NCBI RefSeq assembly: GCF_040409805.1
Contig: NZ_CP099572.1
Span: 372,001 to 436,000 of the forward strand
From: Polynucleobacter sp. MWH-UH23A
GTDB lineage: Bacteria; Pseudomonadota; Gammaproteobacteria; Burkholderiales; Burkholderiaceae
Length of the DNA stretch: 64,000 bases
Direction: 5' to 3'
A model generated the notes under the pieces. That model was not told the DNA's origin, searched no databases, and saw only the letters and a list, made by a program, of their open reading frames with translations. A program made the position numbers and the translations under genes. Below, in pieces: positions 1 to 64,000 of this stretch (positions within the stretch are counted from its first letter, which is position 1; each line of letters starts with the position of its first letter).

Positions 1-390
1 AAGAATGGTGACGGCGCAACAATGCCACAGACTTACATTCAGACTCCATCAACAACTGCTAAGCGTAAGGCGTTCCAAGAGGCTTACTTAAAAGAGTTCA
101 AGCCAAAGAACAACAATATCGCTTCTCCAGTTTCTGCTGCTCAAGGTTACGATTCTGTATACCTCTTGGCTGCAGCTATCAAGCAAGCTAACAGCACTGA
201 GGGACCAAAGATTTTGGCAGCATTGCAAGATCTTAAGACCCCAGTTGATGGCGTTGTGATTACCTACAACAAGCCATTCTCTGCGACTGATCATGAGGCA
301 ATTAAGGCAAAAGACGTTGTTATGGGCGTAGTTGAAAACGGCCGCGTTGAGTTCTTAAATGCTGAGGATGCAAAGTCTAAGAAGAAGTAA
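1..390 (+). CDS. Branched-chain amino acid ABC transporter, substrate-binding protein (C-terminal part)
   Basis: Only the last 129 codons are present; the reading frame is open from base 1, so the gene begins upstream and the first internal ATG at 22 is not its start. The visible part has the closing lobe of a periplasmic type I Leu/Ile/Val-binding protein: the stretch AAQGYDSVYLLAAAIKQA is typical of the LivJ/LivK C-terminal half, followed by a Lys-rich tail. It would bind branched-chain amino acids or related amides in the periplasm and deliver them to the LivH/LivM permease encoded directly downstream. Ligand specificity cannot be read from this fragment. A strong terminator follows, which probably sets the level of binding protein above that of the membrane parts. 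Confidence 0.85.
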   Translation, partial: KNGDGATMPQTYIQTPSTTAKRKAFQEAYLKEFKPKNNNIASPVSAAQGYDSVYLLAAAIKQANSTEGPKILAALQDLKTPVDGVVITYNKPFSATDHEAIKAKDVVMGVVENGRVEFLNAEDAKSKKK

Positions 391-450
391 TTCTTACTAG
401 TTTGCAGCGGAATTTTTAAAAACTTCCGCACTGCAACATTTGTACTAACA

Positions 451-476
451 AAGCGCCGCCCAAAAAGCGGCGTTTT
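451..476 (+). terminator. Intrinsic terminator after the binding-protein gene
   Basis: A 6-bp GC stem (CGCCGC at 454-459 with GCGGCG at 467-472), extended by A-T pairs, is followed by a short T run. It lies between the binding-protein gene and livH and would partly uncouple their expression. Confidence 0.8.
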
Positions 477-531
477 GCTTACAATGTCGGATTCTTTAAT
501 AAAAAGTATTAAAAATAACTAGGCCAATTTT

Positions 532-1410
532 ATGGAAATGCTTGCACAAATCCTCTCGAGCGGTATAGCTGTGGGGATGATCTACGCGGTCATCGCTTTC
601 GGCTTTCAGCTCACCTTTGCTACATCAGGCACATTGAACTTCGGACAGGGTGAGGCCCTGATGTTGGGTGCGCTTGTCGGCTTAACTTGTGTGGATACGT
701 TCGGTATGAACTACTGGGTAATGATTCCAGTGGTGTGCTTATTCGGTATGTTGCAAGGTAGCTTCGTTGAACTAATCGGCGTGCGTCCTGCGATCAAAAT
801 TAAATCCGAGTTCGGTTGGATTATGTCGACGATTGCGCTTGGCATTATTTTCAAAAACGTCGCAGAAAATATCTGGGGTCGTGATGCATTACCATTCCCA
901 GCTCCATTACCAATGGAGCCAATGAATTTCCTCGGTGCGAATATTCTTCCAATGGAAATTTTGGTGGTCGTTGGTGCTTTAGTAATGATGTTATTGGTTG
1001 AGTTCTTCAATCGCAAAACGATTTACGGTAAGGCAGTTGTAGCAACTGCAAATGACCGTGATGCAGCAGGCCTCATGGGCATCAATACCAGCATGGTAAT
1101 CACCTTCTCTTATGCTTTATCTTCTCTAACAGCGGCGTTTGCTGGTGTATTGATTGCTCCTTTAACCTTGACTGGCGCAACTATGGGTGGCGCACTTGGT
1201 TTGAAAGCGTTCGCCGTGGCAATTATTGGTGGTCTTTCAAGTGGCCTTGGCATTATTGTCGGCGGCCTCATTTTAGGAATTGTGGAGACCGCAACCGGTT
1301 TCTATGTATCGACTGGCTATAAAGATGTACCAGGTTTGATTTTGTTATTGCTTGTATTGGCATATAAGCCATCTGGTCTCTTTGGTAAATCTGCAATTAA
1401 GAAAGTTTAA
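532..1410 (+). CDS. livH: Branched-chain amino acid ABC transporter permease LivH
   Basis: A 292-residue, very hydrophobic protein of LivH length with about eight predicted membrane segments. The early GQGEALMLGALVG segment and the late Gly-rich GGLSSGLGIIVGGLILG segment are characteristic of the LivH permease family. With the LivM half of the next gene it forms the inner-membrane channel for branched-chain amino acids. It is followed two bases later by livM-livG, so they are clearly cotranscribed. A second ATG six bases downstream (538) is an equally possible start; neither has a strong Shine-Dalgarno sequence. Confidence 0.92.
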   Translation: MEMLAQILSSGIAVGMIYAVIAFGFQLTFATSGTLNFGQGEALMLGALVGLTCVDTFGMNYWVMIPVVCLFGMLQGSFVELIGVRPAIKIKSEFGWIMSTIALGIIFKNVAENIWGRDALPFPAPLPMEPMNFLGANILPMEILVVVGALVMMLLVEFFNRKTIYGKAVVATANDRDAAGLMGINTSMVITFSYALSSLTAAFAGVLIAPLTLTGATMGGALGLKAFAVAIIGGLSSGLGIIVGGLILGIVETATGFYVSTGYKDVPGLILLLLVLAYKPSGLFGKSAIKKV

Positions 1411-1412
1411 TA

Positions 1413-3338
1413 ATGAAGAAGTCTCTACTCCCTCTATTAATTGCGATTGCGGCACTCTTTTGTTTGCCTCTGTTTATTCACAACCCTTACTACATTCACT
1501 TAGTAGAAACGATTCTGATCTATACGATTCTCTTGTTTGGTTTAGACATTGTTGTAGGTTATGTAGGTCAGGTATCTTTAGGTCATGCTGCTTTGTTCGG
1601 TATTGGCTCATACACTGCTGGCGTTCTGTATTTCCATTTTGGCTGGACCATTTGGGCAACCTTGCCAGCATCCATCGTCATCACATCTATCTTTGGCGGT
1701 ATCTTGGCATTGCCAGCGCTCAAGGTGATTGGCCCTTACTTGGCGATGGTGACTTTGGCATTCGGAACAATTGCTCAGATTCTGATTAATGAAATGACCT
1801 GGATGACCGAAGGCCCATTGGGCATCAAGATTCCTAAACCAGACATCATGGGCGTGCCCATGACCAAGGCCGAATACTTCTGGTTAGTCTTGGCAGTTTT
1901 AGTTATGTCTTTGGTGGTTGTGGATCGTTTCGTCAAATCGCAAATTGGTCGTGCATTTGAAGCGTTGCGTGATAGCCCGATTGCTTGTGACTGTATGGGT
2001 GTTTCCGTATATCGCTTTAAGGTGATCGCATTTGTGATTAGCGCGGCTTTTGCTGGCTTGGCTGGTTGCTTATATGCTTATTCAGAGCAATATATCTCCC
2101 CAAATACCTATAACAACGAATTAGCAGTTCTATTCTTGCTCGGCATCATCATGGGTGGTCGTAAGTCGCGCCTCGGTGCTCTGATTGGCGCGGCAATCAT
2201 CGTGCTACTACCTAAGTTATTGGACGACATTAACTTGTTCCGTATCGTTGCATCGATCATTGCGATCGCTGTGGTGGTTGGCGCAGGCTTAGCGCTCTCC
2301 AAGAAAGTAACCACTCCAAGACGGGTTGCGGTTCCAATCGCTGGTGTAGTGGGCTTGGCTGCATTCTCATTCTGGCTTAATACCATTTCTGACTGGCGCT
2401 TGAGTATTTTCGGCTTCATGATTTTGTTGGTGGTGTACTACTTACAAAACGGTATTGTGGGCTTTGCAAAGAGCTTCTATCAGTCCATTACTGGCAAAGC
2501 TAAAACTACTCGTGGTGGTGAGGTTGAAGCGGTTGATGACTCGATTAGCTTTATTAGTGCTGTGGGCACTCAAAATACCGGCGCAGAACTCTTAAAGGTA
2601 GATTCTGTATTGATGCAGTTCGGTGGCTTGAAAGCGCTGAATAATGTTGACCTCAGTATCAAGCGCGGTACGATTCATGGTTTGATTGGCCCTAACGGCT
2701 CCGGTAAGAGCACCATGATGAACGTGTTGACTGGTATTTACGTGCCAACTGCGGGTAACGTGTTGTATGCCGGTGAAAGTGTCGTTGGTAAAACTTCATC
2801 TGATATTGCGTTATCTGGTATTGCTCGTACCTTCCAGAACGTGCAGTTGTTTGGTGAGATGACTGCCATCCAAAACATTTTGGTCGGTTTACATCACACT
2901 TTCAAATCGAACATGCTTGAGATCGCGCTGAATCTGCCACGCTATAAGCGTGAGTCTGACGAGGCACATGCTCGTGCAATGGCCTTGTTGAAGTTTGTTG
3001 GCTTGGATGATTTAGCTAATGAAGAAGCGCGTAACTTGCCGTACGGTAAGCAGCGTTTGCTGGAAATTGCTCGTGCATTAGCGCTTGACCCAGAGCTGCT
3101 CCTCTTGGATGAGCCAGCCGCAGGCTTAACAGCTCCTGATATCAAAGAGCTCTTGCGCATTATTCGCAAGATTCGCGATAACGGCATTACCTTCATCTTG
3201 ATTGAGCATCACATGGATGTGGTGATGTCAGTCTGCGACACCGTCTCTGTGTTGGACTTCGGTCAGAAGATTGCAGAAGGTAAGCCAGCTGAAGTTCAGG
3301 CAAACGAGAAGGTGATTCATGCCTACTTGGGTACTTAA
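1413..3338 (+). CDS. Fused branched-chain amino acid permease/ATPase (LivM-LivG)
   Basis: One 641-residue frame carries two subunits that are separate in E. coli. Residues 1 to about 290 are the LivM permease, with the conserved GGRKSRLGALIGAA loop. Two further hydrophobic segments follow (about 305-350), then a soluble linker to about 390. The rest is a LivG-type ATPase: Walker A GPNGSGKST near residue 427, the LivG-style signature LPYGKQRLLEIARAL, Walker B LLLLDEP with Asp near 566, and a switch His in IEHHMD. It pairs with LivH in the membrane and with LivF as the second ATPase. No frameshift or stop is needed, so the fusion looks genuine. Confidence 0.9.
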   Translation: MKKSLLPLLIAIAALFCLPLFIHNPYYIHLVETILIYTILLFGLDIVVGYVGQVSLGHAALFGIGSYTAGVLYFHFGWTIWATLPASIVITSIFGGILALPALKVIGPYLAMVTLAFGTIAQILINEMTWMTEGPLGIKIPKPDIMGVPMTKAEYFWLVLAVLVMSLVVVDRFVKSQIGRAFEALRDSPIACDCMGVSVYRFKVIAFVISAAFAGLAGCLYAYSEQYISPNTYNNELAVLFLLGIIMGGRKSRLGALIGAAIIVLLPKLLDDINLFRIVASIIAIAVVVGAGLALSKKVTTPRRVAVPIAGVVGLAAFSFWLNTISDWRLSIFGFMILLVVYYLQNGIVGFAKSFYQSITGKAKTTRGGEVEAVDDSISFISAVGTQNTGAELLKVDSVLMQFGGLKALNNVDLSIKRGTIHGLIGPNGSGKSTMMNVLTGIYVPTAGNVLYAGESVVGKTSSDIALSGIARTFQNVQLFGEMTAIQNILVGLHHTFKSNMLEIALNLPRYKRESDEAHARAMALLKFVGLDDLANEEARNLPYGKQRLLEIARALALDPELLLLDEPAAGLTAPDIKELLRIIRKIRDNGITFILIEHHMDVVMSVCDTVSVLDFGQKIAEGKPAEVQANEKVIHAYLGT

Positions 3339-3368
3339 TCACTAGAACAATATTGAACGGTAAATACC

Positions 3369-4097
3369 ATGTTATCTATTAAGAATCTTGAAGCAGGCTA
3401 CGGAAAAGTCAAAGTTCTCCACGGCATCAATATTGATGTGCCTAAGGGACAAGTGATTACTTTGATTGGCTCAAACGGTGCTGGCAAAACTACAACCATG
3501 CGTGCTATCACTGGCATGATCAAACCCACTGCTGGTGAAGTGAGCTTAGGTGGCGAAAAAATTGATGGCTACGACTCTCATAAAATCGCTCGTCTTGGTT
3601 TAGCGCATAGCCCAGAGGGTCGTCGTGTGTTCACAACTATGTCAGTCACTGACAATTTGTTGCTGGGTGCGTTTCCGCGTTTTACTGGAAGTCGCCCAAA
3701 GGGTGATATCAAGAACGATCTAGAAAAAGCCCTAGAAATGTTCCCTCGCTTAAAAGAGCGTCGTAATCAATTGGCAGGCACATTATCAGGTGGTGAGCAA
3801 CAGATGTTGGCAATGGCTCGCGCAGTTATGTTGAACCCAGAAATCATTCTCTTGGATGAGCCTTCCATGGGTCTTGCGCCAATTTTGGTAGAAGAGGTTT
3901 TCAAAATCATTTCTAATTTGAAGTCTCAAGGCGTAACCATGTTGTTGGTTGAGCAGTTTGCTGCAGCCGCATTGAATGTTGCAGACTATGGTTATGTATT
4001 GGAGAACGGCAAGATTGCAACTCATGGCCCAGCAGCAAAACTCAAAGATGATCCAGCTGTGAAAGCAGCGTACTTGGGTGGAGCAGGTGGCCACTAA
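3369..4097 (+). CDS. livF: Branched-chain amino acid ABC transporter ATP-binding protein LivF
   Basis: A 242-residue ATPase of the usual LivF length. Walker A GSNGAGKTT lies near residues 33-41, the signature LSGGEQQ near 138, and Walker B ILLDEPSMGL near 160-168; the ending AAYLGG is typical of LivF. It energises uptake together with the LivG half of the upstream fusion. It is the last gene of the liv cluster, starts about 30 bases after the fusion, and is closed by a strong terminator. Confidence 0.93.
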   Translation: MLSIKNLEAGYGKVKVLHGINIDVPKGQVITLIGSNGAGKTTTMRAITGMIKPTAGEVSLGGEKIDGYDSHKIARLGLAHSPEGRRVFTTMSVTDNLLLGAFPRFTGSRPKGDIKNDLEKALEMFPRLKERRNQLAGTLSGGEQQMLAMARAVMLNPEIILLDEPSMGLAPILVEEVFKIISNLKSQGVTMLLVEQFAAAALNVADYGYVLENGKIATHGPAAKLKDDPAVKAAYLGGAGGH

Positions 4098-4131
4098 CCA
4101 ACATCTAATTAAAGATAGGTATCAGTAATAA

Positions 4132-4155
4132 AAAAGCCCTTTTTTAAGGGCTTTT
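4132..4155. terminator. Terminator between livF and the convergent membrane-protein gene
   Basis: A 10-bp stem (AAAAGCCCTT at 4132-4141 with its complement at 4146-4155) with a T4 loop, A-rich on one side and T-rich on the other. It can therefore terminate transcripts arriving from both convergent genes. Confidence 0.85.
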
Positions 4156-4180
4156 CTTTTCCAAGTTCGCAAGCTCTGAA

Positions 4181-4741
4181 TTAAGAAATGAGCTTAATCG
4201 CCTCTCGAATGAGTAATGCACGGTAGCCCATGTAAACGGCGACCACCGTAAACCCAAAAAGAAAGAGTTTGGGTACAAGTTCTCCTTCGCTGACTATTTC
4301 GCTATTGAGTAGGCCAATAGCAACTGCGAAAAAGAATAGTGCGCCTACAGCAAGCACCAACCAATTTTCATGATGGCTCATTTTCTGGGTTTGATTCTTA
4401 TAGGCAAGAACTTGAAAGCCACTATCTTTTTGATAGCCTGAGACAGTCAATTCATCACCATTGGCAATCACCATTGGCGATGAGAATGTAGCCTTAATCG
4501 CTTGATCACCTAATTTGAATTTAGAAATATAGAAACGTTTGTAATAAATCGAAGAATGATCGTGAGTTGGTTTTTCTGGGTTGACGTATTCCAGAAGTTC
4601 ATTGTTGAGATTGCTCACTATTCCAGAGGTGGCGCTAATGGAGGTAGATAAAAAACGGCTTGGCTTGGTGATAGTCATCAACAGAATCCCTAAAAGACTG
4701 AAGAGCAGAATGAAGAGTAGGGTAGGTTTTAGTTTTTTCAT
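4181..4741 (-). CDS. Small membrane protein of unknown function
   Basis: I do not recognise this 186-residue protein. It has an N-terminal hydrophobic segment (about 5-25), a polar region of about 100 residues that should lie outside the membrane, and two more hydrophobic segments (about 128-145 and 155-175). The polar part includes SPMVIANGDELTVSGYQ, which looks like a small beta-rich domain. It sits 72 bases downstream of the outer-membrane protein gene on the same strand and may share its transcript, and therefore its probable iron control. No catalytic motif is visible. Confidence 0.7.
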   Translation of the reverse strand: MKKLKPTLLFILLFSLLGILLMTITKPSRFLSTSISATSGIVSNLNNELLEYVNPEKPTHDHSSIYYKRFYISKFKLGDQAIKATFSSPMVIANGDELTVSGYQKDSGFQVLAYKNQTQKMSHHENWLVLAVGALFFFAVAIGLLNSEIVSEGELVPKLFLFGFTVVAVYMGYRALLIREAIKLIS

Positions 4742-4813
4742 AGAGCATTTAAATTCTAAATTTTTACCCTAATCAATCATATCCACTATATAGCTAATAG
4801 GGATTGCAAATCC

Positions 4814-5728
4814 TTAGTTCAGAGGAAAGCCTACCTTCAGAATGTATTCATTGACGGTGTGGCTATCCCATACTCGTGCGTTAGAGCATTCCGCTTCGCC
4901 ACCACCCATGCAGGTGCCACCGGCTAGCTGATAACGCCATGCCCCAGTGACCCACCAGTCTTTGGCGGCATAGTGCAAATTAGGTCCCACAAATGTGGCG
5001 CGTTGTACTTGATTGCGCAAGTTGAGCTCAGAATAGTCATTATGAAAGCGCGCCTCTACACCTGCTGACCATTTGGGGGCAATACGATAGCTTGCGCCAA
5101 CCAGAATATCCAGCATGGATTCTGGAACGTTGCCGTTTTCTATAAATTTAAGACGCTCATTAGCAACCACTATATTGCTGGCGACAATCAAGCGATCGTC
5201 AATAAAGTTGGACTGTAGTAAGAGGCGCGCCTCAATTTCATCTTTATTTCTTCCCCAACTTGGTTCGAGATAGAGACCTACGCCAACGGGTGAGGTAACG
5301 GGATTGGTAATTCGGTAAATTGCTTCGAGAGAGCCACCTTCAATCCCACTTTTTCTGTATGCGGTTGATGGATCATGGGAGGAGGGAACGCCGTAGCCTC
5401 CAGTGCAGCTAGGCGCGTCTTCGCATGCCTCGGGATTGGTGTAGTTTTGATTGGCGCTGGTGTAATAAGAATTAATGTAACCAGCGATTTGTAAATCGTT
5501 CGTAAGGCCGTACTCTAATTCTGTTCTAGCAGTCCATGCATCATATGATCCTGCTGCTTGTTGTTGATTGAGTTGTAGTCGTTGCTCAAACTCTAAGGTT
5601 CCTTTGGGTTGTAAATCGAGGGTATAAATCCAGCCAAACACGCCTTCACCAGCATTTGCAAATGAGAAATTTAGGGTGGCAGCAAGAAAAAGGCTGAAGG
5701 CCAAAAGTCTTTTGATAGTGAGTTTCAT
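4814..5728 (-). CDS. Outer-membrane beta-barrel protein, probably iron-regulated
   Basis: A 304-residue protein with a clear signal peptide (about residues 1-26, cleaved after ANA) and no other long hydrophobic segment. The mature part is dominated by alternating aromatic and polar residues, as in ELEYGLTNDLQIAGYINSYY and KWSAGVEARFHNDYSEL, the pattern of transmembrane beta strands. It ends FPLN with short strands before it, consistent with barrel assembly. It resembles the DUF6662-type outer-membrane proteins, but I am not certain of the family. A Fur-box-like operator overlaps its promoter, suggesting expression under iron limitation. The transported ligand, if any, is unknown. Confidence 0.75.
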   Translation of the reverse strand: MKLTIKRLLAFSLFLAATLNFSFANAGEGVFGWIYTLDLQPKGTLEFEQRLQLNQQQAAGSYDAWTARTELEYGLTNDLQIAGYINSYYTSANQNYTNPEACEDAPSCTGGYGVPSSHDPSTAYRKSGIEGGSLEAIYRITNPVTSPVGVGLYLEPSWGRNKDEIEARLLLQSNFIDDRLIVASNIVVANERLKFIENGNVPESMLDILVGASYRIAPKWSAGVEARFHNDYSELNLRNQVQRATFVGPNLHYAAKDWWVTGAWRYQLAGGTCMGGGEAECSNARVWDSHTVNEYILKVGFPLN

Positions 5729-5793
5729 AGAGGGTCGTCATCTTTTTGAGAGTTGATTGAAAGTGATCGAATGGGTAATTCGAATCGGATTCC

Positions 5794-5824
5794 AATATAG
5801 CAAATCAAATAAGAATGATTCTCA
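5794..5824 (-). promoter_or_regulatory. Fur-box-like operator over an extended -10 promoter
   Basis: The 15-mer TAAGAATGATTCTCA at 5810-5824 differs at one base from the classic 7-1-7 Fur palindrome TGAGAATGATTCTCA. On the minus strand an extended -10 (TG-n-TATATT) occupies 5794-5802 immediately next to it, about 65 bases before the outer-membrane protein gene. A repressor bound here would block that promoter. Confidence 0.6.
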
Positions 5825-5944
5825 AATAGGTATAAGACCATTCCTCAATAAATGGCTAGATGAATATGGGATTAGATTTGAAATCAGCGCGCAGCTGCGC
5901 TGTTTACTCGACTTTTATTTCTTTATAGCTTGTAAGATGCATAT

Positions 5945-6199
5945 ATGGATTCACAAGCATTAGAAAAATTAGTTTCAATGAAAATGCCATTTGGTAAGCA
6001 TGCAGGTCGCGCCATTGCAGACTTGCCAGGAAATTACTTAGCGTGGTTTGCTCGTGAGGGATTTCCGAAGGGTGAGTTAGGCGAATTACTTGAATTAATG
6101 CACACGCTTGATCACAATGGCTTGCGTGGACTCTTAGCACCAATACAAAAAGCACAAAAAGCGCAAAATTCACAAAGAGCACACAACGTACTTGATTAA
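5945..6199 (+). CDS. DUF3820 family protein
   Basis: An 84-residue cytoplasmic protein. Residues 16-55 hold the DUF3820 signature: MPFGKHAGRAIADLP, then YLAWFAREGFPKGELGELL and a following LDHNGL. The family is widespread in proteobacteria and sometimes labelled a quorum-sensing-regulated factor; its biochemical role is not established. The tail is a short run of Gln, Lys and Ala. The start has no convincing Shine-Dalgarno sequence. Its stop lies one base from the stop of the convergent endonuclease gene. Confidence 0.85.
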   Translation: MDSQALEKLVSMKMPFGKHAGRAIADLPGNYLAWFAREGFPKGELGELLELMHTLDHNGLRGLLAPIQKAQKAQNSQRAHNVLD

Positions 6200-6200
6200 T

Positions 6201-7262
6201 TTACTTTGATCGAACGATGACAGTTACGCGCTTACGCTCGTAAGTAACGCCAGGGGTCTCTGGTGGACTACTCTGACTAAGCTCGATTGCAACCTGAGTT
6301 TGAGACTGCAGCTGATTGGCAATCTGCTTTGCAAGCTCAGCATTCTGATCATATTGAATCTGAACGCTAGCAACTTTGCCTGCTTTAATGCTATTAAGAA
6401 TCGCACTTACCTTCTCAGCCGAATAGGTGTCAAAAAATACGGGATACCAGCCGCCTACTAAGCTCGCATTCTGCCCAGTCTTGATGGGTTTAGGGTTAGT
6501 TGAGACTGTGTTGCTTGGATTGGATTCGCCTTGAATCGGCAAATGAAAATCGATGCCCGTTTTGCTTACTAATTCTGCATATGAAATTGGTGGCGTCATT
6601 AATGCGTCGTTGGAATTTTCAATCCAATAAGCCCATGCCAAATTTTTGCTGGGGTCATATACCAATTTATATAAATGACTCGGTATCGTGACATGACCTC
6701 TACCGATGCTCCCTTGGTTTCCGGTTGAGCCAGTAAAGACATAAATATCTCCCGCAGCTCTTTTGGCGTAATGTCTAGTTGGCTCCTCAACATTCTTGGC
6801 CCAGATGCCCTGATTATTTTGTCTAGCCTGCGGCATCATATTAGCCAAGGAGAATGATTGGTCCATTGCTCTCTCATTACTCATGTCACCTGCTGGCGCG
6901 TTATGGCCTCGGTCATAGCCGCTGCCCCGATAGTCAGAGAGAAGTGCTCTTTCTGAGAAAGGCAGTCTGGCCTCTTCATAAAACTGGTTGCTTCTACGTG
7001 GATGTGGCGCTGATAACTGTTCTCGATTGAGCTTCTGGGCAACATAGATGGGCTTCTTATCTTGGGGCGAGTAATAAACCGCAAAGCTATCAAAGCAGAG
7101 ATCTCGACCCACTTGAGTAGCACTAGGAATGCGCTGATTGGGAAAAAGGTCCTTGCAGTCATCAAATAGGGCTAGTGCCCTAGGAGGCGTGAGTAGGTAC
7201 CCAAGCAAGCAAATGAGGCTGATGACACGGAGCAAGCCAGGTGATTTGAGATCTGAATTCAT
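6201..7262 (-). CDS. Secreted DNA/RNA non-specific endonuclease
   Basis: A 353-residue protein with an N-terminal hydrophobic export signal (about 10-32). The central domain is of the NUC/Serratia nuclease family: the catalytic DRGH is at 117-120 (His120), followed by the metal-binding region NMMPQARQNNQGIWAKNVEE at 141-160 and the conserved GDIYVFTG. Such enzymes cut DNA and RNA in the periplasm or outside the cell. After about residue 265 comes an extra region of about 85 residues not needed for the nuclease fold; it looks like a small alpha/beta domain (KVSAILNSIKAGKVASVQIQY). The function of that tail is unknown. Confidence 0.85.
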   Translation of the reverse strand: MNSDLKSPGLLRVISLICLLGYLLTPPRALALFDDCKDLFPNQRIPSATQVGRDLCFDSFAVYYSPQDKKPIYVAQKLNREQLSAPHPRRSNQFYEEARLPFSERALLSDYRGSGYDRGHNAPAGDMSNERAMDQSFSLANMMPQARQNNQGIWAKNVEEPTRHYAKRAAGDIYVFTGSTGNQGSIGRGHVTIPSHLYKLVYDPSKNLAWAYWIENSNDALMTPPISYAELVSKTGIDFHLPIQGESNPSNTVSTNPKPIKTGQNASLVGGWYPVFFDTYSAEKVSAILNSIKAGKVASVQIQYDQNAELAKQIANQLQSQTQVAIELSQSSPPETPGVTYERKRVTVIVRSK

Positions 7263-7757
7263 TACCCATAAGTGTAGGGCTAGCCAATTCCTCTAAGCTT
7301 GGTGTTCGCTGTAGAGCTAGTGGGAAATCAGGCTGCTTTCATTGATTGGCGCACTGCCAAGGCCTTATAAATAGTGCCTTGCAGCAATAATGGTCGATAA
7401 CTACCTGTAGAAAATAATATGAGCTTAAACACTAGATGTATGGTTTTTTCAGGCAATTTTTGATTCCAAATAGTAAAAAAATTGGAAATTAGTCAATTTT
7501 TTATAGAATGAAATTAGTGCCCCCTAACATCTATAAGTAATTGATTTATATATATTTATTCCTGAATTTAGGCAGCATATTCGGGAACTCCCGTATTTCA
7601 ACAACTAAAAGTTATTGAAATTTAGTTCTTTATTCTTGACTTGATATAAGAACCTTTTTAGGATGACCCATGTTTTTAATATATTGCGATGCAACATAAA
7701 ACAGCTAGGCAAAGGTCTTGAGTGTCTTGAATGTTTTGGGGTGTCGCAAACCAGTGA
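7263..7757. other. AT-rich intergenic region with several hairpins
   Basis: This 495-base spacer separates two divergent genes and contains no credible coding frame. The left third looks unremarkable. At 7464-7502 two mutually exclusive hairpins can form: TTCCAA (7464-7469) with TTGGAA (7482-7487), or AAAAAAATTG (7475-7484) with CAATTTTTT (7494-7502). At 7596-7620 there is a nested hairpin (TTTCAA/TTGAAA outside, AACT/AGTT inside). A sigma-70 promoter follows at 7636. Confidence 0.5.
7636..7664 (+). promoter_or_regulatory. Sigma-70 promoter for the lytic transglycosylase gene
   Basis: A -35 element TTGACT (7636-7641) and a -10 element TAGGAT (7659-7664) are separated by the ideal 17 bases. 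The predicted transcript would have a leader of about 85 bases. Confidence 0.55.
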
Positions 7758-8741
7758 ATGAGTAAATGTATAACGAACAATTTGAGTGAGATGCAGGAGT
7801 CGCAGTCAGCTATGCTGTCTGCAAAAGACCTGCTAGCCCATGCGATGGCTCCGGTATATCGAGTCATTAATGGCTTGCTAGTTGTTACAGTATTTATGGT
7901 TGTCGGTCTTTGGCTCTCAGGCAACGGCACCAATGCTGGCGCTTTTGACTTGGCCCGAATTCTAGTTCCAGATGAGGCACGTCATATCGTGTGGAGCAAT
8001 GGCTTTGGCATGCTTGATCAATACAAGACCAGTGAGAATGTCGCAACCGCTTCCGATACAGACATTGCCTCGGTGATATATCAAAAGTCAGGTCATCACG
8101 AACCTGGACTAACGAGCGTGAAGCAACAAACTATTGCTTTATTGATGCCTTCAGTAGCGCAAATGCAGGTGAAGTCTATCTCCCATTTGGCTGATCGCAT
8201 CCCAACATCAAAGGTGGATCCCCAAGCTCTTGATAGTAATTTGATGGGTTCTATTCAGAATCAACGTGCTGTCGCTGACTTCTTTGAGAAAAAATACAAC
8301 CTCGATCGCAATAAGATTGAAGAGTATGTTTCAAATACGATTTTGATCGCGAAAGAAGTCAATATTGACCCAATCTTATTGTTAGCAGTGATCTCGGTGG
8401 AATCGAATTTCAATCCAAACACAAGAAGCCAAGCTGGCGCAGAAGGTCTCATGCAAGTGATGACATCTGTTCACCGTGAAAAATACGCTTTGTATGGTGG
8501 AACTCAGCAGGCCGTGAAACCAGAAGTCAATATTCGCGTGGGCGCATATATTCTGAAGTACTTAATTGCTACAGCAGGTTCTTTGCGCAATGGTCTGAAA
8601 TATTACGTAGGTGCTGCTAATGCAGAAGATGATGGGGGCTATGCCGATAAGGTATTGGCAGAGCGTAATCGACTAATTAGCTTATGCCAAACCAAGTCCA
8701 TGAACCGCCTGACTTTAAATGGAAAACCTCTGCGTTCTTAA
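7758..8741 (+). CDS. Lytic transglycosylase, SLT domain, membrane-anchored
   Basis: A 327-residue protein with one membrane segment near residues 36-54, so the rest should sit in the periplasm. The C-terminal third is an SLT-type lysozyme-like domain: catalytic Glu215 in AVISVESNFNP, then GAEGLMQVM and the closing motif around YYVGAANAEDDGGYADKVL. Such enzymes cleave the glycan strand of peptidoglycan with formation of 1,6-anhydro-MurNAc ends. The region between the anchor and the catalytic domain (about 60-195) is unassigned. An ATG at 7791 is an alternative start; both lack a strong ribosome site. Confidence 0.85.
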   Translation: MSKCITNNLSEMQESQSAMLSAKDLLAHAMAPVYRVINGLLVVTVFMVVGLWLSGNGTNAGAFDLARILVPDEARHIVWSNGFGMLDQYKTSENVATASDTDIASVIYQKSGHHEPGLTSVKQQTIALLMPSVAQMQVKSISHLADRIPTSKVDPQALDSNLMGSIQNQRAVADFFEKKYNLDRNKIEEYVSNTILIAKEVNIDPILLLAVISVESNFNPNTRSQAGAEGLMQVMTSVHREKYALYGGTQQAVKPEVNIRVGAYILKYLIATAGSLRNGLKYYVGAANAEDDGGYADKVLAERNRLISLCQTKSMNRLTLNGKPLRS

Positions 8742-8778
8742 TCAGTAAGATGACTAATTGATAGTCGCCAGATGAACA

Positions 8779-8802
8779 AAAAGCCACCCTAGGGTGGCTT
8801 TT
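8779..8802. terminator. Bidirectional terminator
   Basis: A perfect 24-base palindrome (stem AAAAGCCACCCT) flanked by A and T runs, between the convergent transglycosylase and FKBP genes. Confidence 0.85.
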
Positions 8803-8828
8803 GTATTTTTGTATTGCGTAGTGAAACT

Positions 8829-9176
8829 TTAGTTCACGCCATGCAATTCGACATCAAATACAAGCGTTGCGTTAGGGGGAATAACGCCGCCAGCGCCACG
8901 AGCACCATAACCCATCTCGGCTGGAATAATCAGAGTACGCTTGCCACCAATCTTCATGCCGGCAACGCCTTGATCCCAGCCTTTGATAACGTGACCGGCG
9001 CCTAGTGGGAAACTAAACAGTTGTCCGCGGTCGAGCGAACTATCAAATTTTTGACCTTTATGGTCCGGCGCATTTTCATCGTAGAGCCAGCCGGTGTAAT
9101 GCACGTCAACGCGATTACCTGCCGTTGCTTCTTTGCCATCACCAACGACAGTATCGATTTTCTTGAGTTCAGACAT
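8829..9176 (-). CDS. FKBP-type peptidyl-prolyl cis-trans isomerase
   Basis: A 115-residue single-domain FKBP with no signal peptide, so cytoplasmic. The fold is complete: VDVHYTGWL, then [63 protein letters not shown]. The aromatic and hydrophobic residues of the FK506 pocket (Tyr, Phe, Trp, Tyr) are all in place. It catalyses proline isomerisation during protein folding. It stands alone, and the MFS gene upstream on the same strand is 67 bases away. Confidence 0.93.
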
Positions 9177-9243
9177 GATGTATTCCTTTAAAGTATTTCT
9201 TAGGTATTTCTATAGGTTCAAATGACTGGCTAGTATAGGCGTA

Positions 9244-10440
9244 TCAGGCCTTGTTAGTTTTTCGATGTTGAAGAGCTAGCCAAATTAAAGCAACTGCGGT
9301 AATCGCAGCGGGAATGAGTGAGCCTAAATTCAGAATCTCCCAGCCTTGAGAGGTAATAAGGGCGCCTGACCCAAAAGAGGTGAATGCCATGGTGCCAAAC
9401 ACAAAGAAATTAATAGCAGCCTGGGCCTTATCACGCTCATTTGGTTTGTAGGCTGTTATAGCTAGAGAAGTTGATCCGGTAAATAGGAAATTCCAACCCA
9501 CGCCAAGCAAAAAGAGGGCAATGAAAAATTGATGAAGGTCTGTGCCACTCAAGGCAATAAATATGCAAATGAAATTAAGGCTGACTCCAAGCCCCATGAT
9601 TTTGAGAGCGCCAAAACGTTGAATCAGCGCCCCTGTAAAAAACCCAGGTGCGAACATGCCAATAACGTGCCACTCCAACACTAGGGCGGTATCAGAAAAG
9701 GGGAGTCCGCAAATTTGCATCGCTAATGGCGTGGCTGCCATAAGGAGATTCATAACCCCATAACCAAGCGCTGCTCCGATGATTGCCACCAAAAAGACAG
9801 GCTGACGCAAAATGGTATTGAGAGGTCTGCCATCTGAGAGGGCATGCTGGGTTTTGAATTCTTCTGGAAAGTGAATGAACTGCATCACAAGAATTCCGAT
9901 GAAGGCTGCAATGGACAGTGTTAGGTAAGCGCCCAAGAAGGCAGTCTCAAATAGATTCCGAGTCCAAGAGGCTAGATTAGGGCCGATCACTGCACCCAAA
10001 ATACCGCCAGCCAAAACCCATGAGACGGCTTTATCTCGCTGACTTACTTCGGTGAGCTCTGCCGCCGCAAAACGATAGAGTTGCCCGTTAGCGCTGTAGT
10101 AACCAGCAATGAATGTGCCAACCACTAGTAGCCAGAAGTTTTTGCTGAATGCCGCATAGGCGCAAAGCAGCGCAGATAAGACGGCCACCAAAAGACCGAG
10201 CTGAAAAGAAATTTTTCGACCAAAGTGATTTTGTGACTTCGCGACTAGGGATGTGGAAAAAGCGGCACCAACAACATAGCCCATCACAGGTAGGGTGGCC
10301 ATCCAGCTTACGGGGGCAAGGCTATAGCCAACTAAGCCATTAATAGCAATAAAAGTAACATTATTGGTTAGGAATAGGCCCTGGCAAATAATGAGTAAGC
10401 ATAGGTTCTTGTTTAGTAAGGGGTGCTGGTTGCTGGGCAT
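9244..10440 (-). CDS. MFS transporter
   Basis: A 398-residue integral membrane protein with about twelve hydrophobic segments, the standard major facilitator size. The loop after segment 2 reads AKSQNHFGRKISFQLG, matching the MFS signature (G-x3-D-R-x-G-R-[RK]) in degenerate form. The central loop (about 190-205) separates two six-helix halves. Substrate cannot be told from sequence; the overall look is closer to drug or metabolite exporters than to sugar carriers. It is divergent from the isocitrate dehydrogenase gene. Confidence 0.85.
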   Translation of the reverse strand: MPSNQHPLLNKNLCLLIICQGLFLTNNVTFIAINGLVGYSLAPVSWMATLPVMGYVVGAAFSTSLVAKSQNHFGRKISFQLGLLVAVLSALLCAYAAFSKNFWLLVVGTFIAGYYSANGQLYRFAAAELTEVSQRDKAVSWVLAGGILGAVIGPNLASWTRNLFETAFLGAYLTLSIAAFIGILVMQFIHFPEEFKTQHALSDGRPLNTILRQPVFLVAIIGAALGYGVMNLLMAATPLAMQICGLPFSDTALVLEWHVIGMFAPGFFTGALIQRFGALKIMGLGVSLNFICIFIALSGTDLHQFFIALFLLGVGWNFLFTGSTSLAITAYKPNERDKAQAAINFFVFGTMAFTSFGSGALITSQGWEILNLGSLIPAAITAVALIWLALQHRKTNKA

Positions 10441-10700
10441 GGCATGCAGTTTACGAGGAATTGAGCGTGGCTACCGTCTCGGTGGATTCCCTTAAATTGG
10501 GCAATATAGGTGGTTTTTGGGCGAAAAACCGCAATTTATGCCAACCCCAATGATTTAAAATTGAACTCTCGCCTCATTGGCAAAAGGGTGCGTTTTAACT
10601 GTAAAACGAGCTAACTAAAAGTGCTTTGCAAAATGCGGAATATGAGAGTGGCAGGGTAAAAACCTGACTCTGTAAATTTATCAATATTGAGGAAACGTTA

Positions 10701-12935
10701 ATGGCTTCAGAGAAATCAAAGATTATTTACACGCTGACAGACGAAGCGCCGCTTTTGGCGACTTGCGCATTTTTGCCAGTTATTCGTACTTTCACTGCGC
10801 CAGCCGGAGTGGAGATTGTGAAGAGTGACATCTCAGTTGCGGCGCGTATTTTGGCTGAGTTTTCTGACTACTTAACAGATGCCCAAAAAGTTCCAGACAA
10901 TTTAGCTGAGTTGGGCAAGATGACTTTGCTCCCTGATACCAATATTATTAAGTTGCCAAACATCAGTGCCTCTGTACCCCAATTGGTTGCTGCTATTAAA
11001 GAGTTACAAAACAAGGGTTACAAGATTCCTAATTTCCCTGATGATCCTAAGACGGAAGAAGAAAAAGCGATTCGCGCTCGTTACTCTAAGTGCTTAGGTA
11101 GTTCTGTAAACCCAGTATTGCGCGAAGGTAACTCTGACCGTCGTGCGCCACCTGCTGTGAAGCGTTATGCACGTAAGAACCCTCACTCTATGGGTGAGTG
11201 GAGCCAAGCTTCTCGTACACACGTCTCCCATATGCATGGCGGTGACTTCTATTCCAGCGAGAAGTCAATGACTATGACTAAAGCTTGTGATGTGAAGATG
11301 GACCTGGTTACAAAGAGCGGTAAAACCATTGTGCTCAAACCAAAAGTCTCTTTGCTTGCCGGTGAAATCATCGATAGCATGTACATGAGCAAAAAGGCCT
11401 TGTGTGAGTTCTACGAAAAAGAAATCGAAGATGCGTATAAGACCGGCATGATGTTGTCCTTGCATGTGAAGGCAACCATGATGAAGGTGTCACACCCGAT
11501 CGTTTTCGGTCACGCTGTAAAGATTTTCTATAAAGATGCTTTTGAGAAGCATGCGAAGTTGTTCGAAGAGTTAGGCGTTAACGCTAACAACGGTATGAGT
11601 AGCTTGTACGACAAGATCAAAACTTTGCCAGAGTCTAAGCGCGAAGAAATCATTCAAGATTTACATGCTTGCCATGAGCATCGTCCTGCATTGGCGATGG
11701 TAGATTCAGCAAAAGGTATTACCAACTTACACTCTCCAAGCGATGTGATTGTGGATGCGTCAATGCCAGCCATGATTCGTGTGGGTGGCAAGATGTGGGG
11801 CGCGGATGGTCGTTTGCATGACACTAAAGCGGTAATCCCAGAAAGTACCTTTGCCCGTATTTATCAAGAAATGATCAATTTCTGTAAGACACATGGCAAC
11901 TTCGATCCAAGAACCATGGGTACCGTTCCAAACGTGGGCTTAATGGCTCAACAAGCTGAAGAGTACGGCTCACATGACAAGACATTTGAGATTCCGGAAG
12001 CTGGCGTGGCTCGTATTGTTGCTGATGACGGCACTGTATTGCTCGAGCAAAACGTAGAAAAGGGTGATATCTGGCGTATGTGCCAAGTGAAAGATGCCCC
12101 AATCCGTGACTGGGTCAAATTGGCAGTTAATCGCGCCCGTCTATCAAATACTCCAGCGGTGTTCTGGTTGGATGAGTACCGTCCGCACGAAGCTGAATTG
12201 ATCAAGAAAGTAAAAACATATCTTAAGGACTATGACCTTGAGGGTGTGGATATCCAGATCATGTCTCAGACTCGCGCCATGCGTTACACCCTTGAGCGCG
12301 TGATTCGCGGTAAAGATACTATTTCCGTGACTGGCAATATCTTGCGCGACTACTTAACAGACTTGTTCCCTATTATGGAATTGGGCACCAGCGCGAAGAT
12401 GCTCTCGATTGTTCCATTAATGGCTGGTGGCGGTTTGTTTGAAACTGGCGCGGGTGGTTCTGCACCTAAGCACGTGCAACAGTTGGTAGAGGAAAATCAC
12501 TTGCGTTGGGATTCACTTGGTGAGTTTTTAGCTTTGGCGGTTTCGCTTGAGGATATTGGTGATAAGACAGGTAATCCAAAAGTGAAAATCTTGGCGCGCA
12601 CTTTGGATGAAGCTACAGGCAAGTTATTGGATAACAATAAATCGCCTTCGCCACGTACTGGTGAGTTAGATAACCGCGGTAGTCAGTTCTACTTAGCCAT
12701 GTATTGGGCAGAAGCATTGGCCAATCAAACTGAGGATAAAGAATTGGCGGCACATTTCGCGCCTTTGACAAAAACCTTGGCTGAAAACGAGCAGAAGATT
12801 GTTGAGGAGCTCAAGGCAGTTCAAGGTAAGCCAGCTGACATTGGTGGTTACTATGTTGCTGACTCTGAGAAATGCAAAGCAGTTATGCGCCCAAGCCCAA
12901 CTTTCAATGCAGCATTGAAAGCGGCAAGAGTGTAG
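10701..12935 (+). CDS. icd: Monomeric NADP-dependent isocitrate dehydrogenase
   Basis: A 744-residue protein, matching the monomeric isocitrate dehydrogenase family rather than the homodimeric one of about 420 residues. Family landmarks include the N-terminal [10 protein letters not shown], the substrate-binding [17 protein letters not shown] near residues 134-150, and [20 protein letters not shown]. It converts isocitrate to 2-oxoglutarate with formation of NADPH in the TCA cycle. A good ribosome site (GAGGAAA) precedes the ATG. The leader has a small bulged hairpin at 10645-10671 (AGAGT with ACTCT, CAGG with CCTG). The gene is monocistronic and ends at a strong terminator. Confidence 0.95.
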
Positions 12936-13030
12936 TACATAAAAGTGCTGATGCACCAGATATGAGCATTAGCGCATTGATGTTAGGTGTTAGCGATAGT
13001 AATTTCTTATATTAATTAGCGCTATCATTC

Positions 13031-13056
13031 AAAGGCAAACTTTCGGGTTTGCCTTT
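13031..13056 (+). terminator. Terminator after icd
   Basis: A 10-bp stem (AAAGGCAAAC at 13031-13040 with GTTTGCCTTT at 13047-13056), six-base loop, followed by a T-rich tract. Confidence 0.88.
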
Positions 13057-13085
13057 TTCTTTTTTCAGTCTTTGCAAAATACTTA

Positions 13086-13496
13086 ATGCCAAAACCAAAA
13101 GACCTCATCGAGCTAAGTTATTTGAGCGAAGCAGTCTCAGATATGTCTTTCCTTGGTTTGATGCGACTCTTAGAGTCAGCACGAGTCTTTAATCAAAAAC
13201 ATGGTGTGACTGGCATTTTGTTTTACGATAATCAGCAGTTCGGGCAAATCATTGAAGGTGAGCGCGCTAACATCATGAAGGTTTGGAAGCGGATTCAAGA
13301 AGACGATCGTCATCATCGCATTTATCTATTAGAGATTCGTGAAATTGCAGAGCGAAGCTTTCCAGACTGGCTTATGCGCTTTTATGGCGGAGAAACACTA
13401 GTACGAGACTATCCAGTATTGGCGGGCATGGTTGCTGGTATGGATAAGCACAGCTTGCGCCTGCTCAATCAGATGCGCGCCGCCCAAGAAGAGTAG
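13086..13496 (+). CDS. BLUF-domain blue-light photoreceptor
   Basis: A 136-residue protein consisting of one BLUF domain plus about 35 further residues. All flavin-site residues are present with the spacing of AppA: Tyr12, Asn36 and Gln54 match AppA Tyr21, Asn45 and Gln63, and Trp95 and Met97 match Trp104 and Met106. The supporting motifs are HGVTGILFYDNQQFGQIIEG and FPDWLMRFYGG. The domain should bind FAD and change its hydrogen bonds on blue light. There is no fused EAL, GGDEF or cyclase output domain, so the signal must pass to a partner protein that cannot be identified here. Confidence 0.92.
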   Translation: MPKPKDLIELSYLSEAVSDMSFLGLMRLLESARVFNQKHGVTGILFYDNQQFGQIIEGERANIMKVWKRIQEDDRHHRIYLLEIREIAERSFPDWLMRFYGGETLVRDYPVLAGMVAGMDKHSLRLLNQMRAAQEE

Positions 13497-13585
13497 TGCC
13501 CTAGGATTCCCGCGTTTATATCTAGCTCAAGCAATAAATTGCCATCGGTAGCAAAATAGACCCATTGCTTTAGTAGGGGTCAACC

Positions 13586-14548
13586 ATGCGCTTTAAAGAT
13601 AAAACCATACTTGCTAGTGACATCACGCCTAGAGACGTTTTTGAAAATCGACGTTCGATAATCAAGACTGCCGCAGCTGGTGGTTTTGGTATGGCTTTAG
13701 CACCATGGTTTTCTCGTCAAGCGCTTGCATCAAACCCAGAAAAATTAGCTGCCACTTTAAATACGACCTATAGCGTTAAAGAAGAGCCAACACCATATAA
13801 GTACGTTACTGGCTATAACAATTTCTATGAGTTTGGCACTGATAAATCTGATCCAGCTGCCCATGCAAATACTTTGCAAACAAGACCATGGGCGATCTCC
13901 ATTGAGGGGCTTGTAAAAAAACCACTTACGCTAGATATCGATGCATTATTAAAGCTAGCTCCAATTGAAGAGCGTATTTATCGTTTGCGCTGTGTTGAAG
14001 GTTGGTCCATGGTAATTCCTTGGGATGGGTACTCCTTATCCAAATTAATAAACAAAGTTGAGCCATTGGGGTCCGCAAAGTATGTGGAATTTATTTCTCT
14101 GGCAGATCGCAAACAGATGCCAGGAGTCGGTAGCAATATTCTGGATTGGCCCTATCGTGAAGGCTTGCGCATGGATGAGGCCATGAATCCTCTGACCTTG
14201 CTGACGTTGGGTTTATACGGAGAAGTTTTGCCTAAGCAAAATGGTGCGCCTGTACGAATAGTGGTGCCCTGGAAGTATGGTTTCAAGAGCGCAAAATCAA
14301 TTGTCAAAATTCGATTTACCGAAGAGATGCCAAAGACCAGTTGGAGTCAGTTTGATTCAAGGGAGTATGGTTTTTACTCCAACGTCAATCCACAGGTTGA
14401 TCATCCACGTTGGAGCCAAGCGACAGAGCGTCGTATTGGTGACCCCAAGGGAATGTTTGCACCAAAAGTGAAGACCCAAATGTTTAATGGATACGCAGAC
14501 CAAGTTGCGAGCATGTATGCTGGGATGGATTTAAAAAAATACTATTAA
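13586..14548 (+). CDS. msrP: Protein-methionine-sulfoxide reductase catalytic subunit MsrP
   Basis: A 320-residue periplasmic molybdoenzyme. A twin-arginine signal (Arg22-Arg23, [12 protein letters not shown]) explains folded export with cofactor. The Mo-coordinating cysteine is Cys136 in [17 protein letters not shown], the family signature; [14 protein letters not shown] is another conserved segment. It reduces methionine sulfoxide in oxidised periplasmic proteins, with electrons from the haem protein MsrQ. Here msrQ is not adjacent but lies at about 21.8 kb. The lipocalin gene follows six bases after the stop and is probably cotranscribed. Confidence 0.95.
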
Positions 14549-14553
14549 GCCCC

Positions 14554-15117
14554 ATGAATAACTTTAGTCGTCTGGTTTTTACACTTAAACTATTTTTGCT
14601 GTGTTCATTTAGTTACGCCCAAGAGTCTGCTGTCAAAACTATCCCCTCTCTTGATGTGCCTCGCTACATGGGAACTTGGTATGAGATTGCCAAATTTCCA
14701 AATTGGTTTCAGAAGAAATGTGTCAGCAATACCCAGGCGGTTTATTCATTTAGGCCTGACGGAAACTTAAAAGTGCTTAATAGCTGTAAAACTGCTGATG
14801 GCGAGATCTCTCAAGCAGAAGGGACAGCAAGGCAAGTAGGTGCAAAAGATTCGCCAAAGTTAGAGGTGCGGTTTGCTCCGGCTTGGCTATCTTTCTTGCC
14901 AATGGTTTGGGGTGATTACTGGATCATCGATCTAGATTCTCAATATCAGGTAGCAGCAGTAAGCGACCCTAGAAGAGAGTATCTATGGGTATTGTCTAGA
15001 AATCCACAAATGGATAAAAAGACCTACGATGCTTTGTTGCAGCGCCTACAGAATCAACAATTTGACATTCATAAGCTAGAGCTCACTCAGCAGTTAGTAA
15101 GTTTCCCAAAAAATTAA
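14554..15117 (+). CDS. Bacterial lipocalin (Blc-like)
   Basis: A 187-residue protein with a signal peptide ending about residue 22 (SYAQ). No cysteine of a lipobox is evident, so it appears soluble in the periplasm, unlike lipid-anchored E. coli Blc. The lipocalin signature GTWYEIAKFPNWFQKKC starts near residue 40, followed by the second conserved block DYWIIDLDSQYQVAAVSDP and the third, REYLWVLSRNP. Such barrels bind fatty acids or lysophospholipids. Its place directly after msrP suggests a shared role in repair of oxidised envelope components, which is inference. Confidence 0.88.
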   Translation: MNNFSRLVFTLKLFLLCSFSYAQESAVKTIPSLDVPRYMGTWYEIAKFPNWFQKKCVSNTQAVYSFRPDGNLKVLNSCKTADGEISQAEGTARQVGAKDSPKLEVRFAPAWLSFLPMVWGDYWIIDLDSQYQVAAVSDPRREYLWVLSRNPQMDKKTYDALLQRLQNQQFDIHKLELTQQLVSFPKN

Positions 15118-15127
15118 GAAGAATTCA

Positions 15128-16066
15128 TTGAAACGGTCTCCATCAATACAACATGTATTGCCTCCGGGCATTGAGGTCTTTGAGAGAGGGTGGTTGTCTG
15201 CCAATAATATTCTTCACTTTGGCGAGCATGATGTTTCCTTGGTCGACACTGGTTATGTTGCTCATCAAGGCATGACTCTAGCCCTTGTGCGTAATGCCTT
15301 GAATAAACACCAGCTAAATACTGTCAATAAGGTTGTTAATACTCACCTGCATTCCGATCACTGTGGTGGCAATTCAGCCTTGCAAGAGGCTTATGGTAGC
15401 CAGATTTATATCCCTGCTTCTGAAGCTGAAGCAGTTCGCGATTGGAATATGGATTTACTTAGTTATCAAAACCTAGGGCAAGACTGCCCACGATTTAGCT
15501 TTAATCATTTACTAATACCAGACCAGCATATAACTCTAGGTCGATATGAATGGGATATCTTGGCTGCGCCAGGGCATGACCCTCACTCAGTTATGTTATA
15601 TCAAGAGCAGAATGGCATATTAATTTCTGCCGATGCTTTGTGGGAAGAAGGCTTTGGTGTGATCTTCCCCGAGCTTTGGGGTGAATCGGGATTCGAAGAA
15701 GTCGCTCAAACTCTTGATCTCATAGAAAGCCTTTCGATTTCTTTAGTGATTCCGGGGCATGGAAAACCTTTTGTGGATGTTGCTGCCGCTCTCGCTACAG
15801 CGCGCTCCCGTCTAGATTACTTAGCATCAGACCCTGACAGAAATGCTCGACATGGAGCTAAAGTCTTACTGAAATACAAATTATTAGAATGGCGTAGCAA
15901 AGAGTTATCTTTAGTAAATCAATGGATCTCAAATACGCCCGCCTTAAATAGCGCAGCAAAGCAATTGAATATGAATATGGATGAATTTTGTATATGGCTT
16001 ATGCAAGCATTGGCTAAGTCTGGCGCGGCTGTTATCGAGGATAATCACTTAATCGATAAAAATTAG
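15128..16066 (+). CDS. MBL-fold metallo-hydrolase
   Basis: A 312-residue protein with the metal-binding HxHxDH motif at 73-78 (THLHSDHCGG), a following APGHDPHS (second His site), DAL, and a late IPGHGKP, which together make a two-metal site. It has the general form of beta-lactamase-fold hydrolases that act on thioesters or lactones; substrate is not identifiable. The start is TTG at 15128, eleven bases after the lipocalin stop, with a weak AAGAAG ribosome site; it probably belongs to the same transcript. Confidence 0.82.
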   Translation: MKRSPSIQHVLPPGIEVFERGWLSANNILHFGEHDVSLVDTGYVAHQGMTLALVRNALNKHQLNTVNKVVNTHLHSDHCGGNSALQEAYGSQIYIPASEAEAVRDWNMDLLSYQNLGQDCPRFSFNHLLIPDQHITLGRYEWDILAAPGHDPHSVMLYQEQNGILISADALWEEGFGVIFPELWGESGFEEVAQTLDLIESLSISLVIPGHGKPFVDVAAALATARSRLDYLASDPDRNARHGAKVLLKYKLLEWRSKELSLVNQWISNTPALNSAAKQLNMNMDEFCIWLMQALAKSGAAVIEDNHLIDKN

Positions 16067-16116
16067 TCATAAAGCCAAATGAACTTATAAAAACTTAAAG
16101 GATGACAAGGGGAAAT

Positions 16117-16887
16117 ATGGAACATACTGTTTTGGTGACTGGTGCAACTGCTGGATTTGGTGAGGCAACAGCTAGACGCTTTTTAGCACATGGACATAAA
16201 GTGATTGCGGTTGGAAGGCGGCAAGAGCGCCTAGATGCTATTAAAGCCTCTTTGCCTGTGGATCAGCAAAAACGTTTACTCACTTTATCGGTGGATGTTT
16301 GTGATAGCGCCAAAGTGGATAAGTTAGCCAATGCATTGCCAGCAGAATTTGCGAACGTAACAGTATTAGTTAATAACGCCGGATTAGCATTGGGCTTAGA
16401 GCCAGCACATCAAGCATTTCTGAATGATTGGGATCGAATGATTGACACCAACATTAAAGGTTTGGTTCATATGAGCCGTGCATTTTTACCGGGCATGGTT
16501 GAGCGTAAGCGTGGTCACGTCATTAACCTAGGTTCTGTAGCTGCTAATTACCCCTATCCTGGTGGAAATGTCTACGGCGGTACCAAAGCTTTTGTAAAGC
16601 AATTTAGTTTAAATTTGCGTGCTGATTTAATTGGCACCCCTGTGCGTGTGACTTGCATTGAGCCTGGTATGTGTTCGGGAACCGAGTTTTCAAATGTGCG
16701 CTTTAAGGGCGATGATGATAAAGCGGGCAAAGTCTACACTGGTGTGAAAGCATTAAGTGCCGACGATGTTGCTGAAGCAATTTATTGGTCAGCCACTTTG
16801 CCAAGTCACATGAATATTAATGTGTTAGAGCTGATGCCAGTGCAACAAGCATTTAATGCATTCAATGTGCATCGCGGAGAACTTTAA
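16117..16887 (+). CDS. ydfG: Short-chain dehydrogenase, YdfG-type 3-hydroxy acid dehydrogenase
   Basis: I place the start at the ATG of MEHTVLVTGATAGFG because the AAGGGGA ribosome site directly precedes it; an in-frame ATG at 16102 is less well placed. The protein is then 256 residues. Cofactor motif TGATAGFG, NNAG, and the active site with Ser, Tyr (NVYGGTKAF) and Lys are present. Similarity runs the length of E. coli YdfG, including EPAHQAF, IDTNIKGLVHMSRA and NVRFKGDDDKA. That enzyme oxidises L-allo-threonine and 3-hydroxypropionate-type substrates with NADP. Its stop overlaps the convergent DUF2889 gene by four bases. Confidence 0.9.
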   Translation: MEHTVLVTGATAGFGEATARRFLAHGHKVIAVGRRQERLDAIKASLPVDQQKRLLTLSVDVCDSAKVDKLANALPAEFANVTVLVNNAGLALGLEPAHQAFLNDWDRMIDTNIKGLVHMSRAFLPGMVERKRGHVINLGSVAANYPYPGGNVYGGTKAFVKQFSLNLRADLIGTPVRVTCIEPGMCSGTEFSNVRFKGDDDKAGKVYTGVKALSADDVAEAIYWSATLPSHMNINVLELMPVQQAFNAFNVHRGEL

Positions 16888-17432
16888 AACTTTTTGTCTT
16901 GTTCTTTCCAGCGGTAAAACTTGGGATAGACACGCATCACTACTGGCCCGTTGAAATCCCAAGATTTGCAGGTACCAAGATATAGGGGCGGCTTGTTTTC
17001 ATCGGGATCAAATAAGGCACCTGGAATGGCTTGAAAGGCTGCTGTAGCTAAGCTGTTGAGTAGCTCGCGCAAGTGCGTACAGCCTGCAATCCCGCCAATG
17101 TGAGTTTGAATGGTTTTTCGCCAGCCCTTACCCAGTCTTTCGCCAATCAAAGCGGTCATCGGTGGAATTGCTTGAGGGCATTCAGGATGGGGGTGCCCAT
17201 CCATGACCACTTCAATATCTTGAATCACTAATTCATTATTGAGAGTCACCCTAACCCACATGTCATGAAAAGCTTCACCAGGTTGCCAAGTGGTTCCACC
17301 AGTTGTAAACGGAGTTGCTTTGTAGTCCTTTAAATGCCCTTCGATATCCCATAAACCATCTTCCCGCGCATAACCCTGGAAAGTGATTTCTCGGGTGTGT
17401 AGAGGTGATCGGGGTTTGGGGAATGAAAGCAT
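16884..17432 (-). CDS. DUF2889 family protein
   Basis: I take the start at 17432 (MLSFPKPRSPLHTREITFQGY), because residues upstream in the longer frame (to 17489) are not typical of the family. The protein is then 182 residues. It carries the DUF2889 features: an early HTREI, the central MWVRVTLNNELVIQDIEVVMD, and GCTHLRELL near the end. The function of this family is unknown; members occur in proteobacteria, sometimes near aromatic-compound pathways. It is convergent with ydfG and overlaps it by four bases. Confidence 0.78.
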   Translation of the reverse strand: MLSFPKPRSPLHTREITFQGYAREDGLWDIEGHLKDYKATPFTTGGTTWQPGEAFHDMWVRVTLNNELVIQDIEVVMDGHPHPECPQAIPPMTALIGERLGKGWRKTIQTHIGGIAGCTHLRELLNSLATAAFQAIPGALFDPDENKPPLYLGTCKSWDFNGPVVMRVYPKFYRWKEQDKKF

Positions 17433-17543
17433 GGTGACCAAATAAGAAATGCGAAAGGCTGATAGCTCAATGATAATGAATTGAGGCAAAACTTGCTATC
17501 CAAGCTCATACGTAAACGCGCCCTGTAGTATGCTCTGCAGCAT

Positions 17544-18272
17544 ATGGCAAAACCGATCTCTCTTGAAAAAATCTTATTTAGCCAAGGCTTTGGCACGCGA
17601 CGCTATTGCGCTGATTTAGTCTATGCTGATTTAGTCAAGGTTAATGGGGTTTTGGCGGAAGATCCAGACGAGCGTATCTCTACCGAAGGCCTCACACTCA
17701 ATGTAGACGGCAAAGATTGGGAATATCACGAGAAAGCTTACATTGCATTCAATAAGCCCCTGAATTATGAGTGCTCCCACAAGACAACACATCACGCAAG
17801 TGTCTACAGTCTATTGCCTGCGCCCTTTGTAGAACGAGGTCTGCAGTGTGTGGGTCGACTAGATTACGATACCACTGGATTGCTATTAATTTCAGATGAT
17901 GGTCAATTCATTCACAAGATGACGACGCCAAAAAAGAATATTGGTAAAGTCTACGAGATCACCGCAGCAAGCCCGATTACTCAATCTCAGATCGATCATT
18001 TACTCAATGGCGTAGTTTTAGACGATGATCCAAGGCCATGTTATGCCACAGCTTGCCAACAGGTTTCCGAGAATGTGTTAGCGATGACAATCGTTGAAGG
18101 AAGATATCATCAGGTAAAGCGCATGATGGCTGCGGTTGGTAATCATGTAGCCCAGCTACACCGTACGCAAATTGGTGCTTATTTAATGCCTAAAGATTTG
18201 CCAGAAGGCCAGTGGCGCTGGCTTTATGCAGATGATTTGCGCCTTCTATCTCAAAGTGTGGATTTAAAGTGA
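17544..18272 (+). CDS. rsuA: 16S rRNA pseudouridine(516) synthase RsuA
   Basis: A 242-residue protein. Residues 1-60 are an S4 RNA-binding domain; the catalytic domain follows with Asp107 in CVGRLDYDTTGLLL, the invariant nucleophile, and the later VEGRYHQVKRMMAAVGN that marks the RsuA/RluB/E/F group. It isomerises uridine 516 of 16S rRNA. RluE or RluF cannot be excluded by motif alone, but the length and S4 domain favour RsuA. The pterin dehydratase gene follows closely. Confidence 0.88.
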   Translation: MAKPISLEKILFSQGFGTRRYCADLVYADLVKVNGVLAEDPDERISTEGLTLNVDGKDWEYHEKAYIAFNKPLNYECSHKTTHHASVYSLLPAPFVERGLQCVGRLDYDTTGLLLISDDGQFIHKMTTPKKNIGKVYEITAASPITQSQIDHLLNGVVLDDDPRPCYATACQQVSENVLAMTIVEGRYHQVKRMMAAVGNHVAQLHRTQIGAYLMPKDLPEGQWRWLYADDLRLLSQSVDLK

Positions 18273-18296
18273 GTTCTGAAGAGGGGGTCTAACAAA

Positions 18297-18608
18297 GTGA
18301 AGTCTACTAGATTGCCAAACGATTTTGATTTTGAGAAACATCTTCCCTTATGGAAACGGGATATTGCAGGTATTGCAATCGAGCGCAACTTTATTTTTAA
18401 AGACTTTCAACAGGCATTTGCTTTTATGACGCTTTGTGCCCAATTCGCTGAAGAAATCGATCATCATCCTGATTGGTCAAACACCTGGAATCGAGTCAAT
18501 GTGCGCTTAAGCACTCATTCAGAAAACGCATTAACGCAATTAGATATTGAAATGGCTAAAAAGATGGATGGCTTTGCTGCACAAATTCAAACTCAAGTTC
18601 AAACCTAA
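18297..18608 (+). CDS. 4a-hydroxytetrahydrobiopterin dehydratase
   Basis: A 103-residue pterin-4a-carbinolamine dehydratase with a GTG start preceded by the ribosome site GAGGGGG. The signature EEIDHHPDWSNTWNRVNVRL carries the two adjacent catalytic histidines and the conserved Trp and Asn. It recycles 4a-hydroxy-tetrahydropterin after aromatic amino acid hydroxylation; in bacteria it is also linked to molybdopterin and folate-related pterin chemistry. It follows rsuA by 24 bases. Confidence 0.92.
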   Translation: MKSTRLPNDFDFEKHLPLWKRDIAGIAIERNFIFKDFQQAFAFMTLCAQFAEEIDHHPDWSNTWNRVNVRLSTHSENALTQLDIEMAKKMDGFAAQIQTQVQT

Positions 18609-18611
18609 AAA

Positions 18612-18827
18612 TTAATGCTCATCACCTTCTTGAGCCTTCTCATTGAGGCTCATTAGGATAGTTGCCAATAATCCATAGACCACTTCGGTTGAGATCATCC
18701 CATCCTCGTCCAGCTCGTCAATGAGGTCGTTAAGGCAGTCTTCAGTAGGTTCATTTAGTAGGGTCATGGCGCATTCGCAACCATAGTTAAAGTCTTCGTC
18801 GTTTTGGTCTTGGTGATTGTTTGTCAT
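18612..18827 (-). CDS. Small acidic protein of unknown function
   Basis: A 71-residue, strongly acidic protein (about one residue in four is Asp or Glu) with two cysteines in YGCECAM and one more in the centre. The C-terminal half, VVYGLLATILMSLNEKA, is predicted helical. It has a sensible ATG and ends three bases from the convergent dehydratase stop. I do not recognise a family; the acidic, Cys-containing composition might suit metal binding or protein contact, but this is speculative. Confidence 0.6.
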   Translation of the reverse strand: MTNNHQDQNDEDFNYGCECAMTLLNEPTEDCLNDLIDELDEDGMISTEVVYGLLATILMSLNEKAQEGDEH

Positions 18828-18931
18828 AGATATCCTTGCTAGAGGTCTCAGAATAGCAAATTACCTAGGAACTGGATACCAATTGTCGCTGCTGAGCATA
18901 GATGGCAAATGGAGGGCAAAGGTCGCATTTC

Positions 18932-18947
18932 TTGTGCAAACGCACAA
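18932..18947. promoter_or_regulatory. Inverted repeat upstream of the Mo-hydroxylase genes
   Basis: A perfect 6-bp inverted repeat, TTGTGC (18932-18937) and GCACAA (18942-18947), with a four-base spacer, lies 50 bases before the small subunit start. A -10-like CATAAT follows at 18952. It could be an operator for a dimeric regulator. Confidence 0.35.
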
Positions 18948-18996
18948 ATCTCATAATGATTTATAGTAATTCGAAAAATAAAATAAAGGAGGCAGC

Positions 18997-19494
18997 ATGC
19001 AGCTAAATATCAATGGTCAAGTCCACAATATTGACGTGGAGCCAAATATGCCCTTGTTGTGGGCGATACGGGAAGTGGTGGGTTTAACTGGTACCAAGTA
19101 TGGGTGTGGCGTTGCGCAATGTGGCGCCTGCACTGTCTATATGAATGGCGAGCCAGTGCGTTCTTGTTCTATTCCCGTCTCAGCTGTTGGCGCTGCCAAG
19201 ATCACTACTATTGAGTCGCTCTCTAAAGACAATACACATCCAGTGCAGAAAGCATGGATTGCATTAGATGTCCCTCAGTGTGGTTACTGTCAGTCCGGTC
19301 AGGTGATGGCCGCTGCAGCATTGCTCAAGCGCATTCCAAAACCAACAGATGCTGATATCGATAATGCGATGTCAAATATTTGCCGTTGCGGAACTTATCA
19401 AAAAATTCGTGATGGCATTCATGTGGCATCAGGTCAGAAAAAATTAGCGGATGTGCTGGCGCAATACCAAGCTTCTCCAGCAACACGTGGTTAA
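18997..19494 (+). CDS. Molybdenum hydroxylase small subunit, (2Fe-2S) protein (IorA-like)
   Basis: A 165-residue protein with two [2Fe-2S] clusters. The plant-ferredoxin-type cluster is held by Cys37, Cys42, Cys45 and Cys57; the second by Cys95, Cys98, Cys129 and Cys131 (CGYC and CRCG). This is the electron-transfer subunit of xanthine-oxidase-family enzymes with a separate large subunit and no FAD subunit, like isoquinoline 1-oxidoreductase IorA or aldehyde dehydrogenase small subunits. It has an excellent ribosome site (AAGGAGG). The large subunit starts 10 bases after its stop. Confidence 0.93.
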
Positions 19495-19504
19495 GGAGAA
19501 GAAT

Positions 19505-21715
19505 ATGACACTCGAAAATACTTCACGTCGCGATTTCATTATCAAGGGCACCGTGCTTGGCGGAGGCCTCATGTTGGGTATTGGCGCTTTACCAGAAAAC
19601 GCTTTGGCCCAGGCTGGGGCGCAATATGACCCTAATACGCCTACTAAAGCTGGTGATGCAGAAGTCAATGCCTGGGTAAGCATTAAACCAGATGACACCG
19701 TTTATATTCGTATTGCTCGATCAGAGATGGGGCAGGGAACTCGAACTGGCTTGGCGCAATTAGTGACCGAAGAGTTGGAATGTAACTGGAAAAAAGTCAA
19801 AACACAGTCAGCCACACCAGGACAAAGCTTGGCACGCAAGCGCGTTTGGGGTGAGCACGGTACTGGTGGCAGTCGCGGCATCCGAATATCAGAAGACTAT
19901 GTGCGACGTGGTGCAGCAGCTGCTCGTATCATGTTGCTTCAGGCTGCTGCAAATCAATGGAATGTTCCTGTTAGTGAATTGACTGTTGATAAAGGGGTGA
20001 TTACACACATCCCATCTGGGCGCAAAACAACTTACGGAAAAGTTGCTGAGCTGGCATCTACCTTAACTCCCCCTGATCCAAAATCAATCACCCTAAGAGA
20101 TCCTCGCAAGTGGAAGGTTGCTGGTCAGCCTTACGCACGCATTGATACCGCCAATAAAGTCAACGGTACCAAGGTGTATGGTGCCGATTTGCAAATGCCA
20201 GACATGTTGTGCGCATCGGTGAAGTCCTGCCCGGTTTTTGGTGGCAAGCTTGTCAGTTATGACGAGGCAAAGATTCGGGGAATGCGTGGTGTCAAAGGCG
20301 TTGTCCAGATTAACGATAGTACTGTTGCCGTCGTGGCTGATACATGGTGGCGTGCAAACACTGCTTTGAATGCTTTGCCGATCGTCTGGGATGAGGGCAA
20401 AGCCGCCAATGTTTCACAGGCCGATATCGATAAGATGTTGCGTAATGGCTTGGATGAGCAGGGTGATTTCTGGCAGCGCAAAGTGGGTGATGCGCCTCAA
20501 GCAATTAATAGCTCCGCAAAGAAGGTCGAAGCAATTTATTACACCCCATATCGAGCTCACGTCACGATGGAGCCAATGAACGCAACTGTGAAGATTAGTG
20601 GTGACCGTGCTGAGGCTTGGGTGCCAACACAAAATGGTGAAGGCTCATTAGCGGCATTGTCAGAAGCTACCGGCATTCCTCTAGCGAACTGTGAAGTTTA
20701 TAAGCTTGACTCTGGTTGTGGTCTTGGTCGCCGTGGTTCCACTCAAGACTTTACAACTTTTGCTGCAAAAGTCGCTATGAAATTTCCAGGCACTCCTGTA
20801 AAAGTGTTATGGAGTCGTGAAGAAGATATGACCCATGACTACTACCATCCGATTGCGATGGCCAAGATGAGCGCCGGTATTGATAGCAGCGGCAATGTGA
20901 CTGGTATGCATATTAAAGTGGCAGGCCAATCTATTAACGCGACATTAGCGCCTTCAGCAATCAAGGATGGCAAAGATGAGCGGCAATTACAAGGCTTTTA
21001 TGAAAAGGGCCCCGATGCGCAACTTGGCTATACCTTCCCAACTCTCTTGACTGAATACGTCATGAAAAATACCCACGTTCCAGTTGGACCATGGCGTGGC
21101 GTTAATACAAACCAGAATGGCATCTTTATGGAATGCTTTATGGATGAGTGTGCCAAAGCGGCAGGCAAAGATCCTGTGAAATTTAGGCAAGTACTTATGC
21201 AGAATCATCCAAAGCATTTGGGGGTTCTCAATGCAGCCGCTGAAAAAGCAAATTGGGATAAGCCATTGCCTGCGGGCACCTATCGTGGCGTTGCGCAGTT
21301 TATGGGTTATGCCAGCTACTCGGCATGCGTCGCCGAAGTCTCAGTCGATGGAAAAATGGTACATGTGAAGCGCCTAGTATTCGCTTTAAATTCGGGCCAC
21401 GTCGTCAACCCTTACTTAACGCGTGAGCAAATTGAGGGTTCAGTAGCGATGGCCTTAGGTGCGATTTTCAATCCAGAAATTACCGTTGAAAACGGCCGTA
21501 TTAAGCAACAAAACCTCGATTCTTATCCTCTCTTGAAATTGGCTTCAACCCCCAGAATTGAAACAGTTCTGGTGCCAACTTATGATTTCTGGGGTGGGGT
21601 AGGTGAGCCAACCATTTGTGTCGTTGGTCCCGCTGTCGCTAATGCGATATCGGCCGCGATTGGAAGGCCTGTGCGTAACTTCCCTCTGTATAAAGAAGGA
21701 TTAACTCTCGCTTAA
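19505..21715 (+). CDS. Molybdopterin-containing large subunit, IorB-like oxidoreductase
   Basis: The start is the ATG at 19505 with AAGGAGAAG in front; a longer frame from 19451 would overlap the small subunit. The protein is 736 residues with a twin-arginine signal (SRRDFIIKGTVLGGG near residues 7-20), so the complex is periplasmic. Family landmarks include MGQGTRTGLAQLVTEEL, GTGGSRG and the late WGGVGEPTICVVGPAVANA with the Glu expected to deprotonate substrate. It hydroxylates an N-heterocycle or aldehyde using water; the true substrate cannot be told. It needs the molybdopterin cofactor (cytosine dinucleotide form in relatives). A terminator follows. Confidence 0.92.
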   Translation: MTLENTSRRDFIIKGTVLGGGLMLGIGALPENALAQAGAQYDPNTPTKAGDAEVNAWVSIKPDDTVYIRIARSEMGQGTRTGLAQLVTEELECNWKKVKTQSATPGQSLARKRVWGEHGTGGSRGIRISEDYVRRGAAAARIMLLQAAANQWNVPVSELTVDKGVITHIPSGRKTTYGKVAELASTLTPPDPKSITLRDPRKWKVAGQPYARIDTANKVNGTKVYGADLQMPDMLCASVKSCPVFGGKLVSYDEAKIRGMRGVKGVVQINDSTVAVVADTWWRANTALNALPIVWDEGKAANVSQADIDKMLRNGLDEQGDFWQRKVGDAPQAINSSAKKVEAIYYTPYRAHVTMEPMNATVKISGDRAEAWVPTQNGEGSLAALSEATGIPLANCEVYKLDSGCGLGRRGSTQDFTTFAAKVAMKFPGTPVKVLWSREEDMTHDYYHPIAMAKMSAGIDSSGNVTGMHIKVAGQSINATLAPSAIKDGKDERQLQGFYEKGPDAQLGYTFPTLLTEYVMKNTHVPVGPWRGVNTNQNGIFMECFMDECAKAAGKDPVKFRQVLMQNHPKHLGVLNAAAEKANWDKPLPAGTYRGVAQFMGYASYSACVAEVSVDGKMVHVKRLVFALNSGHVVNPYLTREQIEGSVAMALGAIFNPEITVENGRIKQQNLDSYPLLKLASTPRIETVLVPTYDFWGGVGEPTICVVGPAVANAISAAIGRPVRNFPLYKEGLTLA

Positions 21716-21733
21716 AATTTTGGCTCGTAATAC

Positions 21734-21771
21734 ATGGCTCCATCAGTCGAATGATTGTTGGAGCCATTTTT
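21734..21771 (+). terminator. Terminator after the Mo-hydroxylase large subunit
   Basis: A 9-bp stem, ATGGCTCCA (21734-21742) with TGGAGCCAT (21759-21767), followed by a T run. It covers a possible upstream TTG start of msrQ and so argues that msrQ begins later. Confidence 0.82.
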
Positions 21772-21793
21772 ATATTTGGCTTACTATGACGTG

Positions 21794-22390
21794 ATGCAGG
21801 CAAATATCAAGTTATCCAAAACTATTCTATTTTTTATTGCGCTAATGCCGCTAGCGCGCCTATTGTGGTTGGCGAACGATGATGGCCTGGGAGCTAATCC
21901 AATCGAATTTATCACCCGCTCAACAGGCGCCTGGGCTTTGGTATTTTTGTGCATTACTCTCGCCATGACTCCAATGCGAATGATCACAGGTTCTGCGAGT
22001 TGGATTAAGTATCGTCGTATGTTGGGACTCTTTTGTTTCTTCTATGCCTGTCTCCATTTTGGAATTTGGTTTTATTTAGACCAATCTTTAGATTTGCAAG
22101 CAATGATTCATGATGTTCTCAAGCGCCCATTCATTACGATGGGTTTCTTAAGCCTCGTCTTATTATTGCCCCTAGCATTCACATCCAATCAGTGGGCGAT
22201 TCGCAAGCTAGGCAGGCGATGGACTTTATTGCATAAATTGGTTTACATCATCGCTTGCACAGCCATTGCCCACTACTGGTGGCATAAGGCTGGAAAAAAT
22301 GACTTAGGAACAGTAGCAATATATGCTGGCGTGATCGTAGGCTTACTTTTTCTGCGACTGCCTGCCATTCGTAGATGGTTTGTAGCCTAG
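21794..22390 (+). CDS. msrQ: Haem-binding membrane subunit MsrQ
   Basis: I place the start at the ATG of MQANIKLSKT because upstream codons in frame lie in a terminator hairpin; the protein is then 198 residues. It has about six hydrophobic segments and the ferric-reductase-like family features: GAWALVFLCITLAMTP, RRMLGLFCFFYACLHFGIW and WTLLHKLVYIIACTAIAHYWW, whose histidines would ligate haem b. It passes electrons from the quinone pool or flavin reductase to MsrP. The partner msrP sits 7 kb upstream, an unusual separation for this pair. Confidence 0.9.
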   Translation: MQANIKLSKTILFFIALMPLARLLWLANDDGLGANPIEFITRSTGAWALVFLCITLAMTPMRMITGSASWIKYRRMLGLFCFFYACLHFGIWFYLDQSLDLQAMIHDVLKRPFITMGFLSLVLLLPLAFTSNQWAIRKLGRRWTLLHKLVYIIACTAIAHYWWHKAGKNDLGTVAIYAGVIVGLLFLRLPAIRRWFVA

Positions 22391-22412
22391 GAGTATAAAA
22401 ACCGATTAGTCT

Positions 22413-23036
22413 TTATTCGGAGAAGGCGAGTTCCGGAATCGAATTTAAATTCAATAGCTCAAGTGCAGTATCGGGAGTGGCATTGAGCCAGCGATCAAAT
22501 AAATCTGGTCGTAATGGAACAACTGTGCGCTTTTCATCTTCTGGCTTATGACAACGTCGCATGATGGGGTGTTCGCTGGCATCAATCGTTAGCATCGAGA
22601 ATGACACAATTAATTCACCTGTTTCTGGTTCGGTCCAGGTGTCCCAAATGGAGGCAATTGCCATGGGCTCTTGATTGGCTTGACCAATTTTTGTTCTGAC
22701 AGCTTTGCCAGATTCATAGCAGGGTTCATAAAAAGCATCTGCTAGTGCTAATGCAAAGTGACGTTTTGACCAAGCGTTTTTGTAAGAAGGTTTTTCGCTA
22801 ACCGTTTCAGATCGAGCGTTATAGGTTTTCCTGCCAAAATCTTCGTCTTTTGCCCATGCCGGAATGAGCCCAAAGCGAGCAGGGCCAATTGCAGTTCGTT
22901 GGGTATTGTGGCTCTTAAGAACAATCATTCCTGGATAGGTCGGAAAAACATCATGGGCGCTTGACGGTGGCAACTCTAGGTCAAAGTGGGATTTGACCCA
23001 AGCATTGTTGTCGGTAGTTAGATATTGAACACACAT
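22413..23036 (-). CDS. SOS response-associated peptidase (YedK/HMCES family)
   Basis: A 207-residue SRAP protein. Cys2, directly after the initiator Met (MCVQYL), is the residue that in this family crosslinks to abasic sites in single-stranded DNA. The ARSETVSEKPSYKNAW segment supplies the conserved Asn/Glu region and HPIMRRCHKP the catalytic His. The middle motif reads HFALALADAFYEP where most members have a Cys-Leu-Ile-Pro-x-Gly-Phe-Tyr-Glu-Trp type sequence, a moderately divergent version. I saw no SOS box in front of it. Confidence 0.88.
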   Translation of the reverse strand: MCVQYLTTDNNAWVKSHFDLELPPSSAHDVFPTYPGMIVLKSHNTQRTAIGPARFGLIPAWAKDEDFGRKTYNARSETVSEKPSYKNAWSKRHFALALADAFYEPCYESGKAVRTKIGQANQEPMAIASIWDTWTEPETGELIVSFSMLTIDASEHPIMRRCHKPEDEKRTVVPLRPDLFDRWLNATPDTALELLNLNSIPELAFSE

Positions 23037-23115
23037 AAAACTATTTTACTGACGGTTATGCCGACATGCTTATGCTAGCTGTTAACATTGAGACTCCTAA
23101 GATAAGAGAGTCCTC

Positions 23116-23931
23116 ATGAGAAAACTAGTATTTAAAAGCCTATTGATTGCTACGCTGAGTGCTGCAACAGGTTCAATTTATGCCCAGCAAAGCGGGTTGC
23201 CAATTAATGCGGCTGCTTCCGTTAATGGTGTCATCATCACGAATGATATGGTTGAGCAAGGAATTCGAGTTGCTTTATCTCAGGGTCAGAAAGATTCTCC
23301 TGAACTACGCAAAGCGGTGATCGAGAAATATATTGAAGTGTTATTACTTTCTCAGCAGGCCGAGAAAGACGGATTGGCAAATTCTGATAAGGCCAATACG
23401 CAACTAGCCATGATTCGCCAAAACTACTTAGCGGATCTAGAGTTAGCCACATTCATGGAAAAAAATCCTATTACCGATGCCGATGTGCGTGCTGAGTACA
23501 ACAAGCAGGTGGGATCTTTAGGCCCGCAAGGCATGATTGTGGAATACAAGATCAGCGATATTGCCGTTGCAAGTGAAGCAGATGCTCAAGCAGCTATGAG
23601 TCGCATTAAAAAAGGCGAAGCCTTTGATAAGGTTGCTCGTAGCGTTTCCCTTGCTCCCAATAAGGCTCAGGGTGGTGCGGCTGGCTGGGTTCAGCTCGGC
23701 CAACTTCCACAGCCGTTATCTGCTGCTATTGCCAATCTCAACAAAGGTCAGATGTCTACCCCAATCCAGATGCAACAAGCTTGGTATTTAATTAAGGTTG
23801 AGGATAAGCGTTCAAGCAAGCCACCAACATTTGAGCAGGCAGAAAAAGCTGTCAGAGCTGGTTTAATGCAGAAAAAGCAATTTGAGTTCTTATCTCAGCT
23901 TGCCAAAGATTCTAAGATCATAGTTCAGTAA
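23116..23931 (+). CDS. Periplasmic parvulin-type peptidyl-prolyl isomerase
   Basis: A 271-residue protein with a signal peptide ending near residue 24 (IYAQ). An N-terminal chaperone-like helical region (about 30-130) is followed by a rotamase domain (about 140-235) with EYKISDIAVASEADAQAAM, FDKVARSVSLAPNKAQGGAAGWVQLGQLP and the final strand WYLIKVEDKR. This is the PpiC/SurA/PrsA arrangement used for folding of exported and outer-membrane proteins. A terminator closes it. Confidence 0.88.
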   Translation: MRKLVFKSLLIATLSAATGSIYAQQSGLPINAAASVNGVIITNDMVEQGIRVALSQGQKDSPELRKAVIEKYIEVLLLSQQAEKDGLANSDKANTQLAMIRQNYLADLELATFMEKNPITDADVRAEYNKQVGSLGPQGMIVEYKISDIAVASEADAQAAMSRIKKGEAFDKVARSVSLAPNKAQGGAAGWVQLGQLPQPLSAAIANLNKGQMSTPIQMQQAWYLIKVEDKRSSKPPTFEQAEKAVRAGLMQKKQFEFLSQLAKDSKIIVQ

Positions 23932-23953
23932 AAAAGGCCCCTCGGGGCCTTTT
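23932..23953. terminator. Bidirectional terminator between the parvulin gene and folA
   Basis: A stem of about 10 bp, AAAAGGCCCC (23932-23941) with GGGGCCTTTT (23944-23953), between convergent genes. Confidence 0.85.
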
Positions 23954-23963
23954 AATTTCGTGC

Positions 23964-24452
23964 TTACTTGCGCTCTAGAGTAAGGAAGGCAAAGTGAATA
24001 TCGTTTTCAGATCCTGGCACTCGCTCAACTTCTTTCCAATCGGATGCGTTTGGGATTTCAAAGAAAGTATCCCCGCCTTCCACGTCAATATCAATTTCTG
24101 TTACATACAGACGGTCAGCTCTGTGAAACGCCTGTTTAAATAGCTGCTCTCCGCCAATCACGAATACTCTTGGTGAGTCAGAGAGGCTGGCAAGCGCTTC
24201 ATCTAGTGAGCCAGCAAGCTCTGCGCCCGCAGGCGAGTAGTCTGCATTGCGGCTTACTACGATGTTCCGACGTCCTGGCAATGGGCGACCAATGGATTCC
24301 CAAGTCTTTCTTCCCATAATGACAGGATGACCCATGGTGACGCGTTTAAAAAACTGGAGGTCAGCTGAAATTTTCCAGGGCATCTGGTTGTCGCGACCAA
24401 TCACGTGGTTACGTGAACGAGCAACAATCATGGAGATGGCAGGTTGAGTCAT
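23964..24452 (-). CDS. folA: Dihydrofolate reductase
   Basis: The start is taken as the ATG at 24452 (MTQPAISMIVA), eight bases after the thyA stop; an in-frame TTG two codons earlier is less likely. The protein is 162 residues. The family pattern is complete: the early ISMIVARSRNHVIGRDNQMPW, the HPVIMGRKTWESIGRPLPGRRNIVVSR nucleotide site, and VIGGEQLF. It regenerates tetrahydrofolate using NADPH after thymidylate synthesis by the upstream gene product. Confidence 0.96.
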   Translation of the reverse strand: MTQPAISMIVARSRNHVIGRDNQMPWKISADLQFFKRVTMGHPVIMGRKTWESIGRPLPGRRNIVVSRNADYSPAGAELAGSLDEALASLSDSPRVFVIGGEQLFKQAFHRADRLYVTEIDIDVEGGDTFFEIPNASDWKEVERVPGSENDIHFAFLTLERK

Positions 24453-24460
24453 AAACAATC

Positions 24461-25255
24461 TTATACAGCTACAGGAGCTTTGATATGTGGATGTGATTCG
24501 TAGCCAACGATTTCAAAATCCTCAAACTCATAATCAAATATTGAGTTCGGTTTTCGGAGGATGTTGAGTTTCGGTAGTGGGAAAAAGTCTCTAGATAGCT
24601 GTAAATTCACTTGCTCAAGGTGATTGCTGTACAAATGGCAATCACCGCCGGTCCAAATAAAGTCACCTACTTCTAAATTGCATTGTTGCGCCATCATATG
24701 GGTCAGCAGAGCATAGCTCGCGATGTTAAATGGGACGCCTAAGAAGATATCTGCACTGCGTTGATAGAGTTGGCAAGACAGTTTGCCTTCAGCAACATAG
24801 AACTGAAAGAATGCATGGCATGGTGCTAATGCCATACGAGGAATATCCGCCACATTCCAGGCTGAAACAATAATGCGGCGTGAGTCAGGATTCTTTTTAA
24901 TTGTCTCAACCACTTCAGAAATCTGATCAATGTGTTGCCCATTGGGTGCAGGCCATGAGCGCCATTGATAACCGTAGATGGGGCCAAGATCGCCATCTGG
25001 TGCGGCCCATTCATTCCAAATCGATACGCCACGCTCTTTGAGCCAATTGTTGTCGGTGCTACCTTTGAGAAACCAAAGTAATTCATAAATGATGGACTTG
25101 AGGTGTAGCTTCTTGGTTGTCACCATTGGGAAGCCATCAGCCAGGTTAAAGCGCATCTGATGCCCAAATACAGAGATCGTGCCTGTGCCAGTCCGGTCAG
25201 ACTTTTTAACGCCCTTAGCAAGGACTTCTTTCATGAGATCGTGATATTGGCGCAT
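24461..25255 (-). CDS. thyA: Thymidylate synthase
   Basis: A 264-residue protein, the same length as E. coli ThyA. The catalytic cysteine is Cys146 in [13 protein letters not shown]; other landmarks are [27 protein letters not shown] and the dUMP-binding HLYSNH. It methylates dUMP to dTMP with methylene-tetrahydrofolate, leaving dihydrofolate for FolA. The two genes are clearly an operon; the ferredoxin reductase gene lies 57 bases upstream on the same strand and may read through. Confidence 0.97.
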
Positions 25256-25312
25256 AGGGTAGGAACTAAATTAAGTACTAAGTATTGTTAATTAATTGCT
25301 AATAAGGATAGC

Positions 25313-26356
25313 TTACTCGAATGTGGGCGACTGCACCCCAAGGGCTTTATGCAGCTTGGTGGAGGTGGTGGTGTATTGGAGCTGAATCGGCTTTTCAGGG
25401 TTCAAATAGGCGGCTGCGGCAAAGGCAGCTAAGGCAGCCTCATGAAAGCCGGACAAAATCAGCTTTTTCTTTCCGGGGTAGATATTGATATCACCTACCG
25501 CGTAAATACCCGGAATACTGGTCTGAAATTTTTCGGTATCAACTGCGATTTGCTTGCGGTCTATATCCAAGCCCCATTCAGCAATTGGACCTAATTTTGG
25601 AGAGAGTCCAAAGAAGATCAAAAGATCGTCAAGCTCTAATGATTGGGTATTCCCTTCAATATCGTCCACGGCAACACCAGTCAAAGTTCCATCTTGTACT
25701 TCAAGACCGGTAATTTGACCAATGAGCAATTGAATCTTTCCCGCATCACAAAGTTCGCGCATTTTTGTAATCGACTGAGGCGCCGCTTTAAAGTCATTAC
25801 GACGATGAATGAGGGTGATGCTTGATGCGGAGTTAGCAAAATACAAAGCCCAATCAAGTGCAGCGTCCCCGCCACCACAAATGACAATCCGTTTGCCTGT
25901 AAATTGTTCTGGCTGTTTAACGTGGTAGAAGACTTGCTTGCCAACTAGAGATTCAATGCCCTCGAGATTGAGTAGCCTAGGTTGGAAGGCGCCAACTCCA
26001 GCAGCAATAAACACAGTCTTAGCCAGAAAGGATTTGTTTTCAGAGGTCGTCAATAGAAATCGACCATCTTCTTGTTGCTCAAGACTCGTAACGTCTTGTC
26101 CCAAATGAAATTGGGGTTTAAATGGTTCGATTTGTTTTAGAAGATTGCTAACAAGCTCTCGACCAGTGCATACGGGTATCGCGGGAATATCGTAGATAGG
26201 CTTATCGGGGTAGAGTTCAATGCATTGACCGCCAATTTCTGGCAATGCATCTATGACGTGCGCCTTAATGTCTAGGAGGCCAAGTTCAAAAACTTGAAAG
26301 AGCCCCACAGGACCGGCGCCAATGATGACTGCATCAGCTTCTGTGGGGGAGTGCAA
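25313..26356 (-). CDS. Ferredoxin/flavodoxin--NADP reductase, thioredoxin-reductase-like
   Basis: A 347-residue flavoprotein. FAD-binding [12 protein letters not shown] is at the start, an NADPH-binding [15 protein letters not shown] is in the middle, and GIYAVGDI near the end completes the FAD site. There is no CxxC redox pair, which separates it from true thioredoxin reductase and matches the TrxR-like ferredoxin reductases. It should move electrons between NADPH and a ferredoxin. The 7Fe ferredoxin gene is 60 bases upstream on the same strand, a fitting partner. Confidence 0.9.
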
Positions 26357-26416
26357 GGCAGTTCTCTGACTTAATGAATATGGTGAGTTAATGCAATTAG
26401 CTAAAGAGCGAAGGAT

Positions 26417-26740
26417 TTACCTCTGCAGCTGATCGAGTTTGTTTTTAACGTCTTTCCATTCTTCAGCATCTGGAAGTGCTGCTTTAGATTTGGTGATTGA
26501 AGTCCAGGATGGAGCTAACTCTGCATTGAGCTTAATGAAGGCTTGTTGATCACCTGGCACATCATCTTCGGCATAAATCGCATTTACTGGACACTCTGGA
26601 ACACACACTGCGCAATCGATACACTCGTCTGGATCGATTACTAAAAAATTAGGGCCTTCGCGAAAGCAATCCACTGGGCAAACATCAACGCAGTCAGTGT
26701 ATTTGCAGCGGATGCAGGATTCGGTAACAACGTAAGTCAT
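26417..26740 (-). CDS. fdxA: 7Fe ferredoxin (FdxA type)
   Basis: The start is the ATG at 26740 ([12 protein letters not shown]), giving 107 residues, the normal FdxA length. A longer frame exists but overlaps the divergent dehydrogenase gene. Cluster ligands are in [17 protein letters not shown], which has the 3Fe-4S pattern with an altered spacing, and [12 protein letters not shown] for the 4Fe-4S cluster, followed by the usual C-terminal extension [10 protein letters not shown] to the Leu-rich end. It carries single electrons in the cytoplasm and probably works with the reductase gene downstream. Confidence 0.95.
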
Positions 26741-26837
26741 GGTTTTAATGAATGGAGCCCAAAAACGAGGGCTGCTGGGTTGTAAAACCTCAATTTTAGC
26801 CGAAATACCCCAATCTATTTGAGGTAAAGTTCCCCCT

Positions 26838-27851
26838 ATGAATACATCAACTAATACCCAAAATACTGGCGCAAAACCCAAAATATTGGTCGCTCGGGCG
26901 ATATTTCCGGAGGCTTTGGCTAAATTAGAGGCAAGCTTTGAGGTTCGATCCAATCAAGAGGATGTGATTTTCACGCCTGAACAATTGCACAAAGAACTCT
27001 CAGGAGTTGTAGGAGCTTTGGTTGCTGGTAGCGAGCGTATTGACGCTACAGCATTGGCAAATGCAAAGGATCTAAAAGTCGTTGCTAATATTTCCGTGGG
27101 GTATAACAACTTTGATGTGCCAGCAATTACTGCCGCTGGTGTCATGGCAACAAATACTCCAGATGTGCTGACTGATACCACCGCCGATTTTGGTTTCGCA
27201 CTCTTGATGGCAACCGCCAGAAGAATTACAGAGTCAGAGCATTGGGTGCGAGCGGGTCATTGGGATAAATGGTCGATTGTGAATAATCCACTCGGCATGG
27301 ATTTGCATCACAGCACTATTGGCATTATTGGCATGGGTCGCATCGGTCAAGGAATTGCTAAGCGCGCACTGGGATTTGGTATGAATGTGATTTATCACAA
27401 CCGCAGCCGTTTATCAGATGTTGATGAAAAAGCTTGTAGAGCAAACTATGTTTCAAAGGAAGAATTATTGCGTTCGGCCGATCACGTTGTCTTGGTCTTG
27501 CCCTATACCCCTGAGAATCATCACACCATTGGCGCAAAAGAGATTGCCCTAATGAAACCCACGGCAACCCTGATTAATATTGCGCGGGGCGGCATTGTGG
27601 ATGACTTGGCTTTAGCCCAAGCTTTAAGAGAGAAAAAGATATTTGCTGCTGGCTTAGATGTCTTTGAAGGCGAACCAAAAGTTAATCCTGAATTACTGAA
27701 GCTGAGTAATGTTGTGCTTGCGCCTCATATTGCTAGTGCGACAGAAAAGACACGCAGAGCCATGGTGGATTTAGCGATTGATAATGTCATAGCTGCGCTA
27801 TCTGGAAAAAAGCCACCAAGTTTAATTAATACGGAAGTTTTTAAGGCTTAG
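26838..27851 (+). CDS. D-2-hydroxyacid dehydrogenase, glyoxylate/hydroxypyruvate reductase type
   Basis: A 337-residue protein of the GyaR/GhrB group. The NAD(P) site is [16 protein letters not shown]; the catalytic Arg is in [11 protein letters not shown], Glu in DVFEGEP, and His in LAPHIASAT. The first 13 residues are a non-conserved Asn/Thr-rich leader. It reduces glyoxylate or hydroxypyruvate to glycolate or D-glycerate. It is divergent from the ferredoxin gene and ends at a bidirectional terminator. Confidence 0.92.
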
Positions 27852-27884
27852 TTAAATAAGAATCGCAACTTATTAGTTGTAAAA

Positions 27885-27914
27885 CAAAAGAGCCGAGATA
27901 TCTCGGCTCTTTTG
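27885..27914. terminator. Bidirectional terminator
   Basis: A 14-bp stem (27885-27898 with 27901-27914, core AGAGCCGAGA) flanked by A and T runs, between convergent transcription units. Confidence 0.9.
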
Positions 27915-27937
27915 TTTAATCGAGTGAAACTAGAAAA

Positions 27938-28231
27938 TTACTCGGCTTCAATTTCTTCTGGAAGATCACGCAGTGCAAGTTCAATGCCGCCGAATTTTCC
28001 AGCAACCCAGTTGTAAACTTTGCATGCAACCCAGAGCAGGCCAAATCCCAGCAAGGCATTTAAAATCAAGGCAGACAGAACGGTAAACCCAGGAATAGCG
28101 CCGTCACGAATGAAGGCGACAAACAAAGCAAGCAAAACGATTGGAACCGAGAAACAGAGATAAACCAATACCAGTGTTTTGGCTGTATGCGTTGGGTCTA
28201 GGAAAGCAAGTTCTTTTTTGGTTAGTTTCAT
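27938..28231 (-). CDS. Small two-helix membrane protein of unknown function
   Basis: A 97-residue protein with two hydrophobic segments (about 18-41 and 48-71), a basic N-terminus and an acidic end. No family is recognised. It starts 12 bases after moeA on the same strand, so it is the last gene of the moaA-mobA-moeA unit, although nothing in it suggests a cofactor role. Confidence 0.72.
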   Translation of the reverse strand: MKLTKKELAFLDPTHTAKTLVLVYLCFSVPIVLLALFVAFIRDGAIPGFTVLSALILNALLGFGLLWVACKVYNWVAGKFGGIELALRDLPEEIEAE

Positions 28232-28243
28232 GATGGTGCAATC

Positions 28244-29560
28244 TTAAAGCAGTCCATCAAAAAGCGCTATATCTACCCACTCGCCAGCAGCAACATTTCC
28301 TTGATCATGACCCAAAATGACGAAGCAGTTTGCCTCGCTCATAGATCGCAAAATACCTGCGCCCTGGCTGCCTGTGAGTTTCACGCTAGGCTTGCCTTCG
28401 GTATTGCGTCCGAGGATTGCGCGCTGGAACTCGGTGCGACCAGGCTTTTTCCGTATCGTTGTTTCAGAGATGGCTTGTACCAATGGAACCTCTGTTTGGC
28501 TGGCGCCATTGAGTTGCAGTAAAGCACTGCGTACAAATTGATAGAAGGTCACCATGACGGCAACAGGGTTGCCAGGCAGACCAAAGAATAGGGTTTTGCT
28601 CGCTGATGTCTTTCCAGGAACTGGCCTAAGCGTTCCAAATGCCATTGGGCGCCCTGGCCGCATAGCGATTTTCCAGAAGCCGACATCACCTAACTCTTGC
28701 ATGATTTGTTTTGTGAAATCCGCCTCACCGACTGATACTCCGCCCGAGGAGATAAGCACATCTGCTTTTGAGGCTGCATCAATAAATGCATTTTTGAGTG
28801 AGGTCGGATCGTCCCGCACAATGCCACAATCAATAATGTCTAGATTGAGGCGATTGAGTAGACCAGTCAAGCTGTAACGATTACTATCATAAATACTTCC
28901 AGCATCCAAAGCCTGATCTAAGGAACGAAGTTCGTTACCTGAAGACAGAATCGCAACCTTCAATTTGGGTTTTACTTTGAGAGTGCGAACACCAAGTGAA
29001 GCGGCTAAACCTAAATCTGATGGACGCAGCAATCTTCCTGCAGAAATAGCCGCTTTTCCTTTTTGCAGATCTTCACCGCGTAAGCGTCTATTTTCACCGG
29101 CCTTCAGTTGACTGGCATGAAAGCAGATGTGCTCAGAATCAGGGCTAGTTGTAAATTCTTGCGGAATGACGGTATCGCAATCGCTTGGCATTACTGCGCC
29201 AGTCATGATTTTGAGACATTCACCCTTAGCAATTTTTCCAGTGTAGGGTTTGCCAGCCAAAGCAGTCCCTACAATGCGTAGTTTGATTTCTGCTTGACTG
29301 CCTTCTAAGCATTTGCCATCAAATGCAAAACCATCCATAGCAGAGTTATCTGCAGCAGGTACATCGATAGGTGAAAGCAGGTCTTGCGCAAGAATTCGGT
29401 TAATGGATTGATCAAGGGTGACCGTTTCAATGGCATCGGGGCTATTAATTGACGGCGCTTCCTGTAAAAGCTGATTCACTAGATTGGCAATTGCCTTACG
29501 CGCTTCATCTACATGCAGTGATGAGGTGAGCAGTATTGGATCATTAGGCGATTGACTCAT
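28244..29560 (-). CDS. moeA: Molybdopterin molybdenumtransferase MoeA
   Basis: A 438-residue protein. Landmarks are the N-terminal DVPAADNSAMDGFAF-type segment (written PIDVPAADNSAMDGFAF here), MTGAVMPSDCDTVIPQE, the active-site region SSGGVSVGEADF, and FGLPGNPVAVMVTFYQFV. It inserts molybdate into adenylated molybdopterin to make Mo-molybdopterin. The start overlaps the mobA stop by four bases, so translation is coupled. The extra N-terminal 35 residues are not conserved. Confidence 0.95.
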   Translation of the reverse strand: MSQSPNDPILLTSSLHVDEARKAIANLVNQLLQEAPSINSPDAIETVTLDQSINRILAQDLLSPIDVPAADNSAMDGFAFDGKCLEGSQAEIKLRIVGTALAGKPYTGKIAKGECLKIMTGAVMPSDCDTVIPQEFTTSPDSEHICFHASQLKAGENRRLRGEDLQKGKAAISAGRLLRPSDLGLAASLGVRTLKVKPKLKVAILSSGNELRSLDQALDAGSIYDSNRYSLTGLLNRLNLDIIDCGIVRDDPTSLKNAFIDAASKADVLISSGGVSVGEADFTKQIMQELGDVGFWKIAMRPGRPMAFGTLRPVPGKTSASKTLFFGLPGNPVAVMVTFYQFVRSALLQLNGASQTEVPLVQAISETTIRKKPGRTEFQRAILGRNTEGKPSVKLTGSQGAGILRSMSEANCFVILGHDQGNVAAGEWVDIALFDGLL

Positions 29561-30159
29561 GATGCCGCCTCTAGAGATTGCAATTCTTCTGGTGTGTTGG
29601 CATTAGCAAAGGCGTGAGCATCATCAAAAACAATTGTGCCGCTTTTAAGTTCTTTAAACCAGCGATCAATTTTGAGATCACCTTTGCTTAAAAAAGAACT
29701 TAAAGAATCTTGCAAACTAGCACGCATTAAACAAAAGACAGGTTGTGCCCATACCTTACCATCAGCCTCTTTGCTAGATGCGTAGACTAAATCCAAGTCA
29801 TTACGCTCTAGCTCACTAGCAAGCTTAGCGCCTAGATCCTTTGGAAATAAGGGTGAATCGCAAGGGGTTGTCAGTAAATAAGGCGTCTTACAGTTTTTAA
29901 GACCCATCAGGAATCCTGCAAGAGGCCCTGAAAAGTCAGGGGTCTCATCCATGATGACGGGATAACCATAGGCGGCGTACTTGGTAATGTTGCGATTGGC
30001 ATTAATCAGAATAGATCCAACTTGCGTTTTGAGTCGTTGGATGGTCGCTTCAATTAAAGGTTTTTGATGAAAAGGAATAAGACCTTTATCAATACCGCCC
30101 ATACGCTGTGCACGACCACCGGCCAATATCAAACCCGTAATTTGTTCACTGCTAATCAT
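29557..30159 (-). CDS. mobA: Molybdenum cofactor guanylyltransferase MobA
   Basis: A 200-residue nucleotidyltransferase. The GTP-binding LAGGRAQRMGGIDKGL is at about residues 12-27, followed by the metal site in TTPCDSPLFP. It attaches GMP to Mo-molybdopterin, giving the bis-guanine dinucleotide form used by DMSO-reductase-family enzymes. MsrP uses the plain form and IorAB-type enzymes the cytosine form, so MobA implies a further Mo enzyme elsewhere or broader specificity. It shares one base with the moaA stop (TAATG). Confidence 0.93.
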   Translation of the reverse strand: MISSEQITGLILAGGRAQRMGGIDKGLIPFHQKPLIEATIQRLKTQVGSILINANRNITKYAAYGYPVIMDETPDFSGPLAGFLMGLKNCKTPYLLTTPCDSPLFPKDLGAKLASELERNDLDLVYASSKEADGKVWAQPVFCLMRASLQDSLSSFLSKGDLKIDRWFKELKSGTIVFDDAHAFANANTPEELQSLEAAS

Positions 30160-31295
30160 TAACCACCTATGTAAGACATTTCAACCTTGCGACCACCAGT
30201 TGATTGATCGGCTGTATGTGAGCCCCGAATTTCTGAATAGTGATCTTCGCGAGTAGACCAGGTATTCATAATGGCATTAGCAATTTCTAAATCAGACTTA
30301 CCTGAACGAAGCAGAGTTTTGAAATCAAAGCCTGAATTAGCAAACAGGCATAAATACATTTGGCCATCAGTAGAGATTCTGGCGCGGGTGCATTCATGGC
30401 AAAAAGTTTGGGTAACGCTCGAAATAACGCCAATTTCACCTGAACCATCTTGATAGCGCCAGCGTTGCGCTACTTCGCCCGAGTAGTTTGGTTCTGCTGA
30501 TACCAGTGGGAATACTGCATTGATGCGGGCAATTACCTCTTTAGAAGGGAGTACCTCTGTCATATTCCAGCCATTGGAGCTGCCAACATCCATAAACTCA
30601 ATAAAGCGCAGAATGATGCCGCTGCCTTTGAAGTGCTTGGCCATCGCAACGATCTCATGATCGTTTGTACCTTTCTTTACCACCATGTTGACTTTGGTGT
30701 TCTCAAAGCCTGCTTCTTGTGCGGCAGAAATTCCATCTAAAACATCAGCAACAGGAAAATCCACATCATTCATTTTCCGAAAGACTGCATCATCCAAGCC
30801 ATCAAGACTCACCGTGAGTCTATGTAAACCAGCTGCTTTCAGGCTAGCTGCCTTCTTGCGCAAAATACTGCCATTAGTAGTTAGCGTTAAATCTAATGGT
30901 TTGCCTGCTGGAGTGCGAATGGCTGCCAGCATTTCAATGAGTAATTCTAAATTTTTGCGAAGTAGAGGCTCGCCACCAGTTAAACGAATTTTTTCAACAC
31001 CTAAGCTGGAGAAGATGGTTGTCAGACGAGTAATTTCTTCAAAGCTCAGCAATTCTTTGTGAGCAAGGTAAGGATAGTTTTGGTCAAAGACTTCCTTGGG
31101 CATGCAGTAAGTGCAGCGAAAGTTACAGCGATCCGTTACTGAAATGCGTAGATCGCGTAAGGGGCGACCACGAGTATCTTTAGTCTGATTGTGGGGTGCG
31201 CGCAACTCTGTGCCAATGCTTGGCGCAAGGCCTCTGCCTTCATCAATGCGAATCGGGATAACTTTAGATGGGTTGGGAATTGCTTTTTCGACCAT
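30159..31295 (-). CDS. moaA: GTP 3',8-cyclase MoaA
   Basis: A 378-residue radical-SAM enzyme. The first 4Fe-4S cluster is bound by Cys57, Cys61 and Cys64 (CNFRCTYC), the second by the three cysteines in CHECTRARI and the later LCLF segment. The protein ends in the Gly-Gly needed for activity. It converts GTP to the first cyclic intermediate of molybdopterin synthesis. It has an unusual N-terminal extension of about 45 residues before the radical-SAM core, with no recognised motif. First gene of the moaA-mobA-moeA unit, downstream of rne. Confidence 0.95.
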
Positions 31296-31333
31296 ATCCC
31301 CAATTATGGCTTTGAAATCAGCTTTCTGCCAAA

Positions 31334-31364
31334 CCGCCCAAAATCCTTTTGGGATATCGGGCGG
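31334..31364 (-). terminator. Possible terminator or attenuator between rne and moaA
   Basis: A hairpin with outer stem CCGCCC (31334-31339) and GGGCGG (31359-31364) and inner ATCC/GGAT pairs. Read from the rne side it is followed by only a short T run, so termination may be weak. Confidence 0.4.
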
Positions 31365-31414
31365 CTTAGAGAAAAGAGGTTTGGGCGCTAACCGTCTTTA
31401 ACGTTTTAAACGTA

Positions 31415-34066
31415 CTAAACGGTTTTTTCTTGACCGCCGGTTTCCACAAGGACCATTGGGCCTTCAGGGAGAGTCGCGGCGGGTTTTGGTGTGCGGCCTA
31501 AGTTATGAACTACTGTCTCAGCTTTAATTTGTGTTTGCACTTCAGCGTGCTTGGACGCATCAGTTGCAACCCAAATCATACCTGCGGATTGCACAACGCT
31601 ATGCAGCGGAGTTTCTTCGAGTGCTTGGAAAGCCACCTTGGGAAGCTCTGGCATAGGTTTGGCAATCACTTCAATTGCAGTAACAGCAACAGCTGCTACG
31701 GGTGCTGGTGATGTTGGAGTGGTCGCTACTACAGATGTAATTTGCTCAGAGCGAGATTCACGTGGTGGACGTGATGAACGCTCAGATCGTCCTTGACGCT
31801 GACTTGCAGGCTTTGCATTACTAAAGCTACTCACAATATTTTGAATAGGCATGCTTGCGGATGCGCCAGCCATTCCTGCGGGAGGCCCACTAAAGGGGCT
31901 GGCTGAAGCAGTCGCTCCTTCTGGTGAAGTGCTGCCATTTTCTGCGCGCTCGCTACGGTCACCACGCTCATTGCGATTACGTCCGCGACCACGGCGATTA
32001 CGTCCGCGACCACGGCGCTCTTCACCATCCGCGCCAGTAGCAACTTCATTACCTGGTACAGCCTCTGTTGCAGGTGTTAGTGCCGCAACGTTAGCTTGAT
32101 TGTTATTGCGGTTTGCGTTTTGCTCAGTCTTCGGACCGTTTTGATTACCTTGATTGCCTTGGTTACGATTATTGTTACGGTTATTGCCATTGCGATTATT
32201 CGCGCCTTCAGTATTTCCGCTTTCTGCAGCATTCGCAGCAGGACGCTCGCCACGACGGTTGCGGCCGCGATTACGGTCGCGGTTATTGCCGTTGCGACCT
32301 TGGTTGCGGCCACGGTTACCACTTTGTGCTGGCTTCTCTTCTACCGCTGGTGAAGAGGAAAAGAGCTTTTTAATAAAGCTAAAGAAGCCGCCAGAACTTT
32401 CAGAGCTGGCTTTCTCCGCACGTGCAGGACGTGGCTGAGCAATTGGTGCTGGCTGTGTTGGAGTAATACCCTTAACAGCTGCCTCTGGGCGCGCTTTTAC
32501 ATCCGCATCTTTTTTACTTACGGTTGTATCAGTCTCTAATTCACGCGCAGCTTCTTCAGCCATTACGTAGCTAGCCTTCTGATCATCTAAACGGGGATCA
32601 TCATGGCGTAAGCGCTCAAGCTTGTAATGCGGAGTTTCTAAGTGCTTGTTTGGAACCAAGAGTACGTTGACCTTGAAGCGTGTTTCGATCTTGATCACTT
32701 CAGCACGTTTCTCATTTAACAAGAATGCGGCTACCTCAACTGGAACCTGCGTATGAATCGCCGCAGTATTCTCTTTCATAGCCTCTTCTTGAATGATCCG
32801 TAGCACTTGCAATGCAGATGATTCAGCATCACGAATATGACCAGTGCCATTACAGCGTGGACAGGTTACGTGGCTACCTTCGGAAAGTGCAGGACGCAAA
32901 CGTTGGCGTGACATTTCCATCAAGCCAAATTTGGAGATCTTGCCCATCTGTACACGGGCACGATCATGGCGCAGGGCATCACGTAAGCGATTCTCAACGT
33001 CTTTTTGTGCTTTGCTTGATTCCATGTCGATGAAGTCAATCACGATCAAGCCACCCAAGTCACGTAGACGTGCTTGACGTGCGATTTCATCGGCAGCTTC
33101 TAAGTTCGTGCGAGTCGCAGTTTCTTCAATATCAGAACCACGAGTTGCGCGAGCGGAGTTAACGTCGACAGAAACAAGCGCTTCTGTGTGGTCGATCACG
33201 ATTGCGCCGCCAGATGGCAATGGCACAGTACGTGAGTATGCGGTCTCGATTTGATGTTCGATTTGGAAACGAGAGAAAAGCGGCACATCATCTTGATAGC
33301 GCTTTACTCGTGGCAAGTTATCCGGCATCACCACTGACATAAAGGCAGCGGCTTGCTCATAGATATCGTCGGTATCAATGAGGATCTCACCAATATCTGG
33401 CTGGAAGTAATCGCGGATCGCACGAATCACCAAGCTAGATTCAAGGTAAATGAGTAATGGTGCAGAGTTGCCTTTGGCAGCCTCATCAATCGCTTTCCAC
33501 AATTGCAAGAGATAGCTTAAGTCCCACTGCAGTTCAGTAGCGTCACGCCCAATACCTGCTGTTCGAGCAATAATGCTCATGCCATCAGGCACTTCTAATT
33601 GAGCCATCGCTTCACGGAGTTCTTGACGGTCTTCGCCTTCAATGCGACGAGAAACGCCGCCTCCACGTGGATTGTTTGGCATTAATACCAAGTAACGTCC
33701 AGCCAGGGAGATAAAGGAGGTAAGTGCAGCGCCTTTTTGGCCGCGCTCTTCTTTTTCTACCTGAACAATGATTTCTTGACCTTCGCGTAGGGCATCCTTA
33801 ATGGATGCGTTGCGAACATCAATACCTTCCTTGAAATAGGCTCTAGCAACCTCCTTAAATGGCAGGAAGCCATGACGCTCTTCACCATAGTTAACAAAGC
33901 AGGCCTCAAGCGAAGGCTCAATACGGGTAATAACACCTTTGTAAATATTGCCTTTGCGCTGTTCGCGACCGGCAGCTTCGATATCAATATCGATAAGTTT
34001 TTGGCCATCGACGATGGCAACACGCAACTCTTCTTGTTGAGTTGCATTAAACAACATGCGTTTCAT
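31415..34066 (-). CDS. rne: Ribonuclease E
   Basis: The start at 34066 ([17 protein letters not shown]) is fixed by an AGGAGAG ribosome site five bases before it; upstream in-frame codons belong to the leader. The protein is 883 residues. The N-terminal half holds the S1 domain, the DNase-I-like catalytic site (VDVNSAR and IVIDFIDM, each with a metal Asp) and the Zn-link CPRCNGTGH. From about residue 520 the tail is a natively disordered scaffold dominated by Arg, Asn and Gly (RGRNRRG-type repeats), expected to bind RNA and degradosome partners. It cuts single-stranded AU-rich RNA and matures rRNA and tRNA. It is divergent from rluC as in other proteobacteria. Confidence 0.96.
31974..32015. 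repeat. Tandem 21-base repeat inside the rne tail
   Basis: Two exact copies of a 21-base unit lie head to tail (31974-31994 and 31995-32015). They encode repeated Arg/Gly/Asn heptapeptides of the RNase E scaffold and could change copy number by slippage. Confidence 0.8.
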
Positions 34067-34525
34067 AACACTCTCCTGTTGGGGGGTGGAAGTAAGCCGG
34101 TGCGTTAGGGGACAGATTGAATACCGCCTTGGGCTAAACCATAGCGGTGTGAAAGTGTGGAGCATGCAAATCTAGGCACTTTTTGCCTAGTTCACCCAGT
34201 TAACGTTTGGTTAAATCGGTGCCACACTTGACGATCGCCGCAGAGACCTCCTTTAGGTCATCGATGCAGGCGCGCGCCTGAAAACTGTCATCTAATCGCG
34301 GGTCGCGGCATACGGCACACCAACCCTGCGCCTCATTCAACAGGGGAGGGGCAACCCCGGGAGTCTATTTAAGGGCGACTCCAAGCTCCAATATTCATAC
34401 CGAACTTCGGTAGGGATCTAGTCAAAAATCGGCTAGAGCGTTGATTATACGGCACAAGTTGAATGGGAATGGGGTATTGTTGAGTCCCTTGACACCTTTT
34501 TTCGGGGTGGCAAGAGAAATAAATC
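34067..34525 (-). promoter_or_regulatory. Long structured 5' leader of rne
   Basis: This 459-base spacer has no credible coding frame. On the rne strand a consensus -10 (TATAAT, 34449-34444) implies a leader of about 370 bases; no good -35 is visible. The leader is locally GC-rich and folds well by eye: CTAGGCA with TGCCTAG near 34172-34190, TACCGA with TCGGTA near 34399-34413, and GAGTC with GACTC near 34361-34381. In E. coli the rne leader mediates feedback cleavage by RNase E itself; a similar role is inferred here. Confidence 0.55.
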
Positions 34526-35551
34526 ATGAAATCCAACCCAGTTTCTAAGTCTAAAGTAGCCCAAGCGCGAGCACCAGCGGCAGTTCATTTGCAGACTATT
34601 GGCCCGGAAGAGGCCGGCCAACGCCTGGACAACTATTTGCTGCGTTGGGCAAAAGGGGTTCCTAAAAGCCATGTTTATCGAATTATTCGCTCAGGTGAGG
34701 TCCGGGTAAATAAGAAGCGAGCAGAGCCAACCACTCGCTTAGTTGAGGGTGATGTGGTCCGAGTTCCCCCCGTCAGAATTGCTGAGCCAGCCCAAATGGC
34801 TAGTGTTAATGCTGCGCAAACCAAGTCACGAGCCCATGCTTATCTAGACAAAATGCCAGTCTTGTTTGAGGATGAGGCGCTCTTAATTGTGGATAAGCCA
34901 TCCGGACTTGCGGTTCATGGCGGCTCTGGAATTACTCTGGGAGTCATTGAGACCTTGCGTATTGCTCGTCCAGAACTAAAGTTTTTGGAGTTGGTCCATC
35001 GCTTGGATAGGGACACCTCTGGGGTTTTGTTGCTTGCTAAAAAACGCAGCGCCTTAGTAGAGCTGCATCGTCAGATACGTGAGAATCAAACAGACAAGCG
35101 CTATTACTTACTTGCCCATGGTGAAATTAAACAGGGCGCGCAGGTCATGCAACTCAAATACCCATTGCATAAATACTTGTTAGCCAACGGTGAGCGTCGT
35201 GTGCGCGTTGACCCAGAGGGCTTACCAAGCCATACCGCATTGCGAGTGAGTAAAGTGATGAAGCGAGATGACGCTGCTATTACCTTGGCAGAGGCCCAAT
35301 TAAAAACAGGACGCACGCATCAAATACGTGTGCATCTTCAAAAATTAGGCCATGCTATTTTGGGTGACGATAAATACGGTTTTGAAGATCAAGATAAGCA
35401 AATCAAGTCGAAACGCTTGTATTTACATGCCCATCTTGCCGGATTCACTCATCCACGTTCTGGTGAGAAGATGCGGATTGAATCGCCTATTCCAGCAGAA
35501 TTTATCGCCATGATGAAAACCTTTGAGCAAGCAAATAACACCCAAGAATGA
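34526..35551 (+). CDS. rluC: 23S rRNA pseudouridine synthase RluC
   Basis: A 341-residue protein. An S4 RNA-binding domain (about 30-85, GQRLDNYLLRW to VRVNKKRAEP) precedes the RluA-family catalytic domain with Asp161 in VHRLDRDTSGVLLLAKK and the late KTGRTHQIRVHL. It modifies uridines 955, 2504 and 2580 of 23S rRNA. The divergent position beside rne is the conserved proteobacterial arrangement. The following phosphatase gene overlaps its stop by four bases. Confidence 0.95.
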   Translation: MKSNPVSKSKVAQARAPAAVHLQTIGPEEAGQRLDNYLLRWAKGVPKSHVYRIIRSGEVRVNKKRAEPTTRLVEGDVVRVPPVRIAEPAQMASVNAAQTKSRAHAYLDKMPVLFEDEALLIVDKPSGLAVHGGSGITLGVIETLRIARPELKFLELVHRLDRDTSGVLLLAKKRSALVELHRQIRENQTDKRYYLLAHGEIKQGAQVMQLKYPLHKYLLANGERRVRVDPEGLPSHTALRVSKVMKRDDAAITLAEAQLKTGRTHQIRVHLQKLGHAILGDDKYGFEDQDKQIKSKRLYLHAHLAGFTHPRSGEKMRIESPIPAEFIAMMKTFEQANNTQE

Positions 35552-36231
35552 CTCCAGTAGAGAAATCTGAAAAAGCCGATCGACGCTACGACCTGATTGT
35601 TTGGGATTGGGATGGAACCATCATGGACTCCACGCCAACAATCGTGCATTGCATTCAGCAAGCATGTCGCGACCTGGGATTTAAAGAGCCGGACGATACC
35701 TTGGCAAGTTCTGTCATTGGTTTAGGAATACAAGACTCCTTGCGTAGAGCTGTGCCCTGGATTGAGCCAAAGCATTTTCAGCAATTGACGGATCGTTTTC
35801 GTTATCACTATTTAGCAAAAGATCATGAGTTGGATTTATTTGTAGGCATTCGTGAGTTGTTGGAGGAGTTAAGGGCGAATCAGTTTTTATTGGGCGTTGC
35901 CACAGGCAAGTCCAGAGTGGGATTGAATCGTTCTTTGAATCATCATCAGATCGGACATCTCTTTCATGAGACTAGGACCGCTGATGAATCTTTTTCTAAA
36001 CCCCATCCAGCAATGTTGCTCGAGTTATCTGATATAACTCAAGTGCCAACACGCCGCATGCTCATGATTGGCGATACCACTCATGATTTGGATATGGCTG
36101 CAAATGCTGGGGTAGATGCGGTTGCAGTGACTTATGGCGCTCATCCCCCAGACACCTTAAGGGCATCGCCATCATTGGCGCATGTTGATGATGTCGCTCA
36201 ACTCTCCCAGTGGCTCAAAGCCAATGTTTAG
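35548..36231 (+). CDS. HAD-family phosphatase (Gph-like)
   Basis: A 227-residue hydrolase of HAD subfamily IA. Nucleophile Asp20 and acid/base Asp22 are in VWDWDGTIMDS, Thr in VATGKSR, Lys in FSKPHPAM, and the final acids in MIGDTTHDLDMAANAG. It could be a phosphoglycolate phosphatase or a related small-molecule phosphatase; the second is not excluded. Its start overlaps the rluC stop in ATGA, indicating coupled translation. Confidence 0.88.
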   Translation: MTPVEKSEKADRRYDLIVWDWDGTIMDSTPTIVHCIQQACRDLGFKEPDDTLASSVIGLGIQDSLRRAVPWIEPKHFQQLTDRFRYHYLAKDHELDLFVGIRELLEELRANQFLLGVATGKSRVGLNRSLNHHQIGHLFHETRTADESFSKPHPAMLLELSDITQVPTRRMLMIGDTTHDLDMAANAGVDAVAVTYGAHPPDTLRASPSLAHVDDVAQLSQWLKANV

Positions 36232-36289
36232 TTGAATATATTGAAAATAGCAAAATACAATTCAGAAGCAGAAAAATTGAGGATGCAAG

Positions 36290-37237
36290 ATGGAAAATAA
36301 TTCAAATTCAAACTGGGAACGTCAAGCGCTTGAGCACCTGCTCTTGGAAAATCTAAAAGAGACCCGTAAGGCGCGCCGCTGGAAGGCAGTTTTGCGAGTG
36401 CTAACACTCTTAGTCATCGTAGCCGTGCTCTTTGCGGTATTTGATTTTCATTTACCTGGTCGCGGCATGAGTGTTGAAAGACATACTGCGATGGTTACTT
36501 TGGAGGGAGAAATTTCTTCAAGCACTATGGCTAATGCAATGGATATTAATTCTTCACTGCAGTCTGCTTTTGAGAATGAGCATAGTGCTGGCGTGGTTCT
36601 ACGCATCAATAGCCCAGGCGGTTCTCCAGTGCAAGCAGGAATGATTAACGATGAAATTCATCGTTTACGTAAGCTTTATCCAAACAAGCCGTTTTACGTA
36701 GTGGTCGAAGATATTTGCGCCTCAGGTGGCTACTATGTTGCAGTAGCAGCCGATCAAATTTTGGTAGATAAGGCAAGCCTTGTGGGATCAATCGGCGTGA
36801 TCATGGAGGGCTTTGGTTTCACAGGCCTCATGGATAAGTTAGGCGTAACTCGCCGCATGATTACTGCGGGTTCAAATAAAGGCATGCTTGATCCATTTAG
36901 TAAAGAAGAGCCTAAGCAGGTTGAGATGGTTAAGACCATGATTGATGAGATTCACCAGCAATTTATTCAAGTTGTTAAAGAGGGTAGAGGCTCTCGCTTA
37001 AAAGATAGCCCTGACCTTTTCTCAGGTCGTATTTGGAATGGTGAGCAAGCAGTCAAATTAGGTTTGGTTGATGGCTACGGCACAGTCGATTCGGTAGCGC
37101 GCGATATCCTCAAGGCTCCTGACGTGCTTGACTACACCATGAAAGAAAACTTTGCTGAACGCGTGGCAAAACGTTTTGGCGCTGAAGCAGGTGCCGCTGC
37201 CGGTAAGGCTCTGGTAAAGGCGCCTGATCTTAAGTGA
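36290..37237 (+). CDS. sppA: Signal peptide peptidase SppA-type protease (S49)
   Basis: A 315-residue membrane-anchored protease, the short form with one S49 domain rather than the 600-residue tandem E. coli form. A transmembrane segment covers about 33-51. The nucleophile is Ser145 in CASGGYYVAVAAD and the general base Lys197 in GSNKGMLDPF, 52 residues apart as in Bacillus SppA. NSPGGSP forms the oxyanion region. It degrades leftover signal peptides in the membrane. Confidence 0.92.
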   Translation: MENNSNSNWERQALEHLLLENLKETRKARRWKAVLRVLTLLVIVAVLFAVFDFHLPGRGMSVERHTAMVTLEGEISSSTMANAMDINSSLQSAFENEHSAGVVLRINSPGGSPVQAGMINDEIHRLRKLYPNKPFYVVVEDICASGGYYVAVAADQILVDKASLVGSIGVIMEGFGFTGLMDKLGVTRRMITAGSNKGMLDPFSKEEPKQVEMVKTMIDEIHQQFIQVVKEGRGSRLKDSPDLFSGRIWNGEQAVKLGLVDGYGTVDSVARDILKAPDVLDYTMKENFAERVAKRFGAEAGAAAGKALVKAPDLK

Positions 37238-37245
37238 ACAGTCTT

Positions 37246-37264
37246 AAGTAAGCAAACTTACTTT
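37246..37264 (+). terminator. Weak terminator after sppA
   Basis: A 7-bp stem, AAGTAAG (37246-37252) with CTTACTT (37257-37263), four-base loop, short T run; between convergent genes. Confidence 0.4.
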
Positions 37265-37281
37265 CTGCAATTACCTTAAAT

Positions 37282-38052
37282 CTAGGCCAATAGGAGAAAT
37301 ACTGTTGGCCTATTTTGTAATGAGGCGCATGAAGTTTCATTTGGATAACGCTTGCGCCACTCCGCAATTGGCAATGTGACAATCATTTCTGATGGCAGGC
37401 TTAAATCTACCCCAAGACAAAGCTGTGTTTGCGGCGCAAGTGAGTTGATGCAAGCCATGAGCATCGCAGTGTTGCGATAAGGCGTCTCAATCCAAATTTG
37501 CGTTTGTTGTAATTTGCGGGATTCTGTTTCTAATTGTTTAAGTTTGCTACTGCGTTCATGGGTATCTTGAGGTAGGTATCCCTGGAATGCAAATCGCTGG
37601 CCATTCAAGCCACTCGCCATTAAACCCAGCAAGATCGAGCTTGGCCCTACAAGAGGTTTGACTTGGGCGCCAAGTTTATGTGCGGCAAGTACAAGCTCTG
37701 CCCCTGGATCAGCTACTCCAGGAACTCCCGCTTCTGACATTAAGCCCATATCGTTGCCAGCTAGCAGTGGTTTTAATAAATCAGCGGGTTTTACTGAGTC
37801 GCCATACTTTGCATTGCGCGCGGCACCACGCCATTCACTCATTTGCATTTCTTGTATGGTGCATGCAAGTGGTGAGGTGCTATCAATTGCCTTCAGAAAT
37901 GCGCGCGCGGTTTTTGCATCCTCAACAATCCAGTGCTTGAGTTTTGCTGTACTTGCAATCGTCTCAGACGGCAAGATCCATGGCAATTGCTCTGCACGAT
38001 TTTCATTGCCCAAGGTATTGGGAACTAAGAATAGTGTTCCAAGTTTTGCCAT
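37282..38052 (-). CDS. SAM-dependent tetrapyrrole-methylase-fold methyltransferase (RsmI-like)
   Basis: A 256-residue protein. GTLFLVPNTLGN at the start and MGLMSEAGVPGVADPGAELV in the middle follow the RsmI pattern (usually LYLVPTPIGN and SDAGTP.ISDPG), as does VKPLVGPSS. The differences place it with the RsmI paralogues common in betaproteobacteria rather than with RsmI itself, which 2'-O-methylates C1402 of 16S rRNA. Its true substrate is unknown. The maf gene is upstream on the same strand, 30 bases away. Confidence 0.85.
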   Translation of the reverse strand: MAKLGTLFLVPNTLGNENRAEQLPWILPSETIASTAKLKHWIVEDAKTARAFLKAIDSTSPLACTIQEMQMSEWRGAARNAKYGDSVKPADLLKPLLAGNDMGLMSEAGVPGVADPGAELVLAAHKLGAQVKPLVGPSSILLGLMASGLNGQRFAFQGYLPQDTHERSSKLKQLETESRKLQQTQIWIETPYRNTAMLMACINSLAPQTQLCLGVDLSLPSEMIVTLPIAEWRKRYPNETSCASLQNRPTVFLLLA

Positions 38053-38082
38053 GAATAATTTTTTAGTTAGTTGCTGGGGTAC

Positions 38083-38691
38083 TTATTTCTTTGCTGGAAT
38101 TGCAAAACCAGCATCACGCAATAGTCCAGTCAGAGCAATCAAGGGAAGGCCGATGAGGGCGGTAGGGTCATCGCTTTTGATAGATTCAAGTAAGCTGATT
38201 CCTAAACCTTCAGACTTGGCGCTACCTGCGCAGTCATAAGGCTCTTCCGCTAATAGATAGTTTTCTAAAACGGTATCTGGTAGTTTGCGAAAACACACTT
38301 CTGTGGGAATGCTAAGCGTAGTTTGTGTATCGCCTTTCATTAGGCATAAAGCGGTGTGAAACGTTACAGTTTGTCCTCGCATTAATTGCAATTGCGCCAT
38401 GGCTCTTTCAAAGTTACCTGGTTTGCCGATTGCTGCGCCACAAAGATCGGCAACTTGATCAGAGCCGATTACCCAAGCATCTGGATATTGCTTAGCAACA
38501 GCTTCCGCTTTTGCGTGCGCAAGACGCCTTGCCAAATCCAGTGTGCTCTCGCCAGTTAATGGGGTTTCATCTACCTTGGGAGAAACAACTTCAAATGGAA
38601 TGCGCAAACGAGCTAATAGCTCACGTCGATATGCAGACGTGGACGCTAAAATGAGCGATGGATTTTTGGATGTGTTTGCAAAATGACTCAT
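38083..38691 (-). CDS. Maf-family nucleotide pyrophosphatase (YceF type)
   Basis: A 202-residue Maf protein. LILASTSAYRRELLARL with the following VSPKVDET and WVIGSDQVADL are the family signatures. The YceF subgroup hydrolyses m7GTP and is encoded next to yceD and rpmF, as here. It removes modified nucleotides from the pool. It is divergent from yceD. Confidence 0.92.
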   Translation of the reverse strand: MSHFANTSKNPSLILASTSAYRRELLARLRIPFEVVSPKVDETPLTGESTLDLARRLAHAKAEAVAKQYPDAWVIGSDQVADLCGAAIGKPGNFERAMAQLQLMRGQTVTFHTALCLMKGDTQTTLSIPTEVCFRKLPDTVLENYLLAEEPYDCAGSAKSEGLGISLLESIKSDDPTALIGLPLIALTGLLRDAGFAIPAKK

Positions 38692-38811
38692 TGCTGCGTA
38701 TTTTCAACTGACTGAGAAAGAAAGGAAAGTAATTAAGGAAAAGTGATATGGAAAAATGGGAGGCAAGCGACTGAAAAGTCACCATCCTTATTCTTGATTT
38801 AGACTGATGTC

Positions 38812-39387
38812 ATGGATCGAAATCATGCTTTACCTCAAGTTCAGTTGCCCGCAGAGCCGAATGCTTTGCGGCGGATTGATTTCTGCGCACCACAGTCCTA
38901 CAAAGGCTCCGGCTTTTTAAGCATCCCAGACTTGCCAAGGGTAGCGGAGGAGGTAACGGCTGTTCTTCCTGGGGATGGCTTTGATTGGGATATCAAAACT
39001 CACTTTGAGTCTTTACCTGGTAGCGAGTCCCATCAAATCATGGAATTGGGCTTGAAAGGCAGACTGCATTTGACTTGCCAGCGCTGCTTGCAGGGTTGCG
39101 CAGTCGAATTGGACGAAAAGCGCCAATTTATCTTCTTAGCCACCGAATCTCAGGCGGATGAGTATCCACCGGAGGATGAGGATCGGGAGCCTCTAGTGGC
39201 CAGCCAGCAATTTAACCTTTTAGAGACCATCGAGGATGAGATTTTGCTGTCTATCCCCTTGATTCCAAAGCATCCTGAGGGTTTTTGTGAGCCTCATACC
39301 CCGGTTTTTGGGGAGGATGATGAGGATGAAGTACCGGCTGAGCGCGAAAATCCCTTTAACATATTGAAAAATATGAAGAAAAACTGA
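38812..39387 (+). CDS. yceD: YceD family protein (DUF177), 23S rRNA accumulation protein
   Basis: A 191-residue acidic protein. The core has the DUF177 motif around LTCQRCLQGC, with three cysteines, and the later acidic stretch before IPKHPEGFCEPH. In E. coli YceD is required for normal 23S rRNA levels, and the gene always precedes rpmF, as here. The first ATG lacks a clear ribosome site, so the exact start is less certain than the reading frame. Confidence 0.9.
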   Translation: MDRNHALPQVQLPAEPNALRRIDFCAPQSYKGSGFLSIPDLPRVAEEVTAVLPGDGFDWDIKTHFESLPGSESHQIMELGLKGRLHLTCQRCLQGCAVELDEKRQFIFLATESQADEYPPEDEDREPLVASQQFNLLETIEDEILLSIPLIPKHPEGFCEPHTPVFGEDDEDEVPAERENPFNILKNMKKN

Positions 39388-39460
39388 AAAAGCTTGTTAA
39401 AAATGGGGTGTTGTTTCAGCCCTTGTTTGCAGATAAATCAAGCATTTAGACGCTTTTCCA

Positions 39461-39469
39461 TGCTAGAAT
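39461..39469 (+). promoter_or_regulatory. Extended -10 promoter for rpmF
   Basis: TG-n-TAGAAT (39461-39469) lies 24 bases before the rpmF start, after the yceD stop. No good -35 is visible, which an extended -10 can compensate. Confidence 0.5.
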
Positions 39470-39492
39470 GTCGCCTTGCTTAGGAGTTCATT

Positions 39493-39672
39493 ATGGCCGT
39501 TCAACAAAATAAAAAATCACCATCCAAACGTGGCATGCACCGTGCGCACGACTTTTTGACCGCACCTGCTACGGCTGTTGAAGCCACAACTGGTGAGGCA
39601 CATTTGCGCCACCACATTTCACCTAACGGCTACTATCGTGGTCGTAAAGTAGTTAAAACTAAAAACGACTAA
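39493..39672 (+). CDS. rpmF: 50S ribosomal protein L32
   Basis: A 59-residue basic protein beginning [20 protein letters not shown] and containing [15 protein letters not shown], the usual L32 pattern. A strong ribosome site (TAGGAG) stands seven bases before the ATG. The Zn-binding cysteines found in some L32 forms are absent, so this is the zinc-independent type. It sits between yceD and plsX in the conserved order. Confidence 0.95.
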
Positions 39673-39693
39673 TTTTTTAGTCTAAATAGATCG

Positions 39694-39720
39694 AAGCGGC
39701 TCACTTATAGCCGCTTTTTT
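39694..39720 (+). terminator. Terminator after rpmF
   Basis: A stem AAGCGGCT (39694-39701) with AGCCGCTT (39709-39716), seven-base loop and a T6 tract. It separates rpmF from plsX, so the fab genes probably have an added promoter or depend on read-through. Confidence 0.85.
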
Positions 39721-39754
39721 CTTAGATAAATCACTTGTAGCAATCAATGAGTTT

Positions 39755-40768
39755 ATGAGCGTTACTCTTGCTATTGATGCCATGGGCGGAGATCATGGGG
39801 TCGTCGTGACCGTCCCCGCCGCTTGCGACTTTTTAGAAAAACACGCTGACGTCAAGATCGCCCTTGTAGGCGATCCGGATTTAATTAAGCAGGTCTTAAG
39901 TAAATCTTCTAACGCTCCCATGGAGCGCATTCAAATTATTCCTGCGAGTGAAGTGGTCTTGATGGATGACCCTATCGAAGTTGCTTTGCGTCGCAAAAAA
40001 GATTCTTCCATGCGTGTGGCAATTGAGCAGGTAAAAGAAGGTGCTGCTGATGCAGTGATTTCTTCTGGCAATACCGGCGCACTCATGGCGATTTCTCGCT
40101 ACATACTCAAAACACTGGAAGGTGTTGATCGCCCTGCGATTGCAACCGCAATTCCAAATGAGCTGGGGCGCGGCACGACCATGCTGGATTTAGGTGCGAA
40201 CGCGGATTGCGAGCCCATGCATTTACTGCAATTCGCTCAGATGGCTAACGTAATGGTGCAAGTAGTAGATGGCAAACCAAATCCTTCGATTGGTCTTTTG
40301 AATATTGGTGAAGAAGTCATTAAAGGCAATGAGGTAGTGAAACAGACAAGTGAACTACTTCGCCAAAGCAATTTGAATTTTTACGGCAACGTTGAAGGCA
40401 ATGACATTTTTAAAGGCACCACAGATATTGTGGTGTGCGATGGCTTTGTTGGTAATGTAGTACTCAAGGCTAGCGAAGGTTTGGCTAAGATGATGAGCGG
40501 CATGATTCGCGAAGAATTTAACCGCTCTCTACTTACCAAATTGATGGCGATTTGTGCAATGGTTCCCCTGTTACGTGTTCGCAAACGTGTTGATCATCGT
40601 CGCTATAACGGCGCGGTATTGTTAGGTTTGCGTGGTTGTGTGATTAAGAGCCATGGATCTGCCGATCGATTTGCATTTGGATTTGCATTGGATCGTGCAT
40701 ATGAAGCGGCTAAAAATCGCATGGTTGAACGTATTGCCGCAGCCTTTGTGGCGGAGACAACGGTATGA
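39755..40768 (+). CDS. plsX: Phosphate acyltransferase PlsX
   Basis: A 337-residue protein. [10 protein letters not shown] at the start, [32 protein letters not shown] (only part quoted as the family block) and [17 protein letters not shown] are diagnostic of PlsX. It converts acyl-ACP to acyl-phosphate for phospholipid synthesis by PlsY. It overlaps fabH by four bases and opens the fatty-acid cluster. Confidence 0.95.
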
Positions 40769-41751
40769 GTAGTTATGCAAGAGTAGCTGGCACAGGAAGC
40801 TATCTTCCAGCGCAGCGTTTAACAAACCAAGATCTAGTTGAGCGTCTTGCCAAGTCAGGCTTAGAGACAAGTGATGAGTGGATTACGACTCGCAGTGGAA
40901 TTTCTGCGCGCCACTTTGCTGCTGAAAATGAATTGACTAGCGATTTAGCAGTAAAGGCTGCACAGGCTGCTTTGACCAGCGCTGGCATCACCTCAGCCGA
41001 CTTAGACCTCATCATCCTCGCCACTTCCACCCCTGATCACTTGGGTGGTTTTCCGAGTACGGCTTGTGTGGTGCAAGATAAGTTAGGCGCTCATACTGCA
41101 TGCGCGGCTTTTGATGTGCAGGCTGTATGTGCAGGTTTCACTTATGCACTTGCTACAGCGGATGCCTTCATTCGTGCAGGTTCTTATAAAAAAGTATTGG
41201 TGATTGGCGCTGAAACCTTCTCACGGATTTTGGATTTCCAGGATCGCGGAACTTGTGTGCTATTCGGTGATGGTGCTGGTGCAGTAGTGCTTGAGGCTTC
41301 AAATGAAGCTGGCATTCTGTCAACCGCATTGCATGCGGATGGTAGTCAGCGTGACATTTTATGTGTGCCAGGACGCTCTGGTAATGGAACAGTTCATGGC
41401 TCCCCATTTATGACCATGGATGGGCAAGCAGTTTTCAAGCTGGCTGTAAAAGTATTGGAGCAAGTCGCTCATGAAGTTTTAGAAAAAGCAAAACTGAGGC
41501 CAGAGCAGATTGATTGGTTGGTTCCTCATCAGGCAAACATTCGCATTATGGAAGGTACTGCTAAAAAAATGGGAATGTCCATGGATAAAGTCATCGTGAC
41601 AGTTCATGAGCACGGTAATACTTCAGCCGCTTCGATTCCATTAGCTTTAGATGCTGGTGTGCGATCTGGTCAAATCAAGCGAGGTCAACATCTTTTATTG
41701 GAAGGAGTTGGCGGTGGTTTTGCTTGGGGTGCGGTAGCGCTCAAATACTAA
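40765..41751 (+). CDS. fabH: 3-oxoacyl-ACP synthase III
   Basis: A 328-residue initiating condensing enzyme. The triad is Cys122 ([10 protein letters not shown]), His in VPHQANIRI and Asn in [11 protein letters not shown]. It joins acetyl-CoA to malonyl-ACP, the first step of chain building. Overlap with plsX (ATGA) shows coupled translation. Confidence 0.97.
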
Positions 41752-41815
41752 GAACTCAAAAAGCTATTCTGTTTATTTCCTTTATTTCAATTCGTAAATC
41801 TCACCTATCTCGACT

Positions 41816-42751
41816 ATGACATTCGCATTCGTATTCCCAGGCCAAGGATCACAATCAGTAGGCATGCTTAATTCGATTTCTGAGCGTCCTGAAGTTCGCG
41901 CTACATTGCAAGAGGCTTCTGAAGCTCTAGGTGAAGATGTGGCAAAACTGATTGCCGAAGGCCCTGCCGAAGCGCTTGCTTTAACTACCAACACTCAACC
42001 AGTGATGTTGACCGCTGCCGTGGCGTTTTATCGTGCTTGGCTGGCTGCCGGTGGTGCTGCGCCTAAAGTGATGGCGGGCCATAGTTTGGGCGAATACTCT
42101 GCATTAGTTGCGTCTGGAGTGATTTCATTTAAGGATGCTGTTCCTTTGGTTCGTTTTCGTGCTGAAGCGATGCAAACTGCAGTGCCAGTTGGTACGGGTG
42201 GTATGGCAGCCATCTTGGGTTTGGATGATGCGGTTGTTATTCAGGTTTGTGCTGAAGCTAGCTCCGCTTCAGGCGGTGTGGTTGAGGCGGTGAACTTTAA
42301 TGCGCCTGGCCAAGTGGTGATTGCCGGAGCAAGTGATGCAGTAGCTAAAGCCTGTGAGTTACTAAAAGCCGCAGGTGCTAAACGTGCGCTACCTTTACCT
42401 GTATCGGCACCATTCCACTCTTCCCTACTGCAACCTGCCTCTGAAAAGTTAAAAGGCTATTTGGCGAATATCGAATTCAAGGCACCAACGATTCCGGTGA
42501 TTAACAACGTGGATGTTGAAATCTTGAATGATCCTACTGCAATTAAAGATGCACTAGTGCGTCAAGCTGCTAAGCCAGTGCGCTGGCAAGAAACCATTCA
42601 GGCAATGGCTGCCCAAGGCATCACTCAAGTCGTTGAGTGTGGACCTGGAAAAGTATTGGCTGGTCTTACAAAGCGTATTAATGATCAAGTGACTGGCATT
42701 CCAGTCTTTGATGAGGCGAGCTTGAATGAAGCTCTTGCCACCGTAAAATAA
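41816..42751 (+). CDS. fabD: Malonyl-CoA--ACP transacylase
   Basis: A 311-residue protein with FPGQGSQ at residues 7-13, nucleophile Ser90 in MAGHSLGEYSAL and His in SAPFHSSLL. It loads malonate from CoA on to AcpP, encoded two genes downstream. The ATG is reached 64 bases after fabH. Confidence 0.97.
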   Translation: MTFAFVFPGQGSQSVGMLNSISERPEVRATLQEASEALGEDVAKLIAEGPAEALALTTNTQPVMLTAAVAFYRAWLAAGGAAPKVMAGHSLGEYSALVASGVISFKDAVPLVRFRAEAMQTAVPVGTGGMAAILGLDDAVVIQVCAEASSASGGVVEAVNFNAPGQVVIAGASDAVAKACELLKAAGAKRALPLPVSAPFHSSLLQPASEKLKGYLANIEFKAPTIPVINNVDVEILNDPTAIKDALVRQAAKPVRWQETIQAMAAQGITQVVECGPGKVLAGLTKRINDQVTGIPVFDEASLNEALATVK

Positions 42752-42778
42752 ATTTAATACAACTTCCGGAATATAAAC

Positions 42779-43522
42779 ATGAACCTCGACTTAAGCGGAC
42801 AAATTGCTCTAGTAACTGGTGCCTCGCGTGGTATTGGCCAGGCGGTAGCAGATGAGTTGGTAAAGTGCGGCGCAAAAGTGATTGGCACAGCTACCACTGC
42901 TGATGGCGCTAAAGCAATTGATGCGAGACTGAAGCCCTCTGGTGGCGCTGGTTTAGCTTTGAATGTAACCGCACCAAATGCCTGCGAAGAAATTATTGAT
43001 CACATCGTGAAAGAGTTCGGTGGTATTCATATTTTGGTGAACAACGCTGGCATTACTCGTGATAACTTAGCTATGCGCATGAAGTCTGAAGAGTGGACTG
43101 ATGTGATTGATACCAATTTAAGTGCAGTGTTTCGTTTAACTCAAGCAGTATTGCGTCCGATGATGAAGGCACGCACTGGCCGCATTATCAATATCACTTC
43201 GATTGTTGGTCATATGGGAAATCCTGGCCAAGCAAATTACGCAGCAGCTAAATCTGGTGTTTCTGGAATGACCCGCGCGTTAGCACGCGAAATTGGTAGC
43301 CGTAATATCACTGTGAATTGCGTAGCGCCTGGGTTTATTGATACTGATATGACCCGTGCATTGAGTGAAGAGCAGCAAAATGCACTAAAAGTGAACATTC
43401 CTTTGGCTCGTTTAGGAAGTCCAGAAGATGTAGCTCAGGCAGTGGCGTTTTTAGCCTCTCCAGCCGCTGGCTACATTACGGGTAATACCCTACACGTCAA
43501 TGGCGGTCTCTATTTGGCCTAA
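42779..43522 (+). CDS. fabG: 3-oxoacyl-ACP reductase
   Basis: A 247-residue short-chain dehydrogenase. The NADPH site is TGASRGIG, the catalytic residues are Ser141, Tyr154 and Lys158 (YAAAK), and NNAGITRDNL is the FabG-specific NNAG block. It performs the first reduction in each elongation cycle. Confidence 0.96.
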   Translation: MNLDLSGQIALVTGASRGIGQAVADELVKCGAKVIGTATTADGAKAIDARLKPSGGAGLALNVTAPNACEEIIDHIVKEFGGIHILVNNAGITRDNLAMRMKSEEWTDVIDTNLSAVFRLTQAVLRPMMKARTGRIINITSIVGHMGNPGQANYAAAKSGVSGMTRALAREIGSRNITVNCVAPGFIDTDMTRALSEEQQNALKVNIPLARLGSPEDVAQAVAFLASPAAGYITGNTLHVNGGLYLA

Positions 43523-43579
43523 TGGCAAAACACGGATTTAGTCATTTTTTGGTGGTTTTGCTAATTCAGCCCGCCAAAC

Positions 43580-43588
43580 TGATAAAAT
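43580..43588 (+). promoter_or_regulatory. Extended -10 promoter for acpP
   Basis: TG-n-TAAAAT (43580-43588) lies 38 bases before acpP and after fabG. An internal promoter would explain the high acyl carrier protein level needed relative to the enzymes. Confidence 0.45.
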
Positions 43589-43625
43589 CCTTTTCATCGT
43601 TTTTTTACAACCCTTGGGGGACTTA

Positions 43626-43865
43626 ATGGACAACATCGAACAACGCGTTAAGAAAATCGTCGCTGAGCAATTGGGCGTCGCTGAAGGAGATATCAAGAAT
43701 GAATCTTCTTTTGTGAACGACCTAGGCGCTGACTCTCTTGACACTGTTGAGCTGGTAATGGCTTTGGAAGATGAATTCGGTATCGAAATTCCTGATGAGG
43801 AAGCCGAAAAGATCACCACAGTTCAGCTCGCGATCGACTTCGCTAAATCAAAAGCTCAGGGTTAA
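43626..43865 (+). CDS. acpP: Acyl carrier protein
   Basis: The start is the ATG at 43626 after a GGGGGA ribosome site; an upstream in-frame TTG would only add four residues. The protein is 79 residues, highly acidic, with the phosphopantetheine attachment Ser37 in [11 protein letters not shown]. It carries growing acyl chains and is converted from apo to holo form by AcpS, encoded at 52.6 kb. Confidence 0.97.
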
Positions 43866-43896
43866 TTCCCTAGCTTAAGTATTACTTAGGTTTACT

Positions 43897-45144
43897 GTGT
43901 CAGCATCAAATGGCCGACGCCGGGTTGTAGTCACCGGCCTTGGCCTTATCTCACCTGTTGGTAATTCTGTTGATGTAGCTTGGTCTAATTTGCTCGCGGG
44001 CAAATCAGGTATCGCTACCATCACCAAGTTTGACCACGCTCCACTCAGCGTTCATTTCGCTGGAGAGGTGAAAGATTTCAATGTCGAAGAGTATGTTTCT
44101 GCCAAAGAGGCGCGTCATATGGATACCTTTATCCATTATGGAATCGCCGCTGGCACACAAGCTATTCGCGATAGCGGTATTGAAGTAAACGAGCAAAACG
44201 CTGAGCGTATCGGCGTTATGGTGGGCTCAGGCATTGGCGGCTTGCCAATGATTGAGGAAACAGGAGCTGAGCTTATAGCTCGTGGGCCACGTCGTATCTC
44301 ACCATTCTTTGTTCCTGGCTCCATTATTAATATGATTTCCGGGCACCTCAGTATTTTGTTTGGTCTCAAAGGTCCAAACGTTGCTGCGGTAACTGCGTGC
44401 ACGACTGGTTTGCACAGCATTGGTTTAGCTGCGCGTCTCATTCAGTACGGTGATGCTGATGTCATGATTGCTGGTGGTGCAGAGTCAACCATTTCTGCAT
44501 TAGGCGTGGGCGGTTTTGCTTCTGCTAGAGCGCTCTCAACTCGTAATGATGATCCTGCCACCGCATCTCGTCCTTGGGATAAAGATCGCGATGGTTTTGT
44601 GCTTGGCGAGGGTGCTGGTGTTTTAGTGCTTGAAGAGTATGAGCACGCTAAAGCACGTGGTGCAAAAATATACTGCGAGTTACGTGGTTTCGGTATGAGT
44701 GGTGATGCGTACCATATGACTGCTCCAAACATGGATGGCCCACGTCGTTGTATGGTCAATGCAATGCGCGATGCTGGCTTGAATCCAGATCAAATTCAGT
44801 ACGTTAATGCTCACGGTACTTCAACGCCTTTGGGTGATAAGAATGAGACTGAAGCTATTAAGGCTGCATTGGGTGACCATGCTAAGAAGGCCCTAATTAA
44901 CTCAACCAAGTCGATGACGGGTCACCTCCTGGGCGGCGCTGGGGGTTTGGAGTCTGTATTTACAATTCTGGCGCTCCATCACCAAAAATCGCCCCCTACG
45001 ATCAATATCTTCAATCAAGACCCTGAGTGCGACTTGGACTACTGCGCCAATACTGCTAGGGATGTGAAGATTGACCATGCAGTCAAAAACAATTTTGGCT
45101 TTGGTGGTACTAACGGCACCTTGATTTTTGGTAAGCTGACCTAA
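43897..45144 (+). CDS. fabF: 3-oxoacyl-ACP synthase II
   Basis: A 415-residue elongation condensing enzyme with a GTG start behind a TTAGG site. Cys168 in [10 protein letters not shown] is the acyl-binding residue; the two histidines are in [12 protein letters not shown] and [10 protein letters not shown]. It is the last gene of the fab cluster. In many Burkholderiales sigma-E genes follow; here degP comes directly. Confidence 0.97.
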
Positions 45145-45195
45145 TATTCCCTTTATCTCCATTTTTTTGGTTTTTACCAAGTAGGTCTTGGCATT

Positions 45196-46638
45196 ATGAA
45201 AAAGCACTTTATTGCGCTCTTGGCTATTTTGAGTCTGGGGCAAATGTCGTTTGTTCCTTCCGCTATCGCGCAAAATCCTCGTGTCACGATTCCTGATTTC
45301 GCGGATTTAGTAGAGCGTGCTAGTCCAGCTGTAGTCAACATCCGAACCACCGAAAAGGTGATGGTTCAGCAACAGGGCGGCATTCCTGGAATGCCTGAAG
45401 ACCAAGCGGAGTTCTTTCGCCGTTTCTTTGGCGTGCCTATTCCCGGAATTCCAAATGGCCCGAAGCAATCGCAACCTAACCCTGGAAAACCGCAAGAAGC
45501 TGATCGTGGTGTTGGATCTGGTTTCATTATTGAATCGAATGGTTTGATTCTGACGAATGCGCACGTAGTTGAAGGTGCTACAACGATTTATGTCACCTTA
45601 ACTGATAAACGTGAATTCAAAGCCAAGCTATTGGGTATGGATAAACGTACCGATGTGGCCGTTGTCAAAATTGAAGCGCGTGACTTGCCAAAATTACCTT
45701 TAGGTGATTCATCTAGAGTGCGTGTTGGTGAGTGGGTATTAGCAATTGGCTCCCCATTTGGCCTGGAGAATACTGTCACCGCAGGTATTGTCTCGGCCAA
45801 GAGCCGTGATACAGGTGATTACTTGCCATTTATACAGACGGACGTTGCAGTTAATCCGGGCAACTCTGGAGGACCCTTATTGAATACTGCTGGCCAAGTG
45901 ATTGGCATTAACTCTCAAATTTTTAGCCGCTCCGGTGGTTACATGGGAATCTCTTTCGCCATTCCAATTGATGAAGCAATGCGGGTGGCTGATCAATTGC
46001 GTACCAATGGAAAAATGACGCGTGGTCGTATTGGTGTTGCACTTGGTGAGATGACTAAAGAAGTTGCCGAGAGCTTGGGTTTAGGTAAACCACGTGGTGC
46101 ATATGTGCGTAATGTTGAGCCAAATGGTCCGGCTGCAAATGGCGGCATTGAATCTGGCGATGTGATCTTGAGTTTTAATGGCCGAGAAATCGCTAAGTCA
46201 ACAGACTTACCAAGAATTGTTGGCGACACTAAACCAGGTACTGCTGTTGCAGTTCAAGTTTGGCGTAAAGGTGCTACTCGCGACTTAACGGTTACGGTTT
46301 CTGATGGCGAGGCTTCTCAGGTCGCAAGCAAGAAATCTGAAGCACCCTCGGGTAGCGGAAGTGCGACCACCCTAGGTGTAGCAGTCAGCGATGTATCAGA
46401 CGCTAAAAAGAAGGATCTCAATATTAAAGGTGGCGTTGAGGTCACTGGCTTGGGAGACGGTCCTTTGGCTAGAGCGGGTGTGCGACCTGGGGATGTCATT
46501 ATTCGGATTGCTGATACTGATATCTCGGGTGCAAAGCAGTTTGAGGCTCTTGTGAAAGGCCTAGACGCCAATAAGGCTGTTCCAGTCTTTATTCGCAGAG
46601 CTGACAGCACTTTGGTGATACCTGTAAGGCCAAAATAA
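45196..46638 (+). CDS. Do-family periplasmic serine protease (DegP/MucD)
   Basis: A 480-residue exported protease with a signal peptide ending about residue 26 (AIAQ). The triad is His123 (LTNAHVV), Asp153 (KRTDVAVVKI) and Ser224 (PGNSGGPL). Two PDZ domains follow, about 285-370 and 385-475. The Gln- and Pro-rich loop near residues 57-102 matches the LA loop of DegP. It degrades or refolds damaged envelope proteins. The upstream rpoE, rseA and rseB genes seen in related genomes are not present here. Confidence 0.94.
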   Translation: MKKHFIALLAILSLGQMSFVPSAIAQNPRVTIPDFADLVERASPAVVNIRTTEKVMVQQQGGIPGMPEDQAEFFRRFFGVPIPGIPNGPKQSQPNPGKPQEADRGVGSGFIIESNGLILTNAHVVEGATTIYVTLTDKREFKAKLLGMDKRTDVAVVKIEARDLPKLPLGDSSRVRVGEWVLAIGSPFGLENTVTAGIVSAKSRDTGDYLPFIQTDVAVNPGNSGGPLLNTAGQVIGINSQIFSRSGGYMGISFAIPIDEAMRVADQLRTNGKMTRGRIGVALGEMTKEVAESLGLGKPRGAYVRNVEPNGPAANGGIESGDVILSFNGREIAKSTDLPRIVGDTKPGTAVAVQVWRKGATRDLTVTVSDGEASQVASKKSEAPSGSGSATTLGVAVSDVSDAKKKDLNIKGGVEVTGLGDGPLARAGVRPGDVIIRIADTDISGAKQFEALVKGLDANKAVPVFIRRADSTLVIPVRPK

Positions 46639-46656
46639 GGCATTTTTGCCTAAAAA

Positions 46657-46688
46657 ATGGGCACAGGCGCCATTTGGGCGCCACCCAT
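46657..46688. other. Hairpin between degP and lepA
   Basis: ATGGG (46657-46661) pairs with CCCAT (46684-46688) and GGCGCC (46666-46671) with GGCGCC (46677-46682) around an ATTTG loop. It is not followed by a strong T tract, so it may protect or regulate rather than terminate. Confidence 0.45.
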
Positions 46689-46773
46689 TACAATCCTTTT
46701 AAGACGACTTTTTGCAGCGCATCATCCTGGTGCGTTCTGACAAGGCGTTTTTGGAATTACTAAATAAGACGCT

Positions 46774-48579
46774 ATGGATTTAATCCGCAATTTTTCTATC
46801 ATCGCCCATATTGATCACGGCAAATCTACGCTTGCGGATCGCATTATTCAACTCTGTGGCGGTCTCTCTGATCGCGAAATGGAAACCCAGGTACTCGATT
46901 CGATGGATATCGAACGTGAGCGGGGTATCACGATTAAGGCTCAAACCGCGGCACTGAATTACAAAGCCAAAGACGGCAAAACCTACAACATCAATTTGAT
47001 TGATACCCCAGGACACGTCGACTTCTCATATGAAGTCAGTCGATCTTTGTCTGCCTGTGAGGGCGCCTTATTGGTGGTCGACGCCAGTCAAGGTGTTGAA
47101 GCGCAAACAGTTGCGAACTGCTATATGGCGCTCGAGTTGGGAGTTGAGGTTGTTCCAGTTCTCAATAAGATTGATTTGCCACAGGCTGATCCTGATCGCG
47201 CTAAAAAAGAAATCGAAGATGTGATTGGTATTGACGCATCTGAAGCAGTAACCTGCTCAGCTAAGACTGGTATGGGTGTTGCGGATGTGATCGAGGAGAT
47301 GATCGCTAAAGTGCCACCTCCAAAAGGTGATGCATCGGCACCATTACAAGCATTAATTATTGATTCTTGGTTTGATAACTATGTTGGTGTTGTCATGTTG
47401 ATACGTGTTGTCAACGGCACCTTAAAGCCAAAAGAAAAGATTACCTTGATGGCCAATGGCTCAACTCATTTGGTAGAGCATGTCGGTGTGTTTAGTCCGA
47501 AGTCAGTGGATCGTACAGAGTTATCTGCGGGTCAAGTAGGCTTTGTAATTGCGGGCATTAAAGAACTAAAGGCCGCGAAGGTCGGCGATACCGTGACTCA
47601 TGCTCCAGGACAGCAAGGTCGAGTTCCCGCTGCGCAGCCTTTGCCTGGTTTTAAAGAGGTCAAACCACAAGTGTTCGCTGGTTTATATCCAGTGGAAGCG
47701 AGTGAATATGATCAGTTGCGCGAGTCACTTGAAAAACTCAAGCTCAATGACGCATCGCTCTTATATGAGCCTGAGGTATCTCAAGCTTTGGGTTTTGGTT
47801 TCCGCTGCGGTTTCTTGGGCTTGCTCCATATGGAGATTGTTCAAGAGCGTTTAGAGCGACAGTACGGAATGAACTTGATTACAACAGCACCAACAGTGGT
47901 GTATCAAGTTCAGCAATCTGATGGCACCACCATCATGGTGGATAACCCTTCAAAGATGCCTGAGGTGAGCAAGATCGATACGATTCTTGAGCCGATTGTG
48001 ACAGTGAATTTATACATGCCGCAAGAGTATGTAGGCTCTGTCATTACTTTATGCGTTGGTAAGCGTGGCATTCAGACGGGCATGAATTATCTTGGGCGCC
48101 AAGTGCAGCTCACTTATGAATTGCCGATGGCTGAGATTGTGTTGGATTTCTTTGACCGCTTGAAGTCAATTTCTCGTGGCTATGCTTCGATGGATTACGA
48201 GTTCAAGGAATATCGTCCTGCAGATGTGGTCAAAGTAGATATTTTGATTAACGGTGATCGTGTAGATGCGCTCTCCGTGATCGTTCACCGCAGCAATAGC
48301 CAGTCTCGCGGCAGAGAAGTGGTCTCTAAAATGCGCGGCATCATTCCGCGCCAGATGTTTGATGTCGCTATTCAGGCCGCTATTGGCAGCAATATCGTTG
48401 CTCGTGAAAACGTCAAAGCATTGCGTAAGAACGTTTTAGCAAAGTGCTACGGTGGTGACATTTCCCGTAAGCGCAAGCTCCTAGAGAAGCAAAAAGAAGG
48501 TAAGAAGCGCATGAAGCAAGTAGGTAATGTGGAGATTCCGCAAGAAGCATTCTTGGCAATTTTGCAGGTAGAAGATTAA
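46774..48579 (+). CDS. lepA: Elongation factor 4 (LepA)
   Basis: A 601-residue ribosome-bound GTPase. GTPase motifs are AHIDHGKST (residues 12-20), [12 protein letters not shown], and [10 protein letters not shown]; the LepA-specific C-terminal domain ends in [19 protein letters not shown]. It remodels stalled or early ribosomes. Its stop and the lepB start share one base (TAATG). Confidence 0.97.
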
Positions 48580-49385
48580 TGAACTTTGCCCTCATCCTCT
48601 TCATTTTGGTGGTTGTTTCAGGCCTTGCTTGGGTTGCTGACCGAATGTATTTTGCACCCCAAAGAAAAATGGCTGGTATTGATCGCATGCCGCTGTGGTT
48701 GGAGTACACGGCTGGATTTTTCCCAGTTATTTGCGCTGTATTTGTATTACGTTCATTCATAGTTGAACCTTTTAAGATTCCATCAGGCTCTATGATCCCA
48801 ACGCTACAAATTGGCGACTTTATTTTAGTAAATAAATTTACCTACGGTATTCGTTTGCCGGTGATCAATCAAAAAGTAATTGATTTAGGTTCACCTAAGC
48901 GCGGGGACGTCATTGTGTTTCGCTATCCGCGCGATGAATCAGTGGATTACATCAAGCGGGTAGTAGGTATACCTGGTGATGTGATTGCATATGAAGATAA
49001 GCGTTTAACAGTTAATGGTCAGCCATTGCAATACAGCGGCGGCGAGTCTTATTTAGATCCTGAAAATATGCGCTATGCGAAGCGCTTTACAGAAAGTTTC
49101 CCTGCCGATTTAGGCGGCAATCGTCATGAGATTCTCAATGACCCAGACCGTCCTGCTGCGGTATTTCCAGTAGAGCGTTTCCCTGGAGCTGAGTTTTGTC
49201 AATATCAGCCATCGGGCTTAACCTGTAAAGTTCCCGCAGGTCATTACTTTGCTATGGGGGATAACCGCGATAACAGCGCAGACTCTCGCTACTGGGGATT
49301 TGTTCCGGACAAGAACTTAGTAGGTAAAGCATTCTTTGTATGGCTTAATTTGGGCAACCTTGGTCGTATTGGTGGATTCCAATAA
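48579..49385 (+). CDS. lepB: Signal peptidase I
   Basis: A 268-residue membrane protease. Two N-terminal hydrophobic segments anchor it; nucleophile Ser71 is in IPSGSMIPTL and base Lys126 in VDYIKRVVG, with MGDNRDNSADSR near the end. It removes signal peptides from exported proteins such as DegP encoded just upstream. It is translationally coupled to lepA. Confidence 0.96.
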   Translation: MNFALILFILVVVSGLAWVADRMYFAPQRKMAGIDRMPLWLEYTAGFFPVICAVFVLRSFIVEPFKIPSGSMIPTLQIGDFILVNKFTYGIRLPVINQKVIDLGSPKRGDVIVFRYPRDESVDYIKRVVGIPGDVIAYEDKRLTVNGQPLQYSGGESYLDPENMRYAKRFTESFPADLGGNRHEILNDPDRPAAVFPVERFPGAEFCQYQPSGLTCKVPAGHYFAMGDNRDNSADSRYWGFVPDKNLVGKAFFVWLNLGNLGRIGGFQ

Positions 49386-49391
49386 AACATC

Positions 49392-50183
49392 ATGAACGCA
49401 CGCGCTGTCATTGAAACCGCACCGCTTCAAGAGCGCCTAGGTTACATCTTTAAGAAACCAGAGCTGCTTCATCAAGCGCTGACTCATCGTAGTCATAGCA
49501 AAAAAAATAACGAACGCTTAGAGTTTTTGGGCGATTCTGTCTTAAATTGCGTAGTCGCCGAAATGCTGTATGAGCGCTACTCCGATTTGGATGAAGGTGA
49601 TTTGTCTCGTGTGCGCGCCAATTTAGTAAAGCAGCAAGCCTTATATGAGATTGCACAAACTTTATCTCTGTCAGACTATTTGCGTTTAGGTGAGGGTGAG
49701 TTGAAGAGTGGCGGCTTTCGTAGACCATCCATTTTGGCTGATACCTTAGAGGCGGTAACAGGCGCTATCTTTTTGGATGGCGGCTTTGATGCTGCTAAAA
49801 CTTGCTTGCGAAAACTTTATTCCGTCATTCTGTCGCAAGTGGATCCAAAAACCTTGGGCAAAGATGACAAAACGCTTTTGCAAGAGTGCTTACAAAGCTA
49901 TCAATTGCCATTGCCTACCTATAACGTGATCGGTACCAGTGGCGCTGCTCACAATCAGCAATTTGAAGTTGAGTGTTTGATTCCAAGTCTAAAAGTTTCT
50001 GTGAAAGGCGAGGGTGCCTCGCGTCGTGCTGCCGAGCAGTCTGCCGCAAAAAGTGCTTTGCTCGCGGTTTTGAAGGCTTTGCCACAAGATTCTCGCAAGC
50101 CGAAGAAAACACGCTCTGCTAAGAAAAAAGCCGCCAAGAAAGAGGCGACCGAAGAGCAACTGAATTTGAAGTTAAAGGGCTAA
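49392..50183 (+). CDS. rnc: Ribonuclease III
   Basis: A 263-residue double-strand RNA nuclease. The catalytic [13 protein letters not shown] carries Glu41, Glu44 and Asp48; a second Glu region is in [15 protein letters not shown] double-stranded RNA-binding domain follows (about 155-225). The last 30 residues are Lys-rich and not part of the fold. It is placed between lepB and era as is common. Confidence 0.96.
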
Positions 50184-50185
50184 TT

Positions 50186-51121
50186 GTGTTTAGATGCGGC
50201 ACCATTGCGATTGTCGGACGTCCTAATATGGGCAAATCTACTTTGCTTAATGCATTGGTAGGTCAGAAGATCAGCATTACTTCACGTAAAGCGCAAACCA
50301 CACGTCATCGTATTTTGGGTGTTCAGAATCGCGAAGAAGCGCAGTTTATTTTCATTGATACGCCAGGATTTCAGACGCGTTTAATGAATACCTTGAACAA
50401 GGCGCTAAATCGTACCGTTACCACTGCCTTGCAAGATGTCAACGTAGTTTGTTTTGTTGTCGAAACTGGTTATTTTGGTGAGGACGACAAGAAGGTTCTT
50501 AAGCTTCTGCCAAGTGGTATTCCAGTGGTGTTGGTATTAAATAAGTTGGATCTATTTAATAGTCGTTTTCAGGCGCCATCAGAGCGCGATCAAGCTTTGC
50601 TCAATTTCATTAAGGAAATGGCTAAGCCTTGGTCTGAATTGGGTGGTCACGAAGATCAGAAGTCTGAGTTCGCCGAAATTGTCCCAATGAGCGCAAAGAG
50701 CCCTGGCGATATTCAGAGGCTATTGGATGTTCTTGAGGGTTATTTGCCTGAAGGAGATCCAATATACGATGGCGATACGGTCACCGATCGTAGCGAGCGC
50801 TTCCTTGCCGCTGAAATTTTGCGTGAAAAGGTATTTCGCTTCACAGGCGAAGAATTGCCATATACCTCTACCGTGGTCATTGACCAATTTAAGATGGATG
50901 GCAAGATGCGCAGAATTTCTGCGACCATTTTGGTCGATCGGGATAGTCATAAGGCGATGATCATTGGTCAAAAGGGTGAGCGCCTAAAGAAAATTTCTAC
51001 CGATGCCCGTATTGATATGGAAAAACTGTTTGATGGAAAAGTTTTTCTAGAGACATGGGTAAAGGTTAAGCGTGGTTGGGCGGATGATCGCGCTGAGTTA
51101 CGGGCACAAGGACTGGAATAA
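50186..51121 (+). CDS. era: GTPase Era
   Basis: A 311-residue protein with a GTG start three bases after the rnc stop. GTP motifs are [14 protein letters not shown] and NKLD. The C-terminal KH domain has [13 protein letters not shown]. It binds the 3' end of 16S rRNA during 30S maturation. The G1 motif has Met where most Era proteins have Val. Confidence 0.96.
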
Positions 51122-51127
51122 TTTCCT

Positions 51128-51859
51128 ATGGCTTCGATACGTGTTACTGACGAGCCCGCTTTTGTATTACACAGCATTCCCTATAAAGAAACTAGCCTTA
51201 TTTTAGATGTCTTTACGCGACAGCACGGTCGCATGGCGCTCATTGCCAAAGGGGCAAAGCGTCCTCATTCCACATTAAGGCCGGTATTGCAGCGTTTTCA
51301 ACCGCTTCTGGTTTCATGGAGTGGAAAGTCGGAGTTACGTACCTTAACCAAATCTGAATGGGTGGGCGGCATGCCCTCATTAGTAGGCGATGCGCTTCTG
51401 TGTGGTTTCTACCTAAATGAATTGCTAGTGAAATTCTTGGCACGTGAAGACGAATATGAAAAGCTCTACGATCGCTATGCTGAGGCTATTAACGCCTTAT
51501 CGGCTCTAGAAGAGTCAAAAGGTTTAGAAGAAATTCTGCGTCCATTTGAACTGTCATTACTGCAAGAGACGGGTTATGCAGCGGCACTTGATCGCTGTGT
51601 TGAAACTAATGAAGCTCCCGTTCATGATGGTCAATACGTGTATCAACCTGAAAAAGGTGTGAGACCCGTTCAAGTGGATGATCCTGGTCATTGGCCTGTG
51701 CTGACTGGCAAGTCTTTATTGGCTATCGCGGTTGGTGACTTTTCTGATCCAGTAACGCTTGCCGAAAGTAAGCAATTGATGCGTTTTCTACTTGGCTTGC
51801 ATTTGCAAGATCAAGTGCTGACTACGCGTCAAATTCTGATTGATCTCAAGAAAATCTAG
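51128..51859 (+). CDS. recO: DNA repair protein RecO
   Basis: A 243-residue protein. The N-terminal OB fold contains VLHSIPYKETSLILDVFTR and RHG-type strands, followed by a helical part with YLNELLVKFLAREDEYEKLYD. The zinc-finger cysteines of some RecO proteins are absent. It loads RecA with RecF and RecR in gap repair. It is six bases after era. Confidence 0.92.
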   Translation: MASIRVTDEPAFVLHSIPYKETSLILDVFTRQHGRMALIAKGAKRPHSTLRPVLQRFQPLLVSWSGKSELRTLTKSEWVGGMPSLVGDALLCGFYLNELLVKFLAREDEYEKLYDRYAEAINALSALEESKGLEEILRPFELSLLQETGYAAALDRCVETNEAPVHDGQYVYQPEKGVRPVQVDDPGHWPVLTGKSLLAIAVGDFSDPVTLAESKQLMRFLLGLHLQDQVLTTRQILIDLKKI

Positions 51860-51871
51860 TAATCTACCGAT

Positions 51872-52618
51872 ATGACTGCAGCGCGTCCTTTGGAACTGGG
51901 AATCAATATCGATCACGTGGCAACCTTGCGCAATGCGCGGGGCACCATTTACCCGGACCCCATTAAAGCGGCGCAATTGGCAGAAGAGGCGGGCGCTGAT
52001 TTAATTACATTGCACCTTCGCGAGGATCGCCGTCACATTAAGGATGCTGATTTAATCGCTTTGCGACCTTTGATCAAAACACGCATGAATCTCGAGTGTG
52101 CAATTACTCCAGAGATGCTCAATATCGCTTGCAAGGTTAAGCCGCAAGATATTTGCTTGGTCCCTGAAAAGCGCGAAGAAGTCACTACCGAAGGCGGTCT
52201 TGATGTTTTGGGGAAATTTGAGCTCGTCAAGGCGGCTACCAAACAATTACAAGAAGCTGGCATTCGGGTATCACTTTTTATTGATCCAGAAGAAAGGCAA
52301 ATTCAGGCTGCTAAAGATGTAGGTGCCACCGTAGTGGAGCTACATACTGGTCGCTATGCTGATTTATCTGGCGCTCAACAAGAGGCTGAGTTGTTGCGTA
52401 TAAGGAAGGCGTCACAGTTTGGGAAAAGTATTGGTTTGAGAGTCAACGCGGGCCATGGCTTGCATGAAGGTAATGTGATGCCCATTGCAGCCATTGCAGA
52501 GTTATCAGAATTAAACATCGGACATGCCATCGTTGCGGAAGCCTTATTCAAGGGCTGGCAACAAGCAATTAAAGATATGAAGGCCTTGATGATTCAAGGC
52601 AGGAAAGCAAACCCATGA
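51872..52618 (+). CDS. pdxJ: Pyridoxine 5'-phosphate synthase
   Basis: A 248-residue TIM barrel. [17 protein letters not shown] is the N-terminal signature, then [22 protein letters not shown] and the closing [12 protein letters not shown]. It condenses 1-deoxyxylulose 5-phosphate with 3-amino-1-hydroxyacetone phosphate. It overlaps acpS by four bases. Confidence 0.97.
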
Positions 52619-53007
52619 TCATCGGTATTGGCACCGATATTTTGCAGATTGAGCGCTTACAGGCTGCATATGATCGTACTAATGGTCGCCTGGCTGAAAA
52701 GATTCTCGGTCCCGATGAGATGTTAGTCTTCAAGCAGCGCCTTGCCAGAAATCACAAGCGGGGCATCGCCTTTTTGGCAACTCGTTTTGCCGCTAAAGAA
52801 GCTTTCTCAAAAGCGACTGGTTTGGGAATGAGAATGCCTATGACCTGGCGCTCTTTACAAACCTTAAACGAGCCCAGCGGTAAGCCTGTTACCAGCTATT
52901 TAGGCGCTTTAGCCCAATTTATGAATGATAAAAACTGGGAAGCTCACGTTACGGTGAGCGATGAGCAAGATATGGCAATTGCGCATGTTATCGTGACTCA
53001 AAAATAA
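52615..53007 (+). CDS. acpS: Holo-ACP synthase
   Basis: A 130-residue phosphopantetheinyl transferase. [12 protein letters not shown] gives the first metal Asp, and [17 protein letters not shown] the second metal Glu and the CoA site. It activates AcpP. The overlap with pdxJ is the standard proteobacterial arrangement. Confidence 0.96.
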
Positions 53008-53031
53008 AAAGATCAATCACAAGAGGAATCA

Positions 53032-54108
53032 ATGAGCAAATCGATCATGAAGCCAGGACCCATTACTTTGGATGTTGTGGGACAGGAATTAAATGCTGAA
53101 GATCGCCGTCGGATTTTGCATCCACTAACAGGTGGTGTGATTTTATTTGGTAGAAACTTTAAGGATCGCAAACAACTTACCAAGTTAACTGCGGATATTA
53201 AAAAGCTTCGTCCTGATGTATTAATTTCAATTGATCATGAAGGTGGTCGAGTTCAGCGTTGCAGAACAGATGGTTTCACGCACTTGCCAGCGATGCGAAA
53301 ATTTGGCGAACTTTGGCTTGCTAAAAATAAATCTAGCCATGCAGCAGAATCCGCTGCGCTGGCGATGGCAGCAGCTACCGCTTGTGGTTATGTGCTTGCT
53401 GCTGAGCTTCGTGCATGTGGCGTAGATTTCAGCTTTACACCAGTGTTAGATCTCGATTTCGGTCGTAGCGGTGTGATTGGAGACCGTTCCTTTAGTCGTG
53501 ACCCTCAAATTGTGTTTGCTTTAGCAAAGAGTTTGAATGAAGGTCTGCGTTTGGCTGGTATGGCTAACTGCGGCAAACACTTTCCTGGCCATGGTTGGGC
53601 AGAGGCGGATTCTCACGTGGCTATTCCGGTGGATGAGCGTTCGCTTCAGGAAATTTTGAATGACGATGCCAAGCCTTATGAGTGGCTTGACTTGAGTTTG
53701 ACCGCAGTCATGCCGGCACATGTGATTTATCCAAAAGTTGATCAAAATCCAGCGGGCTTTTCTGAGGTCTGGCTGCACTCTGTGTTACGTCAAGAGCTTG
53801 GCTTTGAAGGCGTGATCTTCAGTGATGATCTATCAATGGAAGGCGCAAGCGTTGCAGGATCGGTAGTGAAGGGCGCGGAGATGGCCTTAGATGCTGGATG
53901 TGATGCCGTTCTCATCTGTAATCAACCTGATCTAGCGGATCAGTTGCTAAGTAATCTCAAAGTATCTAAAACAAAACAAACTGAATCGGCAGTGCGTTTA
54001 AATAGGCTTATGCCTAGCAATCCCGCACTTTCATGGACAGAGTTGCAAAATGAAGCTCAATATCAGCATGCCAAGGGCTTGCTGCAGCAATTGAAGTTAA
54101 TTGGTTAA
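53032..54108 (+). CDS. nagZ: Beta-N-acetylhexosaminidase NagZ
   Basis: A 358-residue family GH3 enzyme without a signal peptide, so cytoplasmic. GGVILFGRNF at the start, ISIDHEGGRVQR, the KHFPGHGWAEADSH with catalytic His, and the nucleophile Asp in FSDDLSMEGA. It removes N-acetylglucosamine from recycled muropeptides. A terminator follows. Confidence 0.95.
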   Translation: MSKSIMKPGPITLDVVGQELNAEDRRRILHPLTGGVILFGRNFKDRKQLTKLTADIKKLRPDVLISIDHEGGRVQRCRTDGFTHLPAMRKFGELWLAKNKSSHAAESAALAMAAATACGYVLAAELRACGVDFSFTPVLDLDFGRSGVIGDRSFSRDPQIVFALAKSLNEGLRLAGMANCGKHFPGHGWAEADSHVAIPVDERSLQEILNDDAKPYEWLDLSLTAVMPAHVIYPKVDQNPAGFSEVWLHSVLRQELGFEGVIFSDDLSMEGASVAGSVVKGAEMALDAGCDAVLICNQPDLADQLLSNLKVSKTKQTESAVRLNRLMPSNPALSWTELQNEAQYQHAKGLLQQLKLIG

Positions 54109-54128
54109 TTGAGTTAACCGTTAGAAAG

Positions 54129-54154
54129 AAAAAGCCCGGCATGCCGGGCTTTTT
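54129..54154. terminator. Bidirectional terminator after nagZ and efp
   Basis: A 12-bp stem AAAAAGCCCGGC (54129-54140) with its complement at 54143-54154, two bases between, A and T runs on each side. Confidence 0.9.
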
Positions 54155-54186
54155 ATCTTTTGCAGCTAACTAAATCAAACTAGGCA

Positions 54187-54747
54187 TCAATTAGCACGAC
54201 TGCGGTATTCACCGGTACGTGTATCGATTTCGATCTTGTCGCCTGTATTGCAGAACAAAGGCACTTGCAATTCATATCCAGTAGCCAGTTTTGCTGTTTT
54301 CAACACTTTACCGGAGCTGGTATCACCTTTTACTGCAGGTTCTGTGTAGGTGATTTCACGAACGAGTGAATTTGGCATCGCTACAGAGAGGGCTTTACCT
54401 TCGTAGAACACTACTTCACAAGGCATACCTTCTTCGAGGTAGTTCAATGCATCACCCATGAATTCAGATTCAACTTCATATTGGTTGTAGTCGCCATCCA
54501 TAAATACGTACATTGGATCTGCGAAATAAGAGTAGGTGCACTCTTTCTTATCTAAAATCACCACATCAAACTTGTCATCGGCTTTGTAAACACCTTCGTT
54601 TGGTGCACCAGTTAACAAGTTCTTGAATTTCATTTTGACAACAGAAGAGTTGCGGCCAGAGCGGCTGTATTCTGCTTTTAAAACGACCATGGCATCAGTG
54701 CCGATCATTACTACGTTACCAACGCGGAGTTCTTGTGCTGTTTTCAT
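54187..54747 (-). CDS. efp: Elongation factor P
   Basis: A 186-residue protein with the three-domain EF-P form. The loop that reaches the ribosomal peptidyl transferase centre reads YSRSGRNSS and places Arg at residue 32. Arg32 is the site that EarP rhamnosylates, in contrast to the Lys34 of E. coli type EF-P. EF-P relieves stalling at polyproline. The earP gene lies directly upstream on the same strand. Confidence 0.97.
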
Positions 54748-54832
54748 CTTGCTATTCCTGGGTGCAGATTGCTTTCTGCGGTTTTTATCAAAAACAAGAT
54801 TGTAACCGCCCGCAGGGCTTTATTGCTTGGGT

Positions 54833-55903
54833 TTAGCTGGTAAACCGCAATAGACGGGCTGCCAAGCCACCATCCCCTTGTTTTTTGAGTAGCTGGGCAC
54901 GCCAGTCTTTGGCGTAGGCGCTCCATTGATTGAGTATTGCAAACCATTCGCTGGGTATTGCCCATGTCATGGCCGCAATGATGGCCAAGCGTAATTCTTG
55001 ATCTGCTTCTTCTAGATAGAGGTCTAAAAATGCCGCTAATTTGACTTCGTGAGCGCGATCTTCTTGTGGGTAAATGTGCCAAATAAAGGGCTTGCCTGCT
55101 AACTGTGCTCTGACAAAAGAATCTTCACCCCGCACGATATTGAAATCGCATTGAGAAAGAACCCAGTCGTACTCATCTTGAGAAACAAATGGAATTGAAA
55201 GTAATTGCAGGTTGCTTGGTAGTTGAAGTGCTTGTTGGCCATATAGACTTAATTGTTCGGCATGGCCATGCGTCAGTAATACATCAATATCCTCATTGAG
55301 TGAGCCCAAGTTTTCAAGCCATTTGCGTAATGGGGCGCCTGGGTAACAAAACACGCTGATGCGTTTTTCATTTAGGCGAAGCTTTGACCAGGTCTCTTGA
55401 AGTGCTAAGGGGATATTTTGTTTGCTTACTTCGCCATCAGGCGGAACGGGGTCAATTAAGATGCCGCCTGCTTCATCCTGAAATCCTGGAAAGAAAAAGT
55501 ATTTTGAGATGCCATGAGATTGAGGCGAAGCCTTGCCATGAAAATCCAAAATCCATGGTTCCGCACTCAGATACTCCAGATTGATGATGATGGGTTTCTC
55601 TGGCGCAATGAATAGTCCCGCCAGATAGCGTTCTGGTAGGTCGCACCCGAACGCCTCAATCACGACATTTGGGGTTTGAATGGGATGCCTTGCATTGCTA
55701 AAGCTGGCTTCCCAGGGTTGTATATCAATACGATCTTTAACGCTTGCATCGGTGCCTGAGGCGATTAGATTCAAGGTGGGTAGATCATCACAGAAAATCC
55801 GCACCTCTTGTTGGTGAAGACTTGATAAGCTACGGGCTAGACGCCAGCAAACACCGGCATCACCATAGTTGTCTACGATTTGGCAGAAAATATCCCAACG
55901 CAT
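54833..55903 (-). CDS. earP: EF-P arginine rhamnosyltransferase EarP
   Basis: A 356-residue GT-B type glycosyltransferase. The N-terminal [18 protein letters not shown] carries the catalytic Asp and the family signature; the C-terminal [18 protein letters not shown] has the conserved Arg-Gly-Glu-Asp that binds dTDP-rhamnose. It modifies Arg32 of EF-P, encoded 85 bases downstream. Its ATG overlaps the uvrC ATG on the other strand inside one CATG. Confidence 0.96.
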
Positions 55904-57815
55904 GAGTAATTCGCTTTTTGAAACCCTTCAGCAGGATGTTAAACGGCTGCCCGGATTGCCGGGGGTATATCGCTTCTTTGGTGAGGCGGGAAATATTCTG
56001 TATGTAGGCAAAGCTCGTAACCTTAAAAAACGCGTTTCTAGTTATTTTCAGCGGACCCAGTTATCACCTCGCATTGAATTGATGGTGGGCAAAATTGCTC
56101 GCTATGAAACAACCGTAACGCGTACTGAAACCGAAGCTCTCATTCTAGAGAACAATCTCATTAAAGAGTTAGCTCCGCCATTTAATATTTTATTTAGGGA
56201 TGATAAGTCTTACCCTTATGTAATCTTAACGGGTCATGAGTACCCGCGCTTGGCATCCTATCGCGGCAAGGTTGATAAGCGTAATCAGTATTTTGGACCT
56301 TTCCCTAATAGTTGGGCGGTTCGCAATAGTGTGCAGATTTTGCAAAAGGTATTCCGTTTGCGCACTTGCGAGGATTCTGTTTTTAAGAACCGAAGTCGTC
56401 CTTGTTTATTGCATCAAATTCATCGTTGTAGCGCCCCTTGCGTCGGTCGCCTTAGCGTTGAGCAATACGCCCAAGATGTTGCGCAGGCCACACGATTTTT
56501 AGAGGGTGATCATCGGCGTGTTCTCTCCGAGCTTGAAAAGGAAATGCATGCGCATAGTGAAGCAATGGAATTTGAGATGGCGGCAGTTTTACGCGATCGT
56601 ATTGCGGACCTCTCTAGCGTCTTGCAACAGCAATCTATGGATGTGGTTGCTGATGGTGAGGGTGATGTTGACATTATTGCTGTCGCGCAAATGGAGGGCA
56701 TGGTTTGCGTAAACTTAGCAATGGTTCGTGGTGGTCGCCATCTGGGAGATAGAGCTTACTTTCCGAAGGGGCTGCGCAGCGCGTCGGGTGAACCTCTTCC
56801 CCCATCAGAAATACTGGAAGCATTTATTGCGCAACATTATTTGGAAGATGTCGCTCATGATGCTACTAGCATCAATTTGATTCCACCGGTTCTTATCCTC
56901 AATCACCCTTTAAAAACTGCGGGTGACGATGTGAGTCAATCAAGTGATGATCTTCCTGAAGATTTGCATGATTTATTAAATGCGCAAGCTGGTAAGAGAG
57001 TTACCTTCTTACATCAACCACAAGGTCAGCGTCGACACTGGTTGGCAATGGCTGAGGGTAATGCAAAGATTGCGTTAACAAAACGTCTCGTTGAAACGGG
57101 TGGGCAGTTGGCTAGAGCAAGAGCCCTGGTTGATATCTTGGGCTTAGATTTGGAAGGCCTAGAACATTTACGGATTGAATGTTTTGATATTAGCCATACC
57201 TCTGGAGAAGCAACACAAGCATCATGTGTGGTCTATGCTAAGAATGCAATGCAATCTGGTGAGTACCGTCGCTTTAATATTAATGACATCACCCCAGGTG
57301 ATGACTATGCAGCGATGCGCCAGGTTCTTCAAAGGCGGTATGCTAATTTTCAGGAGCTCCCACCAGAAAAGATGCCCCAGGTAATTTTGATTGATGGCGG
57401 CAAAGGCCAAGTGGAAATGGCAAGACAGGTGCTCACTGAATTTGGCATGGATGTCAGTTTGATTGTTGGCGTAGCTAAAGGTGAAGGACGCAAGGTTGGT
57501 CTAGAAACTTTAATATTTGCAGACGGTCGTAAGCCATTGGAATTAGGGATTGATAGCGCCGCACTTTTATTAGTTGCGCAAATTCGGGATGAAGCGCACC
57601 GCTTTGCAATTACGGGAATGCGCGCTAAACGAGCTAAAGCCCGAACAGTCTCGCGTTTAGAGGAAATTGAGGGAATCGGTGCTAAGCGCCGACAAAAGCT
57701 CTTAGCTCGATTTGGAGGGCTTAAAGGAGTGGCTAATGCAAGTATTGAAGAGATCGCTAGCGTAGAGGGGGTATCGCTCACACTAGCCGAACAAATTTAT
57801 CGCCAGTTGCACTGA
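55902..57815 (+). CDS. uvrC: Excinuclease ABC subunit C
   Basis: With the start at 55902 ([21 protein letters not shown]) the protein is 637 residues. The GIY-YIG nuclease domain (GVYRFF to [17 protein letters not shown]) makes the 3' cut; the UVR domain ([21 protein letters not shown]) binds UvrB; the RNase-H-like domain ([16 protein letters not shown] and [11 protein letters not shown]) makes the 5' cut; two helix-hairpin-helix motifs end it. An in-frame ATG at 55869 would lie inside earP and add residues not typical of the family. Confidence 0.95.
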
Positions 57816-57861
57816 TTAATGAATTAGGTATTTAGTTAAACATTTAGTTTATGCTTGTGAC

Positions 57862-58437
57862 ATGCCGTTTAATCTACCTATTGCCCTGACTTGGTTGCGT
57901 GTAGCAGCCATTCCTTTATTGGTAGTGGTTTTCTATCTTCCGAATTCTTGGTTTACCCCCTTTGAAAAAAATATTATTGCGGCGGTTATATTTATTTCTG
58001 CCGCGATTACAGATTGGCTGGATGGATTTTTAGCACGCCGTCTAAAACAAGAATCCGCTTTTGGCCAATTCTTGGATCCCGTTGCAGATAAATTAATTGT
58101 GGCTGCAGCTTTATTGGTATTGCTCAACATGGATCGCGTACAGGTCTGGGTGGCGCTCGTCATCATCGGTAGAGAAATTACGATATCCGCTTTAAGAGAG
58201 TGGATGGCTTTGTTAGGTGCAGGTAAAAGTGTTGCCGTTCACATGGTTGGTAAACTGAAAACCACGGCGCAGTTAGTAGCCATTCCGTTTCTACTCATTA
58301 ATGACACCTTATTTGGATGGCTTGACTGCGCGAAGTTAGGTACCTGGTTGATTTGGGTTGCTGCCTTTTTAACGCTTTGGTCAATGTTCTATTACCTCAA
58401 GAAAGCGCTGCCGCAATTAGTCGGAAAAATCGATTAA
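57862..58437 (+). CDS. pgsA: CDP-diacylglycerol--glycerol-3-phosphate 3-phosphatidyltransferase
   Basis: A 191-residue membrane enzyme with several hydrophobic segments. The CDP-alcohol phosphatidyltransferase motif is complete in DWLDGFLARRLKQES followed by GQFLDPVADKL. It makes phosphatidylglycerol phosphate, the route to phosphatidylglycerol and cardiolipin. The uvrC-pgsA-tRNA order is common in Burkholderiales. Confidence 0.95.
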   Translation: MPFNLPIALTWLRVAAIPLLVVVFYLPNSWFTPFEKNIIAAVIFISAAITDWLDGFLARRLKQESAFGQFLDPVADKLIVAAALLVLLNMDRVQVWVALVIIGREITISALREWMALLGAGKSVAVHMVGKLKTTAQLVAIPFLLINDTLFGWLDCAKLGTWLIWVAAFLTLWSMFYYLKKALPQLVGKID

Positions 58438-58552
58438 TTCTCTTATTGCCCGCCCAGTAAGGCTTAGCGGGCTCATTTAAGCTGTGAATATTTCCCCTTC
58501 TGCAGGAAAAATGCTTTCTTTTGGATTGTTTGTTAAACTATCGCCCTGTTAT

Positions 58553-58628
58553 GCGGGAATAGCTCAGCTGGTAGAGCGATACCTTGCCAAGGTATAGGTC
58601 GGGAGTTCGAACCTCCTTTCCCGCTCCA
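58553..58628 (+). tRNA. tRNA-Gly (anticodon GCC)
   Basis: A 76-base cloverleaf: acceptor GCGGGAA with TTCCCGC, D arm GCTC/GAGC, anticodon stem ATACC/GGTAT with loop TTGCCAA (anticodon GCC), T loop TTCGAAC, and encoded CCA. It reads GGC and GGU. Confidence 0.97.
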
Positions 58629-58634
58629 AGTTCG

Positions 58635-58664
58635 ATGGGAAGCTCTTCAAAGCTTCCCATTTTT
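58635..58664 (+). terminator. Terminator-like hairpin between two tRNA genes
   Basis: A 10-bp stem, ATGGGAAGCT (58635-58644) with AGCTTCCCAT (58651-58660), six-base loop and T4. It stands 12 bases before tRNA-Cys, so it would cut that gene off from the upstream promoter unless it is inefficient. Confidence 0.7.
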
Positions 58665-58676
58665 GATTCAGGATCT

Positions 58677-58750
58677 GGCGCGTTGGCCGAGTGGTTAGGC
58701 AGGAGCCTGCAAAGCTTCGTACGGGGGTTCGATTCCCTCACGCGCCTCCA
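58677..58750 (+). tRNA. tRNA-Cys (anticodon GCA)
   Basis: A 74-base cloverleaf: acceptor GGCGCGT with ACGCGCC, anticodon loop CTGCAAA (anticodon GCA), T loop TTCGATT and encoded CCA. A short D arm typical of tRNA-Cys. Confidence 0.97.
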
Positions 58751-58841
58751 GTGATTTCACTTGACGAAAAGGGTGTAGCACCTAAAATACTTTCAGTATG
58801 TATAAGAAAGTCGCACACACTCTTTAAGGCGAAATAAATAG

Positions 58842-59303
58842 ATGAATTCCATACACCCCTTGAAACTCAGCGCGCTTGCACTATTTCTATCGGCTCTGTT
58901 GGGCGCTTGCGCAAGCTCTGGTGACTCACCTACTGGTACACCTCAAGAGGTTCAAGAAATTCAAACGCAGTTATTGGGCGATATGCCTTTGCCTGCTGCC
59001 TCAAAAATTATTGGATCAGATTCTCTGATTATTGGTCGTGGCGATAATTGGGTTGGTCGTGTAGTGCTTTCTGGCGTGCAATCACCAACTGATATTTATG
59101 CTTTCTTTCAATCTGAGTTCCCACGTGCGGGTTGGACAACGGTGAGCGCAGTAAAAACAAAAACCAGTATCTTGGTATTTACAAAAGGTGATCGCACCGC
59201 CACTGTGGAATTAAATGAAGGTTCAATGACGGGTCCAAAGACATTGATTACCATTACTTCATCCCCCAAGAATGCGAATGTGATTGCACCAAGTAAGAAG
59301 TAA
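58842..59303 (+). CDS. Lipoprotein of unknown function
   Basis: A 153-residue protein with a signal peptide ending in the lipobox LLGAC (Cys at about 23), so it should be lipid-anchored. The mature part has a Ser/Thr-rich linker and a compact domain (about 40-145) with LPAASKIIGSDSLIIGRGDNW, DIYAFFQSEFPRAGW and TSILVFTKGDRTATVELN, a beta-rich pattern. No family is recognised with confidence. A terminator follows; it is the only gene between tRNA-Cys and lexA. Confidence 0.8.
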   Translation: MNSIHPLKLSALALFLSALLGACASSGDSPTGTPQEVQEIQTQLLGDMPLPAASKIIGSDSLIIGRGDNWVGRVVLSGVQSPTDIYAFFQSEFPRAGWTTVSAVKTKTSILVFTKGDRTATVELNEGSMTGPKTLITITSSPKNANVIAPSKK

Positions 59304-59339
59304 GAGTAGAAGCAAAAATAGAAACAAAGGACAGTCAAT

Positions 59340-59368
59340 AAAAAAGCCTCCAAATCGGAGGCTTTTTT
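59340..59368. terminator. Bidirectional terminator
   Basis: Stem AAAAAAGCCTCC (59340-59351) with GGAGGCTTTTTT (59357-59368), five-base loop, between the lipoprotein gene and the convergent lexA. Confidence 0.88.
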
Positions 59369-59393
59369 ATTTCTAACTTAACCTTATTTATGC

Positions 59394-60113
59394 TTACAGG
59401 CCTTCTGCCCGAATAAGCCCTACGGCTTGACCTTCAATCGCAAAGTTAGGTTGACGACCGTCTACTAGAATGTTTTTAAAATCTGGATTTTCGGCTTGTA
59501 GCTCAATCACCATACCGTTGGCAGTTTTCTTTTGTTGCCAACGTTTCACGGTTACTTCATCATCAAGACGTGCAACCACGATATCGCCATTACGCACTTC
59601 AGTTGTTTTTCTAACTGCTAAATAATCGCCATCTAAAATTCCTGCATCACGCATACTCATACCTTTTACTTTTAATAAGTAATCGGCGCCTTTGCTAAAC
59701 AAGCTCGGATCAATCGGAACTTGTTTTTCAATATGCTCAACCGCCATGATCGGTGATCCAGCAGCAACACGACCAATGAGCGGCAATGTCAGTTGTTGTA
59801 ATGCACCTGATGGCAAAGAGAGCTGACGATATTGATTTGCGTTTTGCGTTTGATTAAAACGGTGTGGAACGCGAATGCCACGCGATGTTCCTGGAGTTAG
59901 TTCGATGTATCCCTTTTTTGCAAGCGCGCGCAAATGTTCTTCAGCCGCATTAGCGGAAGCGAATCCTAATTGCGTTGCAATCTCTGCTCTAGTAGGTGGC
60001 AATCCACTCTCATCAATCGCCTTGGTAATGAGATCCAAAATCTCGCTTTGACGAGGTGTTAGCTTGGGGAGGGCAGTCAGCTCCTCTGAGTAATCGACTG
60101 TGTTTATGTCCAT
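59394..60113 (-). CDS. lexA: LexA repressor
   Basis: I take the start at 60113 ([22 protein letters not shown]); the longer frame to 60281 crosses the SOS box and the divergent asparaginase gene. The protein is 239 residues, longer than E. coli LexA (202), with an N-terminal extension before the winged-helix DNA-binding domain (about 19-85). The cleavage site is Ala118-Gly119, the catalytic pair Ser153 (GMSMRDAGI) and Lys190 (VTVKRW). It represses SOS genes and cuts itself when RecA is active. The SOS box is adjacent to its own start. Confidence 0.96.
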
Positions 60114-60114
60114 A

Positions 60115-60130
60115 CTGGGATTGTATACAG
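60115..60130. promoter_or_regulatory. LexA operator (SOS box)
   Basis: CTGGGATTGTATACAG matches the CTG-N10-CAG operator of LexA in gamma- and betaproteobacteria. It ends one base before the lexA start codon and covers the -10 element, so LexA would repress its own gene tightly. Confidence 0.85.
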
Positions 60131-60148
60131 CACTTTTTCTGAATTCAA
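60120..60148 (-). promoter_or_regulatory. lexA promoter, predicted leaderless
   Basis: On the minus strand TTGAAT (60148-60143), 17 bases, then TACAAT (60125-60120). Transcription would begin about seven bases on, at or next to the A of the lexA ATG at 60113. No ribosome site is present. Confidence 0.6.
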
Positions 60149-60173
60149 GCGATATAAAGGAGATAATGGCGTA

Positions 60174-61250
60174 ATGAGTCAAATTCAGAATCAATCGAAT
60201 AATTCTCCTCATATCCTTGTTTTGGGAATGGGGGGCACGATTGCTGGTTTGGCTTCCAATCCAGATAAAGACCCTCTTCAATACGCTGCAGGTCAGGTGG
60301 AGATCAGATCTTTACTAGACCATATCGAATTTGCAATTCCAGAGGGCGTTTGCCTCGTATCAAAGCAGCTTGCAAATATCAATAGTTGCAACATGACCGA
60401 GACGCTCTTGGCGCTTTTGGGTAATGCAGTTAGGGAGGCCCTTGAAAACACAATGGTTAGGGGGGTAGTGGTTACTCACGGTACGGACACGATTGAGGAA
60501 ACAGGCCTATTTTTGCAGCTAATTTGCGGTAAATTTGCACAAAATTTAGGCAAAAGAGTAGTTCTAACAGGGGCCATGCTGCCTGCCAACGCACCCAATG
60601 CCGATGGCCCCGCCAATTTAGTAGATGCGATTCAATGGGCTGCAAGTCCTTTGGATAACAGTCCTGGTGGTGTTTATGCTGTGATGGCGGGTAAGGTCTG
60701 TATGGCCATGGATCTGGCTAAGCGCCACACAACCGCCTTAAACGCCCCGATTCAGAACTCTCCTGCCAGTCCAGTGAGGCTAATTAACCCTTCCTGGCTC
60801 TCTGGCGTCAAAGCAGCTCAGGCAATCTGGGTCGAGGATTTACCCATTCCAGATGGAGATACTTGGCCTTGGGTGGAGATTTTGACTAGCCATGCTGGTG
60901 CACGCCCTGAATCCATCGACCTTTTGCTGGAAAGCAAGATACAGGGCTTGGTGCTTGCAGGAACCGGTATGGGAAATCTCCATGAGCAATGGCTTAAGCC
61001 CTTGTCTAATGCCACAAAGCAAGGGATTGCAATGGTAAGGGCTTCTCGCTCTGGGGCTGGGCAGGTATTACCAAATATCCCGGAGTGGGATTTTGAAGGC
61101 TGCTTTGCTGCGGGTAAGTTTTCTCCGCCCAAAGCAAGAATTGCTCTGCAGTTAGCCCTAAATGCTAAAAAACAGGCTAAATCCGCTGGTAAATCCCTGA
61201 CTTGGCAGGATTTTTTTGCTAGAATAGCAGTCTTGCCTGAAATCGGGTGA
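60174..61250 (+). CDS. L-asparaginase
   Basis: A 358-residue amidohydrolase. The first active-site block is [11 protein letters not shown] with the nucleophile Thr; the second is [16 protein letters not shown] with Thr, Asp and the following Lys-type region. No signal peptide is visible, so it is cytoplasmic like type I enzymes, though the sequence is near type II in length. It hydrolyses asparagine to aspartate and ammonia. The gene is divergent from lexA across a 60-base region. The AAGGAG site is 11 bases upstream of the start. Confidence 0.9.
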
Positions 61251-61314
61251 GCACTGAAAAGTGGCTGTAAAGTTGTTGTAAGCAGTATCTACAATTTGTT
61301 ACTACCTTGTCACA

Positions 61315-61358
61315 CTGGCGCTAATTTCGCAACCATCAGAAATTAGCAAGACGCCCAG
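61315..61358 (+). promoter_or_regulatory. Two-helix leader hairpin before rpsF
   Basis: An outer helix (61315-61320 with 61352-61358, one bulged C) and an inner helix (CTAATTTC at 61321-61328 with GAAATTAG at 61339-61346) are separated by a five-base bulge on the 3' side. It lies 27 bases before the S6 start. rpsF leaders often bind the S6-S18 complex for feedback; the CCG typical of that motif is not seen here. Confidence 0.4.
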
Positions 61359-61384
61359 GTGACTTTATCCTTAAGGAGTGTTTG

Positions 61385-61759
61385 ATGCGTCATTATGAAA
61401 TCGTCTTTATCGTCCATCCGGACCAAAGCGAGCAAGTGCCAGCGATGATCGATCGCTACAAAGCTACATTAGCAGCTGCGGGCGGCAAAATTCATCGTAT
61501 TGAAGATTGGGGTCGTCGTCAGATGGCTTACATGATCGACAAGCTTGCAAAAGCCCACTACGTTTGCATGAACATTGAGTGTGACCAAAAAACTTTGGAA
61601 GAACTCGAGCATGCGTTCAAATTTAACGATGCTGTTTTGCGTCACCTCATCATCAAAACAAAGAAAGCTGAAACAGAGCCTTCCATCATGATGAAAGAAG
61701 TGCAACGTGAAGAAGCGCGCAAATCAGCTCAAGCCGACGCTCCAGTAGCAGCGGAATAA
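61385..61759 (+). CDS. rpsF: 30S ribosomal protein S6
   Basis: The start is ATG at 61385 ([17 protein letters not shown]); an in-frame TTG just before it is not needed. The protein is 124 residues. [24 protein letters not shown] is the S6 core, and the tail is acidic and Lys-rich. The ribosome site AAGGAG is in front. First gene of rpsF-priB-rpsR-rplI. Confidence 0.96.
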
Positions 61760-61818
61760 GTTAGAAATTTGAAGAGGAATACACAGACTAGAAAACGTAT
61801 CAGAGAAGCGGAGCGGCG

Positions 61819-62112
61819 TTGAATCATTTCACCCTCACTGCAATCTTGGTATCTAAAGACGCGATTCGATTTACACCAGCAGGAATACCGGTAATGCATT
61901 GCCAGCTAGAACATAGCGGTCAAGCAAACGAGGTAGGAGTAGCTAGGAAGATTCAGATGAACGTTGAAGCCATTACGATTGGTCCGATACAAAAGGACCT
62001 TGAAAAAATGGACTTAGGAACTGAGGCAGTGTTTGAAGGATTCTTAGCACCGAAGACTCTTCGTAATCAAAGACTGGTTTTCCATATTACCCATATTCAA
62101 TTAAAAAATTAA
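61819..62112 (+). CDS. priB: Primosomal replication protein N (PriB)
   Basis: A 97-residue single-stranded-DNA-binding OB-fold protein with a TTG start after a GGAG site. RFTPAGIPVMHCQLEHSG and FEGFLAPKTLRNQRLVFHITHIQ are typical PriB segments. It helps restart collapsed replication forks with PriA, reloading the DnaB helicase encoded three genes downstream. The rpsF-priB-rpsR position is the usual one in beta- and gammaproteobacteria. Confidence 0.94.
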   Translation: MNHFTLTAILVSKDAIRFTPAGIPVMHCQLEHSGQANEVGVARKIQMNVEAITIGPIQKDLEKMDLGTEAVFEGFLAPKTLRNQRLVFHITHIQLKN

Positions 62113-62124
62113 AAGGAAATCATC

Positions 62125-62397
62125 ATGGCGTTTGGAAAGAAACCCGATTTCAAGAAGAAACCTGCTCAGAACCCATTGTTCAAGCGTAAGCGTTATTGCC
62201 GTTTCACTGTTGCTGGCGTAGAACAGATTGACTACAAAGATGTAGACACATTGAAGGACTTCATTGGCGAAAACGCCAAAATCACTCCTGCTCGTTTAAC
62301 AGGTACAAAAGCGAAGTATCAGCGTCAGTTAGACACTGCTATCAAGCGTGCCCGTTTCTTGGCTTTGTTGCCATTCTCTGATCAACATAAGAAATAA
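62125..62397 (+). CDS. rpsR: 30S ribosomal protein S18
   Basis: A 90-residue basic protein. KRKRYCRFT and [20 protein letters not shown] and [17 protein letters not shown] are the S18 pattern. The S6-S18 pair binds the 30S platform. Confidence 0.96.
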
Positions 62398-62410
62398 TTG
62401 GGAGCCCTCA

Positions 62411-62863
62411 ATGCAAATCATTCTTTTAGAAAAAGTAACAAACTTGGGCAACCTCGGTGACGTCGTTCGTGTTAAAGACGGTTACGCTCGTAATTTCTTA
62501 ATCCCACAACGCAAAGCTCGTCGTGCGACTGAAGCAGCAATTGCTGATTTCGCAACTCGTCGTGCTGAGTTGGAAAAGTTGGCTGCTGAGAAGTTGGCTG
62601 CTGCGCAAGCTGTTGGTGTGAAGCTTAAAGACTTAGTTTTGGACATCGCTCAAAAAGCGGGTGTTGATGGTCGTTTGTTTGGTTCTGTAACCAATCATGA
62701 CATCGCTGATGCTTTGAAGGCTAAAGGTTTCACAATTGAGAAGTCTTCAATTCGCTTGCCAACTGGCCCATTGAAAATGGTTGGTGATCACCCAGTAGCG
62801 GTGGCAGTACATACCGATGTTGTAGCTGATATCACCATCCGTGTAATCGGCGAGCAAGCTTAA
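62411..62863 (+). CDS. rplI: 50S ribosomal protein L9
   Basis: The start is the ATG at 62411 ([16 protein letters not shown]) behind a GGGAG site; an earlier frame start lies inside rpsR. The protein is 150 residues, the normal L9 length. The N-terminal globule with [10 protein letters not shown] is followed by a long helix and a C-terminal domain. It ends 16 bases before dnaB. Confidence 0.96.
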
Positions 62864-62879
62864 GTAATACACTAGCCTC

Positions 62880-64000
62880 ATGGCTGAATCCCGCTCACGT
62901 ACCGTTACGTTGAACCCTAGCATGACGGGTTCTGGGGATTCAGTTGTGCAGGCCTTAAAAGTACCCCCGCATTCTGTAGAGGCCGAGCAATCACTGCTCG
63001 GTGGTCTACTGATCGATAACTCTTCTTGGGATAACCTGGGTGGAGTATTAAACGACAAAGATTTCTATCGCCCTGAGCATGCTTTGATCTATAAGGTCAT
63101 TGCGCGCCTCATTAGCGACAATCATCCCGCTGACGTCATTACAGTTTATGACGCTGTTAAGTCTGAGCAGGGCGGTGATTTAGTCAGCATTGACTACTTA
63201 AATTCTTTAGCGCAGAACACACCAAGTGCCGCGAACATTAAAGGCTACGCCGATATTGTTCGTGATCGCAGTATTCTGCGTCGCCTTATCGAAGTCTCTG
63301 ACAGCATTGTGAACTCTGCGTTTGTTCCAGAAGGGCGTACTGTTAGAACGCTTTTGGATGAAGCCGAGTCTCGTATTTTGCAAATTGGCGAAGAAGGTAG
63401 TCGCAAGGCGGATTACCTTGAGATTGAGCCGCTCTTAAAAAGCGTAGTAGCTCGAATTGATGAGTTATATAACCGTCAAGGTGGCAGCGACATTACCGGT
63501 ATCGCAACGGGTTTTATTGACTTAGATAAACAAACTAGCGGACTGCAAAAAGGCGACTTGGTGATTGTTGCTGGAAGACCTTCAATGGGTAAAGCTCAGC
63601 CGCTAGATGCGAAGATCAAAACGATTGATGGTTGGAAGTTGATGGGTGATCTTCGTTTTGGCGATCGTTTAGCATCAGTTGATGGCCAGTTTTCCATGGT
63701 GACTGGCATATATCCTCAGGGCATTAAGCAGATATACAAGGTTACTCTTTCGGATGGTCGCCAAGCCGAGTGTTGTGATGAGCATTTATGGCGCGTGATG
63801 TATCGGGATTGGTCTGAGCCGCGCGTAATCAACACCAAGCGTTTAATGGAAATGCTGCAGTGCGTACGTTATAAAAATAGATTATGGATTGATCCAGTTT
63901 CTGGAGACTTTGGGCACTCCAATGCATTGCCAATTCATCCATGGGTATTAGGCGCATTATTGGGTGACGGTACTTTGGCTTTGTCTCACAAGTCCGTGAT
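62880..64000 (+). CDS. dnaB: Replicative DNA helicase DnaB, interrupted by an intein (partial)
   Basis: The gene is open to the end of the window. The N-terminal domain begins at VPPHSVEAEQSLLGGLL (residues 29-45) and the linker to the ATPase runs to about 200. The Walker A motif starts GRPSMGK at 232-238, then breaks: from residue 239 the sequence is an intein rather than the expected Thr-Thr. DnaB unwinds DNA at replication forks and is loaded with DnaC-like or DciA factors. No ribosome site is clear before the ATG. The rest of the helicase must lie downstream of the window. Confidence 0.95.
   Translation, partial: MAESRSRTVTLNPSMTGSGDSVVQALKVPPHSVEAEQSLLGGLLIDNSSWDNLGGVLNDKDFYRPEHALIYKVIARLISDNHPADVITVYDAVKSEQGGDLVSIDYLNSLAQNTPSAANIKGYADIVRDRSILRRLIEVSDSIVNSAFVPEGRTVRTLLDEAESRILQIGEEGSRKADYLEIEPLLKSVVARIDELYNRQGGSDITGIATGFIDLDKQTSGLQKGDLVIVAGRPSMGKAQPLDAKIKTIDGWKLMGDLRFGDRLASVDGQFSMVTGIYPQGIKQIYKVTLSDGRQAECCDEHLWRVMYRDWSEPRVINTKRLMEMLQCVRYKNRLWIDPVSGDFGHSNALPIHPWVLGALLGDGTLALSHKSV
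63594..64000 (+). mobile_element. DnaB intein with homing-endonuclease motif (partial, class 3 features)
   Basis: The intein begins after Lys238 of the Walker A motif. Residue 1 is Ala, not the Cys or Ser of class 1 inteins. Block A reads TIDGWKLMGDLRFGD and block B DGRQAECCDEHLWRV, with Trp after His-Leu, the mark of class 3 inteins. Further on, GALLGDGTL is the start of a LAGLIDADG endonuclease domain, so it can be mobile. About 135 residues are visible; the C-terminal splice junction is outside the window. Insertion at the P-loop means the helicase is dead unless splicing occurs. Confidence 0.93.

Follow-up and report, generated by a model that had tools for sequence, protein, structure and literature searches.

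How can a bacterium live with an extra segment of 352 residues in the ATP-binding loop of the one DnaB helicase found in its genome, and how did the segment come to be there? The question is raised by Polynucleobacter sp. MWH-UH23A, whose genome is one contig of 2,067,170 bases. The stretch of DNA analysed, here called the window, has 64,000 bases and corresponds to positions 372001-436000 of that contig. From window position 62880 on the forward strand, a dnaB frame runs over the window's edge, and when extended in the whole genome it has 831 codons and no internal stops. The N-extein of DnaB (62880..63593, + strand) ends in the Walker A sequence GRPSMGK. In the 831-codon frame, Pfam recognizes the DnaB N domain (E = 7.5e-30) and DnaB_C (E = 4.9e-103), the latter split over two stretches, and NCBIfam TIGR00665 (DnaB) spans residues 29-817 above its cut-off. 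The C-extein begins with T+1 (TAFALNIAENV...) directly after the insert and reaches genome position 437375. Genes for ribosomal proteins S6, S18 and L9 and for an SSB-family protein lie upstream; these are the usual neighbours of chromosomal dnaB.

A genome-wide search returned this DnaB match and no second one. The setting in the ribosomal-protein gene cluster and the single match rule out a phage copy of dnaB, and the open frame of 831 codons rules out a pseudogene or frameshift. With the family profile, no further intein match at E up to 1 was found elsewhere in the genome. Because DnaB is single, splicing is probably obligatory, and because the gene also sits in the ribosomal-protein gene cluster, loss of splicing should be lethal. 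From the single DnaB and the known role of this protein, it is very likely that splicing is required for growth.

As read from the frame in the whole genome, the insert starts at window position 63594 and ends 649 bases beyond the edge (genome 435594-436649, + strand). Its N-terminal 135 residues and two further bases lie within the window (63594..64000), and the remainder occupies genome 436001-436649. GRPSMGK ends at 63593 and AQPLDAKIK starts at 63594 in the same frame. The insertion point in Walker A is Lys|Thr (GRPSMGK|T), the P-loop DnaB site named b in PMC6195587. According to passages of PMC5222942, class 3 inteins are defined by Trp at B:12, Cys at F:4 and Thr at G:5, by a first residue that is not a nucleophile, and usually by Ser or Thr at +1. 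Here, position 1 is Ala instead of Cys, Ser or Thr. Trp66 (B:12) and the catalytic His64 (B:10) form His64-Leu-Trp66 at 63783..63791 (+ strand). Cys332 (F:4, in QCISV of block F) follows beyond the edge in the same frame, and the C-terminal junction, also beyond the edge, reads Thr350 (G:5)-His351-Asn352 and then Thr+1. All of these residues are invariant in 73/73 dnaB inteins of the genus, a set that leaves out G089 (locus L113, which ends at the contig end) and G168 (match to residues 303-352 only), both of which are in no alignment; counts out of 72 refer to the same set without L098 (G116), which counts out of 73 include. A pair of cysteines, Cys60-Cys61 (63771..63776, + strand; block B positions 6 and 7), is likewise found in 73/73. 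The similarity to known inteins is far beyond chance: the structure of the gp41-1 intein (6riz) is matched with E = 1.1e-09 by 69 window residues (63594-63800) and with 5e-14 by the family profile.

The sequence-only reading had proposed a class 3-like intein in the P-loop of DnaB, seeing that the frame passes from GRPSMGK into AQPLDAKIK, that the first residue is Ala and that HLW holds a Trp, and it had placed the Cys and Thr of the class 3 triad past the edge. All of these observations stand, and the two residues are Cys332 and Thr350. When the frame was followed to the C-terminal junction, as that reading had advised, the block F Cys, His-Asn and the +1 Thr were all present, followed by the remaining DnaB; a lack of the junction, a lack of the rest of DnaB or a frameshift, any of which was to count against it, was not encountered in the 831-codon frame. 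Since the full triplet, Ala1 and Thr+1 are found, the class 3 reading no longer depends on the Trp alone, and assignment to class 3 is supported by every sequence criterion.

The intein also carries a putative homing endonuclease. Of its two LAGLIDADG motifs, GALLGDGTL (intein residues 120-128) comes first, at 63951..63977 (+ strand), and is covered by Pfam LAGLIDADG_3 (E = 1.2e-07). The second, GLMDTDGW, lies beyond the edge at genome 436266-436289 (+ strand). The family profile matches the structure of PI-SceI (E = 1.8e-11). Both motifs have their acidic residues, which are nearly invariant among the main-allele inteins of the genus (Asp125 in 68/68, Asp228 in 68/68 and Asp230 in 67/68). Codon analysis of 68 genomes, with L112 (G142) and four diverged inteins left out, gave dN/dS of about 0.047 for the endonuclease, about 0.032 for the splicing blocks and 0.011 for the extein (192 close pairs of 2278). 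In the main allele, the endonuclease is thus not in decay. It had been suggested from GALLGDGTL that the homing endonuclease is active, and this idea gains indirect backing from the intact motifs, the low dN/dS and the signs of lateral spread described below. Such an endonuclease would cleave dnaB alleles at the unoccupied site, where the intein would then be copied in, spreading among species of the genus.

Four genomes (loci L048, L049, L050 and L051 of G076, G058, G179 and G166, respectively) have a diverged class 3 intein of 335-343 residues at the same dnaB site. In these, the acidic residues of LAGLIDADG are all replaced and the splicing residues are kept, as would be seen in an intein outliving its endonuclease. 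In the same four genomes, DnaB carries another insert at DLRE|S, with Cys first, HN last and about 140 residues, which has the look of a class 1 mini-intein. Three others (L054-L056; G175, G003 and G087) have the DLRE|S insert alone.

Occupancy of the P-loop site varies within the genus. A match to the intein was found in 76/186 genus genomes: 70 with the full 352 residues, one with a fragment (G168), the four with the diverged allele and one with the intein in another protein (G009). The C-extein of DnaB was matched in 171/186 genomes, of which 75 have an intein at the P-loop site and 96 show none. Intein-free alleles, for which a survey had been recommended, are precise: in 25/25 genomes fetched among the 96, GRPSMGK stands directly before T, which is the exact empty site GK|T. 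Occupancy is scattered over the DnaB tree. In 68 occupied and 22 empty rows, at least 17 state changes are needed, of which starred branches force 8 or more, and shuffled occupancy labels give a mean of 19.9 changes, with 22 of 500 shuffles as low as 17; this is a quick tree without bootstrap, its 22 empty rows were picked by hand from the 96 rather than drawn at random, and it leaves out L052 (short C-extein), L055 and L056. Supported sister pairs of unlike state occur, for example L023 (occupied) and L115 (empty).

The divergence of inteins was also compared with that of their exteins. In L040, L044, L045 and L046, pS is 0.09-0.15 for the intein vs 0.33-0.50 for the extein. Since the inteins of these four sister genomes are much more alike than their exteins, recent homing is suggested, although the four are also sisters on the extein tree, which counts against this reading. 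In a flank test, nine pairs whose intein is young (pS < 0.25) and whose exteins are older (> 0.3 in the far bins) were set against 434 control pairs. On the C side, the first 120 bases of the C-extein average 0.28 in the nine pairs vs 0.61 in the controls, a likeness as expected if gene conversion had accompanied homing. The difference in the N-side flank is small (0.49 vs 0.58), so that only the C side bears the sign of homing, and L040, L044, L045 and L046 supply six of the nine pairs. When all 2278 pairs are considered, pS of the intein correlates with that of the extein (r = 0.74), and its mean is higher for the intein (0.69) than for the extein (0.59); together, these values speak against constant movement and imply that most copies are old and that descent may have been largely vertical. 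We read the intein as long established in the genus and probably still homing on occasion. Deviation in the opposite direction is seen in L035/L100, where the intein differs more than the exteins (0.83 vs 0.54). In L028/L030 (G100 and G004), the first three C-extein bins are nearly identical (0.05, 0.00 and 0.03) and the intein pS is 0.44, as if an intein allele had been replaced by another, or the flank had recombined.

Related inteins are found at the same site in other, mostly Burkholderiales bacteria, including Limnobacter, Trinickia, Paraburkholderia and Burkholderia. A scan of named genomes gave 98 relatives, of which the best 80 were retained. Among these best 80 of 98, 74 stand directly after (A/G)RPSMGK (37 of them in Polynucleobacter or Polynucleobacter-like loci), L158 and L204 are truncated close to their start, and four more (L209, L211, L212 and L213) are in other proteins, after GK; identity to the Polynucleobacter intein is 71% in Limnobacter and 47-54% in most others. 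Profile searches matched 43 of 399 genomes at the order level and 15 of 398 genomes at the phylum level. Outside the genus, the GRPSMGK site is occupied in at least 10 (L228-L234, L236, L237 and L239) of 392 genomes of the order examined. The loci read in this search were L228-L263, and in 13 of them HxW and THN share a frame.

Phages and plasmids also have such inteins, with matches in 606 of 50,697 phage records and 40 of 72,556 plasmid records. Among the best 40 of the 606, whole inteins are matched at 33-38% identity in class 3 inteins of helicases and terminases, such as DnaB of Xanthomonas phage LucasX and the terminase of Klebsiella phage YC1. They differ from the Polynucleobacter intein in residing in other host proteins and in not always having Cys at B:7. 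The W, C and T residues were present in 8/8 copies read (seven phage, one plasmid), and GK is right before the aligned start in six of them; in L216 and L217 the match starts at residues 2 and 4, with GK one and three residues earlier. A quick tree without bootstrap, built from 42 rows chosen by hand and containing long branches that join, groups all 30 P-loop DnaB rows, including the diverged Polynucleobacter allele, in a single clade (support 100) to which no phage row belongs. A phage origin of class 3, and Lys|Thr as a classic P-loop site, are described in passages of PMC5050341 and PMC3196547. Within the genus, the intein of G009 lies in a terminase-like protein of 968 residues (L016:1112-4018, G009:C6, minus strand) that matches PHROG terminase large subunit. 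This intein has 341 residues, is class 3-like, stands after RQIGK and before S, and is encoded on a 14 kb phage-like contig of a same-genus genome bin.

Taking these data together, we consider it highly probable that a class 3 intein, full-length, able to splice and equipped with a functional LAGLIDADG homing endonuclease, occupies GK|T of the single chromosomal DnaB, and that it spreads within the genus. The anatomy, the conservation, the precise empty sites, the scattered occupancy and the greater likeness of some inteins than of their exteins are observed; we infer the chemistry of splicing, its occurrence in vivo and the activity of the endonuclease. In the precursor, Walker A is discontinuous, with 352 residues between its Lys and its Thr. 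By the class 3 biochemistry given in passages of PMC5222942, PMC6195587 and PMC7664689, Cys332 (F:4) would, after translation, attack the Lys-Ala1 peptide bond directly, giving a branched thioester that bears the N-extein. Transfer of the N-extein to Thr+1 would follow, Asn352 would cyclise, and the exteins would join into a DnaB of 479 residues with the Walker A sequence GRPSMGKT. Thr+1 would thereby double as splicing nucleophile and Walker A residue, and the helicase would work only once the intein is excised.

Such dependence might allow replication to be controlled through splicing, as the sequence-only reading had inferred. It can be imagined that the intein is kept as a regulator, in which thiol stress or metal pauses splicing and holds back replication. 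The precedent is DnaBi1 of M. smegmatis, a class 3 intein at the same P-loop site, whose splicing, according to passages of PMC6195587 and PMC7360933, is halted by oxidation via a Cys48-Cys118 disulfide and blocked by zinc on Cys118, respectively. The exact redox pair of DnaBi1 is rejected for Polynucleobacter, where Ile47 is aligned at the position of Cys48. Instead, Cys60-Cys61, just before the catalytic His, could play the part of Cys48. This pair is kept even in the four inteins without endonuclease motifs, and so is a third invariant Cys (Cys263 in GGFCSI, beyond the window's edge; 72/72). B:7 is Cys in 10/10 non-genus inteins read at the P-loop site (Cys-Cys in eight, Ala-Cys in L236 and L237) and also in L235; it is Asp in L244 and L258, and Cys in only 4/8 phage and plasmid copies read. 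These counts rest on the genus set, the eight phage and plasmid copies and the non-genus loci L228-L263. The best 80 relatives are not counted because ECCDEHLW was one of the scan patterns, and L228-L263 are not fully free of this bias, having been found with a profile built from the scan relatives. Other inteins have Thr or Asp at B:7, next to the scissile bond. Conservation of the pair would follow equally from a role in catalysis or structure, and 96 intein-free genomes among 171 with the DnaB C-extein argue against a general need for the intein. Retention of the intein as a regulator is therefore unlikely. Its more specific form, in which Cys61, possibly aided by Cys60, joins the nucleophile Cys332 in a reversible disulfide or metal site and replication stops until splicing is allowed, is similarly unlikely. 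If it were true, two different switch designs at one helicase site would argue for selected, not accidental, control.

Two further explanations fare much worse. A decayed or non-splicing intein, with DnaB supplied from another source, has parallels in inactive class 3-like inteins such as Arth_1007 (in a passage of PMC3196547), but the open frame, the presence of all catalytic residues, the strong purifying selection and the failure to find a second DnaB make it most improbable. A class 2 route, in which Thr+1 attacks the N junction directly, would suit a position 1 without Cys, Ser or Thr, as in class 2 (PMC5222942), but we give it hardly any credence, as the complete Trp-Cys-Thr triplet in 73/73 is the class 3 signature and class 2 was reported from KlbA only in the relevant passage of a 2011 paper (PMC3196547).

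The site, the class and the phage link have been published for mycobacteria and their phages (PMC6195587 and PMC5050341), and the mechanism is known as well. The Polynucleobacter intein is real, complete and typical of its kind, which is known though uncommon; its one point of special interest is a possible thiol switch at Cys60-Cys61. In the PMC literature searched, no paper joining inteins and Polynucleobacter was found, nor any report on the P-loop DnaB inteins of Limnobacter, Trinickia, Paraburkholderia, Burkholderia and the like; absence from print is not claimed for the former. What the genus offers is a natural series, in which the P-loop of a presumably essential helicase is occupied in 75 genomes and shows no intein in 96 with a DnaB C-extein match, including supported sister pairs of unlike state and four genomes with the splicing part but no endonuclease motifs. 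This series permits direct tests of the cost or benefit of a P-loop intein to its host and of the invariant Cys pair as a switch.

Among solved inteins, gp41-1 (PDB 6riz and 6qaz) is the best match to the splicing domain. A passage in PMC7664689 gives Thr at G:5 in gp41-1, as in the Polynucleobacter intein. Natural gp41-1 is class 1, unlike the Polynucleobacter intein. The 6riz chain has HLW where 6qaz has HLF, and for this reason 6riz is taken as probably an engineered Trp-Cys-Thr variant of gp41-1. In the DnaB1 intein of M. chimaera, Cys124, His65 and Thr143 form a protease-like triad (PMC7664689), the counterparts of which are Cys332, His64 and Thr350 here. The closest parallel in site and class is that of M. 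smegmatis DnaBi1 and the M. leprae DnaB intein (PDB 6bs8 and 6own), which, as described in passages of PMC6195587, share insertion in the DnaB P-loop, the Trp-Cys-Thr triplet, Ala1 and the use of the P-loop Ser/Thr as +1. The differences are that DnaBi1 is a mini-intein without endonuclease, whereas the Polynucleobacter intein carries one; that Cys48 and Asp62 of DnaBi1 correspond to Ile47 and Cys61; and that the +1 residue is Ser in DnaBi1 and Thr in Polynucleobacter.
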